From: Chrysophaeum taylorii
Lineage: Eukaryota > Sar > Pelagophyceae > Pelagomonadales > Pelagomonadaceae
Assembly: GCA_029834535.1 (NCBI GenBank)
Contig: JAQMWT010000314.1
Span: 496,001-560,000 of the forward strand
Direction of reading: 5' to 3'
Length of the DNA stretch: 64,000 nt
The position numbers and the translations under genes were made by a program. Positions 1-64,000 of this stretch are shown in pieces (the first letter of the stretch is position 1; each line of letters begins with the position of its first letter). The notes beneath the pieces are model-generated. The model did not search any database, was not told the DNA's origin, and saw nothing but the letters and a program-made list of their open reading frames with translations.

Positions 1-544
1 GCTGTGTCCCCGAGCTGGCGCAACCTGCTTTGTGAAGCTCGCTCGCCGCCGTCGCCGTCGAAGAATCGCTGGTCGAAGGATCCCTGCCGATCGCGGATGG
101 TCATGTCCATCGTCCAGACGCGAGACGCCCACCTTTTTTTTGCGGGTCATAACGCCATCTTGGCAAAACCTTGAGGAGCGTGCAGCTTGCACTGGGAGGA
201 GCTGGCCAAGGTCTGCAAATCGAACGATCCAGCAGTGGACGATATCCTGTATGCCGCCGATCCTGATGTTCCCGAGCTCGTCAGGAACCTACAACTCCCT
301 CCTTACCTTCTCGACTCCACCTCCGCGCCTCGTCACCTAAAAAACCTCCTCCGCCCCCTGGCGGCCGGCCCGCCCCTGCCACCGGCCGCCTCCTCCGATA
401 TGAAGAGTGCTATCGTTATACTTAGCGCTGCCGAGGGCGCAAAAGAAGCCCCTCCTCGCGGAGGAGGGGGCGCCTCAACCATAGTGCGCGGGGTGGGGAC
501 TTGGCGAGGTGGGACAGGACCTTTCGCTGCGATTCGACGATGCT
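1..544. other. no gene recognised
   Basis: Short overlapping frames only on both strands. A plus-strand frame from 187 reads protein-like for about 55 codons and then becomes low-complexity. It matches no family I know. The expected remainder of the transposase that lies just to the right (minus strand) was looked for here and not found. Confidence 0.4.
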
Positions 545-1175
545 TTACCGCAGTAAAATGCAGCAACCGTCGATGGCACCCACCACGCTTCGAAGGACCG
601 CGGGGCTTGACTTGCGAGCCCAGCCCGCCTCCAGTTTCTCGAGTTCCATCTCGTCGTCCAGCGGGAAGTCTGTAGGGGACGTGTTGTTGATGGCTTCAAC
701 ACATCTCCAAATCGATCGATAAAACTCCGCCGGAGACACCCCAAAGTTAGAGCAGATATCGAGGAGGTAGCTCCCCCCAGCAAGGTAGCGTATGCTGATC
801 GCAAGTCTGACCTCGGCGCATACCTCGAACCCAGAAGAACGCACGGCTCTCTCGATGTCTTGCGTCTGTATCTCCCTCCGCACCAACTCCAGCAACTCGT
901 TGAAATAAATGCTAGACCTCCATGCGATACATCCGTCGAAATTTTCGTGGACCCTCTGTCCGCACGTGATGATGCCACTCTTTACGCGACGCACGAAGCT
1001 TGGGCCCCGTCGGCCCCGGGCGCTTTTCACGGTCAAACGCACCAAATGCGGTGATCGCTGCGATTCGACGACGCTTTTTCGCTTCGGCGATCTCGGTCGT
1101 GCGATACTCGTCGTCGCTGTCCGATTCGGAGTCGCTCGTATCAGGGCGCCGTCGTTCAAGTCGTGACGCGGACAT
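545..1175 (-). pseudogene. PIF/Harbinger transposase 5' fragment
   Basis: Remnant of a HARBI1-like DDE transposase gene. From 1175 one frame gives an acidic, Ser/Asp-rich N-terminus and then a basic segment ending in MYRMEV and a stop near 912. The family-like sequence continues in a second frame: FNELLELVRREIQTQ, then the helix-turn-helix-like stretch 'VRLAISIRYLAGGS...FGVSPAEFYRSIW', and finally 'VVGAIDG', which matches the block around the first catalytic Asp of Harbinger DDE domains. A stop follows at once, and the second Asp and the Glu are absent. So the gene has a frameshift near 905-915 and is truncated after the first catalytic residue. It cannot make an active transposase. Neither terminal inverted repeats nor a target-site duplication was found. 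Confidence 0.7.
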
Positions 1176-1336
1176 TTATTAAATATTATACAAGCCGCAA
1201 AACAAAACCATCAAATCCATTTCATTTTTACATCACTGGTAAAGAACTGACACGTAAAGTGGGCCAAATAAGGTGCTGCCCTTACTATTCGGCCGACTTT
1301 CACTTTGGTAATCGGGTAGAGAACGGGTCTAACAAG

Positions 1337-2494
1337 ATGCGATGGAAAGCAGTAGCGGCGTTCATGTCGTCTTCGGTTTGGAGGAGCGCGCTTCACGAGG
1401 AGCGCGTGTTGTCGCCGCGCCGCGTCGAGAACGCAAGTAGTAGTAGTGGTAGTAGTAGTAGTTGCGTGACCGGTCGCGAGCGCGTGTCGTTCGAGGAGTG
1501 GACGGCCGAGTTCGGCGAGCTGATCACGGGCGAGTTCGAGATCCTCGCCGAGGGCGATATATCGGCGCACGAGGCGGCGATATTCGTGGAGCAGGAAGGG
1601 TACGCGTGCCTGGTGTTTACCACCAAGCCATATCTAGGAGGGAAAGGACTCTTCGTCGTCGACATCAAGAGGCTGTGGTTGGAAGGGCCGCGCGCGGGCG
1701 AAATCCAAGTCGTCCACTCGAGTCGAAACCTCGCGAACGGCGGGACGATCGGCGTCGATAATCGGCTCTACTTTTGCTTCCAGGGGGGAGGTGAGGACCC
1801 GTCCCTTCCCTCGGGGATCTACTCGGTCTCCCCCGACGACTGGGGCGACTGGGAGACGGTGGTCGAAAATTGGCATGGCCACGGCTTCAACTCGCCTAAC
1901 GACATCGCGATACGAAGGACTGATGGCACGATATGGTTTACCGACCCCTCGTACGCCTACGCGCAGGGCCGCGCCCCCCCGCCGACGCTGGGCGAGTGGG
2001 TCTGGCGCCTCGACCCTGCATCAAAAGGCGACCTCGGCGTGGTCGCCGACGGCTTCGCCAAACCCAACGGCATCGTCTTTTCTCCGGACGAGAAGACCTT
2101 GTACGTCACCGACACGGGCGCAGAAACGGGCGCAGAAACGGGCGGCGGCGCGGAGGACAGCCTCCGGCGCGAGCATCCGCGTTCCGTCTACGCGTATGAC
2201 GTCGTCGAAGACCGCCTCCTCGCGAACCGCCGCCTCCTCCACGTCGCCGACACGGGCGTCCCCGACGGCATTACGTGCGACGAGGCGGGCCACGTCTACA
2301 CGGGCTGTGGCGATGGCGTCCACGTTCTCGACGGCCGCACCGGCCGCCTCCTCGGGAAGATTCGGATCCACGGCTGCGACGGCGGCGCGGTCAACCTCTG
2401 CTTCGGTTCTCGCAGCAGCCCCTACCGAGACACCCTCTTTATCCTCGCCGAGGCGGCGATCGTTGCGGTCAAGCTCGAAGCCACCAAAAAATAA
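1337..2494 (+). CDS. SMP-30/gluconolactonase family protein
   Basis: A 385-residue six-bladed beta-propeller of the SMP-30/gluconolactonase/Drp35 superfamily, whose members hydrolyse lactones or organophosphate-like esters using a bound divalent metal. Visible family blocks in order: NGGTIGVDNRLYF, NSPNDIAIRRTDGTIWFTD (the Asn-Asp metal-site loop), KPNGIVFSPDEKTLYVTDTG, and GVPDGITCDEAGHVY (Asp in the last metal-site loop). The frame is open upstream to 1163, but the first ATG is at 1337. An insert of tandem TGAETGAE sits between blades. The N-terminal ~40 residues are Ser-rich and not conserved. Real substrate unknown. The family is certain; a true gluconolactonase activity is only one possibility. 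Confidence 0.85.
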   Translation: MRWKAVAAFMSSSVWRSALHEERVLSPRRVENASSSSGSSSSCVTGRERVSFEEWTAEFGELITGEFEILAEGDISAHEAAIFVEQEGYACLVFTTKPYLGGKGLFVVDIKRLWLEGPRAGEIQVVHSSRNLANGGTIGVDNRLYFCFQGGGEDPSLPSGIYSVSPDDWGDWETVVENWHGHGFNSPNDIAIRRTDGTIWFTDPSYAYAQGRAPPPTLGEWVWRLDPASKGDLGVVADGFAKPNGIVFSPDEKTLYVTDTGAETGAETGGGAEDSLRREHPRSVYAYDVVEDRLLANRRLLHVADTGVPDGITCDEAGHVYTGCGDGVHVLDGRTGRLLGKIRIHGCDGGAVNLCFGSRSSPYRDTLFILAEAAIVAVKLEATKK

Positions 2495-2549
2495 AAAAAT
2501 AACGGTTATTCATTCTTCTTATTATTCCGAGAATTTGAAACCGGCGAAG

Positions 2550-2550
<1 letters not shown>

Positions 2551-2580
<30 letters not shown>
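2551..2580. repeat. (GATA)n microsatellite
   Basis: Seven or more GATA units end exactly at the ATG of the next gene, so the repeat forms its immediate leader. Confidence 0.9.
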
Positions 2581-2582
<2 letters not shown>

Positions 2583-4989
2583 GCTTGCAGGAGGAGGAGG
2601 AGCAGCAGCACCAGTATGGGTGCAGGAGTACGCGCAGGCGATGAGCCCACGGGAGAACCCCGAGGTGTTCGAGCGCGTCCGGCACGACGCGCTGTTCAAG
2701 GGCATCGTGACGGCGATCGTGACGGCCTCGTGCGCCTTGCTCCTCGGGGACATCGCCCTCGACGTCCTCGTCGCGCGCGACCTCTACAGGTCTTCGAAGA
2801 CATATTTTGCGATCGCCGTCCTGATTCTGGGGGTGACCTACGGCGTCGGGGCGCTGTTCGGGGCCCTCCTGAGGCTCCTCCATCTCGAGGCCCGCGACGG
2901 ACCGGTCGGACGGCCCGAGCGGCACGTCGCTTGCGACTCGTTGTTGATCGCGTGCTCGGGACTCCCCGTGTGGTGGTGGCCCTACTGCACCGCGCGCGCA
3001 GTTTTTGGGGTCTGGGGGTCGGGAGTCCCAGAGAGTCTCCTCGCCGACGACGGCCTCGGGGATTTGGGGTTGTGGTTGGGCGCGGTTCGCGTCCTCGAAG
3101 CCGGGGCGGAAGCGACGCCGCAGCTCCTTCTCCAGACGTACGCGGCGGCTCACGACGTCTACGTTCGAGGCACCTCCAGCACTTTGGTGATTCGGCTCTC
3201 GATCGCCGGAAGCCTGGTTTCGATTTCGCTCGGCGTGACGCGCGCCTTTTTGCGAAAGGAGCCCGCGCTGCTTCAGGCGTGCGGCTGGTGTTACTTCATG
3301 TCCATGTTGGCGACCCGGCTCGCCGTCTTGGTGGCAGCCATCCTCGCCTTTGGGGGCTGGGGACTCGTGTTTCCGTCGGCTTTTTTCGCGATCCGGCTGT
3401 ATCTAGCGACGACCGCCGTCTCCCTCCGCAAGGAAGCGATCTACGCGCTCGTGACCCAGAACCTGGATCAAGCCGCCCGCGGCCGCGTTTTCGCCGCGGT
3501 TGTTGTTCCTTCGGACGCCATATTCTCCTCCCTCGTCTCGATCCTCCTCCCGATCTTCCCGTACATGGGCTTTCCGGTCCCCCTCTGGATCAAGTGGGAC
3601 TTCCACCCCATGGGCAGCCAGGCCTGGGCGGTGTTCGTCCTCAACGTTTTAGAAAACGTGCTCGTCCATTCGACCGTAATGATCGCCCGGTCCGACATGT
3701 CATTTTTCCGGGGCGCGCTCTTCCCGACCGTCCTGGCGGCGGTCCTCCTGCGCGTCTTCACCCGAACCTTCGCCAAGTCGAAAGGCCGGTCCTGGCCCCT
3801 CGTGGCCGCCGTGCCCCTCGTCCGCCGCGCTCTCGTCGATCGTCGTCAGAAAGTCGAGCGCACGTGCGCCCTCGTCGGCTACCAAGACCTCTCCGACCTC
3901 GTCGACGCCGCGATCGCAGAGTGGGAAGACGAAGACTTGGAGGAGGAGGCGGATTGCTGCTGCAAGGAGAAGACGGCCGCCGCCGAGATCCTATGCCTCG
4001 TCGCTCCCTTCCTGGTCGAAGAGGGCTACTACTCGAATCAATTCAACGACGGGGCGCGCCTCCTCGACTGCCTCGTCTCCCGCCTCCTCCCGAAACGACC
4101 CCACCATACGGCCGAGGCGCTCGCGAACCTCGCCCTCGCTGCCCTCGACGACGATCTCCTCGACGACCTTGGGGAAAGGGCGCTCGGACCCCTCGTCGCG
4201 TGTCTCGAAGACCGCGGCGAGCGTCACGCGGCCACGGCGATCGCCGCTCTCGTCTGCGGCAGCTCCGCGAACCAAACCCTCGCGATCCGAGAGGGTCTCG
4301 TCCCCCGCGTCGCCGACGCCCTTGCCGTCGACGACGCCCTCCTCAGAGTACCCCTCCTTCAAGCCCTCGCCGCCCCCAAAATCGCCACCATTTCGGACGT
4401 CGCCGTCGTCCAAAAAACGAGAGGCGCGATTCCCGACCTCGTCGACATGCTCGACCGCGGCGAAGAGATCTGCGAAGCCCTTCCCGTGCTCGCCGCCCTC
4501 GCCACGAACGACAGCGTCCACCGCCAGGCCGTCCTCGACGCCGGCTTGGTCGAACGCCTCGTGACCCTCCTCTCGCACGCGAACCTCGACGTCCGAAGGG
4601 CCGCGACCACCACCCTCGCCTCCGTCGCCGCCGGATCCTCCCGCGTCCAGCACGAGGCCTGCCGCTGGCTCGCTATACCCCCCCTCGTCGACCTCGCCTT
4701 CGCGGGATCCGCCGCGGACGACGACCTCCTCCGCCGCGAGGCCGCCAACGCCCTCAAAACCCTAGCCTTGGACAATCCCGACGTGGCAGCCAAGATCCGG
4801 GACTACCTCTCCCACCTCCGCCTCGACCGCTCTTCCACCCATCTCAGCCTCAGGCGTGCCGTCGGCTTTCCATCCTCGAACAACAACAATAATGGGGCTC
4901 CGATCCGAGTGACCTCCTCCTCCTCCTCCTCCTCCTTGGGGACTCTCCTTCCACCACCACCAACAACTACTCTTGACGCTACTTATTAG
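2581..4989 (+). CDS. XK-related membrane protein fused to armadillo repeats
   Basis: An 802-residue protein. Residues ~37-400 are a polytopic membrane region resembling the XK/XKR family (phospholipid scramblases of the plasma membrane): a first hydrophobic helix at ~41-66, a second at ~76-100, a cytosolic link, then the XK-type block EAGAEATPQLLLQTY at ~173-187 and further helices up to ~400. Residues ~405-760 are soluble helical repeats of armadillo/HEAT type, for example 'LFQALAAPKIATISD...GAIPDLVDMLDRGEEICEALPVLAALA' style units with small residues at repeat positions. The tail is Ser/Pro-rich. Start is the ATG at 2581, directly after the GATA run. Animal XKR proteins lack an ARM tail, so this is a lineage-specific fusion. 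Lipid scrambling is inferred from the family only. The XKR assignment is moderate; the ARM assignment is stronger. Confidence 0.65.
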
Positions 4990-5359
4990 TGTTTTTTTTT
5001 GTGCGCACCATCTCCTCTTCTTTCTTGCTGCTGCTGCTGCTTTGCGCGAAACTCTTAGAGAGAGAGATTTTTTTTGTTTTCCAGTCACAGTTTTATATCT
5101 CGTTGTTATGCGCCGCGCTTAGTTCGACGGCGGAGCCCCCCACCTCCGTACCGTACCTACTACTCTCAGATTCGAGGCCGCCCCGCCGCTGTGGTCATTT
5201 TGGACCTAGACGGGCCCGCTGCTGCTGCTGCTGCTGCTGCTGCCGATCTAGGCGTAGTCGCTGCTAGTTCATGCCTCCCTGGCGACGACGTTTCTCCTGC
5301 CAAAATACAAGAGAGGCCCTAGGCTTCACGAAAAGCGGCAGCGTCACGGCCGAAGAAGA
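4990..5359. other. intergenic, with (CTG)n run
   Basis: Downstream of the XKR-ARM gene. T-rich 3' sequence, then a (GCT)n microsatellite at about 5217-5241. No gene seen. Confidence 0.5.
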
Positions 5360-7340
5360 AGCTTGTCGGTAGGCGCGAACGCGGCACTATACGACGATTT
5401 GGTTGTGCCGAAGAATCGAGAAAAAGCACGGATTCGAGCAAATCATCCGTCGGACGCAGTAGTGCTCTCGGCACTTAAAAAACCCATGATTATAGGTCAT
5501 TTTTACCCAAGACTGCTCGGCGAATGTCCAAGGAGGGACTGTCGAGAGCGTCGCCCACCACGCCTTTGATACTTTTCGCCCGAAAGACAATCATCCACTC
5601 GAGGGCATCGCGGCGGGTGCGACAAGCGGGGAATCGTGTCCGGATCGTCCGGCGATCCGACAGCCCCTTCGGTCGATTAGTTCGTATGCTCAAGGAGAGT
5701 TCTCACAACCGTTGTTGTCGTCATCGCGCTAACTTCGCCGATCGCCTGCAAAGAGGCAAACCAGATACAGCAGCTCAAGACGGCCGCGCTACCGCACTAC
5801 CGCACGGAACCAGATCGAGGCTCTCGATGTCACCGAGACGGAGTGAGGCGTCTTGGTTGCCGAGCGGAGTTTCGAGGTCGCACGTCGTCGGGAGGAGCGA
5901 TTCCGGGTCCGGAAGGAGCGCCTAAATTTTGCCGCGAGCGAGAAGCAGTACGACCGCGCGAACGATCCATCGGCGAGCTCGCTTGACCAAGGCCCAGTCA
6001 TCAAAGGAGGCGGCAAGACTGGGTGGCGGCCGAGGCGCGGACGACCAGAAGAAATCGGACCCTCGGGACATTTTGCGACAACTCGAGGATAATTACTTAC
6101 GCTGCCGTCCACCAGGAGGCGAAGAAAATGCCGAGGGCCGCGTCCAGTCCGGGGAGGAGTATTTCGAGCAGCTGCAGGTTCGGGTCGCGGCGAAGCGAGA
6201 GACGCGGAGCTCCCGTATGAATCCGAGATGGGCGTCTTTCACGAGCTACGGTGACGTCGTCGACGCGGCGACGGACGCGTCGCTGCTCGATGGCAATAGA
6301 GTATCGCTACCGCCCGCGTTCGCGTCAAACGAGGCGAAAGATCTGGGAGAACTCGACGTTCCGCGAGATCTCCGACCAGAGCGCGGCTGGCGAAGCCGAG
6401 GCGATCGCCAATCTGTGTTTGGCGATATGAGTAGTCGAGTGCTCCACTTGGTCAAGTTCACCATGTACGGAGCCGACGACTGTTCTCGAGCTCCAGCCGG
6501 CCGGCCTCCTTGAGAGTCTGCCTGGATATTCTACGGCTCGTCGCGACCTCGTACGAGGGCTTCGACGCCGAGATCGCTACGTACCCCCAGTTCCTCGAGA
6601 TAGATCCGGGCGGCTGGGTCGGCGAAGCTGTCGGTCGATGGCCAGTCAACGATCCGCGACGTCGCGGCCGTTCGGGCGAGGCTCTCGTCTCCGACCGACA
6701 CCAATGATCCAGCGACCAAGACCATGCTCGACGGTCGGCGGTGCCGCGGCAGGTTTTTGGAGGGAGGGGCAGTCTATGCGCTACGTCGGCGGGCGGCGGT
6801 CCCGACCAGACGTCCGGGCTCCAGAGGGCCTCGGATGGCGCGCGGCGGACCTCGAGTTTAGCACCTTGAAGTGTTACAACGCGAGCGTCGAAAGCTGCGC
6901 CGGTTTCGTCTACTCTAGTGTGGACTACATCTTCGACCGCGCCGCCACGAGTTGTTTGCGGCCAAGCGCCAGCGACGTTTTCGCCGACGAGGTCGCCGGT
7001 CGAACGACGACGAAGGATAGAACGTGTTATCAACGCGATATAGGACGCCTCGCCGCGCTCGGAGACGACGTTCAAGGAGCGTATATGCAGGCGGCTCGTC
7101 GTGATCGCAGAACCACAAGGCGCGGGCTGCAGCGATGCGATGCGATGCAGCAACATCGTCGCCGAGAAGCCGCCGAGAAGGCCACCGTACTGTGCGCCAG
7201 GTGAACGACTACGCCAAGGCCCTGGAGGCAGTCAAACCTGACCCTTTTCGGGAGGGCCCAGCTCTCGACGGTCAAGACGCGGCACTCAAGCAGCTCCCGA
7301 GCGAGCGAGCGATGCTGCGTGGTCGAACGTCCTCGAGGTG
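5360..7340 (+). pseudogene. decayed unidentified gene
   Basis: No frame is open for long, but protein-like segments with normal amino-acid usage appear one after another on the plus strand in alternating frames. Examples are ESVAHHAFDTFRPKDNHP (from about 5540), EVARRREERFRVRKERL (about 5870-5960), DPRDILRQLEDNY (about 6060) and GEEYFEQLQVRV (about 6150). The hand-over points leave no room for introns, so small indels are the simpler explanation. I do not recognise the family. It could be an old transposon gene or a lost cellular gene. The last part, 6500-7340, shows weaker signal. Confidence 0.35.
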
Positions 7341-7560
7341 AACATCATCGTGCATGGCTCAAACCTAAGTCCTAAACCTCGGGCAAGGAATACTTCTTCA
7401 ATCCGATGGAGGTATACTCCAAATCTACCGACTTCGCGCCAGTATAAAATCGGCACCATCTTGAGTCAACTCGACGACGGACAAGAAATCCGGGACAATT
7501 CTTCGGGGTTTTCGGCCCCGACTCGTGACCCCCCCCCCCGCGAAGATCTGGTGACCCCAC

Positions 7561-7600
7561 AACCCCCCCCTCTCTTAGCAGTCGACCTTTTAAAGACACC
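7561..7600 (+). repeat. dispersed motif, copy 1
   Basis: C-tract followed by CTCTTAGCAGTCGAC and a TTTAAAGACA-like tail. Near-identical copies lie at 31836-31870 (same strand) and 36053-36086 (opposite strand). This copy ends ~35 bp before the MYND-TPR start codon. Confidence 0.6.
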
Positions 7601-7633
7601 ATTTGTACGCCGCGAATCCAAAGAGAGGGCATC

Positions 7634-8719
7634 ATGGCTTGTGCCGTCTGCGGCAAGCGAGGCACGAAACAATGCTCGCGGTGCCGGCACGTGCGATATT
7701 GCTCTTGGGAGTGTCAGAAGCGAGACTGGAGCGAAGAAGGTCACAAACACGATTGCGCGACATGGGTAGCCATCGATCGCGTCATTGCCAAGGACGTCGC
7801 TGCGCGGCCGAAAGCCCCATCTGACGTCCATTGTTTCCTGTGCCTCGAAGGGGGAAACGACCTCGTGCACTGCGGGTGCTGCTGTCGCGGGCGAGTCGTG
7901 CCTGTGACGCGCGGCATGACTTTACTTCTCAGGTCGGCTGGCTACGCGCACGTCGAATGCTTCTCGAAGATGCTCGCCGCCAGAGACGACGACGGGCGAA
8001 ACGACATGCAAAAATTACAGCGAATGTACAAACTGTGCCCGACGTGCGGCGGGCAGTTCTCGGGCGAGATGCGCAGCAGAACGGACCTCGCTTGGTGGCG
8101 TCGAAGCAGAGAATTCTCGTCGTCGGCGTGGCACCGGTGCCAGGCGGCGATGGACTTGGCGGACACGCTCGCTACGTACGACACGGAGGCCGACATCGTC
8201 CTGGGCATCTTTCAGAGATTGCTCGACGATGCGACGCGCGAGTTTGGCCCGAAACACGTAATGTCTCTGCGCGTGATGGCTAACCTGGGCACGCACCTCT
8301 TGCGGTACTCTGACGCGCGCGGGAGTTTCGATTTGCTGAGTCGTGCGATCTCCGAGTTGCGAAGAAACTTTCCCCCTACAGAGACGCTCGCGCACGCGCT
8401 TGTTTCGCGCGCTTTCGCGCGTGCTCGTCTCGCCAAAATCGACGACGCGATCGCCGAGGCCCGAGAGGCCTGGCAGGTGGCAATCGAGGCGTGTGGCGCC
8501 GACAGCGAACGCGCCTTTTCCGTGTTCACAAACTTCGTCGGCCTCAATATCATAAGCGACCACGCCGACCGGAGCACCCTCGCCCAAGTCGAGGCGCTTG
8601 CCGCCGAGGCCTACGCGAGGTGCAGTCGCATATACGGGCCAGATCACGTCCGGACGCTCGCTCTCCTCACTCGCATCAACGAAATCCGGGAGAAGCTCGC
8701 CACCGACGAGAGGAGGTAG
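7634..8719 (+). CDS. MYND zinc-finger/TPR protein
   Basis: A 361-residue protein. Residues 3-41 form a MYND zinc finger: [21 protein letters not shown], then H..DC at the end, which is the C-x2-C spacing typical of the family. A second cysteine cluster at ~62-145 ([29 protein letters not shown]) has the C4HC3 order of a RING-variant/PHD-like finger. Residues ~165-355 are helical with kinesin-light-chain-like tetratricopeptide features: [35 protein letters not shown] and TPR both mediate protein-protein contacts. Such proteins are very numerous in pelagophyte-like algae and their roles are unknown. Start is the ATG at 7634, preceded by the dispersed motif. The SET domain seen in SMYD enzymes is absent. 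Confidence 0.8.
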
Positions 8720-8832
8720 GTAGGTAAGGTAAGGTAAGGTAGGTGCCGCCCCTACTGTCGTCGTCTCGGGGTGGGTCGTTGAGATAGGTCCGTTCAACGA
8801 ACGAACGAACGAACGAACGATAAGCAGCAGCA
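8715..8832. repeat. GGTAA and ACGA simple repeats
   Basis: A GGTAGGTAAGGTAAGG run follows the MYND-TPR stop, and a (ACGA)n run at ~8797-8820 precedes the next start codon. The two genes lie only 113 bp apart in tandem. Confidence 0.7.
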
Positions 8833-9726
8833 ATGTGTGACTGCTGCCAGACAGGGTGTTGCTGCTTCGAGTGCGTCCAGACGAGCGAAGTGGGCGTCGT
8901 GGAGACCTGCGGGAAGTACGACCGGCTCGCAAGCGCGGGGCCCCACTTCCTGTGCTACCCTTTCGTGGCGATGGCTGGGCGCGTATCTCTGCGCGTCCAG
9001 CAGCTCGATGTCGGGTGCGAGACGAAGACCCTGGACAACGTCTTTGTGTCGGTGGTGATTTCGGTCCAGTATTCCGTGACGGAGGAGTCGATCTACGAGG
9101 CCTTTTACCGCCTCACAAACCCTGAACAACAAATACGAAGCTACGTCTACGACGTCGTGAGGTCCACGCTCCCGCTCATGAACCTCGACGCCGCCTTTGA
9201 GGCCAAGGAAGAGGTTGCCGATTCGGTCAAAAAATCGTTATCGGCGGTCATGTCCTCCTACGGCTACGAGATTCATCAAGCCCTCGTAACGGACCTCTCC
9301 CCCGACGTCAAGGTCAAGACGGCCATGAACGAGATCAACGCCTCCAAGAGACTCAAAGAGGCCGCCTTCGAGAAGGCCGAAGGCGAAAAAATTATTCTCG
9401 TTAAGTCCGCCGAAGCTGCTGCCGAGTCAAAGTACCTCTCGGGGGTTGGTGTGGCACGCCAGCGCAAGGCTATCGTCGACGGTCTTCGAGATTCTATCTC
9501 TCACTTCTCGCACCAAGTCCACGGCTCGAGCCCCAAGGACGTCATCGACCTCCTTTTGTTGACCCAGTACTTCGACATGCTCAAAGACGTCGGCAACCAC
9601 CCCAACACCTCCACCTTTTACCTTCCCTCCAAGAAGACCAAATCCTCCGCCGTACGCGACGGCATCCTCCAGGCAACCGCCGGCACCAAAATCTACAACC
9701 AACTTCCCGTCTCGATCGCTCCGTGA
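8833..9726 (+). CDS. SPFH/band-7 protein, hypersensitive-induced-response (HIR) type
   Basis: A 297-residue stomatin/prohibitin/flotillin/HIR-superfamily protein of usual length for HIR proteins (~285-290 in plants). It is expected on the inner face of the plasma membrane, organising lipid microdomains as oligomers. The N-terminus MCDCCQTGCCCFECV is very Cys-rich and so a candidate for multiple palmitoylation; the plant N-myristoylation glycine at position 2 is missing. Family blocks: LRVQQLDVGCETKTLDNVFV, VSVQYSV, YVYDVVRSTLP, LDAAFEAKEEVA, then the helical region KTAMNEINASKRLKEAA and EGEKIILVKSAEAAAES. The ATG at 8833 is the only start consistent with the family N-terminus. A DHHC acyltransferase gene is also in this window (33306) but is not linked. 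Confidence 0.9.
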   Translation: MCDCCQTGCCCFECVQTSEVGVVETCGKYDRLASAGPHFLCYPFVAMAGRVSLRVQQLDVGCETKTLDNVFVSVVISVQYSVTEESIYEAFYRLTNPEQQIRSYVYDVVRSTLPLMNLDAAFEAKEEVADSVKKSLSAVMSSYGYEIHQALVTDLSPDVKVKTAMNEINASKRLKEAAFEKAEGEKIILVKSAEAAAESKYLSGVGVARQRKAIVDGLRDSISHFSHQVHGSSPKDVIDLLLLTQYFDMLKDVGNHPNTSTFYLPSKKTKSSAVRDGILQATAGTKIYNQLPVSIAP

Positions 9727-10227
9727 TTTGATTCCGGCGACGACCACCGCCACCACGGCATCCATCGTGCACGAGGAACCACCGGATTGTTGAATCTCTA
9801 AGGGTGGGGGGGGATGGCTCTATACAGCTAGTTTTTTATGAAAAAAATTACAAATTTAAGGGTATCACCACCACCACTTGGAAGGAAGAAGAAGCTGCTC
9901 CTGAGTACTTTCTTTCTTTCTTTCTCCATGCACGATGGGTCCTTGCAGCATAATATCGCCATTGGGGACGAAGAAATAAAAGACTTGCGACCCCCGATTG
10001 CCGCAACCAACAAAAAGTCGCCCTCTCTCTCTCTTTTTCTCGAAAGAGGGTGCGGAGAGATACGACACACAACATGCCAGAGTTCACAAAAAGCACGCGC
10101 GACGACGACGACGACGACCAAAATTTGAGCGAGCGCCTGCAGACACACAGTACCGCGCGGCGGGGGGTAAAAACGCAGACTCTCGATAGATGGGAGGCAC
10201 CATGGAGTGGAATTGTATTTTCCGTCG
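9727..10227. other. convergent 3' region
   Basis: Lies between the HIR gene (plus) and the first Pro-Thr-rich gene (minus). Low-complexity CT/GA and (ACG)n tracts. Frames on both strands here look like shadows of simple sequence. No gene seen. Confidence 0.5.
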
Positions 10228-11640
10228 TCACGAAGGAAGGCAAACGCCCGTCGCGTACCCAAAGGCGAGGCGTCTGCGCCTGCGGGTGGCGACGCACTCT
10301 TGGCCGTCGGGACAATCGTTGTTCGAGGTGCACGTCATGCCGGTCGGCGCGTCTGTCGGGACCATCGACGGCGAATCAGTCGGCATCGCGGTGGTGGGCT
10401 CGGGAGACGGCATCGGCGTCGGGACCTCCGAGGGCGCAGACGACGGCACCGCCGACGGAACACCCGACGGTGCGGCCGTGTCGGTGGCGACGTCGACCGT
10501 CTCGACGGTGCTGTTGGCCATGGCGTCCTCCAAGGTGGCACCCGTCTGGAGTCGGCGGCGGCGAGAAACGACGGCGGAGACGCTCGCGTCGAGATTATCT
10601 TCGCAGGTCGAATCTGGATTCTCGCGCGAGAGCACGAGGAGTAAGTTAATGAATTCGGCAGTGTTGTTGACGGCTCTCGACTGGAAGAACGTCAAGAGTT
10701 TAGCGGCGACGTCATCGCTCGAGAACCGCGTTCCGTCCATGCCGAAGGATGCTTCCTCGCGATACAACTCGATCTCGCACGCGACGTCAGCGTCGGCGTA
10801 GTTGATGCCGTTCGTGATAGTCGTCGCGTTTGTCGCGTTTATTATCGAGCACTCGACGACGACGTAGCTAAGGTCGACGTCCGTCGCATACGCGCCCGTG
10901 GTGTCGAGGTAGGCCATCCTGGTCGCGTTCGCGGTCACGTTCTCGAACGAGTCGTCGAAGCACACGGCCTCGAGGAGCGTCGCGGCATCCGGCGTGCTAT
11001 CCGCGTACGCGACTGACATCGTGTACGTCACCGTCGCCAGCATGACTGCCTTGGTCGGCGCGGGCGTCGGGAGCGACGTGGGGACCATCGTCGGCACCGA
11101 TGTCGGCGCGGCGCTTGGCATCAGCGTGGGTGCGCCCGTCGGCGCTCCGGTCGGCGTCCCCGAAGGAGCGGGCGTCGTCGTTGGTGCCGGCGAGGGCGCC
11201 GCCGTCGGGGCCATCGAAATCGTCGGCACGACTGATGGAGCGGGCGTCGGGACGTATGTGGGCATCGTGCTCGGCTCGTCCGCGTAGGCGGCGCTGTGCG
11301 ACAAGTCGTACGACGCCGCGAAACTGCTCGTCCCCGAGTACGAGAACGAGTCGACCATCATCACCATCAACCCCGAGTACGAGAACGAGTCATGGTACAT
11401 CTCCGAAAAGTAGGAGAATGAGTCCACCATCATCCCCGAGTACGAGTACGAGTACGAGTCCATCATCATGTCCGCGTACGAGTACGACGAGTCCACGCTG
11501 TAAGCGTCGACGTAACTATACGAGACGACCATGTAGGAATAGGACGAAGAGTAGGTCTCCTCGGTGTATCCCCCCATGAGCCGCCGGTAATCTGGAATCT
11601 TGTCTGCCAGCGCGCCGGCCGCCAGCACAACGACCAACAT
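10228..11640 (-). CDS. secreted Ser-Tyr/Pro-Thr-rich repeat protein, paralogue 1
   Basis: A 470-residue predicted extracellular protein. A short hydrophobic leader MLVVVLAAGALA is followed by a Tyr-Ser-rich block (many SYSYS, DSFSY units, residues ~28-115). Then comes a first PTxAPTxxPT stretch (~125-200), a globular segment with N-glycosylation sequons (NVT, NAT, NNT; ~205-375), a basic RRRRL site, a second PT stretch, and a small Cys-rich end: CTSNNDCPDGQEC, an RRRRR patch and GYATGVCLPS. The same architecture and C-terminal signature recur in the gene at 15013-16671. Tyr-Ser and PT repeats suggest a heavily O-glycosylated, cross-linkable cell-surface or coat protein. That role is inference; no enzyme motif is visible. 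Confidence 0.75.
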   Translation of the reverse strand: MLVVVLAAGALADKIPDYRRLMGGYTEETYSSSYSYMVVSYSYVDAYSVDSSYSYADMMMDSYSYSYSGMMVDSFSYFSEMYHDSFSYSGLMVMMVDSFSYSGTSSFAASYDLSHSAAYADEPSTMPTYVPTPAPSVVPTISMAPTAAPSPAPTTTPAPSGTPTGAPTGAPTLMPSAAPTSVPTMVPTSLPTPAPTKAVMLATVTYTMSVAYADSTPDAATLLEAVCFDDSFENVTANATRMAYLDTTGAYATDVDLSYVVVECSIINATNATTITNGINYADADVACEIELYREEASFGMDGTRFSSDDVAAKLLTFFQSRAVNNTAEFINLLLVLSRENPDSTCEDNLDASVSAVVSRRRRLQTGATLEDAMANSTVETVDVATDTAAPSGVPSAVPSSAPSEVPTPMPSPEPTTAMPTDSPSMVPTDAPTGMTCTSNNDCPDGQECVATRRRRRLAFGYATGVCLPS

Positions 11641-12114
11641 TTCGTGGGCCCTGTCCGTCGCGTCGCGCGCTCAAAAATTTTGGAAACTTTCTAAACGGAC
11701 GGTTGACATGGCACTGCATGATACAAATCTAGGATATTATGTACGACGGTTGTTTTCGTTGAGGTACGTACGCGCCGGAAACAAGAAAAAATAAATGATG
11801 ACCCTATTTCACTCAATCATTCAAAAGATATTAACGGAAGATGGGGATCTCTTTCTGAGTCAGCCGGTGATTATGAAAATGCGGTAAAGACCCCTTACCC
11901 GACACGATGAATAATAGAAACATGCTTCGAGGGATCCTTGCCCGGCTGTGTTACCGCGAACAATTTTTCGAACGCATTGCGCCCAGCAAGCAACCAACGA
12001 CTCCGCGCGCTTTCTCTAGCAGCTGACGGCCGTAAAAAAACGCAGTTCTTTTTTTTTTCTCCGCCGACGACGACGACGACGATATCAACCTCATGTTCAG
12101 TCCTGGGCGAGAAC
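11641..12114. other. divergent intergenic region
   Basis: Between the start of the minus-strand PT protein (11640) and the plus-strand two-exon gene (12115). T-rich and (ACG)n tracts near 12055-12080. Presumably the shared promoter region; no specific element is recognised. Confidence 0.4.
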
Positions 12115-12958
12115 ATGACAGCGCCGACGACGTTCAAGCAGAAAGACAAAAACGTTGACGGCAAATCGCACACTGCAATCGAACGCGTATTGTATTCCTT
12201 CAAATTCGAATCAAAAGATTGTTCGAGTGCCCTCTTGCCGAAAAAAATCGACTGTGACATCGCCTGCGTGCGCGACCTCGCGAACAAGGTTCGCACGTGC
12301 AGTAACCTCACCCGACGTCGCACCTTTCTCGAACAGCAAGCAGCCGCCGAAAACACGAAAGCTGTCCAACTTCCACGAAAGTACGTCCACCTACGCCACT
12401 ACCGCAGCTAAGACGATCAGAGCCTATCCCCATCGCAAAGCGCGCTCTGCTCTCCTTCCACCGCCGCGTTTCGGCTTCGACACCTCGACGGAGTTGCTCG
12501 AGCGCGAGCACGGGCCGATGCCAACTGGCGTGCTGTACCACCTCGACGGATGTCGTGCGCGCATTGCTCCGACGAGAAACCAACCTCGAGATATCTGGCG
12601 CGCTGGAGTGCACATCTACGAAACCGAGCAACAATCGGTCGCCTTCACCAACTTCCCATATTCTTACATCATTGATGACATGAGGCGCTTCGACAATCGC
12701 CACGAAATCGCTGTGCTGACCAATATAATGTACTGCGCATGCCAAAACCTTCGTATGCAAGCGGACAAAGCCGCGCCCCATCTCGTCGTCGCATTCAACG
12801 CGACCTCGCGTCGAGCGACGACACTCGCGCTCGCCTACCGCGGTCCAGATGGCAACATCCTTAGGCCATTACACTCTACCAAAACTCTTTCGGGCGTGTA
12901 TCTCTTCTTCAAACATCGCAATGACCTCATCGTCACGAAGCTTGCCCCAGGGACATGA
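12115..12958 (+). CDS. two-exon hypothetical protein with 40-nt intron
   Basis: Exons 12115-12380 and 12421-12958, intron 12381-12420 (GTACGTCC...GATCAG, 40 nt), giving 804 nt = 267 residues plus stop. Without the intron the two protein-like frames do not join. With it they form one frame from the first ATG (MTAPTTFKQKDKN) to the stop after LIVTKLAPGT. The donor is a perfect GTACGT, and the size fits the other introns in this window. The protein is soluble and mixed alpha/beta. Stretches such as GVLYHLDGCRARI, FPYSYIIDDMRRFDN and VLTNIMYCACQNL look globular. I do not recognise the family. It lies between the two PT paralogues and is transcribed opposite to both. Confidence 0.6.
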
Positions 12959-13264
12959 TGAGCTCGGGAAACGTACTTCGCATCGCACAGTCTCGGCGAC
13001 TCACGGATGAACACAAATCCCCGATGTCGCTCGAACTCCGCATTGCAGGAGGTGCAGTTCGCGCGAGGTTCCTCCGGCACGCGATGATAAAATTCTTCGA
13101 TCTGCGCCCGGTGGCCCCCGTCCTCCACAGAGGAGTCGAAAAGCCCCACTTTGCTTGAAACTTGAAAAAATCTTAAACCCTGACCGTATAGATAGATACA
13201 TGTAGGGTTACGTTTCGAATCGGTGTAGGGTTGTTGAAATCCTACTAAACTTTGAGAGAAAGCA

Positions 13265-14460
13265 ATGGAGGCAGCTGATGCTGACTTTGTCGATTCCGTA
13301 CTAATATCAGAAGCCTCGCCTCACCCGCGAGGTAGTAGTAGATTGCAACGCGGTCGAGGAGGTGGTGAAGCGTTCCAAGCTCGTCAAACTGTGGGAGGCC
13401 ATCGTGTCGTGACGAAGGATCTCGAAGACAAGGAGCCAACGTCAGAACCGAAGAACGCGATGTGTCGCAGCGGTTTGTCAATCGATACGAGGAGCGCGAG
13501 CGGGCGGTGCGCGAGGCTGCGCGAAGCGAGAAGCGCGGCGAACCTTGCTGCTTTCAGGGCAAGAGGAGGCACAATCATATCTTCGTGCGCAGTACGATTA
13601 TTATTCGCGCAGCAGTTCCTCGAGAGTCTCGGGACGCGAATATCGCCGAGGAGCTTTTGAAGCACTCCGTGGAAAAGCTTCCTACCACCAAGAATGTACA
13701 TGAGACTGAGATCCAGGAGTGGTGCCGCGATTTCCTGCGCGCGAGAGTACAATTGCGGTGCACGAACACGACACTTTCAAAATTTCAATCTTAGTAGCAC
13801 GACCGAGCAAGCCGGACCTCATTTTGATCACCAAGCTCTGTCTGTCCCCAATTGGTGCTGTTGCGATGATTTAAGCTGAAAGCAATGCAACTCGATCCCA
13901 GCGCGATGAGCCAGGCGCTCTACGCCGCAGGACGAGCCCTTACTTCGGAGGAAAACTATGCGCCTCGTTTCTGGTCTCGCGCTCGCGTTCGACCTCGAAC
14001 GCACGCTGCGAGCATTTCGAGAGCATCTAGTCTGCTGTTACGTGGGGTCACACGAGCATCGTCGTCGTCGAAATTTCGACCTCGCAAAATGAAGAAATGT
14101 CCGTGTTTGCTAAGATCTTTTTCCCGCGGACGAGGAAGACCGCGAGCGCGAGCTGACGATACTCCGTCGCGTTGCAGGCACGTCGCCTTTTGTCGTCGTG
14201 AATATACACTTGAGTCCGCAAAGCGGCGAGACGCTCAACGCGATCATCGGGTCGCCGATGCTCTGAGCAATATTTCGTTTGGATTCTGAATTCTCTTTAG
14301 CGACCGACCGTTGATGAAAATCAGATTGTTGCACGCGTCGCGACGTTCGACCAGATAATTTTCGCGACCCGCGGGGGCCCGATTGCTTGATCAACTTTGG
14401 ATACGCGACAACGCTCGTTACCGTTGCGGCTTTTTGCGGGCGGCACGATGACGTATGCGG
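13265..14460 (+). pseudogene. decayed unidentified gene with several frameshifts
   Basis: Begins with ATG (MEAADADFVDSVLISEA), then protein-like segments alternate among all three plus frames: VEEVVKRSKLVKLWEAI, then RFVNRYEERERAVREAA and IAEELLKHSVEKLP, then LALAFDLERTLRAFREHL, then DEEDRERELTILRRVAG and FVVVNIHLSPQSGETL. Some frame changes occur within a few bases, which rules out even 40-nt introns. So I read this as a pseudogene accumulating indels. The family is not recognised; the charged helical middle could be coiled coil. Confidence 0.45.
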
Positions 14461-15012
14461 CCGGTCGACATCATCGCGAGGAGGGAGACCCTATGCCCGA
14501 AGCCCGCGATCAACCGCGAACGCTTCGTAACAAGTGTTAGTGGTCGTGGAGACGGGAGCTCGCGTGGATCGAAAGAAAACTGAATCGTTTCCGCGCGCCG
14601 CCAGACGATGCTGCTCGTCGAGCCTCGTCGCCGTGGGGACACCTGCCGCGTCGTCGTTAACGGGGAGTCCCCTTCGTTGGCTCTCGCCAACAATGTTGAC
14701 GCCCTGTTGCGCTTTCATCGAGGAAGTATGTGCCTTGTTTCTAGATGTACCGTGCTTATCGCACGCATCTGATCAAGGAGGGAGGGAGGGTCAACAACAG
14801 GATAGCTAGCTCGGGGAGGAGGAAATGCCGACAGGACCAGAGGTTGGCGCGGGGCAGTGACGAGAGGTACTCCAGAAGATCGCGTTGTCAAAACAGAGAG
14901 GAGGCCGCCGAGCGTGCGACGGAGGTGAGCGGCACTCGGAATCGTCGGTGAAGGGTCTTCTTTGCCGGCTCTCGAGAACAGTGAGGTAATAATAAATCTT
15001 GGAATGAGAACA
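14461..15012. other. no gene recognised
   Basis: Short frames on both strands, none protein-like for more than ~40 codons. Includes a GGGAGGGAGGGA tract near 14775. Confidence 0.4.
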
Positions 15013-16671
15013 TCAAGCATCAACACACGTGCCGGTCGAATAACCAAAGAGGAGGGCTCGGGCTTTGCGGCGGCGGTCTTGCTGCGTAAAGTCGCACACC
15101 TGGCCGTAGGGGCAGTCGTCGTCGCTGGTGCATTCGGTGCCCGCGGGTGCGGGCGTGCCCGTGGGCGCGAGCGTTAGAGTTGGCACGAACGTCGGCACGT
15201 CCGTGGGCACGAGCGTCGGTAGGAACGAAGGGGTGATGGTAGGGCAGGACGATGGCGCCGCGGAGGGCCCGGGGGTCTCGACATCGACGGTAATGTTTTG
15301 GATCGTCGAGTTCAGGAGCGCGGCGAGGATCGTGTTTGTCTGGAGACGGCGGCGGCGGCGACTCAACGAGCTATTTAAGTTTTCAGAACAGTTGCCGCCT
15401 TCCTCTTCGATGCCATCGACGACCAATTCAATAAACGACTCGCGGTTGTCGCCTTGTGATTCTTCTTGGAGTTCGGAGGCGAGGTTGAGCGATGCCTCGG
15501 CCGACGTGACGTCGCCGTTCGCGTCCGTTTGGAGAATTTGGCGGAGCGAGGTGACGGTGCAGCTGACGCGGACGAGGATAACATCGGTGGAGGTAGTGTT
15601 CTCTGTGCCGAGGTCACACATGGCCTCGAAGTCCTCGTCGTCCAATCCGCCGAGAAAGCTCTCGTAATAGGTCTGCGTGAGGTTGACCAGCGCGTACTCG
15701 TAGCCCGCGTCGAGACAGATGCTTTCGAACGTCGTCACGGCCGCATCCGAGGTTTCGAACGAGGTGCCTACATCCATGACAATGTCGATGTCGACGTCGG
15801 CCTGCTCGGGCGTCGGCACGGGCGTCGGCATGGACGTCGGTATCATCGACGGCACGTTCGTCGGCACGAACGAGACGGTGGGCTCCGAGGTGGGCGTCGC
15901 CGACGGCGCTGGGATCGGGAGTGCCGTCGGGATGCTCGTGGGGGCATGGCTCGGCGCGCGGTCGAACGTGCCGTCCTCGGCGACGCAGAAGAAGACCTGC
16001 AGGTCGGTCGCGCCGTCGTCGACGTACGTCGTCAGCGAGCTGCCCGGGGACGCGATACGCGCGTACGCGTCCGACGACGAGCTCGAGGACGACACAGCAA
16101 CATCGAGCATGTAGCACCGGTTGGCCAAAACGCAGACCGACTCGTAGAACGTGTCGCTCGGCGAGAAGTCGACGATCGTGCCCGCGATCGTCAAGCCGTC
16201 GTAGCTGCCAATCCTGAGCGACGCGTTCGCCGCCGCCCACAGCGCGTCGCGCTCGTCCGAGTCGGGTCCGAAAAACACTCGGAACGTGATGTTGCCGCCG
16301 CAGTCGACCGTCGGAAAGCTCGTTGGGACGGGCGTGGGCGGCGAGGTCGGGACGCGCGACGGCGCGAGCGTCGGCGGCAGGCTCGGCTCGCTCGATGGAG
16401 CCAGACTCGGCTCGCTCGATGGAGCCAGACTCGGCTCGCTCGTCGGCGCTGAAGTGGGGTAGTCGTACGAGTACGACGATTCGTCGAGGTGGCGCGATCG
16501 AAACACGGGCTCCCAGCCTCGCACGAGCTCGGCTGCCTTTTCTAGCTCGTGATCAAGTTCTTCGATGAGGGATGCCGACACCGCGTCGTGGGCAGTCAGT
16601 TCGCCGAGCGACGCCGCCGTCGCCACAGCCGCAAGCGTTGCTGCTACCAGCGCGCATCTCATCGTGGCCAT
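15013..16671 (-). CDS. secreted Pro-Thr-rich repeat protein, paralogue 2
   Basis: A 552-residue paralogue of the 10228-11640 product. It starts with a clear signal peptide (MRCALVAATLAAVATAASLG; an alternative start is two codons upstream). Then a short SYSYDYP motif, SEPSLAPS tandem units and PT repeats (~70-125), a first globular segment with sequons and cysteines (~126-240), a second PT stretch, a second globular segment (~295-440), RRRRRLQ, more PT repeats, and the shared C-terminal module CTSDDDCPYGQVC...GYSTGTCVDA. It has far fewer Tyr-Ser repeats than its paralogue but an extra globular domain. Likely surface-exposed or secreted; no catalytic motif. It is divergently transcribed from the prolyl-hydroxylase-like gene at 16977. 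Confidence 0.75.
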   Translation of the reverse strand: MATMRCALVAATLAAVATAASLGELTAHDAVSASLIEELDHELEKAAELVRGWEPVFRSRHLDESSYSYDYPTSAPTSEPSLAPSSEPSLAPSSEPSLPPTLAPSRVPTSPPTPVPTSFPTVDCGGNITFRVFFGPDSDERDALWAAANASLRIGSYDGLTIAGTIVDFSPSDTFYESVCVLANRCYMLDVAVSSSSSSSDAYARIASPGSSLTTYVDDGATDLQVFFCVAEDGTFDRAPSHAPTSIPTALPIPAPSATPTSEPTVSFVPTNVPSMIPTSMPTPVPTPEQADVDIDIVMDVGTSFETSDAAVTTFESICLDAGYEYALVNLTQTYYESFLGGLDDEDFEAMCDLGTENTTSTDVILVRVSCTVTSLRQILQTDANGDVTSAEASLNLASELQEESQGDNRESFIELVVDGIEEEGGNCSENLNSSLSRRRRRLQTNTILAALLNSTIQNITVDVETPGPSAAPSSCPTITPSFLPTLVPTDVPTFVPTLTLAPTGTPAPAGTECTSDDDCPYGQVCDFTQQDRRRKARALLFGYSTGTCVDA

Positions 16672-16976
16672 CCGCCGGGGAGACTACCACCGCTGTCGAG
16701 CGCCCGGCGGAAAATAAAAAACTGTGCGGAGCGAGCACTTTAGTCTGTGCGAGTGACTCAAAAAAATTGCACGACCGCTCGAATTTTTCGATGGGGACCA
16801 CGCAATACGTCCATCCATAATGTATCCCTGGTATCAGGGTCCTGTAGTTTTCCGTTTGTTGAAATGTTGTTCGAATAGGATACATCTACCGGACGTTGAC
16901 GAAATTTTGCAAGCATGCGACTGGTGGCTCACGCACCTCAAATAAGACTCTTGAAGTCTGACGTGGCCAAAAGGAT
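16672..16976. promoter_or_regulatory. bidirectional promoter region
   Basis: 305 bp between two outward-facing start codons. Contains a small inverted repeat near 16826-16850 (ATCCCTGG...ATCAGGGT-like). No TATA box is convincing. Confidence 0.3.
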
Positions 16977-18356
16977 ATGACGGCACCGCCTAGGCGGCGG
17001 CGGCGCCGGCGGCGCCGGCGGAACAATCTCCCGCTAAGCGGATGGCACCGCGACATCCAGATCCACGACGACGACGACGATGCCACCGTCAGTTACTGGC
17101 CGCCGGTTGGTGCTGGTGAGAAGGCCACCGACGAAAGGGCATTGAGATCCCGCGCCGAGGTTCGGGAATGGCTTGCGCAGTGCAATGCGATTGACCTCCT
17201 GCCGTTGTTTGACTTCGACGCCGCGTCGTGCCTGCGCACGTGGCCGCGCGGCATGTCCAACGCGGTAATAAGAGGGCAGCTCGGCGCAGCACACCGTTGT
17301 GACGTCGAGATCTACGTGGAAACAGCGCTCGGATACCGCGTCGGCCGAACGTTCGAGTTCGTCGACGAGCCTACGTTCAGGTTCACTCACGACGCTTACC
17401 TGCGCACGCAGCGGGCCTCGGTTGTCGATGACATCGTGCGCCAGTGTGTCGACGAAAAGCGAAGACGACTCGCGGCGGACGCCGACTGGCGAATAGAGAA
17501 GATGGCGTATCTGCCGCGCGCAGCCCAGCGGAGCAGTTCTACTCAGCACGAGTTACGATTTGACCGCCTCACGCTCCGAGCGCGAAATGTGCTCTACCAC
17601 GTTGCTGCCGGAGAAGAAGATTCGCGCGTCGAAGACCTCGGCCGCGGGCTCTATCGGCTCGAGCTTTTCGATCCCGAGTATTGCGAGCTCCTCGCGACGG
17701 AGGCCCGAGCCTTTGGCCGCGGCGGCGGTGCGGGTCTCGACCCCTTGCTCATGACACCCTCGACGACCGCCCAGCGCGTCTCTCTGGACAAAATGGGCCT
17801 CGGGCCCGCGCTCGCCAACCCCCTCCTCGACGGAGTGGTCGCACCCCTCGCCCGCGTCCTCCTCTTCCCGGATTCTTCAACAAAACCTCTCGACCACCAC
17901 CTTGCTTTCTTCGAGAGCTTCAACTCGACGCCACCACCCCCCTACGCGATGCCCGACGACGCCGATGTCACCCTCGATGTTTGCCTCGACGCCGGTACGA
18001 TAGGCGACGACGCGGCAGAGCCTACGCGCGCGTTTCACGGATCCTACGCCGACCCCGTCTTCCCGCCGATCGAATTTCGTCACGCCACCGTCGGCCAGGC
18101 GATCGTTTATCGCGGCGACGGCCTTCTCCGCAGACTCCCCACATCCTGCGGCGGCGGCGATTCGATCCACCTCGTCCTATGGTGCAGATCGTCGTCGACC
18201 CGTCGCAGCGGCACCACCACCAACATCGAGCCAACCATACCAGCCGACGACCCGACAAAGAACAACCTCGTCGTCGTGCTGCCGCGGGTCCCGACAACGA
18301 GCGCCGACGTCCGCACTCGCCCCCCCCATCCCCTGGCCTCCCTCGACAACTACTAG
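16977..18356 (+). CDS. prolyl-4-hydroxylase-like 2OG-Fe(II) domain protein, catalytic residues degraded
   Basis: A 459-residue protein whose C-terminal half has the sequence pattern of P4H/PKHD-type 2-oxoglutarate dioxygenases: LFDPEYCELLATEARAFG (entry helix), the strand DADVTLDVCLDAGT at ~327-340, then VGQAIVYRGDGLLRRLP and IHLVLWCRSS near 400-425. In active relatives the first strand reads H-Y-D-x-A-x-V-T-L-N-V-C-L and the later block reads R-G-x-H-x-H-G-A-x-P. Here the first His position is occupied by Met/Pro (AMPDDADV) and the distal His by non-His residues (GDGLLRR). So two of the three iron ligands appear missing while the fold is kept. The N-terminus has an Arg run then an Asp run. 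Either a pseudoenzyme or a strongly diverged enzyme. Confidence 0.6.
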   Translation: MTAPPRRRRRRRRRRNNLPLSGWHRDIQIHDDDDDATVSYWPPVGAGEKATDERALRSRAEVREWLAQCNAIDLLPLFDFDAASCLRTWPRGMSNAVIRGQLGAAHRCDVEIYVETALGYRVGRTFEFVDEPTFRFTHDAYLRTQRASVVDDIVRQCVDEKRRRLAADADWRIEKMAYLPRAAQRSSSTQHELRFDRLTLRARNVLYHVAAGEEDSRVEDLGRGLYRLELFDPEYCELLATEARAFGRGGGAGLDPLLMTPSTTAQRVSLDKMGLGPALANPLLDGVVAPLARVLLFPDSSTKPLDHHLAFFESFNSTPPPPYAMPDDADVTLDVCLDAGTIGDDAAEPTRAFHGSYADPVFPPIEFRHATVGQAIVYRGDGLLRRLPTSCGGGDSIHLVLWCRSSSTRRSGTTTNIEPTIPADDPTKNNLVVVLPRVPTTSADVRTRPPHPLASLDNY

Positions 18357-18666
18357 CCCGCGATGGATAAGAAGGTCCCGCGCCGGGGCCAAAAAAACCC
18401 AAGGATCGGATTTTGCTTTTTCGTCCGTCCGTCCGTCCGTCCGTCCGTCGGTCGTCAAGTTGACCAAAAACGGGCGCGTGTCTTATAATTCTTTTGGAGC
18501 GAAGTCGGTAGCTGCCGCTGCTTTGGATAATAATAATCTATTTGGGAAAGAGGTGGTGTTGCCCCTACTCTGCACGATGCCACTGGCTCCAAAAACTAGA
18601 TCCGCCACGGAATATCCGTAGGCCAAATTGAGGGTCGTGCGCGCGCATTTAGACGGTGGCTTTTTT
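18357..18666. repeat. intergenic with (CGTC)n
   Basis: Six CGTC units at ~18421-18446 downstream of the hydroxylase-like gene. An 86-codon minus frame (18483-18743) is the only other content and is not convincing. Confidence 0.5.
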
Positions 18667-19205
18667 CTAGTCTCCTGCCGAGCATCCTCGAGGAAGACCA
18701 ACGTCGGGGTGCGACGCGAAGTCGTTTTCGTCGTCGACATCAATCAACCTCCTCCTCGTCGTCGTATTTGTTTTCCGCGGACGCGAAGCCCCAGGAAGCC
18801 GGCTTGGAGCCGTCGAATAAGGTGGGGCGGTTCGCGCGGAGCCACCCGCTAAACCGTCTTTATATAGGAAACCAAGTTCCAACAACCCCCGGAGCTTTTT
18901 CTCGCGACCGTCCTTAGAGTTTTTTGTCGGATGCTGCCTCAAAGAAGCCGGACGCCTAGGGCGACCCGACGACTTCCAAAGAATCTCGACGCGCAAACCC
19001 AAGCGTCGGTAATTTCGATCCGAAACTCGTTTCTCGCGCGAGAGGCGCGGCACTCCTCGACCTTGGCCTTGAGCTCGCCAACGTTCAAGTCCCGCCTCGC
19101 GTCGAGTCTGACGCGCTGGGTCGTCGCGGTCTCGAGCACTGGCTTTCTGTCCCTCGCTGCTCTCCTTTCGACGTCGCGACTATTTCCAAAAGAGGAGCGC
19201 ATCGG
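18667..19205 (-). pseudogene. possible small or decayed minus-strand gene
   Basis: Three protein-like minus-strand segments in different frames: RRDLNVGELKAKVEECRA (about 19150-19060), KDGREKKLRGLLELGFLYKDG (about 18925-18860), and GWLRANRPTLFDGSKPASW followed by FASAENKYDDEEEVD and a stop (about 18850-18740). A 128-codon frame (18667-19053) is unbroken but Arg-rich. A TATATAAAG sequence sits at about 18862 on this strand. I cannot decide between a small spliced gene and a pseudogene, and I do not recognise the family. Confidence 0.25.
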
Positions 19206-19385
19206 TGGGCGACTACGTGATCACGCATAAGAGTGACGGCACGTTCGAATAGAAATGCGCGGCACGCGGCTGCAAGTCATCATTGATCGCATTGGCCTGC
19301 ATTGCGATCGCACGCCGGGGGACGACGATGTTGAGCCGCAGCTCATCGAGCCCCCGTCGCCAGCGGCAACCACTACCCCTGTTAT
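19206..19385. other. no gene recognised
   Basis: Spacer before the Helitron remnant; nothing supported. Confidence 0.3.
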
Positions 19386-20477
19386 CCTAACTACTAATCG
19401 ACAGATGTTTGTCTGTCTGTTTGTTTGTTTGTTTGTTTGTCCCTCGATTTAGGGTAAGGATCAGGTAGGCGCGAGAGCAAGGATCAGGTAGGCGCGAGAG
19501 CCAGACAGTGATCCTCCAAGCCGTCTACGGCGACCTCGCAGACTATTTCCACGACCCGCGGCGGCTCTTTCAGCGCGCCATTCTCACGCCCCGTCGAAAC
19601 GATGTTGTCGATGCTGACAACGCGCGCATGACCGCGGCCTCTTTTTCCCGGAGACGAGGCGTCGGAGTTCTTTTCGGCTGACTAGGCTGGGTCGGAAGAC
19701 GACGCCTCGCTCTTTACAGTAGAGTTTTCAACTCCCTGACAACCAACGGCATGCTGACTTTGATCGCGAGCTTAATGTCTTCGCAACCTCGACCCGTCGC
19801 ACGGCCACTGCAACGGTACCAGATACATGATCGATCGTGTCGTTGTCACCGAGGCTCCTCCAACCTGTATCCCGTAAGGCCCGCCGACGCCAAACGATCA
19901 CCAAGAGCCAGGGCCAGACGCCCCGCGAGGTCGGCGTCCTCTTGGCGAAGCCCGTCTTCTGCCACGTCCAGCTCTACGTGGCTCTCTGTCGATCGGCAAC
20001 CCCGAGGATATCCTCTTCTGAGTCGACGACTCCACCCTACCCCACACGTGCTGCGCAATACCGATAAGCCCCCTCCCGGCGTGTACACGCGCACTGTAGT
20101 TGAACTTACTGGGACCAGGTGAACTTACTGGGGTTTGAGATTGGGACTAGGTGAACTTAGTGACCAGGTGAACTTACTGGGACCAAGTGAACTTACTGGG
20201 GTTTTTAGAGTGAACGCAAAGGCTAGCGGCGTGTACGGATCAAAGCAGCTTAGATTGGCGGAGGTGAGAGCGACGAGCTCGAATGAGAGTGGGGTGAGTG
20301 GATGTGAGCACGAGTGGGCTTACGCGGAACTTACTGGGGTTAGAGATTGGGACTAGGTGAACTTACTGGGACCAGGTGAACTTACTGGGGTTAGAGATTG
20401 GGACCAGGTGAACTTACTGGCGAACTTACTGGCCTGCACTTGATTGGGAGTAGGTGAACTTACTGGCCTGCACTTGT
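19386..20477 (+). mobile_element. Helitron helicase remnant, unit 1
   Basis: The first of two tandem ~1.09-kb units. After a (TTTG/TCTG)n tract and two copies of a GGATCAGGTAGGCGCGAGAG repeat, it carries the C-terminal part of a Helitron-type PIF1-like helicase split over frames: VYGDLADYF.DPRRLFQRAILTPRR (the 'AILTPRN..VD..N' block), then the 'CNGTRYMIDRV' block at ~19810-19840, then RQTITKSQGQT and PVFCHVQLYVALCR (helicase motif VI; family consensus TINKSQGQT and HGQLYVALSR) at ~19890-19990. In-frame stops and frame changes show it is dead. The unit ends with a minisatellite of GTGAACTTACTGGGACCAG-like units (~20096-20476) and the end sequence GGCCTGCACTTG. The Rep domain is absent. Confidence 0.75.
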
Positions 20478-21540
20478 CCTAACTACTAATCGACAGATGT
20501 TTGTCTGTCTGTCTGTTTGTTTGTCTGTCTGTTTGTCCCTCGATTTAGGGTAAGGATCAGGTAGGCGCGAGAGTAAGGATCAGGTAGAAGCGAGAGCCAG
20601 ACAGTGATCCTCCAAGCCGTCTACGGCGACCTCGCAGACTATTTCCACGACCCGCGGCGGCTCTTTCAGCGCGCCATTCTCACGCCCCGTCGAAACGATG
20701 TTGTCGATGCTGACAACGCGCGCATGACCGCGGCCTTTTTTTTCCGAAGACGAGGCGTCGGAGTTCTTTTCGGCCGACTAGGTTGGGTCGGAAGCCGACG
20801 CCTCGCTCTTTACAGTCGAGTTTTCGACTCCCTGACAACCAACGGCATGCTCACTTTGATCGCGAGCTTAAAGTCTTCGCAACCTCGACCCGTCGCACGG
20901 CCACTGCAACGGTACCAGATACATGATCGATCGTGTCGTTGTCACCGAGGCTCCTCCAACCTGTATCCCGTAAGGCCCGCCGACGCCAAACGATCAACAA
21001 GAGCCAGGGCCAGACGCCCCGCGAGGTCGGCGTCCTCTTGCCCAAGCCCGTCTTCTGCCACGTCCAGCTCTACGTGGCTCTCTGTCGATCGGCAACCCCG
21101 AGGATATCGTCTTCTGAGTCGACGACTCCACCCTACCCCACACGTGCTGCGCAATACCGATAAGCCCCCTCCCGGCGTCTACACGCGCACTATAGGTTAA
21201 CTTACTGGGACCAGGTGAACTTACTGGAACCAGGTGAACTTACTGAGGTTAGAGAGTGGGACTAGGTGAACTTAGTGACCAGGTGAATACTGAGACCAAG
21301 TGCGAACTTACTGGGGCTTTTAGAGTAAACTCAAAGCTTAGCGGCGTGTGCGGATCAAAGCAGCTTCGATTGGCGGGGGTGAGAGCGACGAGCTCGCAGG
21401 AGAGTGGGGTGAGTGGGTGTGAGCAAGAGTGGGCTTACGCCGAATTTACTGGGGTTAGAGATTGGGACAAGGTGAACTTAACAGGGTGAAAATGCTGGGG
21501 TTAGAGATTGGGAGTAGGTGAACTTACTGGCCTGCACTTG
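20478..21540 (+). mobile_element. Helitron helicase remnant, unit 2 (tandem copy)
   Basis: A direct tandem repeat of unit 1, starting with the same TCCTAACTACTAATCGACAG sequence and ending with the same GGCCTGCACTTG. Here the helicase motif reads RQTINKSQGQT and the frame from 20604 (ILQAVYGDLADYFHDPRR...) stays open longer. Small differences (substitutions and minisatellite copy number) show the duplication is not brand new. It ends ~30 bp before the IQ/EF-hand frame. Confidence 0.75.
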
Positions 21541-21571
21541 TTTTATTATTATACGGTAGTCAGTTAGCGCC

Positions 21572-23605
21572 GTGGACTGGAACTATTTGTCGCCCGAGAC
21601 GTGGGCCCCGGCGCATCGCAGCGTGGTAGCGGCGGTCGCGCCTTCCCACGTGGTGTCGCGGCTAGCGTCTCGCGCCGCGTCCGTGGTCGCGGCCGAGGCG
21701 ACGAAGCGCGAGGCACGCGATGCAGCGGACGCCGGCGCGCGGATCGCGTTGGAAACGAAAGCGCGAACCGCCAGGCTCCGCGCACAGAGCCGGCTCGAGC
21801 TGTGGGCCCCGGAAGTGATGGCGGCGAGCGGATTCCGGCACGCTCCGACGGCGCTGGTCTGGCTGGACGCAGCTACGTTGGCCGCGCTCCGGCGGGCCGC
21901 GAGGTCGTGCTCGGGCGGCGGGGCGCGACGTGCTGAGGCACTGATCGCTACGGTCCCGGCTGCGGAAGCCTTCGTGCGGCGCCGCGAGGCCGCGGTGGTG
22001 ACCAAGGTGCAGGCGGTCTGGCGCGGCGCGGTCGCGCGCGCGGCGACGGCGGCGACTCTTCTGGCTAGGTTTGAGAGGCGCGGCACCTCGTATTACGACG
22101 CGGAGACGGGACGCAAGCGCGCCCGCGCGCCCGCCTTGCTTCTCAAAGCGCGCCCCGCGCCCCCCGACGCGTTGCGACGGCGCCGAAAGACCGCCGAATG
22201 GCGCTGGCAGACTGCGCTCGCTCGAGATAGAGCGACGCGAGACGGCGCGACCGCGCTCTGGCGCCGGCGCGACGCGCACCTCGCGTGCCTCGCCCGCCTT
22301 GGAGACCTCCGACGCGCGCTGGGCGTCGCCTTTTCGCTCGTCGCACCGCTCGTCGAACCCGAGGAGGAGGAGGAGGAGGAGGAGGAGGTCCCCTCGCGGA
22401 GAACGGAGCACGAAATCTTGTTCCGGCGCTACGACGAGGACGGCTCGGGGACCATCGACGCCAGCGCATTCGTGCACGCCGTGCGCGACCGCTTCGACGA
22501 GGACGTCGACGTTCGCGACGAGCGACTGGATCTCGAGGCGTTCTGCGCGGCGATGGCCGCCCTCGAGCTGCGTCGCCGTTCGCGCGAGCGACGCGAGGCG
22601 CGAGACGCCGGGCTGCCGTCGTGCGTCGCGACGCTCGCTGGGCTGTCCTTCGAGGACGCCATCGATGCGCAGGTCGTCGAACAACGCCAACAACAGCGTC
22701 GCTCCACCCGGCCCGCGCGGCCGTGCTGGGACGTCGACGTCGTCGCGACGTGCTTTACCGAGCGGAGACGACGAGAGGAGCCGCCGCCGCCACCCCCCGA
22801 AGAAGGCGATCCTCGGGCTGTCGACGCGTGCCGCTGGCGCGACCCCGCCCGCGCGCTGGCGTTGCTGCTCTCGTCCCCGTCTGCACGCATCGTGATCGCC
22901 TCGTTGCCCGCCAACGTCGCGGCGATTCGCGTCGCGCTCGCCTCTGCCGCTCCGGTCGTGGCGTGCGCCGTCGACGTCCCGAGCGGCGCGCTTCTCGCGG
23001 CGTCGGGCGACGACGAGGACCACGCCGCGCGTCTTTTCGAGGCTTTTGGCCAGACGCAGGACATGTGGGCGCGGATCGCGGCTAATCTCGTTCGCGGAAG
23101 CCGCGGCCCCAAAAAGAACTCGACGACTTTCCACTTGGCTATTTGTCCGACCGACCGTCAACTCCAGGTCGCGCCCGCGCTCCTCGACTCCTATGACACG
23201 CTCTCGGCACACGACACGGCCTACGTCCTCGACGCCCCGCCCCTCGAGGCTGCTCGCGAGGAGTGCTGGGACATGCTTTCTGTCGAATGCCGCGTGACAG
23301 ACCATGTCGTCGTCCGCGACGTCCGCCCCTTCAGGTGCGCGGACCGCGACGACGATGTTAACACCGGCCTCTTCGACTTCGACGAGCTCCTCCGCCTCAA
23401 GAAAGCAGACAACGACGTCCCTGCGACCCTCACTTTCGGCGACTCCCGCTCCTTCAAATTCCGCCGTCGACAAGCTCGCTCAAAAACAACCTCCGCATCA
23501 TCATCATCAAAAACGCATGCTAAGACCATCCACCGAGCGGCGCGCGTCCTCGACCTCCGTCGCCGTCCTCTCTCCTCGACGACGTCGACGACGACACCTC
23601 AATGA
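21572..23605 (+). CDS. IQ-motif/EF-hand protein, start uncertain
   Basis: Frame of 677 codons from a GTG at 21572. There is no in-frame ATG before 21818 (codon 83), and a TAG lies just upstream. So the true start is either that ATG, a non-ATG codon, or a lost/unseen upstream exon (the sequence ACGGTAGTCAG before 21561 resembles a splice acceptor). Content: Ala/Arg-rich helical N-terminus; an IQ-like calmodulin-binding motif VTKVQAVWRGAVARAA at ~149-164; a Glu run; a canonical EF-hand loop DEDGSGTIDASAF at ~290-302 with a second degenerate hand; a Pro run; and a C-terminal globular region ~440-640 with no family I recognise. Likely Ca2+/calmodulin-responsive, possibly cytoskeletal; that is inference. 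Confidence 0.6.
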   Translation: MDWNYLSPETWAPAHRSVVAAVAPSHVVSRLASRAASVVAAEATKREARDAADAGARIALETKARTARLRAQSRLELWAPEVMAASGFRHAPTALVWLDAATLAALRRAARSCSGGGARRAEALIATVPAAEAFVRRREAAVVTKVQAVWRGAVARAATAATLLARFERRGTSYYDAETGRKRARAPALLLKARPAPPDALRRRRKTAEWRWQTALARDRATRDGATALWRRRDAHLACLARLGDLRRALGVAFSLVAPLVEPEEEEEEEEEVPSRRTEHEILFRRYDEDGSGTIDASAFVHAVRDRFDEDVDVRDERLDLEAFCAAMAALELRRRSRERREARDAGLPSCVATLAGLSFEDAIDAQVVEQRQQQRRSTRPARPCWDVDVVATCFTERRRREEPPPPPPEEGDPRAVDACRWRDPARALALLLSSPSARIVIASLPANVAAIRVALASAAPVVACAVDVPSGALLAASGDDEDHAARLFEAFGQTQDMWARIAANLVRGSRGPKKNSTTFHLAICPTDRQLQVAPALLDSYDTLSAHDTAYVLDAPPLEAAREECWDMLSVECRVTDHVVVRDVRPFRCADRDDDVNTGLFDFDELLRLKKADNDVPATLTFGDSRSFKFRRRQARSKTTSASSSSKTHAKTIHRAARVLDLRRRPLSSTTSTTTPQ

Positions 23606-24086
23606 TGATGACAGTTGGTGGCGGCACAAGCCAGAGTGGTGGTCAATCTTAACCCTCATTTGACTGCTTACTCCTAAACCCTCGTTTGGGACGGTTCTTC
23701 GAACGACAGACAGACAGCTGTTGGCCGAACCAGAAAGCGGCGCGGTCCTGGTCCTGGTCCTCCTCCTTCGAGGTAGAGGAGCCTCCTCCCCCGGGGTTCA
23801 TGGTCCTCCCGAGGAGGGCGGACCGTCGAGTGGAAATACCATAATATCCGACCTCTCCTCTCGAGTGGTAGGTGAGCAACAACAAACACCCATAATATAT
23901 GCGGGAGTGCACGCCCGCGCCAGAGCATAGGACACTCGGGACTATAAAATAACGATTTTATTCGGGAACTCGGGACGCAGACGACGCGGCTTCCCAGGTG
24001 GTGGCGCCGTCGCCCCCTGAGCGCAGTCGACAAAAGAGGAGCCTCTTCTTCTTGGATCGCCGAGTTGGCTAGCTAGAAGGGGACTT
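23606..24086. other. convergent intergenic region
   Basis: Between the tails of the EF-hand gene (plus) and the acidic protein gene (minus). No gene supported. Confidence 0.4.
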
Positions 24087-24551
24087 CTACTTTTTCGCGG
24101 GTTTCTTCTTGCTGGGCTTTTTCTTCGCGGGTTCTTCTTCTTCTTCTTCTTCTTCTTCTTCTTCTTCGTCGTCGTCGTCGTCTTCAGCTGCGTCGGCATC
24201 GCCTTCCTGATCCTCGGGCTCGTCTTTCTCGTCGGGCTCGTCTTCCTCCTCGGGCTCGTCCTCCTCGTCCTCGTCCTCCTCCTCCTCCTCCTCCTCCTCC
24301 TTCTTCTTCTTCTTCTTGGAGGCTCTTTTCTTCTTGGGCTCGTCGTCGTCCTTGCGGGCGCGCTTCCCGCCAGCCTTCTTCTCGGTGACGAAGCCCTTCG
24401 CGACGTCATGCTTCAAGTCGGCCCTGGTTCCGCCCAACTCGAGGTACTCGGCCTTGGTCTTTGCAGCCTTGTACTTTTCGTATCGGTCGTAAGACTTGCT
24501 CCCCTCGCGCTTCGGGTTCTCCTGCTGCACCTCGATCGCCTCGTCGCCCAT
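24087..24551 (-). CDS. Lys/Glu-rich chromatin-like protein
   Basis: A 154-residue protein. Residues ~9-55 form a compact conserved-looking module: NPKREGSKSYDRYEKYK, AAKTKAEYLELGGTRADL and KHDVAKGFV. The rest is alternating Lys and Glu/Asp runs (KKKRASKKKKKK, long E runs, then a Lys-rich end PAKKKPSKKKPAKK), like nuclear or nucleolar proteins, histone chaperones or HMG-type tails. The start ATG at 24551 follows a (GACA)n run. Such charged tails bind nucleic acid or histones nonspecifically; the N-terminal module family is not one I can name. The long E/K runs come from GAG/AAG microsatellite-like DNA, so length may vary between strains. Confidence 0.65.
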   Translation of the reverse strand: MGDEAIEVQQENPKREGSKSYDRYEKYKAAKTKAEYLELGGTRADLKHDVAKGFVTEKKAGGKRARKDDDEPKKKRASKKKKKKEEEEEEEEDEDEEDEPEEEDEPDEKDEPEDQEGDADAAEDDDDDEEEEEEEEEEEEPAKKKPSKKKPAKK

Positions 24552-24574
24552 ATCTGTCTGTCTGTCTGTCTGTC
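24552..24574. repeat. (TGTC)n microsatellite
   Basis: Five TCTG/TGTC units immediately upstream of the start codon of the acidic protein gene. Confidence 0.8.
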
Positions 24575-24802
24575 AACCGTCTTTTGTGTCGAAGCGGGTT
24601 TTTGCTAGGTAGGTGGGTTTGGCTTTGTTCAAAAACGTTCGAGTTCACAATTCTGATTATTACAACAACCGTACCATTTTGGTACAACAGAGTAGCGCAA
24701 GTTCTATATTCCCAACTGAGTCAGATCAATAAGAGACGCAATAATAATAATATATATACTGAGCGTATATATATATGTTCCACGATAGTGTAGTAGGCTT
24801 CT

Positions 24803-26416
24803 TCACAAGAAGTGTCGCAGCTGCTTGGCCCCGAAATTGGTCCGTTCGCACCATCGCGAATCCAAGAGCGCCGTGAAGAGGTCCTTCTCGAGCGCGGGGT
24901 CGTCCCGGGCGAGGCTCGCGAGGATGTCGAAACAGGTGGCGACGACATAGCGGTCGTTGACGTCGGCGCGGGCCACGATGCCCCGGCACTTTGTCCCGAT
25001 CGCTCGCGGCCGAACGCAACGTCGGGTTCTAGGATTCTCAAGGAGTCCCAGAAGCGCGAAGGCCGCCGCCTGGCCGACCTGGTCGCGTTTTCCGGAAGCG
25101 GCGGCCCCGTCGCTCTCGACGGGGTGGTCGGGAATGGCGCGCACAAGTTTGTCTACGTAGACGCCGAAGCACTCGCGCTGGAGCGCGACGCCGAGCGCCT
25201 CGGCGGCCGTCGAGCGCAGCACGTCGTCGTCGCGAGACTCGAGGGCTCGCACGAGGGCTTCGAATCCGGTCTTTGTCGTCGCGATCTCTCCGAGGGTGCG
25301 CGTCGCGTACCACCGCGACACCGGATCTTTCGGCGTCTCGGCGGACGCGAGGGCCTCCGCCGCCGCTCCTCCGACGGCCGCGAGGCCCGAAGAAGCCGCG
25401 CGACGGGCGGCTTCGGGAAGCCCCGGCCGGAGGACGCCGTCGAGGAGCGTTTTGATGGCGTGCCCTCTGGCCGCCGCGAGCGAGAAGGCCGCCTCTAACC
25501 TCCGGACCTCGCTCGCGTTCCGGGCGCGTAGAATCGCGGCCGCGTCGGCGACCGGCGGCGCGTCGGCGACCGCAAGCTTTTCGCCCGCGAGGTAGGCGTA
25601 GGCGTCGCCGACGGCCATGTTATCCGCCCCCGAAAACCGCTCGGGCTCGCGCGTGCGGCCGAAGATGAACTTAACGAGCGGCCGCGGCCGCGCGCCGGGC
25701 TCGGCGCTCGAACCGCGGTGCAGCAGGTCGAAGTGGAGCACGACGATTGCCCCGGGCTCGACCACGATCGGCACCCCGCGCCGGTCCACCAACTCTGGAT
25801 ACAGCAGCCTGGTGTCCTCGTCGAGCCGCCGCTGCCGTTCGGCCGCCTCGTCGCAGTAGCGATCCGCTCGACAGTTTCCGACGCCCAGTCTGTCGACGAG
25901 AGTCGGCCACCGCTTGTCGATCGTGTGGTACTGCGACCCAGGCATCACGTAGGTCGGTCCCATCGCTTCCGTCGCGCCGCGCGGGTAGTACATCGCAATA
26001 GCCCACCGCGACCGGTGCGACCGCAGCCGAGCACGCGTCCAGTACGCGTCTTTGTGCCACAACTGGTCCCGCCCGGCCGCGCTCCAGTGGACGTGCCGGT
26101 GCGCGTGCAGGACGAACGAGGGCCCAAGGATTTTTCTCAAAAAATGCCCCGCGGCCTGCCGCACGGCCCGAGCGGCCTCGGGAAATACGGCCCCCACGTT
26201 GTTCGACGTCGCGACGCGCATTTCCGACGACGAGTTCGAGTTCATCGCCGACTCCAACTTCGCCCCGAGATTCTCGTGGAACGACAACGGAAACTCCGAC
26301 GACACGCCGTCGATCACCACAAACCCCCGCTCCACGAACGACCGGACCATCTCCTCGCCACTGCTCCCAACACGCGACTCGGATAGGAAACACCATAGCA
26401 GCAAGCACCACCACAT
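24803..26416 (-). CDS. PhyH-family dioxygenase with C-terminal HEAT repeats
   Basis: A 537-residue protein from the ATG at 26416, chosen because it exposes a signal-peptide-like start MWWCLLLWCFLSES; the frame continues 20 codons further upstream. Residues ~25-265 form a phytanoyl-CoA dioxygenase-type 2OG-Fe(II) domain: FVERGFVVIDGV, the iron motif LWHKDAYW (H121, D123), PGSQYHTID, GAIVVLHFDLLHRGSS (distal H233) and PRPLVKF with the 2OG-binding Arg ~245. All three metal ligands are present, unlike the hydroxylase-like gene at 16977. Residues ~330-530 are HEAT-like helical repeats (WYATRTLGEIA, LRSTAAEALGVAL, QAAAFALLGLLEN, ATCFDILASLA). The substrate is unknown; the leader suggests the secretory pathway. 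Confidence 0.8.
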   Translation of the reverse strand: MWWCLLLWCFLSESRVGSSGEEMVRSFVERGFVVIDGVSSEFPLSFHENLGAKLESAMNSNSSSEMRVATSNNVGAVFPEAARAVRQAAGHFLRKILGPSFVLHAHRHVHWSAAGRDQLWHKDAYWTRARLRSHRSRWAIAMYYPRGATEAMGPTYVMPGSQYHTIDKRWPTLVDRLGVGNCRADRYCDEAAERQRRLDEDTRLLYPELVDRRGVPIVVEPGAIVVLHFDLLHRGSSAEPGARPRPLVKFIFGRTREPERFSGADNMAVGDAYAYLAGEKLAVADAPPVADAAAILRARNASEVRRLEAAFSLAAARGHAIKTLLDGVLRPGLPEAARRAASSGLAAVGGAAAEALASAETPKDPVSRWYATRTLGEIATTKTGFEALVRALESRDDDVLRSTAAEALGVALQRECFGVYVDKLVRAIPDHPVESDGAAASGKRDQVGQAAAFALLGLLENPRTRRCVRPRAIGTKCRGIVARADVNDRYVVATCFDILASLARDDPALEKDLFTALLDSRWCERTNFGAKQLRHFL

Positions 26417-26889
26417 CGTCTGTCTGCTAACGGCCGACGATATGATGACGTCACACAATCTATCTGTGTACCACAAGACTCGACTCGGGGAATAAATGAA
26501 TAATCAATGTCCTCATTGCGAAACCCCCACCACGACAAGGAGATAATAGAACACCGCCGTGACGTTTAAAGACACCGCCATGACATTGCGCACGCTCTGC
26601 CCACAATTAATTAATTAATTAATTAATTAATTAGTCGTCTTGCAAGCTCAGGGGGAGGATAAGAGCGGTCGCAGTGCAGGCCGTACTCTCTCCGTCTGTC
26701 TCCCCTCCCCCTCGAGAGAGTACGTCGTCTCTACATCTTGAGTGTTTCACTCACAACACAAACACAACAGCAGTCACCGCGAACCCGTCGTCACATACTT
26801 GCTTGCACACAACATGTGCGCATCCAGGAAGAAGAAAAAACAGAGACAGATGACGAGGGTCGTCTCACGGCGCACATTTCACGGACTAC
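26417..26889. other. intergenic with (TTAA)n
   Basis: Contains an ATTAATTAATTAATT run at ~26607-26633 and GTTTAAAGACACC at ~26564, which resembles the tail of the dispersed motif. No gene supported. Confidence 0.4.
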
Positions 26890-27222
26890 CTACCGGAAGT
26901 CCACGGCGGTCGCGAAGGTCGCCTCGCGCCTGACGACGCCCGTGAAGTCAGCGCAGGCCTTGTAATGCGGCTGGTGTTGGTGGAAGGCGACGGCGTCACC
27001 ATTCCGGTACACCTCGTAGAAGACGTAAGAGTTGGGCTTGTCGCGCTCCTCGAGCAGATCAAACCGCAGACATCCCGGTTCTGACCGCGATCCCACCGCG
27101 TCTCGCCTCATTATGTCCAAAAACTCGTTCAACCTGAACTGTCACTGAGACGTCGCTCGAACAACACACACGCACCTCGACCCTTCCACCTCAATCTTCA
27201 TGATGACCGCGATCGGAGCCAT
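26890..27222 (-). CDS. antibiotic-biosynthesis-monooxygenase (ABM) domain protein, two exons
   Basis: Exon 1 27222-27176 (47 nt), intron 27175-27134 (42 nt, GTGCGTGT...GTTCAG), exon 2 27133-26890. The joined frame is 291 nt = 96 residues. It begins MAPIAVIMKIEVEGSRLNEFLDIM and continues SEPGCLRFDLLEERD, YVFYEVYRNGDAVAFHQ and HYKACADF. This is the full ABM/YgiN ferredoxin-like fold at its normal ~95-residue length: first strand, EPGCLRFD block, FYEVY block, H...PHY block. These small dimeric proteins oxidise quinols or aromatic substrates without a cofactor, or act in heme or stress metabolism. The first beta strand is entirely encoded by the tiny first exon, so exon 2 alone would look truncated. 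Confidence 0.85.
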
Positions 27223-28993
27223 GGCAGAACAACAACTGTCAACTTCCAACACGTCGCTACCGGTCACTGACGAAGGCTCGAAGAACACACCAGGGGAAAT
27301 GAGGGGCCCCCAGTTGAACTGCGGGGCACATGTGCGGATAGTAGCGAGCACCAGGATCTTTTGCTTCCCCTTCTTTCCTCTACTGCACTTCAACAACAAT
27401 TAAGAACGCTGGGGCTGTTGATGGGGGCTATTAATTCTTCAACCTTTGCTCGCGGCGGCGCTGCTGCACGACGCTGTCTACTATGGACGGACAGACGAAC
27501 GGTCGGACGGACGGCCGTTCCATTTCGTAGTAATGCGGCCGCGCGGTAGCACGACGCTGTCGGTCCGACGGACGGCCATTCCATTTCGTAGTGTTGCGGC
27601 CGCGCTGTAGCGCCGTCGCGCCCGCTCGCGGTCCTTTTCGTTTTGTTGCGGCTGCCCGGTAGCACGACGCTCTCGCGCTTGGTCGCGTTGCTTTTCCTCG
27701 TGTTGCGGCCGCGCGGTAGCACGACGCTGTCGCGCTCGCTGGCGCTCCTTTTCCTAGTCTTACGAAGTTGAGGGGAGGGGAGGGGAGGGAGGAGGAGCGC
27801 GCTGTTCTGTTTCGGTCCGTGCTCGGCGCGCGATTCCTTCCGGGCATTTATATTTCGCCTGCGCTCGTCGGTAAGACGTCGTGAATGGCCATAGACCATT
27901 CGCAAAACGGCGAATACTACTTGCCCGACGAGCGGCTTATGCCCCAAACCTTTACTTTGGAGGTCAACACGAGCTCACTTCGTAGGACGTCGAGGAGATG
28001 CAAAAGGCGACAACCAAGCGCGCGCGGGACTCACAGTCAGTTTCTCTGGCGTCCTCATCAACTGCCAGTCTCGTCGTTTGCCATGCCGCGCGTCGCGCCT
28101 CGAGCTCGTCATCAATGCGGCAGCCTGTTCGCTGAGTGTCTCGCCGTCGCATTCTTGGTTGACGACACAAATGAGCGCGAGGGTGTCGGACCTGCGTCGG
28201 GTATGGGCGACTGCACCGCCAGCGACGCCTATTCGCGAACTTCGGCACGTTTCTCCCGAACCCGAATGGCACGCAGACCGCACGTCCTTCGTCTTTGCAA
28301 CACTTGCGACAAGGGCGCCTCCGCCGGCGGCAATCCCACCCACCCAGGGAGTCGAGCCTTCGCTACGACATCGAGGCCATTAGCTCGGGCCTCAACAATT
28401 CGGAGACCGAACTCAATTTCGAGGGCAACCTACCTGGACTTCATCGATAGGCGAAACGACGTGCAATCTTTTTTTCATGAACGACACTCTATTGATCGGC
28501 CTTCGCAAGACCTACTCCACACCTTTTTCGAACTTGCCAATCACGATTTTGTCTGCTTATAATGAGATCGCCTTGGTCGAATTCCCTGATGGCATGTTCG
28601 TACCTCCATTTTCCCCCAGACGCTCTTTCCACCTGCGCATAGTTCTCCTTCTCCTTCCGAAGTCGGTCGCCGACAATTAAGCCGACTCCCATCTGTGACG
28701 AGGTTTCCTGCTCCTTCGAAAAAGGAAACTATGTCGACCCCTCCGAGATATCGGGTAGTACATTCGTATACACGTCACGTGCCACCGCCTCGCATTCGCA
28801 CTTGATCCTCCTTCACCACGCGCGAAATCTGCATCCCGCGTCGGTCGCTCGAATAGACCGCTAGTGACTATATCTGCGCTCTTTTCCCATCACAGCAGGT
28901 CCCCTACACAGGGACGGTCCTTTTTTTACTACGCGTGATCACTCACTCAGCGTCGATGATTACTGTCGCCCGTTTTTAAGTCGATCAAGCGCG
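27223..28993. other. gene-poor, partly decayed region
   Basis: Contains the 27.5-kb repeat listed separately, then scattered protein-like scraps (for example SLRYDIEAISSGLNNSETEL near 28370) with stops and frame changes. No intact gene and no recognised family. Confidence 0.35.
27465..27760. repeat. imperfect ~55-65-bp tandem repeat
   Basis: About five diverged units sharing GCGGCCGCGCGGTAGCACGA, CGCTGTCG and CCATTTCGTAGT/CCTTTTCGT-type blocks. Also a GGACGGACAGACGAACGG run. Minus-strand frames across it are shadows of the repeat. Confidence 0.6.
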
Positions 28994-30278
28994 ATGGCGC
29001 CAAAAAAAAGTCAAAGAAGCCGGTGCCCAAGGACAAGTCGGCACGGTGGAGAGCCAACTCGAAGCCAGCACGGAAGTTCGACGCGAAGACGGCGACGGCT
29101 GACTCTTAGAAGCAGCGAGGCGTAGCATATCTGCGAAGGGGCCATCAAGTACAAGGAGCCATCAAGTACTGCGAGGGGAAATGGCGTCGGGACAAAGAGG
29201 TGCTTGTCCCAACACTCCGAGTGGCAGGGCTTTAACACATGGCAGCAGCTCGAGGCTCGACTCGTGGGGCGAGGGACCTTGGACGAGGACTCCGACATCC
29301 ACCGTGCTGGGGCCTCCACGCCTTCGACTACGGGCTCGAGTTCATCGTCACCGAGAGCTCGCCGATTTACGAGATACACGTTGAGCACTTCTTCAAGCAC
29401 GACTCGCACGCCATCCTCTCGAAGAACGCGGAGCGTCCAGTCCGCCGCGTCCTCCCTCGACCGGATAAAACTGCTGGAGAAGGAGCTCGGGTCGCCCGGT
29501 GCGTCGTCGCATTTCGAACACCACGCCGGCAGCACGGAAGCGAGGGCAGTCGAGTGGTACGAGGCCCATGGTGCCCGCCTGCACTTTGAGCCGTCCAACA
29601 CGTCGGGCGTTCTCCGTTCCCCTGGACTCGAAGTAAAACACAAAATTCCACGAGGCCTACGATACGCCGATGCACATCAAAAAGAACGGCTTCTTCAGCC
29701 CGCGCGCCCTGAAGACCACAAACCAGCTGAAGATCCTCGCCGAGATTTGGCAGTGCGCTCTCGAATCGGATCCGACGTCGGCTTATAATCATATTCGCCG
29801 CCGGCATTGGAGCGCCCACTACGAAAAAAAAGTTTTTTTTTTTCTTTCAGCAAGGTCGGGATCGACCAGACGCTCCTGGCACCGGGGAACTTCTTGGATC
29901 GGTCCGACTTCCTCATGTGGCCGATGGTCGGCAAGACGGACGAAGCCGACCCGACCATCACGTCAGGCGTGGACACGGTTTCGGCTGCGTACAACAAGTA
30001 CGAACTATCAAGCGGCAGTCTGAGCGCGAGACCACGCTCATTGAAGCTGTTGGACATCCATCCATTTGGGCAAGCGCGAAGCCCAGAAGGTTGTCTGCGC
30101 CGAGGATGCCGAGGTCAAACGCAGGCGCGCCGGGGTCCGCTCCCTAGGCGCGGAGATCAGCACACAGACTTTCCGCAGCTCCTGGCCAACGGAAGGCGAG
30201 GACGGCTGCAAGAAGTGCGAGGACTTTCCAATCTCCCTGGAGGCTTTCGACGATGGTAGCCGCCTTATCAGGTGTTGA
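28994..30278 (+). pseudogene. decayed unidentified gene, frameshifted in an A8 run
   Basis: Starts ATG GCG CCA followed by an A-run. The natural continuation (KSKKPVPKDKSARWRANSK, PARKFDAKTATADS) is one base out of frame. Downstream segments continue in changing frames: AIKYCEGKWRRDKEVLV, FDYGLEFIVTESSPIYEIHV, IKKNGFFSPRALKTTNQLK, LAEIWQCALESDPTSAYN, DQTLLAPGNFLDRSDFLMWP and GEDGCKKCEDFPISLEAFDD. A T10-CTTTCAG at 29833-29850 looks like a splice acceptor, but no donor restores a frame. The segments read like one long protein, perhaps a transposase or other element protein. I do not recognise it. Confidence 0.45.
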
Positions 30279-30639
30279 GACAGCTGGAGTGATGACTCAA
30301 GAAGAAAGAAAGAAAGAGGCCCTACGTAAAACAATAAATTCAAAGCAAAAAGGGCGTGCGCGAGGGACCCAAGAGAAGAAGAAGTAGTAATCATTGAAGG
30401 AACTCGAGAAACATCCATCCAGACATCCATCCAGGCGACGTTGTTGGCTTTCGAAAGATAGTGGACCAGGTCGCTCGAGGAAGAACACGGCCGCGCGATG
30501 AGGAGATCGAACCACCCACCCTTTGAGTTTGCTCCTGAAGGTTAAAGCAGCTCAGAGTGGCGCGGGTCAGAGCGTCAAGGAGAGCTGAGGTGAGAGGGAG
30601 GCGGGGACGATAGGTGGTGTTTTGTAGCCGAAGGGTGAC

Positions 30640-30728
30640 GTGTTCACTTCAAATCACTTCCACTTCACCAATATTTCGTGGCTGGTGAAGTGGTTCACGT
30701 TCACTTGCTGAAGTGAATTCCCAACACT
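30640..30728 (-). mobile_element. hAT-like terminal inverted repeat with hairpin
   Basis: Reading the minus strand from ~30728: CAGTGTTGGGAATTCACTTC, which has the CAGTG..GGG start typical of hAT transposon ends. It is followed by many short GTGAAGTG/TTCACTTC repeats and a 10-bp perfect inverted repeat CCACTTCACC...GGTGAAGTGG (30653-30690 on plus). The eight bases outside the end are TATATTCT. The matching second end and a duplicated TATATTCT were not found, so this is a solo or truncated end. Confidence 0.4.
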
Positions 30729-30737
30729 GTATATTCT

Positions 30738-31705
30738 GCATGTGCAGGCCAGTAAGTTCACCTCTAACCCCCGTAAGTTCACTTGGTCACAGTAAGTTCA
30801 CCTGTTCCAAGTAAATTCACCGAGTCCCAATCCCCAACCCCAGTAAGTTCGGCGTAAACCACATCCACTCACCCCACTCCCGTCAAAATCTAAGCTGCTT
30901 TGATCCGCACACGCCGCTAAGCTTTGAGTGTACTCTAAAACCCCCAGTAAGTTCACACTTGGTCTCAGTAAGTTCGCCTGGTCACTACGTTCACCTAGTC
31001 CCAATCTCGAACCCGAGTAAGTTCACCTGGTTCCAGTAAGTTCGCCCGGTCCCAGTAAGTTCACCTACAGTGCGCGTTTAGACGCCGGGAGGGGGGTTAT
31101 CGGTATTGCGCAGCACGTGTGGGGTAGGGTGGAGTCTTCGACCCAGAAGAGGATATCCTCGGGGTTGCCGACTCGACAGAGAGCCACGTAGAGCTGGACG
31201 TGGCAGAAGACGGGCTTGGGCAAGAGGACGCCGACCTCGCGGGGCGTCTGGCCCTGGCTCTTGTTGATCGTTTGGCGTAGGCGGGCCTTAAGGGATACAG
31301 GTTGGAGGAGCCTCGGTGACACGACACGGTCGATCATGTATCTGGTACCGTTGCAGTGGCCGTGCGACGGGTCGAGGTTGCGAAGACCTTAAGCTCGCGC
31401 TCAAAGTCAGCATGCCGTTGGTTGTCAGGGAGTTGTTAAAAACTCGACTGTAAAGAGCGAGGCGTCGTCTTCCGACCCAACCTAGTCGGCCAAAAAGAAC
31501 TCCGACGCCTCGTCTCGGGGAAAAAAAGGCCGCGGTCATTCATGCGCGCGTTGTCAGCATCGACAACATCGTTTCGACGGGGCGTGAGAATGGCGCGCTC
31601 GAAGAGCCGCCGCGGGTCGTGGAAATAGTCTGCGAAGTCGCCGTAGAGACAGACGGCTTAATTTCTGGCTCGCGGGCAAACCTGATGATCCTTACTTACC
31701 CTGAT
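30738..31705 (-). mobile_element. Helitron helicase remnant, unit 3 (inverted)
   Basis: Reverse complement of the units at 19.4-21.5 kb. It begins next to the hAT-like end with the minisatellite (AGTAAGTTCACCTGGTCCC-like units, 30748-31070). Then come minus-strand helicase pieces including RQTINKSQGQT, PVFCHVQLYVALCRVG (closer to the canonical ALSRV than the other units) and the conserved 'ccgcggcggctctt' block near 31610. Frames are broken. Confidence 0.75.
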
Positions 31706-31835
31706 TCGGGTGCCCGTCCTGTCTTTCGCCTGTCCCACGACTCGGCGATGACCCCGACGAGGTCCCGCATACCCATCTACGCCCGCCAGGCACATCCCTC
31801 CTACCCCACACAACCACACACATCCTTCATGCGCC

Positions 31836-31870
31836 ACACCCCCCCTCTTAGCAGTCGACCTTTGAAGACA
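31836..31870 (+). repeat. dispersed motif, copy 2
   Basis: Same C-tract, CTCTTAGCAGTCGAC and TTTGAAGACA order as at 7561-7600. Confidence 0.6.
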
Positions 31871-32007
31871 AACAGACAGTCAAATATCTATCTGCCAATT
31901 AGTAGTAGTAAGGATTCTTTCTCAAAGAAGATTCGGAATCGGATCATAAAGGAGCAGCAGCCCAGGGCCCACCAATGTAATAATAAAATAAAATAATCTC
32001 AGTTATA

Positions 32008-33294
32008 TCAGGCGCGGACTTGGAAGCGGCCGGACTTGGTGATGGTGCGGACGCCCTTATAAGGCCGGTAGCGCTCGTTGGTGAGCTGAAGCGCGGAGAT
32101 TTGGATGCCCGAGACAGAGGCAGCGGGGACCTTCCACTGGACCTGGATCGCGGGGAGGAGGGCGTCTGCCGGGCCTTGGATGACCATGGAGCCCGAGAGC
32201 TGGGGGAGTTTCGCGGCGTTGAAGGAGAGTTTGCCGATGGTCCATTTAGCGACTTTGGAGGCTTCGTCGTAGAGGACGTTACCGACGGTGGCGGACAAGG
32301 TAGCCGTCTTGACGCAGCGGGGAAAGGGTATGTCGAGGGCGACGTCCTCGATTTGGGGCTGTGTTTTTGCGGGGACGACGAGGCTAGAGGTGGCCTTTTG
32401 GCCGACCTGGATATTGACGCGGCCGTGTCCCGCGTTCTTGTCGTCAGACATGGTGATCTGGGGCGCGACGTAGACGGGGGGAACGACGTTGAGGGGCGTG
32501 TTGACGCGGTAGCGCATGAGCTCGAAGGCGCCGTCGGGGGGGACGAAGGAGACGACCCGGTCGCGTTCGAAGCGGTTGTATCGGACGCAGGGGTGGAAGC
32601 TGCAGTCGTCGATGACGTCGGGATCGACGAACGAAAGGCACAGGTCGGGTACGCCCGATAGCCTCGAATTGGCTTGAATCGTGCCGCTGACCTCGCTCGA
32701 GACGACCTGGCCGTTGCGGTCGACGATGGCGTCGACTTCCTCGACGATGTCGAGGTATATGTCGTTCTGGGCGTACTTGACCGACGCCTTTCGCCACGGC
32801 ATCGAAGATATCGTCCCGTCCGGCAAGACGTCCGAAACCGTCGACTTTCCCGTCGCGATTGTCTGGAGCCGGCCCATCACGGAGGGAGGCTCGATCATCG
32901 CCTTGAGGGCATTCGGCTCGGTCGTCAGCGGGGTCCCGTGGTCGAGCATCTCCTCCAACAGCTGGTAGACGGTCGAAAAGTTGTCCTTGAGCGAAGACTC
33001 GTCGCACGCGCCAAAGTAGTCCCGGAAGATGTCGGCGACGCGATGCAAAAACTCCATCACGAGAAGCGGGGCCACGTCGTGGGCGAGCACGCCAACAATA
33101 AACACAGAACCGCGGTACACCGACACCAAATAGTACTTGCTCGAGTGCAGGATCGGGGGCACCTCCGATCGCTGGTCGTACTTGTTCACCTCGTCCCAGA
33201 AGAAGTCGCACACGGTTCGCGGGGTGGTCCCGCGCCAGTGACGCTCGATGATCACCTCGCCAGTCGCACCCACAATAAACAAGCTCTTGATCAT
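32008..33294 (-). CDS. AP3M: AP-3 complex subunit mu
   Basis: A 428-residue medium subunit of the AP-3 clathrin-independent adaptor, which sorts cargo from endosomes/TGN to lysosome-like organelles and vacuoles. It is nearly the same length as animal AP-3 mu (~418). Start is the ATG at 33294 (MIKSLFIVGATGEVIIERHW), matching the family start; the frame is open 15 codons further. Longin-like domain ~1-135 (FLHRVADIFRDYFG, QLLEEMLDHGTPLTTE). Mu-homology domain ~165-428: PWRKASVKYAQNDIYLDIVE, LSGVPDLCLSFVDP, SFHPCVRYNRFERDRV, SFVPPDGAFELM, and the end RPYKGVRTITKSGRFQVRA, which is AP-3-like rather than AP-1/AP-2. It is divergent from a DHHC gene with only 11 bp between the start codons. Confidence 0.92.
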   Translation of the reverse strand: MIKSLFIVGATGEVIIERHWRGTTPRTVCDFFWDEVNKYDQRSEVPPILHSSKYYLVSVYRGSVFIVGVLAHDVAPLLVMEFLHRVADIFRDYFGACDESSLKDNFSTVYQLLEEMLDHGTPLTTEPNALKAMIEPPSVMGRLQTIATGKSTVSDVLPDGTISSMPWRKASVKYAQNDIYLDIVEEVDAIVDRNGQVVSSEVSGTIQANSRLSGVPDLCLSFVDPDVIDDCSFHPCVRYNRFERDRVVSFVPPDGAFELMRYRVNTPLNVVPPVYVAPQITMSDDKNAGHGRVNIQVGQKATSSLVVPAKTQPQIEDVALDIPFPRCVKTATLSATVGNVLYDEASKVAKWTIGKLSFNAAKLPQLSGSMVIQGPADALLPAIQVQWKVPAASVSGIQISALQLTNERYRPYKGVRTITKSGRFQVRA

Positions 33295-33305
33295 GAGGGT
33301 TATGT

Positions 33306-33992
33306 ATGAGGGATAGCCTAGAGACGTCGTCGTCACCAACCTTGGAGGCGACGTCGCCCATGCCGGGCGGCAGGTTCCAGGCTGTCGCGAACTTGGAGCT
33401 CCCGCCGCTCCCCGAGCCGGACTACGAAAGGAAGTGGAACGAGTCCAAGCACGGCGTCCTGAACGTGTTGTTTATAATCACCATAATTCTTGTGTTGACG
33501 AATTTCGTCGTCCTAAACCAGCGCGTCGGGACGCTCCCGGTGGTCGCGCGCTGGGTCTGCTTCTTGTCGATCCACGCGATGGCGTTCCTCGCTTTGCTTT
33601 GCCTCGAGCGCGTCTTGAGGGCAGATCCGGGCGTCGTCGAACGCAGCGACGAATCTTGTCTCCCCATTCCTGACAGCGTCCGCGAACGCCTCATCGAACG
33701 CCGCTCCCTCGACGACCTCAGAAACTTATACCTGGACGACGAGACGCGCGGCTCCTATTGCGTCCGTTGTTGTGTTTGGCGCCCGCCGAAGCGCCGCTCC
33801 CACCACTGCTCGACGTGTCAGCGCTGCGTGGTTGACTTTGATCACCACTGCGGTTTTTATGGCAGATGTATCGCGGGGACCTGGCGCACCGGCAACATGC
33901 CCTACTTTTTCGCCCTCATCCTTCTCGCCTGGGCCTCCGTCCTCGTCGTCCTCGTCTTCTTCGTCTATGCCCTCGTCCACGGACCGAGCTAA
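33306..33992 (+). CDS. DHHC-type palmitoyl acyltransferase, short C-terminus
   Basis: A 228-residue member of the DHHC S-acyltransferase family (membrane enzymes that attach palmitate to cysteines, usually at Golgi or ER). Two N-terminal helices (~50-70, ~80-98), then the cysteine-rich domain at ~140-185: YCVRCCVWRPPKRRSHHCS, CQRCVVDFDHHC and CIAG, with the catalytic DHHC intact. One more helix (PYFFALILLAWASVLVVLVFFVYAL) follows and the protein ends. The usual fourth helix and TTxE motif are missing. A 3' exon is possible but no convincing splice pair restores a fourth helix. Start 33306 or the second Met at 33360. Confidence 0.85.
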   Translation: MRDSLETSSSPTLEATSPMPGGRFQAVANLELPPLPEPDYERKWNESKHGVLNVLFIITIILVLTNFVVLNQRVGTLPVVARWVCFLSIHAMAFLALLCLERVLRADPGVVERSDESCLPIPDSVRERLIERRSLDDLRNLYLDDETRGSYCVRCCVWRPPKRRSHHCSTCQRCVVDFDHHCGFYGRCIAGTWRTGNMPYFFALILLAWASVLVVLVFFVYALVHGPS

Positions 33993-34545
33993 TACGCACC
34001 CCTACTTTCACCGTGCTCGGGTTTAGAGCCGACTTATTATTATTAAGACCCCCGCCGCTCGGCTTGATCTCCAAGGTGAGCCGGTCGAACGAATCGCTCT
34101 CTTTCTTTTCCCGGACGAACGAACGAACGAAACGAGTCCGCGAATAAGCGCTCGATCGACGAGCGCTTCGAGACTTCGCTGTACAGATTATGGCGTTCCA
34201 GGGTGTCTTTAAAGGTCGATGTAATAAGAGCGGTGTTGGGGCTTGAAGGTTTCGGTGCGTTGCGTGGGGACACGAGGGATGTGCCTGAAGGGCGGAAATG
34301 GGTGTGCGGGGCGGTAGGTAGTCGGGGTCATCGCCGAGCCGCGGGGCAGGCGAAGAGAGGTCCATCCCGCCCGTAGGTCCTACGCATGCTGCTGCCGGAC
34401 GTGTGCGAGACGAAGTGTGACGTATGCCTTGGGCGGCCTGGGTGGTGGGGCTGCCCGAGGCGGCGGCGGCGACGTGGCTCTCAAAGCCTAAAAGCAGGAA
34501 CTACTCAGTGCAGACTATACGGCCGTTGAGGGGTAGAGTAGGTAA
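33993..34545. other. intergenic
   Basis: Contains a (CGAA)n run near 34115-34130 and GTGTCTTTAAAGGTCGA at ~34204, which partly resembles the dispersed motif. No gene supported. Confidence 0.4.
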
Positions 34546-35493
34546 ATGAAGTTTCATCATCACCAGGTGTTTTTGTTGGTCGCCATCGTCGATGTCGTCG
34601 AGGGGCTCGCGTGGCGGCTGCGTGGCATAAGCTATTCCGGCGGCGGGCGGCCAGAGAAGGGCACGGCCGCGGCGGCAGCCGCGGCAGCCGTCGGCGTCCC
34701 CGCCCCCTGGCCGCTTCCCAAGTGGGTGTGGTCGAAAGCATGGCGCGGGCACCGCAGAGCCCTCCCCTGGCTCCATCGGTGGGATGCGGCCGCGCCCGAA
34801 AACACATGCGTCAACCTCCAGGTCCTCTGGCTCAAGGCCCTCGCCGGCGACGACATTGCCTACGAAATGCTCCCGAGGCAATCGCGATTCGTGGTTTCGA
34901 GGCCCCTGCGATGGCTCTACCCGCGGCTCCATCACCAAAACACGCTCATGCGTTCGCGGTACCTCGACGCTGCCGTTTCCCGCGAGCTCGAGCCCAACGC
35001 CACGCTCGTCACCCTCGGCGCGGGCTTCTGCACGCGGTCTCTTCGCTTCCACGCCGTGCGCCGAATCGAGCTCGATTTGCCGGCCGTCGTTGCTCAGAAA
35101 GCCAAGATCCTCGAGGATCGCGGTTTCGAAACCACGTTTAGCCTCGTGCCGGCCAATCTCTCGGCGCCCGAGGGCCGCGAAACACTCCGCGACGCCCTCC
35201 CTCGATCGACTCGCGTCGTTTTCGTCCTCGAGGCACTTCTCGTCTACCTAGGTGACCACTCTGCCCACGCCCTCCTCGAGGCCGCCCTCGACGCCGCAAG
35301 AGCCGCGGGCGCGACATCCATCTCACTCTGCTTCGCCGACCGCCTCCCGGATGTCCCGGGCGTCGACGAGTCTGCCGTGCGCGCTACCCTCGCCAAAGCT
35401 GGCTGGCACGACCTCGTCGACTATCTCCCGAAACCCGGTCTCGCAAGACACATGGGGCTCGCGCGATTCCGCGACCCTACCAACCCGACCTGA
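34546..35493 (+). CDS. leucine-carboxyl-methyltransferase-like SAM methyltransferase
   Basis: A 315-residue protein of the LCM/PPM1 (and bacterial TIGR00027) SAM-dependent methyltransferase family. A hydrophobic N-terminus (FLLVAIVDVVEGLAW) may be a leader or anchor. Family blocks: HQNTLMRSRYLD (~125), the SAM-binding strand ATLVTLGAGFCTRSLRF (~150-166; consensus ..vv.LGAGlDtra.R), the acidic loop RRIELDLPAVVAQKAKIL (~170-187), and VVFVLEALLVYL (~223-234; consensus ..p.l..aEGvl.YL). In eukaryotes LCMT1 methylates the C-terminal Leu of PP2A catalytic subunit, but this copy is closer in pattern to the broader polyketide/small-molecule branch, so the target is not assigned. Confidence 0.75.
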   Translation: MKFHHHQVFLLVAIVDVVEGLAWRLRGISYSGGGRPEKGTAAAAAAAAVGVPAPWPLPKWVWSKAWRGHRRALPWLHRWDAAAPENTCVNLQVLWLKALAGDDIAYEMLPRQSRFVVSRPLRWLYPRLHHQNTLMRSRYLDAAVSRELEPNATLVTLGAGFCTRSLRFHAVRRIELDLPAVVAQKAKILEDRGFETTFSLVPANLSAPEGRETLRDALPRSTRVVFVLEALLVYLGDHSAHALLEAALDAARAAGATSISLCFADRLPDVPGVDESAVRATLAKAGWHDLVDYLPKPGLARHMGLARFRDPTNPT

Positions 35494-35842
35494 GGCCTCG
35501 AACTACCTTCATAAATAAATAACACCGTCCGCGCCTCGATCGTTCTTGTTTTTGTCTAATAAGCGGCCAGCGATGGTTTTCCGTGTCCACGAGTGTGGTG
35601 CTGCCGCTGCTGCCACCCCACGCCTCTACACTTCCGCGCGGTGTGGGTGGCCCTGCTGGAACTCTCGCTGCGTTTCGCGCGGGGGTTCTTTTATGCTGCC
35701 CAAGCTGCGATTTGGTGGTGGTGGTGGTGGTGGTGGTGGTTCCTTGGTGATCGATCTTCTCCCTTGGTGAATTAATACGTATGTATGACCCGCGGGAGCA
35801 GCTCTTGAGAAAGAATAATATGGTTATAACTGCCCTCGCACA

Positions 35843-35875
<33 letters not shown>

Positions 35876-36619
35876 TTGGTGGCGGCTGCCGCTTCTATGT
35901 GGTGGCCCATTTGACATGTAGATGGGGGAAAGGCGGCGGCCTTCGCTCGCTCGCTCGCCCCGATATTTGCTATCCTTCGCGGAGTCGGGGGGGGGCACTA
36001 AAATATGATTGGGGAGGACCGCCGACGAGATTACGATCGATTTCGGTTCGTTTGTGTCTTTAAATGTCGACTGCTAAGAGGGGGGTTGTGTCTTAAACGA
36101 CGACGATTAGGGAATCAATCACCACCGGGGTAAATTAGAGTATCCACACATGTTCTCTTTTGTTTTGGCTTGCGGGTGGGCTCGGTTGCACGCGAGGTCA
36201 ACTCGGCGGGCTCGAGGAAAGAAGCCGCGTTCCGATCGACCTGGATCGCGCGACAGAATTCCGTGCCACGACCCAGGCGCGATGGGGCTTGTATTCGCAG
36301 CTACGATAGCGCAGGTGCGGCAGCGGTCAAGTTGGGTGGGCCCGCCGCTCATCCGGGAGGAGAGGGGATTCGATTCAGTGCCACAACGCGGGGCTATCGA
36401 AGAGGCGCGCGATTGGTCGAGGAGCACGTCAGCGGGACAACAACACGAGCGAGAGTGCCGCGACTCCGCCAGCCTTTGGGTCGGTGGTAGAGAGTGTTTC
36501 CTATTGCGTCAGATTGTTTTACGAGTGTCCAACCCGGTCGCACGACGCGAGGGTCGGTTTGTTTCTATTTCGCAACCCGAGCCGCTCGACGGCTGGGTTT
36601 ATTTCGAGGTTTCATTCTT
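35494..36619. other. intergenic with (GGT)n, (ATT)n
   Basis: (GGT)n at ~35713-35741 and (ATT)n at ~35841-35876. Frames across the region are shadows of these. No gene supported. Confidence 0.45.
36053..36086 (-). repeat. dispersed motif, copy 3 (inverted)
   Basis: Reads GTGTCTTTAAATGTCGACTG then CTAAGAGGGGGG on plus, i.e. the reverse complement of the copies at 7561 and 31836. Confidence 0.6.
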
Positions 36620-39600
36620 TTAGACATTTGAGCAGGCACCCAAATCGAGCGACCAAACGTGCATCTTGTCGTAATTGCATCTGCGAGGAGGCGCGTGAGT
36701 CGCAAGACGTTTCGAAGAACGCACCCGGTGCCACTCGCGACGCCCTTCTCGAGTTCAACCTTGGTGCAGAGGCGCATGCCGTTGCTCTCGCACTCGCCCT
36801 TGGCGGTCTGAAAATCGAAAAGGCCACAGGGGCCGCCGGGACAGAAGCTGTTGGCACCCCCGGCGTTATCACAGCAGCGGATCCCGGCCACGTGGTCGCC
36901 TTCGGCCGCGTAGAGTACGTCGGGGTCGGAAACGTCCGAGAAGACCGAGCTCGAACACGTGGCGTCATTTTTGCTCTTGTCGCCGTCGACAACGGCGCGA
37001 CACGTCGCGTTGTAGGGGCACGAGCCGCTCGCCCAGACGTGCACCGAATCGAATTGACAGCCCGTACCCCTCGCACCGTCGGTGAGAAGCTCTGATTCCG
37101 CGCAGAGCCGTTTGCCGTTTGCCTCGCATTTAGCTTTCGCCGATGCGAACGTCTCGAGGTCGCAGTCGCCGTCGCAGTAGCTGAAAAAAAAGCCGTTGTC
37201 GTCGCAGCACCGGACGCCGGCGATCTCGAGGTTCGTGTCGGCGTACAGGACGTCGGGATCGGCGTCGTCGTCGAACGGCGCGTTCGGGCAGACGCCAGGG
37301 CCTCCACTTGTCACGGCGCCGTCGACGAGGACCCCGCACGTCGGGCAAGCACCCGGAGTGCTGGACCAGACGTGAAGATTGTTGTAGGCGCACCTGCGGG
37401 GCACGTGAGCGAAGATCAAGCCACAAAGTAGGTTTCTCGCCCGGTATCCTTGCCAGCGTCGCTCGTGATCTCGTCGCGCGTGCACAGGCGCTTGCCCTTG
37501 GCCTCGCACTTTGCTCGCGCGAACTCGAACGTCGAGAGCTGGCACGCGCCCTCCTCTTCGCAGAAGCTGTCGACGTAGCCGGAATCGTCGCAGCACCGTA
37601 TGCCAGCAAGCTCTAGAGTTGGGTCCACGTACAAGACGTCGGCGTCGTAAGCGTCGTCGAAAACGGCATTCGGACATTTGTCGCTCCTTTCCGACGACAC
37701 CGAGCCGTCGACCACGGCCACACATCCCCCGGGCTGGCAGAATTGCTCGTTGCTCGACCACGTGTGAATGTAGTTGTTGTAACAGCCCGTACCCGTTCCG
37801 GCGTCGCTGAGGATCTCTTCTTCCGTGCAGAGCCGCTTGCCTTTGGCTTCGCACTTGGCTTGCGCGAAGTCGAACGTCGCGAGCTGGCAGCCGCCCTCTT
37901 CTTCGCAGTAGCTGTCGACGAAACCCGAGTCGTCGCAGCACCGGATGCCGGCGACTTGTTGGGTCTTGTCGACGACGATGACGTTTGGGTCGCTCGCGTC
38001 TTTATAAAATGCATCGCTGCACTGGTCCCTTTCGTCAGACACGGATCCATCGACGATGGACGCGCAAGAATACGGATTTGCCGGTGCGCAGAATTGTTCG
38101 TTGCTCGACCACGTGTGGATGAAGTTGTTGTTACAGCCCGTGCCCGCGCCGGCGTCGCTCAGGATCTCTTCTTCCGTGCAGAGCCGCTTGCCTTTGGCCT
38201 CGCACTTGGCTTGCGCGAAGTCGAACGTCGCGAGCTGGCAGCCGCCCTCCTCCTCGCAGTAGCTGTCGACGAAACCCGAGTCGTCGCAGCACCGGATGCC
38301 GGCAACTTCGTAGTTCTTATCGACGACGATGACGTTTGGGTCGCTCGCGTCTTTGTACAAAGCATTGCTGCACTGGTCCCTTTCGTCAGACACGGATCCA
38401 TCGACGATGGACGCGCAAGAATACGGAGATGCGGGGGCGCAGAACTGTTCGTTGCTCGACCACGTGTGGATGAAGTTGTTGTTACAGCCCGTGCCCGCGC
38501 CGGCGTCGCTGAGGATCTCTTCTTCCGTGCAGAGCCGCTTGCCTTTGGCCGCGCACTTGGCTTGCGCGAAGTCGAACGTCGCGAGCTGGCAGCCGCCCTC
38601 TTCTTCGCAGTAGCTGTCGACGAAACCCGAGTCGTCGCAGCACCGGATGCCGGCGACTTGTTGGGTCTTGTCGACGACGATGACGTTTGGGTCGCTCGCG
38701 TCTTTATAAAATGCATTGCTGCACTGGTCCTTTTCGTCAGACACCGATCCATCAACGATGGACGCGCACGAATACGATGCGACCGGCGAGGACGTTGGCT
38801 TGGTCGTCGGGGCTGCGGAGTCGCTCATGCAGACTGCTTGGACGTCAGCTACCGCGTACTTTCTGTAGAACCACAGCGTTCCCGTCTCGTGACACGGCGA
38901 CGAGGCCGTGATAAAGTAGCTGCCCCACTGGTAGTGCAGGTACCAGTCGCCCGATCGGTACGAGCAGTGGTCGTTGCAGCAACCAGAACCCGGGCCATAA
39001 ATGCGCTCGAACGTGTAGCTCGACCAGCCCGGGAGACCTTTGACGTAGTCGCAACACGCGGTGCCGCAGACGTCCGCGTCGGTGGTGGGCGCTGGCGTCG
39101 GGCGACGCGTCGAGGGTCCCGGGGTGATCGTCGGCGCCTGCGTGTTGGTCGACGTGACCGTCACTTTGACCTTTTTGGTCTTGGTCGTCGTTTCGACTTT
39201 GATGATGACGGGGTACGCGTCCGCGCCCGCGCTTCCGAGATAGACCGTAAAATCTGTGCCCGGGACGATGCCGGCGTCGACGAAGCTCGCGGTTTGCGGC
39301 GTCGCGTCGACCAGCACGGTGTTTTCGTTCGAGCCCGTGCCGCCGTACGAGGTGCTGACCTCGGTCCACGATGCGATGACTGCCGGGCCGTCGGTCGTGA
39401 CGCCGCGGTATTCGAGGTAGACGAAGGTGTTGTGTGCCTGGGCCTCGATTTCGATGGTCGAGTACACTCCCGTCGCTGCCGTCGGGAGCTCTTTGCTGTC
39501 GACGAGCAGGAGCTCGAAAGGGCCGCACGGGTGGCAAAAACTCAAGCCGTTGAAGTCGTAGGGCGTGAGCGTCTTGATCACGTTGTCAGGAATCCAGTCG

Positions 39601-41108
39601 AAAACGACCTTGTTCGCCACCATGAAGTGCGCGTGCCCGGGTCCGTCTTCGATGTCACCTTGGCCCATGGTCGAGTGCGGGCTGCCATACTCGCTCCACG
39701 TGTTCGAGGCGTCGGCGTAGACGTAGGCGCCGCGCCGGCCGCCGGTCATGTACGAAGCGTGGTTCGCGCCAAAGTTATGACCGAGCTCGTGAGCGAAGCT
39801 CGCGTCGTAATTGAAAGCTCGCAAATTGAGCGCGCAGCCCGGGTATCCGACCCAGCCGATGCCCGACCAGCCGATGCCCGAGCAGTAGTCCATGACGACG
39901 GCCGTGAAGTCGAAGTCCGACAGCTTGTAGTTGTCGTTTTCGGCCGCGGCGAACGCCATCGCGTCGAGGGCGCTCGTGCTGGAGCCGGTCCAGTAGTCGA
40001 GCGCTTCGATCGACCCGCAGCCACTCTGCGTGTACCCGAGGCTGTAGGGATCGGTGATCGTCGCTTGGAGCTGGAAGTCGCCGAAGGAGTTTTCGTCGAA
40101 GAAGGCGTTCGCCACCGAAATCATCTGCGCGAGGTAGCCCTTGACGTTGCCGCCGTGGTCGGATTGGATTTTGTTGTAGTTGAAGCGGCCAGCGCACCCG
40201 GTCGAATGGTCGCTAGCGCACACCGGGATCACGAGGATTTTCTTGGTTCCCTTGACATAGTCGGTGTCCTTGTCGCCGGACTGCGTTGTCGACTGCGTCG
40301 GGTCGTCGTCGGGCGTTCCCACCCAGATCGGGGTCATCTTCTCTTCAAAGAGCTGTAGCGCGTCCTCCTCCTCGAGCCGCCGCCGGCCGTTCTTGTTCTT
40401 GTTCTCGTTGTTGTTGTTGTTGTTGTTGGGGATGATCCGATGATTGCTCCGCAGCACGGCGTCGACGTAGGCCAGAACGTTCGCCATGCTCTCGAAAACG
40501 CCGCCGTTCGCGTCGAGGTCGGCGCCTTTGCAGACGAGAGACGACGACACCGTGTTGTTGTGGGTCTCGCACCTCAGCGGCGAGTCGGCGAGGAAGAAGA
40601 AGCCGTCCAATTCGACGCCGGCGACGGCGACAAATCGCGCCGAGCCCTTGAGCTTGCGGCGTCCGGTCTCGACGAGCGGAACGAAAGCGTCCATCGCGCC
40701 GTGGAGGCGGATCATAGTCGCCCGCTCCGACGCGGCACCCTCGCGGTCGTGGGGGGTCGAGATCTTGGTCGCGACCTCGGCGAAGCCGGAGTGGTGCCGA
40801 TCGACGCCACAGTCTTCCGGCAGCGATTTTTTTTTGCTCGAAGAAAGCGCGGCGCTCAGATCCAGCATCGCCTTGAGATCGTTCTCCGCGACGAGCCGAC
40901 GGAGCTCTTCGAGGCGCTCGCGGCACGCCTCGGCGGCCTTGTCGGGTGTGTGTGCCGCCGCGACGCGCTCGTGAACTTCCAGGGATCTCCCCACGAGTGT
41001 CCGTGCGACGAGGCCGTGAGGGATCTCGCTGTCGCGGACGTGGTGGTTGCGGATCCGGCGCGCCGCCACGCCGGGAATCAGGAACAACAGGAAGACGGCG
41101 TCCACCAT
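36620..41108 (-). CDS. gametolysin-like peptidase M11 with six cysteine-rich repeats, three exons
   Basis: Exons 41108-37441, 37393-36725 and 36680-36620; introns 47 nt (GC-AG, GCGAGAAA...CCGCAG) and 44 nt (GTGCGTTC...CTCGCAG). The sum is 4,398 nt = 1,465 residues, in frame. Signal peptide from the ATG at 41108 (MVDAVFLLFLIPGVAA). Pro-region with Asn and Arg runs to ~275. M11 zinc-metalloprotease domain ~290-650 with HELGHNFGANH at 440-450, the canonical HExxHxxGxxH. A PT linker ~680 and a Cys-rich segment ~695-765 precede six ~117-residue repeats, each with CASIVDG, AGIRCCDD, AKGKRLC and GTGC...HTWSS. Relatives digest extracellular glycoproteins and cell walls. The last two repeats are only reached by splicing; unspliced, the frame would stop after repeat 4. 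Confidence 0.88.
37740..38760 (-). repeat. 351-bp coding tandem repeat, three near-identical units
   Basis: The block GATCCATCGACGATGGACGC recurs at spacings of 351 bp (38043, 38394, 38745). This is a 117-codon unit of the M11 protein. Units 1-3 differ at few positions, units 4-6 much more. Confidence 0.85.
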
Positions 41109-41546
41109 GCGAGAGTTGTCGGACGGCGCTTTGCTGGTTGGTCTTCCGAAACAATCAAGGAGCATAAGCTTGTGCCCAAGGTTGTAACGCTCTTGGATCT
41201 ATTGAACCCTTCTCAGAGACGGCTTCGCGGAACTTTCCGAGAATCACTTGTGTGGTCTCGGAGGATGATGATACTTTCCGCAAATTGCACAGACGCAGAC
41301 TTATCGCCCACAAAAAGTAACGGCCTCAAATTTAATTTCGTGGAATTAAAAATTGACGGCATGTTGTTGCTTGCAAATGGGGGGAAGAAAAAAATAAATA
41401 ATTGTGATAATAATAACCCTCACAACTACTCAAGAAAAAAATAAATAATTGTGATAATAATAACCCTCACAACTACTCTACTCTCCTCGGAAAAATTCTT
41501 AAGACGAAGAGCTCCGTTGCGCGGCACCACCGCCGCCGACCATCAT
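41109..41546. promoter_or_regulatory. divergent region with perfect 47-bp tandem duplication
   Basis: Shared upstream region of the M11 protease (minus) and IFT54 (plus) genes. An exact 47-bp tandem duplication (41385-41431 and 41432-41478), each unit containing TTGTGATAATAATAACCCTC, lies ~70 bp before the IFT54 start codon. AT-rich. Confidence 0.6.
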
Positions 41547-43409
41547 ATGTCCAGCACGCTCGACGAAGAAATCGTGCGAACGCAGGAGGTGCTGCAGCCG
41601 TTGATCGACCGGCCGCAGCTCAAGGAAAAGTTGCTCACGAAGCCGCCGTTCCGGTTTCTCCACGACATCGTCACCGCGCTGATCAAGAGGACGGGGTTTC
41701 CTGATGGACTGTACGAGGAAAGCGAGCTCGACTCGGGAACGTTCACGGGAAAAGAGTCCAAGCTGGGGTTCTTGAGCAAGCTCATCGCGTGCGTCGGGAT
41801 CTGCCACGGGCGGCCGATCGACGTCCGCGAGGGCAAGATCGTGGCGGGGCTCGAGCCCGAGCGCACGAATCAACTGTTGCAGGCGCTCGCGCTGGCCGCG
41901 AGCGACGACACCCTCGACCGCGCCGCGGCCATACGGATGGCCCTCGCTTGCGAGGAGCCCTCGACGGTGCCGCGGTTGCAGCAGCGAAACGAAAGCAAAG
42001 ACGAAGAGGTCCTCGACGCGCCTCCGGCGTCGCGCGCCGGCCAGCGGCCGGGCGTCGTCGAGGAGGCCGCCGACGAGAAGAGGAAGCCCCCGGAGGCGGA
42101 GGAGGAGGACGGTTTGGGGCTGGGGCGGTCGCAGGGCCTCGACGAGAAGATAGAAGCGTGCGACGGCAGCGTCGAGCAGACCCGGCTTCTCCTCGCGCCC
42201 CTTCTCGTGGAAAAGAAGCCAAAGCTCTCCGACAAGCTGCTCAACAAGCCGCCGTTCCGGTTTCTCCACGACCTGATCTCGGAAGTGATCCGGAGCACGG
42301 GCTTCGCGTCGGACCTCTTTGACGAAAACGAGAAGGATTCGTCACAAGTCGTCGAGAAGGACGCCAAGATCGGCTACCTCGAGAAGATCATCAGGGTCGT
42401 CGGCGCGCGGCTCAACACTCTCGTCGAGGCGCGCCCGCAAAAGATCGTCTCGGGCCTCGAGGCCGGGAACACCAACCGTTTCCTGCAGCTGCTCGCGGTC
42501 GCCGCGACGGCGAGGGAAGACGAAAGCGACGGGGCCAAGCAGGCATTGTCGTCGGAGCCGCCGCCGCCCGCCAAGGCCGAGTCGGAGCCTACAATCACCT
42601 CGCAGGTCGCCGAGCCCAAGGAGCAGCACGGCGCGACGGCCGTTCCGGCGGCGGAGGAAAAGGGCCAGATCAAGATCGACGACTTTTCGGAGCAGAAGCG
42701 CTCGACCCGACCGCAGACGGCGCGCCGTCGACCCCCGAAATACGCCAAGGAGAAGGCCGACGACGAGGGTGCCAAGGAGGCGGCGCCGACCAAGCCCAAC
42801 ATCATCGTCGACGGCGCTCCCGACGAGGACGAGGACGACGACGGAGGAGAGGACGGAGTTGACGACGTGGCGCCCTCGGGCGCCGCGGCCGCCGCGCTCC
42901 AAGTCGAAGCCAAGTCAAAACTCGCGCGCGACATCCAGGAGGAGGAGCGGCAGCGGATCGCCAAGAAAAAGCAGGACGCAGCGCGCGCCGAGTCGAAAGA
43001 CGCTTCCGGCGGGATCCGGTTCGGCCGCATCGACCGCGCCGTCGCCGGCTCCAAGGACAAGGTCGGCGTCGAGACGGCCGACCTCGGCGACCTCCAGGCC
43101 ACCATCCAAGCCCTCTGCCAGAGCACGAGTCCCCTCGGCAAGTGCATGGACTACGTTCACGAGGACCTCGCGGCCATGAAGAAGGAACTCGACCGCTGGG
43201 AGTCCGACTACCGGGCGCACCGCGACGAGCTCGAGAAGGAGCAGATGGTCACGAACGAGATGCTCCAGCCTCTAAAGGCCAAGCTCAACGAGCTCGAGGA
43301 GCAGACCGAGGAGGAAAAGAAGCGGACCCGCCGCGTCAAGATCAGAGTCATGAAACAGGAAGCCCGCATCGCCGACCTCCTCCGCATGACATGCACCATG
43401 TCCTTCTAA
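41547..43409 (+). CDS. IFT54: IFT54/TRAF3IP1 (MIP-T3) with two CH-type domains
   Basis: A 620-residue IFT-B component; binds tubulin/kinesin during intraflagellar transport. Start ATG at 41547 (MSSTLDEEIV). The first CH-like domain at ~6-117 is LTKPPFRFLHDIVTALIKRT, GFPDGLYEESE, KLGFLSKLI, VAGLEPERTNQLLQALA. A second copy at ~198-320 is LNKPPFRFLHDLISEVIRST, GFASDLFDENE, KIGYLEKII, VSGLEAGNTNRFLQLLA. A charged, Ala/Glu-rich linker with KRSTRPQTARRRPPKYA and a DEDEDDD stretch follows. The C-terminal MIP-T3 coiled coil is at ~490-615 (QATIQALCQSTSPLGKCMDY, EMLQPLKAKLNELEEQ). Normal IFT54 has one N-terminal CH domain; the duplication is unusual. Presence implies the organism builds a flagellum. 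Confidence 0.92.
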   Translation: MSSTLDEEIVRTQEVLQPLIDRPQLKEKLLTKPPFRFLHDIVTALIKRTGFPDGLYEESELDSGTFTGKESKLGFLSKLIACVGICHGRPIDVREGKIVAGLEPERTNQLLQALALAASDDTLDRAAAIRMALACEEPSTVPRLQQRNESKDEEVLDAPPASRAGQRPGVVEEAADEKRKPPEAEEEDGLGLGRSQGLDEKIEACDGSVEQTRLLLAPLLVEKKPKLSDKLLNKPPFRFLHDLISEVIRSTGFASDLFDENEKDSSQVVEKDAKIGYLEKIIRVVGARLNTLVEARPQKIVSGLEAGNTNRFLQLLAVAATAREDESDGAKQALSSEPPPPAKAESEPTITSQVAEPKEQHGATAVPAAEEKGQIKIDDFSEQKRSTRPQTARRRPPKYAKEKADDEGAKEAAPTKPNIIVDGAPDEDEDDDGGEDGVDDVAPSGAAAAALQVEAKSKLARDIQEEERQRIAKKKQDAARAESKDASGGIRFGRIDRAVAGSKDKVGVETADLGDLQATIQALCQSTSPLGKCMDYVHEDLAAMKKELDRWESDYRAHRDELEKEQMVTNEMLQPLKAKLNELEEQTEEEKKRTRRVKIRVMKQEARIADLLRMTCTMSF

Positions 43410-43943
43410 CAACGCGCGCTGCTTGTTTTTAAGATGGTTCCAATTTGGTTATTATTATTGTTGTTTGCACGACGAGCGCGCGGTACTACAATATTCCCGT
43501 GAGTGTGTGTGTGTGTGCGTGCGCGCGACGGAGTATGTATGTATCCTCGTGCTGCTATCGAAAGGTCGTCGTCGTCGTCGTCGCCGATAGCGCGCGCGAG
43601 AAGCAGGTGGCCATCACACCACCGAGCGAGACGACGTCTCGTCGCCGTCGTCGTCGGCATTCGTACCCACGAATACCTGTCAAACTGGACAGCTGTTCAG
43701 AAGAGTGCGGGAAGGTCGACGACGACGACGGCGCCTGGGGAAGGTACGCTTTCTGCGCGTCGTCGTCGTCCAAACCACCTGGTGAGGCCATCGAGCAGCC
43801 TCAACCCCGAAACCCCAACCTTGTGTTATACAACCAAACAACCCTCAGGAGAGGAGAGGAGAGGAGAGGAGAGGAGAGGAGAGGAGGTCGCGCACGTGTT
43901 TGAATATTGCGCGCATGTACTCGTCGTAAGAGAGCATGCGGGA
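43410..43943. repeat. intergenic with (GAGGA)n
   Basis: (GT)n/(GC)n at ~43500-43530, (GTC)n, and an AGGAG pentanucleotide run at ~43850-43886. The long frame of the next gene extends back through here but has no ATG. No other gene supported. Confidence 0.5.
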
Positions 43944-46900
43944 ATGCGGAGCCTGGAGGAGACGTGCGCGCGGCGGATCGTGTGCGCCCTGGGTGACGGC
44001 GAGTCGTTGGTCCAGGTGGAGAGCGCCCCCGGGTTCGTGGTGGAGGGGCTGTGGGCCCGGTGCGCCGAGAGCGACAGGCTGTGCGACGCTGCCGTGAGCG
44101 GATTGTGCGGCGGCGAGCTCGAGTCGCTCGAGCTGGGTCGCGTGCCGTTGGGCGTGACCGAGCGCGGGCTGACGCGCGGGGTGTCGCAGCTGCCGGCGAA
44201 GTGTCGGCGGGTGCGGGTGGGGTGGCCGTCGCATTTTACGGGGCGAGCGACGGAGTGGCTGGTCCGCGCGGCGCACGCGCGGGGGGAGAGGGCCGCGCTG
44301 CAGCGCGTCGAGGTGCGGGCCGCGGGGCTCGGCGGCACGCAGGGGGGCGTCGTGCCGTTTGCGTGGGCGGGGGCATTTCACCAGCACCCGGACGCGACGG
44401 AGGACGGGAGCCGACAAAAATCGGGGCTGCTCGGCCGGTGTCGCAAGGCGGCCCAAGCCGACTGGGCGAGCCTCGAGGGCGTGACCGACGGGGAGATGAA
44501 ATCGTTGCTGCGGGCGGTGGGGAGCGAGGCCCTCGAGGCGTTGTGCATCGCGGGCGCCCGCGAGGCCGAGGGCCGGTTCGCCGACGCGCTCGCGGCGTGC
44601 GCGCCCGAGCTCGTCGAGCTGAGGTTCAGGGACGCGCCGGGCGTGTCGGACGCGGCCGCCGCTGCCCTCGTGGCCGCGGTGCAGGAGTCGATCGCGACGG
44701 TGGACTTGTCCTGGACCGGAGCCGCGACGGCGACGGCGCGGGCTTTGGCGGCGGCGCCGAATCTCTCTCGGCTCAACGTCGACGGGTGCGAGCTGGACGA
44801 CTTCGCGATCGACCTCTTGTGTCGTCGGTGCGAAGGGCTGCGCGAGCTGTCGGCGCGCAAGTGCCCGAACCTGACCGCGGGGGCGCTTTGGGTCGCGGTC
44901 GCGACGCGGTGCCTGAAGCTCGAGCGGCTCCGGTGCGACCTGAACCGCCGGCGGCAGCCGCTCGGGCGGAGTACGGAAGACGAACACCTGGACGAGAGGC
45001 GGCGCGTCGTTCGCGAGCTCCTCGCGTCCTCTCCTCTGCCCCAGGGCTCCCTCGAGCGCCGCGATCTCGAGGAGTCCCTCGCCTCGTCCCTCGAGGACGA
45101 CGCGGTCGCAGACCTGCCGCCGTTCGACGCGCCGTTCCGCGGACGGGCGCTCGCGTCGCTTCGCGCGACGTTCGTCGGATTCTCGCGCGCCTCGACCGCC
45201 CAGGCCTGGCTCTCGGCGCTCGCGATGGTCGTTCCCCCCGGCCTCCGCGAGTTCGAGGCCCGCGGGAGCTGGGGCGGCGACGAGCCCGAGCCCCCGCCGC
45301 CCGCAACCCGCGACGCCGTCGAGATTCTCCTCGCTCGCGGCGTCGAGGATTTGTCGGTCGGCTTGGACCGGCCGACCGCCCTTCCGTCTCCTCACGCCCT
45401 GACCGCGCTCAACCTCTCGTGCCGCGGCCTTTCGGCCTCCCACCTCCGCGCGATCTTCTCCGCGACAACCCTCCGGGCGGCCTCCCTGGCCTCGGACGCC
45501 CCGAGGCAGCCCGACGTCCCGCTGGTGGAAATCTCCGGACCGCGCCTCGAGACGCTCCGCCTACAAGGCGTCGGCCTCGACACCCTGCGCCTCCTCGACT
45601 GCGGGAGTCTCGCGACCCTCGCGATCCGAAGATGTTTTGTGGCGACTCTCTGCTGCCTCAAGGCTGCGTCCGCCCTCGTCGAGGTCTCCATACTCTCGTC
45701 GCGCCTCAAAGATCTCGACCATCCGCCGTCGACGATTCGTCGGCTCGCGCTCCCGCGCGACGCCCTCGCCGCGGCCCTCCTCCACGAATCCACCCTCCGC
45801 AGCCTCACCGTCGACGAGCGCGACTCCTCTCAGGCGACGCAGCCGCCGGTCCCGGGTGCGACGGTCGGCGCCGTCTTCCTCGCGCGCGCGGCCGCGAAAT
45901 CTGCCTACCTCGGAGACGACGTTGCTCGCCTCGGGTGCGGCATCGTTGCCCTCGAGCTCCTCGGCGTCCGGGATTTCGCCGTCAAGCACCTCGCGGCCCT
46001 CTCCACAGCCTGCCCGGCCCTCCGCCGCCTCCGCCTCGTCTCCTGCAAGGGCCTGCGCGGCCGCCTCCCTCCGACGACGACGTCGTCGAGCGCCAATAGC
46101 CTCGCGCAAAAAGACGAGGGCGCGCAGCAGCAGCACTTATTCGAGATGGAGGACGAGTGGGAGCCCTCCCCGCGCCGCCGCAGCAGGGAACAACGCTTCG
46201 ATCCCGTCTTGCAGTGCCACGTCGGCGGCGACAACGGAAGCCCCGCCGCCCGCGTCCGAAAGGACGCGCGCGAGTACCGCCGCTACGCCAAGCTCGCGTC
46301 CCTCCTGCCGCGCGACGCCAAGCGCGGCCCCGCCTGCGCTCGCCACCTCCTCGGGGTCTGCGGCCGCCGCGACTGCGAGTTTCCCCATCTCAGCCCCCGA
46401 CTCCTCAAACCCTCGACAGAAAAAAAACTCGCCCCCCTCTTCGACCTCATCGTCGACGTCGACGACTTCCGCCGCGGATCTCGCGGCCCCCAGTCCTGGC
46501 CCCCGCCCTCCTCGGGCCGCCTCGCCTCGCCCCGCCGCGCGGTCCTCTCCTCGGACAACGACTCCTCGGACGCGCCCGACGACGACGACGACCCTGCCGC
46601 CAACGACGACGACGACGCCGGTCCCCCGCTCGCGTTTCCTTGCCTCGAGGCGCTCGAGCTCGAGGCCTGCGACGGCCTCGAGGCGGCGACCCTCGACCTC
46701 CCGCGCCTCCTAGCCCTCTGCGCCCACCGCTGCGACCGCATCCTCACCCTCGACGCCCGCGCCCCGTCCCTGACCCACCTCGACCTCTCCTCCTGCGCCT
46801 CGCTCCGCTCCCTCCCTCTCCGCCCCGGCTCCTTTGTCAAAGTCAAGGTCGCCTCCCTCGCCGGGACCGCCATCCCCGACACATTCCTCCACAAATTCGT

Positions 46901-47162
46901 CGACCGCTGCCGCTTCCTCTCCCACCTCGACATCCACGACCTCAAGCCATCCAAGTCAAAAAAGTCCTCCTCCTCCTCCTCCTCCTCCTCCTCCGCGAGA
47001 CACGCCCGCCATTCGGACCCCCACCGCGCGCGCCGCAAGACAACGACAGCCCTCGAAAAACTCAAGGCGGGTCGCCCGGACCTCGAGATCGTCCGCACCC
47101 GCAAGGACCACGACTCGCCCGCCAACATCCGGCGCACCACCCTCGACCTCGCCCTCGCTTGA
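43944..47162 (+). CDS. leucine-rich-repeat protein with CCCH zinc finger
   Basis: A 1,072-residue protein from the first ATG (MRSLEETCARRIVCALGDGE). Leucine-rich repeats of the cysteine-containing/AMN1 (F-box-associated) type run through ~40-650 and again from ~900: ALCIAGAREAEGRFADALA, LSRLNVDGCELDDFAIDLLC and LRELSARKCPNLTAGAL, then ALELEACDGLEAATLDLPR and LTHLDLSSCASLRSLPL near the C-terminus. Between them at ~798-816 is a CCCH zinc finger CARHLLGVCGRRDCEFPHL (C-x7-C-x4-C-x3-H; usual C-x7/8-C-x5-C-x3-H), preceded by a basic segment. CCCH fingers bind RNA; LRR arrays bind protein, often in ubiquitin ligases. An F-box is not clear at the N-terminus. The combination is rare; function unknown. 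Confidence 0.75.
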   Translation: MRSLEETCARRIVCALGDGESLVQVESAPGFVVEGLWARCAESDRLCDAAVSGLCGGELESLELGRVPLGVTERGLTRGVSQLPAKCRRVRVGWPSHFTGRATEWLVRAAHARGERAALQRVEVRAAGLGGTQGGVVPFAWAGAFHQHPDATEDGSRQKSGLLGRCRKAAQADWASLEGVTDGEMKSLLRAVGSEALEALCIAGAREAEGRFADALAACAPELVELRFRDAPGVSDAAAAALVAAVQESIATVDLSWTGAATATARALAAAPNLSRLNVDGCELDDFAIDLLCRRCEGLRELSARKCPNLTAGALWVAVATRCLKLERLRCDLNRRRQPLGRSTEDEHLDERRRVVRELLASSPLPQGSLERRDLEESLASSLEDDAVADLPPFDAPFRGRALASLRATFVGFSRASTAQAWLSALAMVVPPGLREFEARGSWGGDEPEPPPPATRDAVEILLARGVEDLSVGLDRPTALPSPHALTALNLSCRGLSASHLRAIFSATTLRAASLASDAPRQPDVPLVEISGPRLETLRLQGVGLDTLRLLDCGSLATLAIRRCFVATLCCLKAASALVEVSILSSRLKDLDHPPSTIRRLALPRDALAAALLHESTLRSLTVDERDSSQATQPPVPGATVGAVFLARAAAKSAYLGDDVARLGCGIVALELLGVRDFAVKHLAALSTACPALRRLRLVSCKGLRGRLPPTTTSSSANSLAQKDEGAQQQHLFEMEDEWEPSPRRRSREQRFDPVLQCHVGGDNGSPAARVRKDAREYRRYAKLASLLPRDAKRGPACARHLLGVCGRRDCEFPHLSPRLLKPSTEKKLAPLFDLIVDVDDFRRGSRGPQSWPPPSSGRLASPRRAVLSSDNDSSDAPDDDDDPAANDDDDAGPPLAFPCLEALELEACDGLEAATLDLPRLLALCAHRCDRILTLDARAPSLTHLDLSSCASLRSLPLRPGSFVKVKVASLAGTAIPDTFLHKFVDRCRFLSHLDIHDLKPSKSKKSSSSSSSSSSARHARHSDPHRARRKTTTALEKLKAGRPDLEIVRTRKDHDSPANIRRTTLDLALA

Positions 47163-47340
47163 TGGCTCGATCCATCCACCGCCGCATTGGAAACGACGAC
47201 GACAACGAAAATTATAACATAATATAATATGTGCGCGAGGTGTTCATTCATTCATTTAACCATTTAACCATTTAACCCTCCCCTCCCACCCTTTTTTCGC
47301 GGCAATATGTGGTATGGCCATCGAAAAGGGCGGGGCCGGC

Positions 47341-47558
47341 CCTAGAGAACAGTAAAAGTTACTGCGCCCCTGGTAGAGAATGGTGGCAGTGGTAGTGCCA
47401 CACTCTTATTGCCCTGTCTCTAACGACACAAAGAGGAGCAGCACGGTGTTCGTTCGACACAGCGATTTTGGGTTGTTGTTTAGTGTGAGTGGGAAATTAA
47501 GGGGGGGGGTGGATCCTATCCCTAAAAGGGATTTTTTATCTCTACGCCCTCGTAGAGA
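47341..47558. repeat. left ~215-bp direct repeat bounding the 8-kb island
   Basis: Starts TAGAGAACAGTAAAA and ends TTTTTTATCTCTA; the first and last six bases are inverted complements (TAGAGA/TCTCTA). Its body (TTATTGCCCTGTCTCTAACG, ACACAGCGATTTTGGGT) recurs at 55381-55574 in the same orientation with roughly one difference every 6-8 bases. It could be an LTR, or a MITE-like element. Confidence 0.8.
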
Positions 47559-47821
47559 TTATAGATTGAACTCTCGGTGATGAGCGAAATCTGGGACAAA
47601 CAAAACAAATGTCTGACCAGAGACAAAGAGACGTTGAGTTGTGAAGAGGAAAGACAGTGTGCGAAGTGCATGAGAGGGATAGAGGCGAGGGTGATAGCAG
47701 GTGGGTGTGAGTGAGAAAGGGAAAAGAGCGCGAAGTTGAACATGGAATAGGTTGAGAGGGGAAGCAAAAGGAAAAGGATATTGCAAGAAGAGGCGGATGA
47801 TCAAGGAAAAGAAAAAGCATC

Positions 47822-48818
47822 GATCGTAAGGAAGAAGAAACGTGGAGGAAGATGCTAAGAGGCTACGTGGAGGACAATGCTAGGTAGGCTAACGATGAAG
47901 TATGGAGAATGTTGTGCGAGAGACCAGATCTTCATCTTGCTCGGTGGCTAATGAGATAGGGGACGGTGCGTGCCGGTGGATAAATCCTAAGTGGCTGGGG
48001 GAACATCTGAGTAGAGCGGGTGGTCTAAGGAATAATAACAGGAGGGATCATGGGCCAGGCAGTCGGGAATTGTGCAGCAGACCAATGGTTGATCGAAAGG
48101 CGAATAATGAGAGTGGTCGTAGGGATGTGATTCTATCGCGATTAAAGTTGGGCTAGTAAAGATTTGACGATGTGACGGAGCGCCAGCGTTGGATCCCATG
48201 AAGAGATTTGACCATTGAGCCAAATCGGTTTCGACATGGTAAGCTAATCGTCGTAATGATAGCGAGTAAGGCGGAGCTGTTCCTGGAAGATGAGAGAACC
48301 AGAATTGCCTGTCACATACGTGTCGAAGCTGTCGTCCTGAGTGTAGCGTGGGACAGCAGAAGCAAGGCTATGAGCGTGTAAAGTAATATGCGGATAATCA
48401 TAGTGCGATGAGGATATCGGGATAAAGTTGTCAGGGGTTGGCCATAAATTTGAGAGCTTTAAATTTGCTGCAGACTTGGGGTTGTAGTCTCGTGTAAGTC
48501 GCCAGTGGGCTATCATCGAAAGATGATTGGGCGGAGACAGAGGTTTGCGAGTGTATCGCGTATGATGGTGGATACAGGCGTGTGTCCTGTGCTGAAGAGT
48601 CGGTGCCCTGTGCAGAAAATGCAGAAGAGTTGGGCAACAGAAGAAAATGCCTGAGGGCGATCGACTGCTTGAGGATATTGTCCGTGCCAGGGGGAGAGTT
48701 GACTTCGAAAGTATGGTCAAAGTCGCATCTTTCGTGTTCTATTCGATAAAGTAATCCTGAACTGTGACGATCGACTGATCCAGTATTCATTTCAGGTCCG
48801 GAATCGTTTTCACCAGAA
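47822..48818 (-). other. short overlapping minus-strand frames
   Basis: Minus frames of 158 and 206 codons (48244-48720, 48431-49051) overlap in different frames, with the same Ser/His/Thr-rich flavour as the large product. They may be fragments of a downstream gene broken by indels or introns. No family recognised. Confidence 0.25.
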
Positions 48819-49646
48819 TCAAACTTCCCTTGATGGACAAGCGCGAGGGAGCGTGGTGCATCCCTGGTGAATCGTGCAGTGACTGAAAGATGAGACGTTC
48901 GACAGAAAGGTGTTGTCGATATGCGAGAGCTGTACAGTATACAACGTGTAGGGAGCGTAGCGAGGATTAATCTGTGGACGGGGGATGTCCGAAGAATGAA
49001 CATGATGTGAGGTCCTGTCCATAATGCGAGAACTGTCCGATAATGAGTCATGCGAGACTGTGGCTAGCAGCGAGTGTATGGGAATGAAGAAGTAGATAGG
49101 CATGGCAGTTAACTTCCCTTGATTCGCAACACAACTGGGTGGGGCTAGCGGTGTGCGGCAGTGAGATTCGGTGGAATGCTGAGAGCAGAGCGCGTGTCCA
49201 ACCTGTGGAGATTGAGGGTTATCCTTGCGGGTGCTACGGAAAGTGTCGACTGGGTACGAATCGCAACGGCGGCTGTTGGGCGCAGAGTTCTGCAAGATGG
49301 AATCTGCAGTGTGAACGGAGAGGAGCGAACCGGGTGCGTCATAGGAGCGTAATACGCGAGTGTAGTCTGAGTTGTGTCCGAAGCATGATTCTGATAGCAA
49401 TGTCGACAGATGCGAAACATGATCAGAATTGGACGAGGAGGATTTCGCGTGAAGTTGTGTTGTAACCGAACCATAGTGGTGCAGAGCTTCAACGTCAAGC
49501 ATGGTACTGGGAGGGACGTGAAAAGAGGTGAGCAAAGGACTCTGCGTGCGGCTATCATTTGGTGGCGGGCATTTATTGCGCGAGACTAGCGATAACTGCG
49601 ACGTGTGGCTTTGGCGTGAAAGAACTTCGTTTGCATATGGCAGCAT
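48819..49646 (-). CDS. hypothetical 275-residue island protein
   Basis: ATG at 49646; Ser/His-rich, with no recognised motif, predicted signal or membrane segment. It is downstream of the 1,613-codon frame on the same strand and in a different frame, and could be its decayed continuation or a separate product. Kept because a 275-codon open frame at this lower GC is unlikely by chance. Confidence 0.35.
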   Translation of the reverse strand: MLPYANEVLSRQSHTSQLSLVSRNKCPPPNDSRTQSPLLTSFHVPPSTMLDVEALHHYGSVTTQLHAKSSSSNSDHVSHLSTLLSESCFGHNSDYTRVLRSYDAPGSLLSVHTADSILQNSAPNSRRCDSYPVDTFRSTRKDNPQSPQVGHALCSQHSTESHCRTPLAPPSCVANQGKLTAMPIYFFIPIHSLLATVSHDSLSDSSRIMDRTSHHVHSSDIPRPQINPRYAPYTLYTVQLSHIDNTFLSNVSSFSHCTIHQGCTTLPRACPSREV

Positions 49647-49965
49647 GCAGGATAAAATCGAGCGAGGGTGGAATGCTGAAACTTGAGAGGTGTGACCTGC
49701 AAGAGACTGACGGAAGAGCGTGGGAGGCTCTGAATTGCATTGATGACGGAACTTAGTGTCATCACAAATCGTCGGGGATTTGATCGTCGGGAGTCGCGTT
49801 GAAGCGGGGAGGAACGACGAATGCTCATCAGGTCTTGGCGTGTGACAGAGGTCCTTAGAAAGAGGGACTTCGGTACGTGCCTTGAATTGAGTTCCGATGT
49901 AGCCAGAGTAACCATAGGAGGCATGACTGATACGAATCGAAACGAATCTTGTCGTCGGTGGAAAA

Positions 49966-52900
49966 CTAATGCGCCCTCGTAATTCGAACTGGGTTCACAT
50001 CTTCGAATTGCCGGTGAGACGGAGAGACCATGATTGCGAAACGAGCGCAGAGCCGGGCGGCGGTCGGAGGAGGCGCTTCAGCGGTGGTTGAGACGACAGT
50101 GTTTTGCGTATCATGAATCAAAAGGTGTTCGTGCATCGTACTGTGCGACAAGCGAGCGTGCGTCTCAGTTGACTGTGAGTGTACCATGGGTATGGCGCAA
50201 TGTTCGTAGTCTAAACCGAGAGGGGCGGTGAGCGTGCCGTCGCGAGTGCATAGGAGCCTGTGCGGTGTCTGAGCTGTAATCGGAATATGACATATGACGT
50301 CATACAAAGCGATGGGAGCTGTATCAGACGTGATGGGACTGGCTAGTAGTGCCGGGAGCAGCATGCGGGGGGTAGCGCTCAGAGATGAGGGTGGAACGCA
50401 GTCCACGTCTATCTTGGTTGCCGTATGTGGCGGTAATATGAGCGTAAACGCCTGACATGAAGGAAATGCTTGTGTCCCAAACGAGAATGCGGGTATAGTC
50501 GCATGGGAAGGTTGCATATTGTCTCTGCTGCAGTCAAAAGCTCTGGAGGAAACCAATGGAGAAACCACGAGCACATGGGTGGCGTCTTGTGGCCAAAGTT
50601 CCTGTGGGAGTGGTTGAGGTGACTCCAAAGTAGGATTCCTTCTTGGGTGTGACTCAAGCATTGCGATGACTTCATGCTCGAGATCATAGTCGTCCAATAG
50701 ATGACTTGAGGTGATCGCGAATGAGCGATGCGTCGACCTGGTGTCAGGGGAGACCGAGGTGGTGCTGTAACCTGACTTGCTGAGGTAGCCGTGCTGGTAA
50801 GATTCCAGCGGGTGCGCATAACTCTGCAGAGTGCTGACATTGGCCTGTGCCTGATCTGAAGTCGTGCAGGGAGGCGAGATCGTCTGTGCTAATACGGATT
50901 GCAGCGACAGAGAAGGGTCGGGTGCCTGGGAGGCTGAAAAGCGGCCTTTGTCTTCCAGAGGCGAAGGGAACAAGCAGAGCTGTAGCTTCGTCTCGTCGTG
51001 ATCGGATAGGCGCAATGAGCTTGTGCGCGTGATCGTGGTGCGCTTACCTGTGTCTTCATGATGTTCCTTTGTGTCCTGTGGTGGTGCTTCTGCGAGCGGG
51101 ACATATCTTAAGGATTGGTCCATCGGATGGGGTACATCAGCTATGAATGAGACAGGAGCCAGTAGCAGTGCAAGGTCAGGTGACAGAGCGTTTGCGTGGT
51201 CGAGTAGTTGAGCGTTGGACCTGAGCATCGTCTGCATAGTCTGGAACCGTGCTGTGCAGTTGGTTTGCGTTGTCTCGTCTGCTACATCAATGAGCTGGCT
51301 GGTGTAGCTGGCCGTTGTGGTCTTATCTTTCGTCTTGTCGTCCAATAAAGACTGCGAGATAGTACTCGTTGCTATGTGCGAGACTTTAAGTAGCTGTTGA
51401 GCAGCTGTTGAGAGCTGAGTGCTCTCTTGTCTGGCAGTATCGGTTGCTTTGGAGTTCCAGAGACATGGTTGCGCAGCTTCGGACGTCTTGGCATTGGGGA
51501 TTGCCATGAAGTAACTCGTAAGTTCAAAGTCGGACGTCGGAAAATGCATCGAAAGACCTGTGAGGTCACCAATTGATATACGTCCTCGTAGGGCGTGCGC
51601 GACGTGGTGCGGGCGCGCGCGACTTAGGTTGGTGATCTGAAGGTCGTGAGATACGTTGCGGCGCGGAGCGTCGATGGAAATGACGAGTGTCGTGGTGTTA
51701 GATGCGGTGACGCGGAGAGCATCGAAAAGCGTGTCATGCTCCAAGAGCGAAAGCGCGTGATGCGGGTGGTCCGAAGTCAGTGCCAAAAGGGGTGTAGCTC
51801 GCGGCTGACCAGTCTGCAAGGTAGGGCAGATGGGCGCGTGAGCTGAGATCCCGTGGTGGAGAGTATCCGGCCTGGAATGCTTGGGGTCCAGTGCGGGAAT
51901 TCGAAAAGAGGGGTCGCCGAAGGAGAGTGTAGTAGAACCAAGGGCGATGTAAGGGTCAGTCCTGCTGGGTGCATCCTCAATAGCGGAGATGCTGGGACCA
52001 GAGCAGTGAGTGCCGTATTGACCAGGGTTGCCCTTTGGCGTGTTGAGCATTCGAAGGTGCGGGCATGTGACATGCGTCCTCAAATGAGGAGTGACGTGCT
52101 GAGCGATAAGACGCTTTTGAGGGAGGCAACGTACGTGACTTGCGTGCATGTTTGTGGTGGAGCCGGCAGCTGGCGTGGAACGTTTGTCGTGCATTCCAGT
52201 GATGCGAAAATGCTTACATAACTGGTTCAGTTGAAGCGAGCCTGTGCATAGTGCGAGGAGAATGTTTCCTGAGAGCGCAACGTCGATTTTCCGGAGGCAG
52301 CGCAAGCGTGTGGCGTCCAGAAGAGAGCTATGCAAGGGGACACACAGGACCGAAGTGGTCGCAATGGAATCGTGCATAGTTTGCGGCTGATCGGGTCGTT
52401 CAGAACTCTCGAAATCTGTGTCTGTTACTGCAGCCATGGGGAAAGCTTTCCAGAGGCTTGTTCGCGGTGAGACATAAGGATCGGCAGTCAAAAGGAGTGC
52501 GTCCTCTGACCGAAAGTTAGGGAGCGGGTGATCAGGTGCTGCAACTGGTGCTCGTGCGAAGACATCCATAAAATCGTTACACGGTGGTCGCAGATGGGTC
52601 CATGCAACCTGCTGAGCAGTGTCATCCAGTGCATCCAACCGAGAAGGTGGATGGTGGGTGCAGCAGCAAGTGCCGGTGAGCGGCAGTGCGCGCCTGTCTT
52701 CGAGGAGGGGAGGCGGCGATGCGAAACCAGCTTCGAAGTGGTCGGGAGCTGCTGATCGAGAGATATCGAACAAGGCGGGAGTGCCTGGTGAATCTGAGCT
52801 GATACCTGCAGGTGCGGTGAGTGCCTGCGAGTATGGTGACCGTTGGACCGTTGACAGCGTGTCTTGTCCTTGTGGATACGGCATTGCAGGGGCATTGATG

Positions 52901-54807
52901 GTGCTTGGATCAGGCGGCTGATCTGGAATGGTCGAGGAGACCATCTTCGAGACTTGTGAAGTGGGTCTTGCTACTTCGTTGTATGCATCATACCAGGGGA
53001 CTGAATCGGAAGGGATGTTGTCAGTGGCCTGCGGCTCTTGTGCCCGGTGCATGGAATACGGCGGAGCCTTAGGTTCTTGGGTGTGGTTGCCATAGTCGAT
53101 GTAGGCATAATACTCGGGAACATCTTGAGGTGTATTGGTCTTTGACTTGTCGAAAGTGGGATCGAGATGGCTTGGTGTTTCTTCGACAAGATTGCTTCCT
53201 GGGCCGTTGTGCCCGAAGAGAGAAGAAGCCCTTATGCATGTCTTGGCAGCATGATGGTGAGCATGACCATCTGGCAAAGGGCTGTCTTTTGATAGTTCGG
53301 AACTTGTCGACTCTTGATGTGGGTGGTCTTGACTCTTGGTGGGACTTTGCACGTGGTGATGATCGTCGCTGGTGGTAGGGGTACGGTCGCCGGTGTTGAG
53401 TGTACGCCCTTGCAACTCGGACGCGGGGATGTGGTCGAGTTGGAATGAACCAGATGGCTGATAAGGCGAGCGGGTGCCAAGGGGTTCAGGGGGTGCCAGA
53501 GAGGCGAAGAGTGGTTTGGCAGAGGAGGAGGGGCCAGAGATGGCGGGGTGTTGAGAACAGACAGGTGGAGTGGGTGGTGAACCAGGAGAACCGGGTCCAG
53601 GGCACCCGTGGAGGTGGTGATGATATTCGGGGAGAATCGGGGGAGAGGCATTGGAGGTTGGTTCGGAAGGGGATGAAGGTTGGTTGTGGATGGGGAAAGG
53701 AGGTGAAAGATGCGATGCAGCATCTTGGGTGGGGTGAGTGGCATCCAATGAGGTAAGAATGGTTTGGAGGACGGCGTTGGTTTCAAGGTGGGAGCTGCGG
53801 ATGTCAGCATGGGTAGTTTCGAGTGCCTTGAGCTGGGTATGGGTGAGATGGAGTTCGGCTTGGGAGGAGACCAGTTCGTCGGCTTGGATGGCGAGCTGGG
53901 CAGTGGCGAAAGCCAGGGCGGCGTCGGTGATGTTGAGTTTGGCGGCTGTGGAGGACAAAGCATCATCCCTGCAAATGAGCGTGGCCTTAGTTGCGGCCAA
54001 TTCGGCGGCTTGAGAGCGGAGTGCATCCTTAGTGGCGGCCAACTCGTGTTGGAGCGCGGACGGAGGTGCATTGGAACTTGGAGAAAGGAGGTGGGTGGTT
54101 GCTTGAGTGGGGACGGAGGAATGGTCGTAGTCGTGGAATGCATAGTCACGCGGGTGGAGGTGCAAATCGGGGGAATAGCGACTTTCGAAAGGTGATGAAG
54201 GTCTGTCAGGGTGGTGCGATGGTTGGGCGGCAGGAACTTGAGCCGCGGAAGGAGCTATGGTAGAAATGGAAGTGCCGGGGCCTTCGTGGCCGTAGGTGGC
54301 ATGGTCTTGTGGATGGAGAGGAAAGTCCTGAGGAGAGCGACTTGCGGAAGATGATGGATATCGGACAAGGGAATCCGACAGTGGGGCGGCATGAGCTTGA
54401 GCCGCGGTGGGGGCTTGGTCAGGGATGAAGGTGCCGGGGCCGTCATGGCCGTATATGGCATCATCATCTAGGAGATGAGTGGTGCGGCGAGGGGGTTGAC
54501 GAGGATGTTGGGGAACTTGAATAGATGGTGACGTGGGAGTCGCCGATAGTGGGGAGTTAGGCTCCAGTGAAGGAGGTGGAGGCTCCGGTGGGGTTGGTGG
54601 AGTGAAGGGAGTAATGTTTAGTGGTGGTGGTGGTGGTGGAGTCTTCAACATCGCTGGTGCGATATTCGAACAAGGTGGAGTGTGTCTCGTGAATGTGGGG
54701 TGTGCCAGGTTGTGGAGTAACCTTGGCGATGCCTGGGTCCGGAGGGAAGGCAGTGGGGTCTGAGACTTTGCCGTGGGGTGCTTGACATCCGGTGGAGTAG
54801 TCGGCAT
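49966..54807 (-). CDS. giant Pro/Ser/Thr-rich protein of unknown function
   Basis: An uninterrupted 1,613-codon frame from ATG 54807. Order: Pro-rich head (TPPPPPPLNITPFTPPTPPE); a tandem ~60-residue repeat with IYGHDGPGT, TYGHEGPGT and a degenerate FHDYDH copy; a coiled coil at ~260-345 with ALQHELAATKDALRSQAAEL and QLAIQADELVSSQAELHL; more Pro/Ser-rich sequence with a further LFGHNGPGS copy; then a long, less biased region (~800-1613) with clustered His, Cys and hydrophobic stretches (GNILLALCTGSLQLNQLC, LLPALLASPITSDTAPIALY). No enzymatic motif, RT YxDD box or zinc knuckle was seen. Such a long stop-free stretch at near-50% GC argues for selection or recent insertion. Structural or capsid-like role is only a guess. 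Confidence 0.6.
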   Translation of the reverse strand: MPTTPPDVKHPTAKSQTPLPSLRTQASPRLLHNLAHPTFTRHTPPCSNIAPAMLKTPPPPPPLNITPFTPPTPPEPPPPSLEPNSPLSATPTSPSIQVPQHPRQPPRRTTHLLDDDAIYGHDGPGTFIPDQAPTAAQAHAAPLSDSLVRYPSSSASRSPQDFPLHPQDHATYGHEGPGTSISTIAPSAAQVPAAQPSHHPDRPSSPFESRYSPDLHLHPRDYAFHDYDHSSVPTQATTHLLSPSSNAPPSALQHELAATKDALRSQAAELAATKATLICRDDALSSTAAKLNITDAALAFATAQLAIQADELVSSQAELHLTHTQLKALETTHADIRSSHLETNAVLQTILTSLDATHPTQDAASHLSPPFPIHNQPSSPSEPTSNASPPILPEYHHHLHGCPGPGSPGSPPTPPVCSQHPAISGPSSSAKPLFASLAPPEPLGTRSPYQPSGSFQLDHIPASELQGRTLNTGDRTPTTSDDHHHVQSPTKSQDHPHQESTSSELSKDSPLPDGHAHHHAAKTCIRASSLFGHNGPGSNLVEETPSHLDPTFDKSKTNTPQDVPEYYAYIDYGNHTQEPKAPPYSMHRAQEPQATDNIPSDSVPWYDAYNEVARPTSQVSKMVSSTIPDQPPDPSTINAPAMPYPQGQDTLSTVQRSPYSQALTAPAGISSDSPGTPALFDISRSAAPDHFEAGFASPPPLLEDRRALPLTGTCCCTHHPPSRLDALDDTAQQVAWTHLRPPCNDFMDVFARAPVAAPDHPLPNFRSEDALLLTADPYVSPRTSLWKAFPMAAVTDTDFESSERPDQPQTMHDSIATTSVLCVPLHSSLLDATRLRCLRKIDVALSGNILLALCTGSLQLNQLCKHFRITGMHDKRSTPAAGSTTNMHASHVRCLPQKRLIAQHVTPHLRTHVTCPHLRMLNTPKGNPGQYGTHCSGPSISAIEDAPSRTDPYIALGSTTLSFGDPSFRIPALDPKHSRPDTLHHGISAHAPICPTLQTGQPRATPLLALTSDHPHHALSLLEHDTLFDALRVTASNTTTLVISIDAPRRNVSHDLQITNLSRARPHHVAHALRGRISIGDLTGLSMHFPTSDFELTSYFMAIPNAKTSEAAQPCLWNSKATDTARQESTQLSTAAQQLLKVSHIATSTISQSLLDDKTKDKTTTASYTSQLIDVADETTQTNCTARFQTMQTMLRSNAQLLDHANALSPDLALLLAPVSFIADVPHPMDQSLRYVPLAEAPPQDTKEHHEDTGKRTTITRTSSLRLSDHDETKLQLCLFPSPLEDKGRFSASQAPDPSLSLQSVLAQTISPPCTTSDQAQANVSTLQSYAHPLESYQHGYLSKSGYSTTSVSPDTRSTHRSFAITSSHLLDDYDLEHEVIAMLESHPRRNPTLESPQPLPQELWPQDATHVLVVSPLVSSRAFDCSRDNMQPSHATIPAFSFGTQAFPSCQAFTLILPPHTATKIDVDCVPPSSLSATPRMLLPALLASPITSDTAPIALYDVICHIPITAQTPHRLLCTRDGTLTAPLGLDYEHCAIPMVHSQSTETHARLSHSTMHEHLLIHDTQNTVVSTTAEAPPPTAARLCARFAIMVSPSHRQFEDVNPVRITRAH

Positions 54808-55250
54808 GAGCGGGGAGTGACCATCGAGATGATCGGGTCTTGGGTCGCGACTTCGTGAGAAGTTTGCTTTTGCTTGAGGGGAGTTGTCGTAAGAACAGCT
54901 GGCTGGGGAGCTTGTTCAAGTTGCTCGTCTTGATCGAGTTGGACGTCTTGAGCTGCGATTGCGGCAGCGATTTTTTCGGCGAGCGCAGCTTTTTCGGCAG
55001 CTTGTTTGGCTCTTAGATTAGCGCGATCAGAGGTGACCCGATTTAATATTTCATCTAGGTGCTGTTTGAGCGGCTGCCAGAAAGCTTGTGGGTCTTGTTG
55101 TGTAGCGAATTGCGTCGCTACTTCCAGACTCACTGGACTTGTGGGTCGTGAGTCGCCATCGTTTTCGGGGTTGCGTTTTGCGCGTTGTTGGTTGCCTTTC
55201 ACACGTTTCACACTTTGTTCACCAGTAGCAAGTGATGAGACTTGACTACG
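54645..55250 (-). CDS. N-terminal overlapping frame of the island, no ATG
   Basis: Open from just after a TAA near 55258 to 54645; no ATG in the useful part. It encodes a charged helical segment: ATQFATQQDPQAFWQPLK, LDEILNRVTSDRANLR and AKQAAEKAALAEKIAAAIAA. It overlaps the 1,613-codon frame by ~160 bp in the -1 relation. It may be the real N-terminus joined by frameshifting or a short intron, or a separate small protein started at a non-ATG codon. Confidence 0.4.
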   Translation of the reverse strand, partial: RSQVSSLATGEQSVKRVKGNQQRAKRNPENDGDSRPTSPVSLEVATQFATQQDPQAFWQPLKQHLDEILNRVTSDRANLRAKQAAEKAALAEKIAAAIAAQDVQLDQDEQLEQAPQPAVLTTTPLKQKQTSHEVATQDPIISMVTPRSCRLLHRMSSTPRQSLRPHCLPSGPRHRQGYSTTWHTPHSRDTLHLVRISHQRC

Positions 55251-55380
55251 GTCTTAAAACTTTCCGGAACTTCAGGAGATTGCTCTTGCCTAGAAATCCT
55301 GTGTCTTTGTCCAAGACGTCGATCGAGATCGATGTTTTTCGGAGGACGTTTCTCTACCAGTACCGGACTGGGTCCAAAAC

Positions 55381-55574
55381 TAGAGAACAGTAAAAATCAC
55401 TGTGCCCCTGGTAGAGAATGGTACCAGTGGTAATGCCACTCTTATTGCCCTGTCTCTAACGACACAAAGAGCAGCACGGTGTGTGTTCGTTCGTTCGACA
55501 CAGCGATTTTGGGTGTTTAGGTGTGAGTGTGAGATTAAGGGGGGTCCTAACCCTAAATGGAATTTTCTATCTCT
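55381..55574. repeat. right ~195-bp direct repeat bounding the island
   Basis: Second copy of the 47341-47558 repeat, same orientation, TAGAGAACAGTAAAA...TATCTCTA. It ends ~200 bp before the start codon of the next plus-strand gene and so may supply part of its leader or promoter. Confidence 0.8.
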
Positions 55575-55772
55575 AGGTCCTCTCTTCGCTCGGCGATGGC
55601 CCCAGGCGGCATCCATCCCTCACACACGTCTGTGTTTCCCCCCAAGGTTCCTTTGAGCGGGGGCCGGCCTCCCTCCCTCCAAGTCGAACCCAGGATTTTT
55701 TTTTTTTTTTCAAAAAAATTTGTAGGGTCCGAAAAAAAAAAGCTAAATAATAACGCGTTAAAAAAACACCCC

Positions 55773-57463
55773 ATGTTCCTCCTCGTGATGATGATTTGTC
55801 GCCTCACCACCACCACCAAGGCCGCCGCCGCCGCCGCCTTGGAAGCGGCGGCCCGGGAAGAGGCGTTTTATCGGCGCAGGGGTTGGGTGTACGTGATCCA
55901 ACCAAACCTCGGCCTGACCGGCGGCGGGTCGAGGTCAATGCACCAAGTCCACGAGGTCCTGGTCAGTGCGGGCATTCGAAGTAAAATGTACCAGGTGAAC
56001 CCAAAATTCGCGACCGAGCGCTCGGTCAACATGAGCGCAGAGGAGCTCGAGGGTCTCCAGCTCGGCGCGGAGGACGTGCTCATTCTCCCAGAACTCGCCG
56101 AGTTCTCCGACGCTTTCGCGGAAAACGTCCGAGCGGCCGGCGCTGTCGTCCTCAGGTACGTCCTCGGCCTCCACCGTCGCTTCGACACTTTAGACCCGCG
56201 CGTGTTGCATGTTGCTCACTCCCACTTCATTCGCCGCCAGCTTTTGGGCTGCGTGGGTCCTGTCCTTGGTCCGCCGCCGTTGGAGGACCGCGTTTACCAA
56301 CGATCTAAACGTCGCGCTCGTCGCGTCAAGCAAAAGCTGGTGCTGGTCGACGACGACGTCGCCGTCGACGTCGCACAGCTCGACAGGGCGTTGAGCCCGA
56401 GGGGGGGGCACGCGATCCGGTTTAAGGGCTTTGACCGCGACGCGACTCTCGACCTCTTCGAGAACGCCTCGGTCTTTTTCGACGGTTACACTCCGGGAAT
56501 TGAACGAGGTCTCTGGGAGGCCGCGCTCTTCGACGTCAAGCCCCTTGTTCTCCGCCTCATCCACGGTGCGAGCGACGAGGATTTCCCGGAGATACCCCGC
56601 GTCGACCCCGGGGACGACCTCCTCGGCGCTCTCTTCGACGCGCTCGACGACGACGCGACGACGACGGATCTGATGAAAGCGCGCGCCGCCCAATGGCCCG
56701 CCGACTTCCGGGCGACCCTCCTCTCGATCGTCGACTCGCGCCTTCTCGACGTCCACGTTTCCCTCGACGCTTCCGCCGCCGCAAAAGCGGCGTGGCTCTT
56801 GCCGCTCTTCGTCTCGACGCTCTGCGTCCTGCCCCTCGCAAACCTCGTCGTCTGGCTTGCCCCGGGCCTCCTGCCCCCCACCACCCCCGAACCCGAGCAC
56901 CACTACTGGCTCAGGATGCACCTCGGCCCCGCGGCCTTCGACCTTTTAGCCCATCTCGGCCTCCTCCCGAGGCTCCACGTGCTCTTCTTCTCTGGTGACG
57001 ACGACCAAACACCACCACCGCGAAAAAAAAGAATAAAACCGAAGCGGCGGCGGCCCTTTGCGCTCCACGTGCCGCCGGGCTCCCTCGTGGTCGGCGACGC
57101 CGCGCTCGCCGCCGGGGGGACCGCCCTCGACGCCGCGCCCTCCGTCGCCTTCGTCTACAACGACGACGCCGTCGCGGCGCTCCTCACGTTGGCGTGCGTT
57201 CGTTACCTCATTCCTTACGATGATGTCGCTCATGTTCGTGCAGGCCGGAGAGCGCCCGACGCGTCGTCGCGGCGAGCGAGGGGTGGGACGCTGCCGCCGC
57301 CGCCGAACTCCGAGCGGGTGCGGCTCGACGCTCCAACGACATACACCGCGTCGCCCAGCGTCCAACCCCATCGCTCCCGCCCGCCGTCCGCGACCACCCC
57401 CTCTGGCAGACCATGCTCCCCCTCTTCCACTCGACCGCGCGCCTCGTCCTTCTTAGCAGCTAA
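55773..57463 (+). CDS. glycosyltransferase-like protein, two exons
   Basis: Exons 55773-57193 and 57244-57463, intron 57194-57243 (50 nt, GTGCGTTC...CGTGCAG), total 1,641 nt = 546 residues. The spliced end PESARRVVAASEGWDAAAA...LLSS is protein-like, while unspliced reading runs into the antisense of the next gene. Signal-anchor-like start (MFLLVMMICRL). RRGWVYVIQPNLGLTGGGSR resembles a nucleotide-sugar transferase first strand and Gly loop. The later block LDLFENASVFFDGYTPGIER followed by GLWEAALFDVKPLVL resembles the GT-B C-terminal donor-site region (..G.E....EA...G.P.v). A C-terminal hydrophobic segment (LLPLFVSTLCVLPLANLVVWL) may be a membrane helix. The GT-B assignment is tentative; the sugar is unknown. 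Its 3' end overlaps the MYND gene tail by 11 bp. Confidence 0.6.
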
Positions 57464-57950
57464 TACACGCGTTCCTGTGCCGCGGCCAGTCGTCCTTCTG
57501 ACACCGCGCGCTGCAATACCGCACTCGTCGGCACCGCCCGCACCGCGCCATCTTCCGCAATGGCGCCTTGGGCGCGATGGCATAGCAGTTTCCGCACCGC
57601 AACGCGTCGCGCCTCCGCTCGAGCTCGGCCGCGTGCTCTCGCCACGCGATAACGTCGTCGACGCCGTACGTGACCTCCTCGCGATCGGGTCTCCTCTGCT
57701 GCACGATCCCGCCCGGAATATACCGCGGCGCGGGGGGCCAGGCCGCGACTTCCTCGGCAGCGACGCCTTCCCGGAGTCCCAAAGATTCCTTCCGCAACTC
57801 CTCGACCTCGGCCTCGTAACTCCGCTCGCGACTCTTGCGCGCCATCCTCTGCGTCGCCGACTCCGCCGGCGGCATCGCCTCCTTCTTGGCCTCGCGCCGC
57901 CGCCGCATTTCTTCCTCCCATTCCTCCTTGGACCCAAAGACGCGCTTCAT
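57453..57950 (-). CDS. small MYND zinc-finger protein
   Basis: A 165-residue protein, ATG at 57950. A charged coiled-coil-like N-terminus (KEEWEEEMRRRREAKKEA, SYEAEVEELRKESLGLRE), then a C-terminal MYND finger: CGNCYAI, CGRCRRVRYCSARCQKDDW, HRNACISC. It lacks SET and TPR domains. The stop codon (57453-57455) lies inside the last coding bases of the convergent glycosyltransferase-like gene. Divergent from ribosomal P2 with 84 bp between start codons, so a shared promoter is likely. Confidence 0.85.
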   Translation of the reverse strand: MKRVFGSKEEWEEEMRRRREAKKEAMPPAESATQRMARKSRERSYEAEVEELRKESLGLREGVAAEEVAAWPPAPRYIPGGIVQQRRPDREEVTYGVDDVIAWREHAAELERRRDALRCGNCYAIAPKAPLRKMARCGRCRRVRYCSARCQKDDWPRHRNACISC

Positions 57951-58034
57951 GACTGACTGATACTGACTGACTGACTCCTCAGAGAAGGGTTTCGAGTGCT
58001 AGGGTTTGAGGGGAAGACAGTTTCTTGGCGAGCG
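57951..58034. promoter_or_regulatory. 84-bp bidirectional promoter region
   Basis: Between the MYND start (minus) and the P2 start (plus). Contains (GACT)n and CTAGGGTTTGAG. No TATA box. Confidence 0.4.
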
Positions 58035-58403
58035 ATGAAGCACCTCGCCGTCTACATGATGCTCAAGATGGGCGGGAACGCCTCGCCCACGGCCGAGGAT
58101 GTTACGACCGCCCTCGACTCCGTCGGCATCGCCAGCGACCCCGTAGTCTTGGAGCGAATGCTCGGCGAACTTGACGGCAAGGATATGGACGAACTTCTCG
58201 CTCTTGGACGAGCAAAGCTGGCGAGCTTCGGGGGCGGCGGCCGTGGCGGCGGCGGCGGTGGTGCCGGCGGTGGCGCCGCGGCGGCGGCCGAAGAGGCAGC
58301 AGTCGAGGAGAAGAAGGAGGAAGAAGAAGAGGAAGAGGAGATCGACATGGGTGGCGGCATGGACATGTTTGGCGACGGCGACGGCGGCGGCGACGACTAC
58401 TAA
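58035..58403 (+). CDS. RPLP2: 60S acidic ribosomal protein P2
   Basis: A 122-residue stalk protein of the large ribosomal subunit; forms P1/P2 dimers on P0 and recruits elongation factors. MKHLAVYMMLKMGGNASPT and the helix block LDSVGIASDPVVLERMLGEL are the classic P2 N-terminus; then VDELLALGRAKLAS-type sequence, a Gly/Ala hinge, and an EEKKEEEEEEEE acidic stretch. The usual end (DDDMGFGLFD) is replaced by DMGGGMDMFG followed by an Asp/Gly-rich tail, so the phosphorylation/factor-binding tip differs. The ATG at 58035 fits the family; the frame extends 13 codons further upstream. Confidence 0.93.
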   Translation: MKHLAVYMMLKMGGNASPTAEDVTTALDSVGIASDPVVLERMLGELDGKDMDELLALGRAKLASFGGGGRGGGGGGAGGGAAAAAEEAAVEEKKEEEEEEEEIDMGGGMDMFGDGDGGGDDY

Positions 58404-59607
58404 ACTATACGTATTGACGGTGGTGATGTGGCCCTCAGAGAGAGAGTTGGGTTGTGGCCTGTAGTGGAATTGTCCGTCAACCCTCGCGGATTCGATTCGT
58501 ACGGGCTCCAAGGGTTTAGTGCCACATCATCATCGGGAGGCCGGGTGTCTCATGATCATCATCCTCAGCGGGAGTGTGTGCGTACGTCGCTGCCTCTCTT
58601 TTCCCGCCGTTGGCGAATAAACCAGAACGCCAGAGCTGAGACGACGCTGATATGGGGAGGGAAAATCTGCTGGTGGTCGCTCCGGTCGGACCACTTATTA
58701 TTACTACAGAGAAATCTGCTGCCTCTTACCCTAATCCGTCTGTTGAGAACGTGATCTCTTCCTTACCCTTTTTGATATCTTCTTTACCCTTTCTTCTTCC
58801 TTTCTACATCCTTTCTACACAGTCCTCAATTAGTCCTCTGATATTTGTGCTCAAGCTCATCATCATGGTCTAGCGCGCCCCGAGGTATGTAGCACTATAC
58901 ACTTTACCTTTCTCGCGTAGTTCTAGATGCCGCCTGTCGTGTTCTGAGGATATAGGGAACATACCTTTTCTTTCCCCGAATTAAATACTTCCAGACGTTC
59001 ATGATGAGACGGGATGGTTTCCCAGGTGACATACCACTGCATGCTAAATGCTCTGCAGGTTATGGGCCCAGGCGGGTCCCTGAGAAATCATGTGTCAAAG
59101 CGTGCACGTAGCCTATGGGTTTTGGACTGTTACCGCGCCGGTCCAGCCTCGCCACGCAAACACGCTTGTCAATATAACGCCATTACCATTGGGCTGTATG
59201 TAGCATATTTTGCACACGTGATCGCGTAACCTTGTGTGGACCTTTTCATAGTATCGTGTTGTCATGTTAATGTTGATGTGTGTGTAAGTTGGCTAACCTG
59301 CACTCTTGCACACATGTTATGGAATATTTTGGTTACGTCCACTCGTACATTCCATGGCAATGCACCTAACAAGCTCCTTGAGAGCACCAAAACTAACCAG
59401 CTGCCTGGCACCAAAACTAACCAGCTGCCTGAGTGATTACGCTTAGCGACACTACTCTGGACTCACAGCTTGCACAGTCGTCAAATAGACATTTTTCCAT
59501 CGAAAACGAAGGAGTGTACATACAATGACACCGATAGACAGACCCCCTTAGAATGTCTAGACAGTGTCAACTGCGTGACCGAACCCACAGGTTCCCCGTC
59601 AACTGCT
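58404..59607. other. AT-richer region upstream of the retroelement
   Basis: Composition shifts to lower GC by about 58.6 kb. It holds a short duplication CCAAAACTAACCAGCTGCCT (~59387-59432). It should contain the 5' terminal repeat and primer-binding site of the element if that is an LTR element, but the 3' copy is outside the window so the boundary cannot be set. No gene supported. Confidence 0.4.
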
Positions 59608-60384
59608 ATGGCAGAACACGCAGCACGAGCCGCACCCAAGGCGATCACAGGTGCGGACATACTAAAGCTCGAAGCTCCTGTAGTTGAGTTTCTTAACGAA
59701 GGAAATCGATTTCAGCTTCAGACCCGCAAGGTATCCTTGCAAATTAAGCACATTAAGCAATTATTACGGTCCAGTCATGCCGATGCCTTCCTCGAGTACG
59801 ACTCGTACGAAGCATACACTCGGTCATGCAAGGACTACGAGATCCTCCGGAATCAAATTCTCGATCGCGTTTTCCTGGAATGGAAGACCGATAGGGCTGC
59901 TGATCTCCGTTTAGCTGTTGATGAATTGCCCCCTGAGTATCAGGAATGGCACTTCACCAATGAAGCTTTCCCCAACTTACCTGATGCAGAAGTAGCTCAG
60001 CTAGCTACTGTCTGTTACGACAATGAAGTCAAGGCATTACGCCCTGAAATCAATCCTCGTTTCTTAGAAGAGGAACGAATCTTAAATCGCGCGCACCCGA
60101 AAGCATTAGCTTTTGACACCCGTGTTCGTGCCCCTGTTACCATGCTTTCGTTAACTGCTGCTGACTGGCACACTTATCAGAACACGTATGCTACATTCTT
60201 GCATACTTACTTCAATCTTGAAAGTGTTGGAAAACCAGCACTTGCGGCCTGGCCCGCCATCAATGAGGTGTATAACAAAAGTTATTTACCCAACAAGGCT
60301 CGAGCCATTATGCTCATTGCCTTTAGTCACTACGAGTCTGTTACGACTACTGATGTGTCCTACCTGAAACAGCAGTTTATCTAA
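59608..60384 (+). CDS. Gag-like protein, N-terminal part
   Basis: 258 residues from MAEHAARAAPKA; the frame opens earlier, at 59470. Mainly helical, soluble: ADILKLEAPVVEFLNEGNRF, IKHIKQLLRSSHADAFLEY, DWHTYQNTYATFLHTYFNLE. No zinc knuckle. The position before a protease-containing frame and the helical composition suggest a capsid (Gag) protein. It ends at a TAA; gag-like sequence resumes in another frame after ~20 bp. Confidence 0.5.
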   Translation: MAEHAARAAPKAITGADILKLEAPVVEFLNEGNRFQLQTRKVSLQIKHIKQLLRSSHADAFLEYDSYEAYTRSCKDYEILRNQILDRVFLEWKTDRAADLRLAVDELPPEYQEWHFTNEAFPNLPDAEVAQLATVCYDNEVKALRPEINPRFLEEERILNRAHPKALAFDTRVRAPVTMLSLTAADWHTYQNTYATFLHTYFNLESVGKPALAAWPAINEVYNKSYLPNKARAIMLIAFSHYESVTTTDVSYLKQQFI

Positions 60385-60401
60385 GTTGTTTATAATCCTA
60401 A

Positions 60402-61067
60402 CTGGTATGTCCATGTGTCTTTATTGAAGCTGCCCTCGCATTTAGACAAATCTCTAACCAACTTAACCAGGAAGAGACTGATCTTCAATTCGACTTTGGC
60501 ACTCTTTGTAGAAAATTTTATGAAGAGATACATCGGCATTATGCCGATAATACCAGCAACAATCGTTACGATCGTGGTTGGGTAGATTGGTGTTATATGT
60601 ATGAAACTCGATCTTCATCTCGGCCTGTGCCAGACGCTGAACGATTGTGTCACCCTACCAACCCTAGCTATATCTTAGAATACGCATTAGACTTGTATAA
60701 TGTAGTATCAAATGGGTCGAACAAAAGACGCTTAGAACGCCCTGTTTCTTGGCAACCCTACGTCGAAGGATTGACACCTCAACCAAAGCCAAAATTACTA
60801 CTTACCAACACGTTGGACTTATCAGACAAAAGTCTGACTCAAACTGCAAACACACTCGCGTCCATTACTTCTGCTCAACCAGGAACATCTTCCACGTTTA
60901 ACGCTAGACGCTTGCGTAACTCTAACGATGCTCGCCAGCCTTTCTCTCGCAGCGATCTATCTTATTATCGTTCTGGTGATTCTTATGTCACCAAGAAAAC
61001 TGCTGGACAGTCCCATGACCGTCAAATTACCCCCGCACTTTCGACAGGTCCTCTCCATCTAACATGA
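60402..61067 (+). CDS. Gag-like protein, C-terminal part
   Basis: Open from just after a TAA near 60400 (first ATG 60597) to the TGA at 61065. Protein-like before the ATG too (RQISNQLNQEETDLQFDFG, RKFYEEIHRHYADN), so the ATG is not a true start. Either a frameshift/stop has split Gag or a short intron joins the two (GTATGTCC at 60406 and TCTAACCAACTTAACCAG at ~60453-60470 look like splice signals, but the donor lies after the stop). Ends with a Ser/Arg-rich tail that could bind nucleic acid. Its stop overlaps the next ATG as ATGA. Confidence 0.4.
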   Translation: MVCPCVFIEAALAFRQISNQLNQEETDLQFDFGTLCRKFYEEIHRHYADNTSNNRYDRGWVDWCYMYETRSSSRPVPDAERLCHPTNPSYILEYALDLYNVVSNGSNKRRLERPVSWQPYVEGLTPQPKPKLLLTNTLDLSDKSLTQTANTLASITSAQPGTSSTFNARRLRNSNDARQPFSRSDLSYYRSGDSYVTKKTAGQSHDRQITPALSTGPLHLT

Positions 61068-62398
61068 AATTATTAGACCGAACGAAGCACACCTTAAATA
61101 CACTCCAAGAGCAGTGTAGTGAACTTACGAAGCATGTGACGGATAATGATACCACGGCTCAGCTACAACAGAACATCACCAAGTTATTTGAGACTCTATT
61201 GCAATCCGCTGATATTCTGTCAACGACATCTACTGAGGACAACAGTGACTTACTTCGCCTAAACGAACAACTCATGTTCGCAGAAGACATCATTTATGAT
61301 GTAGACGTTCATCTATCCTCGACCGAAAAGTCGTTAAACTACGTGGAGCCACAACATCATACTGTTGCTACTGCTCCCACCCCAAAGGCAACTCCTACTA
61401 CAGATACCAAGGATGCCTCTAACACGCAGGGTAATCCCTCCGATATTGTGCCTAACTTCTTTACTGCTTCCGCCATCTCGGCTTTACCACCAGCGTTACT
61501 GTCCTCGCTATCTTCACAGGTCCAATCAGCCATCAACCAACCACCACAAGCCGAAACCACAAGGGATGTCGATCAGACCTCGCTATCATCATTTGATGAG
61601 AAGCACGGCATGGCTGATGAGGCTGACGAACCATCACCACCTGTTCAACCGATTATCATTCCAACTCATCTGTTATTTCTGGAGAACTCCTTCACTGCCA
61701 GCCTCTCCACTACTTGCCCGCATTCGGAAAATGCTCTTCTAACGAAATATATGAAGGTAAACAGTGTCCCCCAACATTGTTCCTTCTTATATTTTGACTC
61801 TTGTGCTACCATCTCATTGATGTCCACGTACGATTTTGCAATACCAAATCATATTATTCCACTGGACTCCAAATACGCGCCGATTGTTATTCAAACTGCC
61901 ACTGGACAACAACGTGCCTCACATATGATGCTAACACGTAATATAATTGTTCCCCTACCAGATCACCCACAAATTGGCTGCGTCAAGATTGACATCGCTT
62001 TATGTCTTCAGCCAGTGCACGACCGACATCTCGCTATTCTGAGCATGCTCGAGTGGAACCAGACGAACCTGACCACTGTGTTCAATGATCGATCTGAGCC
62101 AAAGCTCAGCGCTGTCACAAGCCGCATAGACAAAGATGCGAGTATTCCCATGCACTACGTAGCAGCTAATTTACCTGCTCTCCCTTGTCTCACCTACAAC
62201 ATCTCTCGCGACAAGCAACTTGAACTACGCTCCCTCGCATTTCCGCTCAAGCGATACCACGAAAACAGGGATCTACTGGCATATTACAACTATCTCCTCA
62301 AGAGAGTTTTACCAGATCGCCCGTGGATTAGCCCTTTGGTTCTTAATCTTCGGAAACAGAACAAGTTTGTCCAGCAAAACACACCGCCATTAACATGA
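61064..62398 (+). CDS. aspartic-protease-containing polyprotein segment
   Basis: 444 residues. A helical N-terminus (LNTLQEQCSELTKHVTDND) and Ser/Thr/Pro linker precede a retropepsin-like domain at ~235-340: LYFDSCATISLMS (D245; family D-S/T-G/C-A, as in Ty1/copia DSGAT), IVIQTATGQQRASHM and DRHLAILSMLEWNQ (the later hydrophobic Ile-Leu-x-Met block, comparable to ILG-x-D/N). After it comes a linker with ELRSLAFPLKRYHENRD. The frame ends at TGA 62396-62398, then continues open in the same frame. Confidence 0.6.
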   Translation: MKLLDRTKHTLNTLQEQCSELTKHVTDNDTTAQLQQNITKLFETLLQSADILSTTSTEDNSDLLRLNEQLMFAEDIIYDVDVHLSSTEKSLNYVEPQHHTVATAPTPKATPTTDTKDASNTQGNPSDIVPNFFTASAISALPPALLSSLSSQVQSAINQPPQAETTRDVDQTSLSSFDEKHGMADEADEPSPPVQPIIIPTHLLFLENSFTASLSTTCPHSENALLTKYMKVNSVPQHCSFLYFDSCATISLMSTYDFAIPNHIIPLDSKYAPIVIQTATGQQRASHMMLTRNIIVPLPDHPQIGCVKIDIALCLQPVHDRHLAILSMLEWNQTNLTTVFNDRSEPKLSAVTSRIDKDASIPMHYVAANLPALPCLTYNISRDKQLELRSLAFPLKRYHENRDLLAYYNYLLKRVLPDRPWISPLVLNLRKQNKFVQQNTPPLT

Positions 62399-63112
62399 TT
62401 ACTCTCTCGCCCAGTGTTTCTCTCACAAGAGACCAATCTTCGCAAACCCTCTGTCATGTTGCTCTGTTCTGGTTTGTCAACCCCAGCGTCCCTGTCTCAA
62501 GCCACTAATGACCTAGGCTTAAATATCAATGTAAAAGTTGTTGTTGAGTCTGATGATACGCTTGTGCGCATGTTACGCCACCGTTTCCCTACAGTATTAT
62601 TATTTGAATCTTTACCCGCCTTTATCAACCACCTTCACCAACTCTCACCAGAGGAAAGGCGCAAATTTTATTGCGATATTATTGAGATAGCTCCTCCTTG
62701 CACTAACAGGAATCTACTAAAGCAGCATAATACCGAAGACTTACACAGCCTGCTCGACGACTCTCTGTTCGACAGCATGCTGTCTGTCATCAAACTTCTC
62801 CAACCCTTGGTACTACTGGCTGAGATGACACCACCCCACAAGTACTGTCATCAAGACCACATAACTGTGCCCAATCTCATCCATGCCACACTCGATTACC
62901 GTGTCGATGTTGTTGACAGGTTCCCGACCTACCTCTGTGGCGACTACCAATCTAGGGAAAGATGGATCTGCATCGCACGCAGGTATTCTACTGGACCAAT
63001 CAACTTACTGTCATGGCCTATCCACCATCCACGCCCCTTCCTTAGGATCGTGGATGGCATACAAGCCATTCCTAAGCGACTTTGGCTACCCAAACACATC
63101 GCCAAAGATTGA
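62399..63112 (+). CDS. C5-cytosine DNA methyltransferase-like domain in retroelement
   Basis: Same frame as the protease segment, open from the TGA at 62396 to the TGA at 63110 (~237 codons; no ATG until VMLLCSG at ~62456). Order of C5-MTase motifs: I, LLCSGLSTPASLSQATNDLG (SAM-binding loop); II-like VVVESDDTLVRMLRHRFP (acidic residue for ribose); IV, IEIAPPCTNRN with the catalytic Pro-Cys at ~62693-62701; VI, LLQPLVLLAEMTPP (Glu of the ENV motif); VIII, CGDYQSRERWICIARR (QxRxR). The catalytic Cys, Glu and Arg are all present. The target-recognition region is short or lies downstream. Likely methylates DNA 5-cytosine; expressed, if at all, as part of the polyprotein. Confidence 0.7.
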   Translation, partial: LLSRPVFLSQETNLRKPSVMLLCSGLSTPASLSQATNDLGLNINVKVVVESDDTLVRMLRHRFPTVLLFESLPAFINHLHQLSPEERRKFYCDIIEIAPPCTNRNLLKQHNTEDLHSLLDDSLFDSMLSVIKLLQPLVLLAEMTPPHKYCHQDHITVPNLIHATLDYRVDVVDRFPTYLCGDYQSRERWICIARRYSTGPINLLSWPIHHPRPFLRIVDGIQAIPKRLWLPKHIAKD

Positions 63113-64000
63113 ATCCGGGTGTTCCCCGATCCTCCATATGTCCCCGTTCCTAAATCGTTTGCACCTTACTCTCGCACAGGTTCTGTTCAGCTTACTATGG
63201 CTGACCTTGAAACACTCAATATGCTATTTTTGCGCCTTCACTCACAACAGGCTCACGAGCAACGCACTCACTTTGTTCAATCCGAGTGTACTTATCATCA
63301 GCTGTGTTTCAAACGCTCCTCCATAGATCCACTGCCTCATGCAACTAACCCACTTCACTTCAAGGCTTTTACAATCCTCTATAACGTGTTTGCCAGATTG
63401 CACACTAACTCACCCGCTCCTGTGTCCTATTACATAACCGTTTTCGAAACTGACCAACCGTCACATAGGTTACTACTTACAACCTCATCAACATCACATA
63501 ATACCTACTTCCTAACCGGCGGCCACCATTCTGACGGCAACCTCACCATAGAGAACGCCGCCACCAAATATCACACTTCCATTGGCGCGTTTGGAAGCAC
63601 GCATACATTTACTGCCTCCAACGTTCCCCACGACAGAGAGAGATCTTTATATTTGGAGCCGTTTATGGGTTACTTGTGGATAATCCAAGCCCTTCCTCAA
63701 GTTGGCTCCGCTGCCGCCTATGGCACCGCCATACAAAGGCTCTTGTCCAGATGCTCTCATGTGATGCCTGGCTGCCTTACCTACAAGGCCACCGACAACT
63801 CTTTCGACTACAAGGATTCTCATTTTGCTCTGGAAGATCACCACCTATCTCATAGTCGCTATATAGGGTATCTTCATGGCCTGATCGCCGACTGCGGTTG
63901 CGATGGAGGACGGTGCCTCATGAATCCTGAGCCTTGCGAGGGCATCCGCCCTCCCGGCGTAGGTTGGCACCTATTCGCCTCCCGGGCGGGCCGGTTGGCA
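63113..64000 (+). CDS. downstream polyprotein segment, partial
   Basis: The same frame continues open from 63113 to the end of the window (~296 codons), beginning IRVFPDPPYVPVPKSF. It includes HFKAFTILYNVFARLH, LEPFMGYLWIIQALPQVGS, HVMPGCLTYKATDNSFDYK and a Cys-rich end DCGCDGGRCLMNPEPC. No RT, RNase H or integrase signature yet. It could hold the end of the MTase or a separate element-specific domain. Confidence 0.45.
   Translation, partial: MRVFPDPPYVPVPKSFAPYSRTGSVQLTMADLETLNMLFLRLHSQQAHEQRTHFVQSECTYHQLCFKRSSIDPLPHATNPLHFKAFTILYNVFARLHTNSPAPVSYYITVFETDQPSHRLLLTTSSTSHNTYFLTGGHHSDGNLTIENAATKYHTSIGAFGSTHTFTASNVPHDRERSLYLEPFMGYLWIIQALPQVGSAAAYGTAIQRLLSRCSHVMPGCLTYKATDNSFDYKDSHFALEDHHLSHSRYIGYLHGLIADCGCDGGRCLMNPEPCEGIRPPGVGWHLFASRAGRLA

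Follow-up and report, generated by a model that had tools for sequence, protein, structure and literature searches.

In the window, that is, the whole stretch of 64,000 nucleotides analyzed here (G000:C314:496001-560000, from an assembly of 70.8 Mb in 697 contigs), a decayed copy of a Ty1/Copia LTR retrotransposon was found whose Pol appears to start in a C5-cytosine DNA methyltransferase (MTase) of ∼590 residues. It is probable that the Pol of such elements is expressed by bypass of an in-frame UGA and that the enzyme methylates the cDNA of the element. The profile search, the predicted fold, the copy number, the integrase and reverse transcriptase (RT) domains and the LTRs all support the window frame as part of a C5-MTase carried by a retroelement, as had been proposed in the preliminary description of this DNA. 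The features of the window copy, which belongs to the family named A here, are as follows:

58710..59057, + strand: 5′ LTR (start approximate), ending ..GCTCTGCA, with no TG at the start
59058..59072, + strand: primer-binding site (PBS) GGTTATGGGCCCAGG, directly 3′ of the 5′ LTR
59437..61067, + strand: gag region from the ORF list, split in this copy into two frames (59437-60384 and 60402-61067)
61019..62395, + strand: C-terminal part of ORF1, from the reading frame, with a protease-like DSCA at 61796-61807
62396..62398, + strand: in-frame UGA between ORF1 and pol, conserved (20 of the 21 copies of family A have TGA)
62399..63109, + strand: putative N-terminal half of the C5-MTase (motifs I-VIII), from PF00145, the residues common to selected A, A′ and B copies, and the fold search
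Within 62399..63109, + strand: motif I, 62459-62485; motif IV PPC, 62693-62701; motif VI AEM, 62819-62827; motif VIII QSRERW, 62948-62965
63110..63112, + strand: nonsense TGA of the window copy, Trp in other copies
63113..63880, + strand: MTase continuation in phase with 62399-63109, a long VIII-IX stretch presumed to be the target-recognition region
63881..64000, + strand: SINE-like insertion between TTCATGG repeats, 355 bp, ending at 64235 (outside the window)

The preliminary description had made its proposal depend on other genomic copies, and at least 154 matches (150 of 979 candidates scored) were obtained when the protein of frame 62399-63112 was searched against its own genome. Among the matches listed besides the window itself, identity was 73-94%, most being near full length and some partial. 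In one copy (L009), MTase, integrase and RT are encoded by a single frame of 1691 aa. The RVT_2 profile was matched with E 7.7e-42 in L009 and 5e-40 in L017, into which the window copy continues, and rve and SH3_retrovirus were located N-terminal to RVT_2 in L009, L016, L017, L069 and L070, the rve match being weak and under the Pfam cut-off in all five (E 0.0023-0.012). Based on this domain order in pol (MTase, integrase, Copia RT) and on RVT_2, the element is classed from its sequence as a Ty1/Copia LTR retrotransposon. A host gene adjoining an element was ruled out by the one open MTase-integrase-RT frame in L009 together with the number of matches.

The LTRs of family A are ∼310-350 bp long, end in CTGCA and have the same sequence 5′ and 3′, with a purine run (PPT) just before the 3′ LTR. 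Their bounds were taken from an alignment of four 5′ LTRs (L010, L011, L014 and L017) and three 3′ LTRs (L009, L012 and L013), in which the flanking sequence diverges to the left of AGAAATCTGC. The sequence GGTTATGGGCCC occurred eight times in 13 oriented loci, seven times directly after the LTR end. We take the PBS GGTTATGGGCCCAGG to be complementary to the anticodon-stem half of the initiator tRNA-Met; priming by a half-tRNA is of the copia type. The gag region is intact as a single 960-aa frame in L014, and the DSCA motif is also present in the 830-residue ORF1 of L010. An aspartic protease had been described as sharing the MTase frame. The two are in phase, but they are split by the TGA at 62396-62398 and do not form one open frame, and the protease is putative, having the DSCA motif and the position but no Pfam protease match. 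A Copia-like stretch that may belong to an RNase H, DADNAPSYEQDRKSTTGY, was noted by eye after the RT in the A′ lineage (see below), and two frames after the RT in L009 had no Pfam match. No relatives of the families A, B and C were found on viral contigs. At L010:8909-9909, leader and gag sequence recurs after a second LTR, which looks like a tandem fusion of two elements; the pol frame of L010 is without RVT_2.

The gag and protease region of the window copy is spread over three frames. Its RT lies in L017, and integrase and RVT_2 were found downstream, where the preliminary description had suggested looking for them; the 3 kb past L017 yielded no 3′ LTR. Homology to L009 stops at about base 809 of L019, with no LTR in the remainder of L019; the 5′ LTR is the sole LTR found, and the target duplication is unreadable for this copy. 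Given the frameshifts in ORF1, the nonsense TGA, the SINE-like insertion and the missing 3′ end, the window copy is a decayed fossil that cannot make the enzyme.

Two further observations concern the surroundings of this copy. The SINE-like repeat (63881-64235; L017:5382-5736) has an AGTT-rich tail and a TTCATGG target duplication, and no Rfam or tRNA match was found for it; among 1869 candidates, the 40 copies that were scored were all 99-100% identical, which indicates a young, abundant short element. On the − strand of the window, 49966-54915 is an open frame of 1649 aa without a Pfam match, whose composition (lower CpG, higher TpG) is nearer to that of the retroelements than to the rest of the window, and it is perhaps another mobile element.

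When PF00145 was searched against the same genome, at least 124 matches were obtained (123 of 474 candidates scored), and none of the places listed coincided, by eye, with the listed places of the window family. Many of the places belong to family B. The sister lineages are as follows:

Copia family B (L024-L029, L031-L037, L046-L052, L060 and L062-L068): a more canonical C5-MTase with a VENV motif
Ty3/Gypsy family C (L030, L038-L045, L057-L059 and L061; e.g. G000:C5:518500-528499): MTase between a protease-like motif and the RT
Copia lineage A′ (L069 and L070): MTase of L069 50% identical to that of A over 237 aligned residues

In family B, for which the genome search gave at least 145 matches (140 of 661 candidates scored), L031 has a single frame of 1951 residues with PF00145 (E 1.1e-7, above the cut-off), rve and RVT_2, its ORF1 and ORF2 overlapping briefly and being read in separate frames. 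The PF00145 scores of this family were 32.1 and 34.1 bits, and a profile of four B copies retrieved three C5-MTases from the PDB (E 0.013-0.034). In family C, a single frame of 2692 aa (L061) contains PF00145 (E 0.0011, below the cut-off), RVT_1, RNase H, H2C2 and rve, in the domain order of Ty3/Gypsy with the MTase before the RT; open frames reach 3067 aa, and a PDB search with L030 returned DNMT2 first (E 0.036). At least 140 genomic matches (140 of 970 scored) were found for C, and some copies look recent since several are 99-100% identical. In A, B and C alike, the MTase is located between a protease-like motif (DSCA, DGGA and DGMA, respectively; by eye) and the rest of pol, ∼200-350 residues past that motif. 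Among the 150 RVT_2 places listed (1670 candidates), two outside the known A and B copies were examined: L069 carries an MTase, following an ORF1 tail resembling that of A, and in L070 motif I was not found while motifs VIII-X were present. From two such loci, Copia elements free of an MTase may well exist too. The suggestion of an independent or new family is supported in the form of a Copia variant, one accompanied in the same genome by A′, B and the Gypsy family C. The genome also contains MTase genes of host type, namely a Dnmt2-like full-length gene of 360 aa at L022:1498-2574, with an ORF for a chlorophyll a/b-binding domain on the opposite strand that points to an algal host, and a second DNMT in a 2086-aa frame (L023).

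Bounded by stop codons on both sides, the open frame 62399-63112 contains LLCSGLSTPA, APPCTNRN, LLAEM and QSRERW in this order, so motifs I, IV, VI and VIII, with the catalytic Cys, Glu and Arg, are present as first described. Against Pfam (E-values refer to a search of 24,736 models), the window frame matched PF00145 (DNA_methylase) only; the profile was thus reported, but at E 0.1 and 12.4 bits, under the cut-off of 22. PF00145 was matched in nine of 13 aligned family A copies (best E 0.0032), and no other Pfam family in any of them. For the single predicted family PF00145, the E-values would be about four orders of magnitude smaller. In the 21 A copies, P100, C101, R186 and R188 are invariant and E142 is kept in 19; in B, the motif IV Cys is found in 18 of 20 copies (one gap), the Glu in 17 and the Arg in all 20, and in C the motif IV Cys in 12 of 12. 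In selected rows, A, A′ and B have G25, E50, P100, C101, E142 and R188 in common.

An AlphaFold model from an alignment of A and B was partial (mean pLDDT 37) and usable only in parts of residues 11-170. In the fold search with this model, target-normalized TM-scores were ≤0.40 and the matches covered model residues 6-210; the best 50 rows of each list against the PDB were cytosine methyltransferases by title, except 3g7u, and the best Foldseek matches were DNMT2. The structure prediction suggested earlier thus points to the expected enzymes, but from a model of low pLDDT. AlphaFold on the 13 A copies alone gave a useless model (pLDDT 38), a profile of A against the PDB found no DNMT at E ≤ 10, and the single window sequence found DNMT2 at E 0.22. 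A chance resemblance of motifs in an unknown retroelement domain would fit with family A alone being below the Pfam cut-off, with the lack of a PF00145 match in the A′ frame, and with an hhalign comparison between A and the two DNMTs of host type, in which 52 of 100 column permutations reached the real score. However, PF00145, the predicted family, is the sole Pfam match in the 13 copies, the hhalign score of A against B was beyond 100 of 100 column permutations, if narrowly (27.8 against 27.7 for the best permuted), and motifs IX and then X follow in the correct order (see below). With at least 154 genomic matches, PF00145 in nine of 13 copies and cytosine methyltransferases in the fold search, chance is considered very improbable.

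Stretches resembling motifs IX and X were assigned by eye, the names and canonical forms of the MTase motifs serving as reference. In A they lie 541-543 residues past motif I (RYPTRPELIRANN ... DMLSNALPAG), or at +531 in the internally deleted copy L010, and they were found in all nine A loci with an open frame reaching that far (L006 and L016 being one copy). The corresponding stretches are RHYSTRELARANN..IANAIPAG (RHYSTRELARANNF ... IIANAIPAG) in A′ (L069), in a frame overlapping that of motifs I-VIII, RYATLNEIAKF..LANAVPHH at +508 in B, and LTLKMTAELLTMP..LASVVPPD at +257 in C. In L009-L016, the equivalent of 63113..63880 is uninterrupted with the part bearing motifs I-VIII, and motifs IX and X of the window copy lie to the right of the window. 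From these sequence comparisons, the family A MTase is taken to comprise ∼590 residues with motifs I-X and an unusually long VIII-IX region; the compact enzyme of ∼230 residues in the preliminary description is not supported, since its end at the 63112 TGA is a Trp elsewhere.

Selection on the coding regions was estimated from pairwise Nei-Gojobori comparisons. In family A, median dN/dS was 0.10 for the MTase (17 copies), 0.14 for the RT (6), 0.15 for the protease region (15), 0.185 for gag (5), 0.21 for the integrase (9) and 0.25 for the VIII-X region (15), the copy sets differing between domains and saturated pairs being left out. With four more copies, the value for the MTase was 0.15 (21 copies), no lower than that for the RT; in B it was 0.22 (20 copies) and in C 0.07 (12 copies). 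Given the differing copy sets and the omitted pairs, the safe reading is that the MTase is under purifying selection, with a constraint like that on the RT. The canonical forms of C5-MTases are ENV in motif VI and FxGxGG in motif I. Family A has AEM in motif VI and lacks the usual FxGxGG, and its PF00145 scores are low, as might be expected of a catalytically dead or weak MTase that served as a DNA- or RNA-binding part of the particle. Such a role is improbable, however, because all 21 A copies retain the catalytic Cys and both Arg, and 19 of them the Glu, both A estimates of dN/dS are low, and ENV is kept in most B copies and FSGAGG in C.

The observed/expected ratio of CpG ranged over 0.86-0.98 in four stretches of A and was 1.04 in B and 1.15 and 1.30 in C, as compared with 1.27-1.44 in six of seven 8-kb blocks of the window and 0.98 in the seventh; CpG is thus slightly depleted in A and B but scarcely in C. 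C/T differences before G amounted to 0.087 in A (0.109-0.115 in the other three contexts), 0.245 in B (the highest) and 0.096 in C (the lowest), and G/A differences after C to 0.126 in A (the highest), 0.121 in B (the second) and 0.122 in C (the highest of four contexts). The CpG footprint of methylation is therefore mixed. An unclear CG footprint would also be seen if a real C5-MTase fold acted in the manner of DNMT2 on RNA (the element RNA or the primer tRNA) and not on DNA. DNMT2 gave the best Foldseek matches, half of the initiator tRNA-Met is seemingly used as primer, and methylation of RNA was raised for SymbioLINE-Dnmt by the authors of the 2018 study, in its passages on that element (de Mendoza et al., 2018; PMC5890265). 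We regard this as rather unlikely, and DNA as the probable substrate.

Between A and A′, identity was 50% for the MTase, 57% for the integrase and 63% for the RT, and between A and B 18, 24 and 37%, respectively. As the three identities fall together, a single entry of the MTase into the Copia stock, earlier than the A/A′/B split, is most likely. By blastp, A and B matched with E 0.007 in the N-terminal half and 5.9e-4 in a stretch reaching motif IX and the start of X, and hhalign over the full length gave p 0.024. The B HMM on A copies (scores 1.7-8.2, top shuffled score 4.0) and the A HMM on B copies (2.2-11.0, top shuffled score 11.0) both gave colinear matches that scored hardly above the shuffles. 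The A-C comparison by hhalign was beyond 100 of 100 permutations over 50 columns only, and no relation was detectable between B and C (35 of 100 permutations reached the real score). Tentatively, the Copia lineages sampled (A, A′ and B) may have inherited one ancient MTase together with their pol, and the Gypsy family may have acquired its own separately at the corresponding position, the host treating unmethylated DNA as foreign, so that a C5-MTase would be a near-requirement for LTR elements here. If so, a restriction-like or mark-based host filter would operate, through which self-marking elements alone persist.

The stop between ORF1 and pol was TGA in 20 of 21 A copies and TAA or TAG in none, the exception (L011) having unrelated upstream sequence. 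In the A′ locus L069, a TGA is likewise found in phase just upstream of the MTase frame. Since the stop has been kept in phase across the A-A′ divergence, the UGA points to a programmed bypass site. TGA as a sense codon was not supported, as the standard code leaves pol frames of more than 1000 residues open, whereas TGA is always found at the boundary. Readthrough is favored by the context UGA CUA, and the codon after the UGA in the 20 A copies was CTA in nine, ATA in five, ATG in three, and CTG, CCA and TTA in one each. In the 19 codons after the UGA, variable sites numbered eight at third positions and four at each of the other two (18 copies; small numbers). No stable RNA fold was detected after the UGA (z-scores −0.33 to 0.86 in five of five).

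Tca2 of Candida albicans is of the Ty1/Copia type. It shares the gag-UGA-pol layout, with Pol made from gag-pol RNA, and differs in that an MTase is not mentioned in the passages describing it (PMC2194720). The immediate flanks of its UGA were insufficient for readthrough in Saccharomyces cerevisiae (PMC2194720), a result that, like the lack of RNA structure downstream of the UGA and the invariance of Met20 in 13 of 13 A rows, could be reconciled with a Pol made by internal initiation (e.g. at the Met that immediately precedes motif I) or translated from a shorter RNA. This is possible but doubtful, since the phase and the UGA are kept in all junction-bearing A and A′ copies, the variation after the UGA leans to third positions despite the small numbers, UGA CUA occurs in nine of 20 copies, and A′ has Thr at the position of Met20.

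With bypass of the UGA as the preferred reading, ribosomes would produce a Gag-Pol fusion, and with it small amounts of MTase, integrase and RT. The fusion would be packaged with the RNA in the virus-like particle, where the MTase would methylate cytosines in double-stranded cDNA that is about to integrate or has just done so, and new copies would thus bear the mark of resident DNA at arrival. Hiding of the element or control of the host, as raised in the preliminary description, would be a hypothetical purpose. That several Copia lineages and a Gypsy family share this gene order is an argument for a benefit of the activity to LTR elements in this host.

The capture of DNMTs by retroelements is known, and the Copia variant found here is new, novelty being limited to the open-licence literature, in which no description of a Copia pol of such architecture was found. 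In its passages on these elements, the 2018 paper reports capture by LINE and DIRS elements in Symbiodinium and by Gypsy in Klebsormidium nitens (de Mendoza et al., 2018; PMC5890265), so that the account of Copia and Gypsy captures in the preliminary description was inexact; according to that paper, the Copia elements of Symbiodinium have no DNMT domain. SymbioDIRS-Dnmt3 and SymbioLINE-Dnmt resemble the present elements in being multi-copy, with a C5-MTase in the coding frame, key residues kept and purifying selection, and differ in having DIRS and LINE backbones in place of Copia (PMC5890265). The SymbioDIRS MTase is of the Dnmt3 class, its domains methylate CG in yeast, and methylation of cDNA has been proposed for DIRS (PMC5890265). 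KnitGypsy-Dnmt3, with a Dnmt3-related MTase, is similar in carrying it within the Pol of an LTR element, of the superfamily to which C also belongs; it has fewer copies than the elements in Symbiodinium (PMC5890265), and A, A′ and B differ from it in being Copia. The Dam-like N6-adenine methylase of some DIRS elements is likewise a retroelement-borne DNA methylase, but a structurally unrelated enzyme (PMC5890265). One sentence of 2025 places DNMT3 in “LTR Copia and DIRS” elements (PMC12344493). It was the only mention found of Copia with a DNMT; no architecture is given in the passages around it, and it names the DNMT3 class and cites the streptophytes and dinoflagellates of the 2018 paper, where the LTR element is called Gypsy. 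With the Copia case, the 2018 captures seem to be part of a wider phenomenon, not confined to LINE, DIRS and a single Gypsy; the backbone added is a Copia one in which a stop before pol has long been conserved and the MTase is longer than usual.

Cytosine methylation is usually a weapon of the host against transposons. In this genome, two superfamilies carry a putative methylation writer that is subject to purifying selection and numbers hundreds of copies, and parasitic DNA here may write its own marks and not merely be silenced by those of the host. The elements would offer a concrete system for asking why elements methylate DNA, be it for cDNA protection, passing as self or self-limitation.
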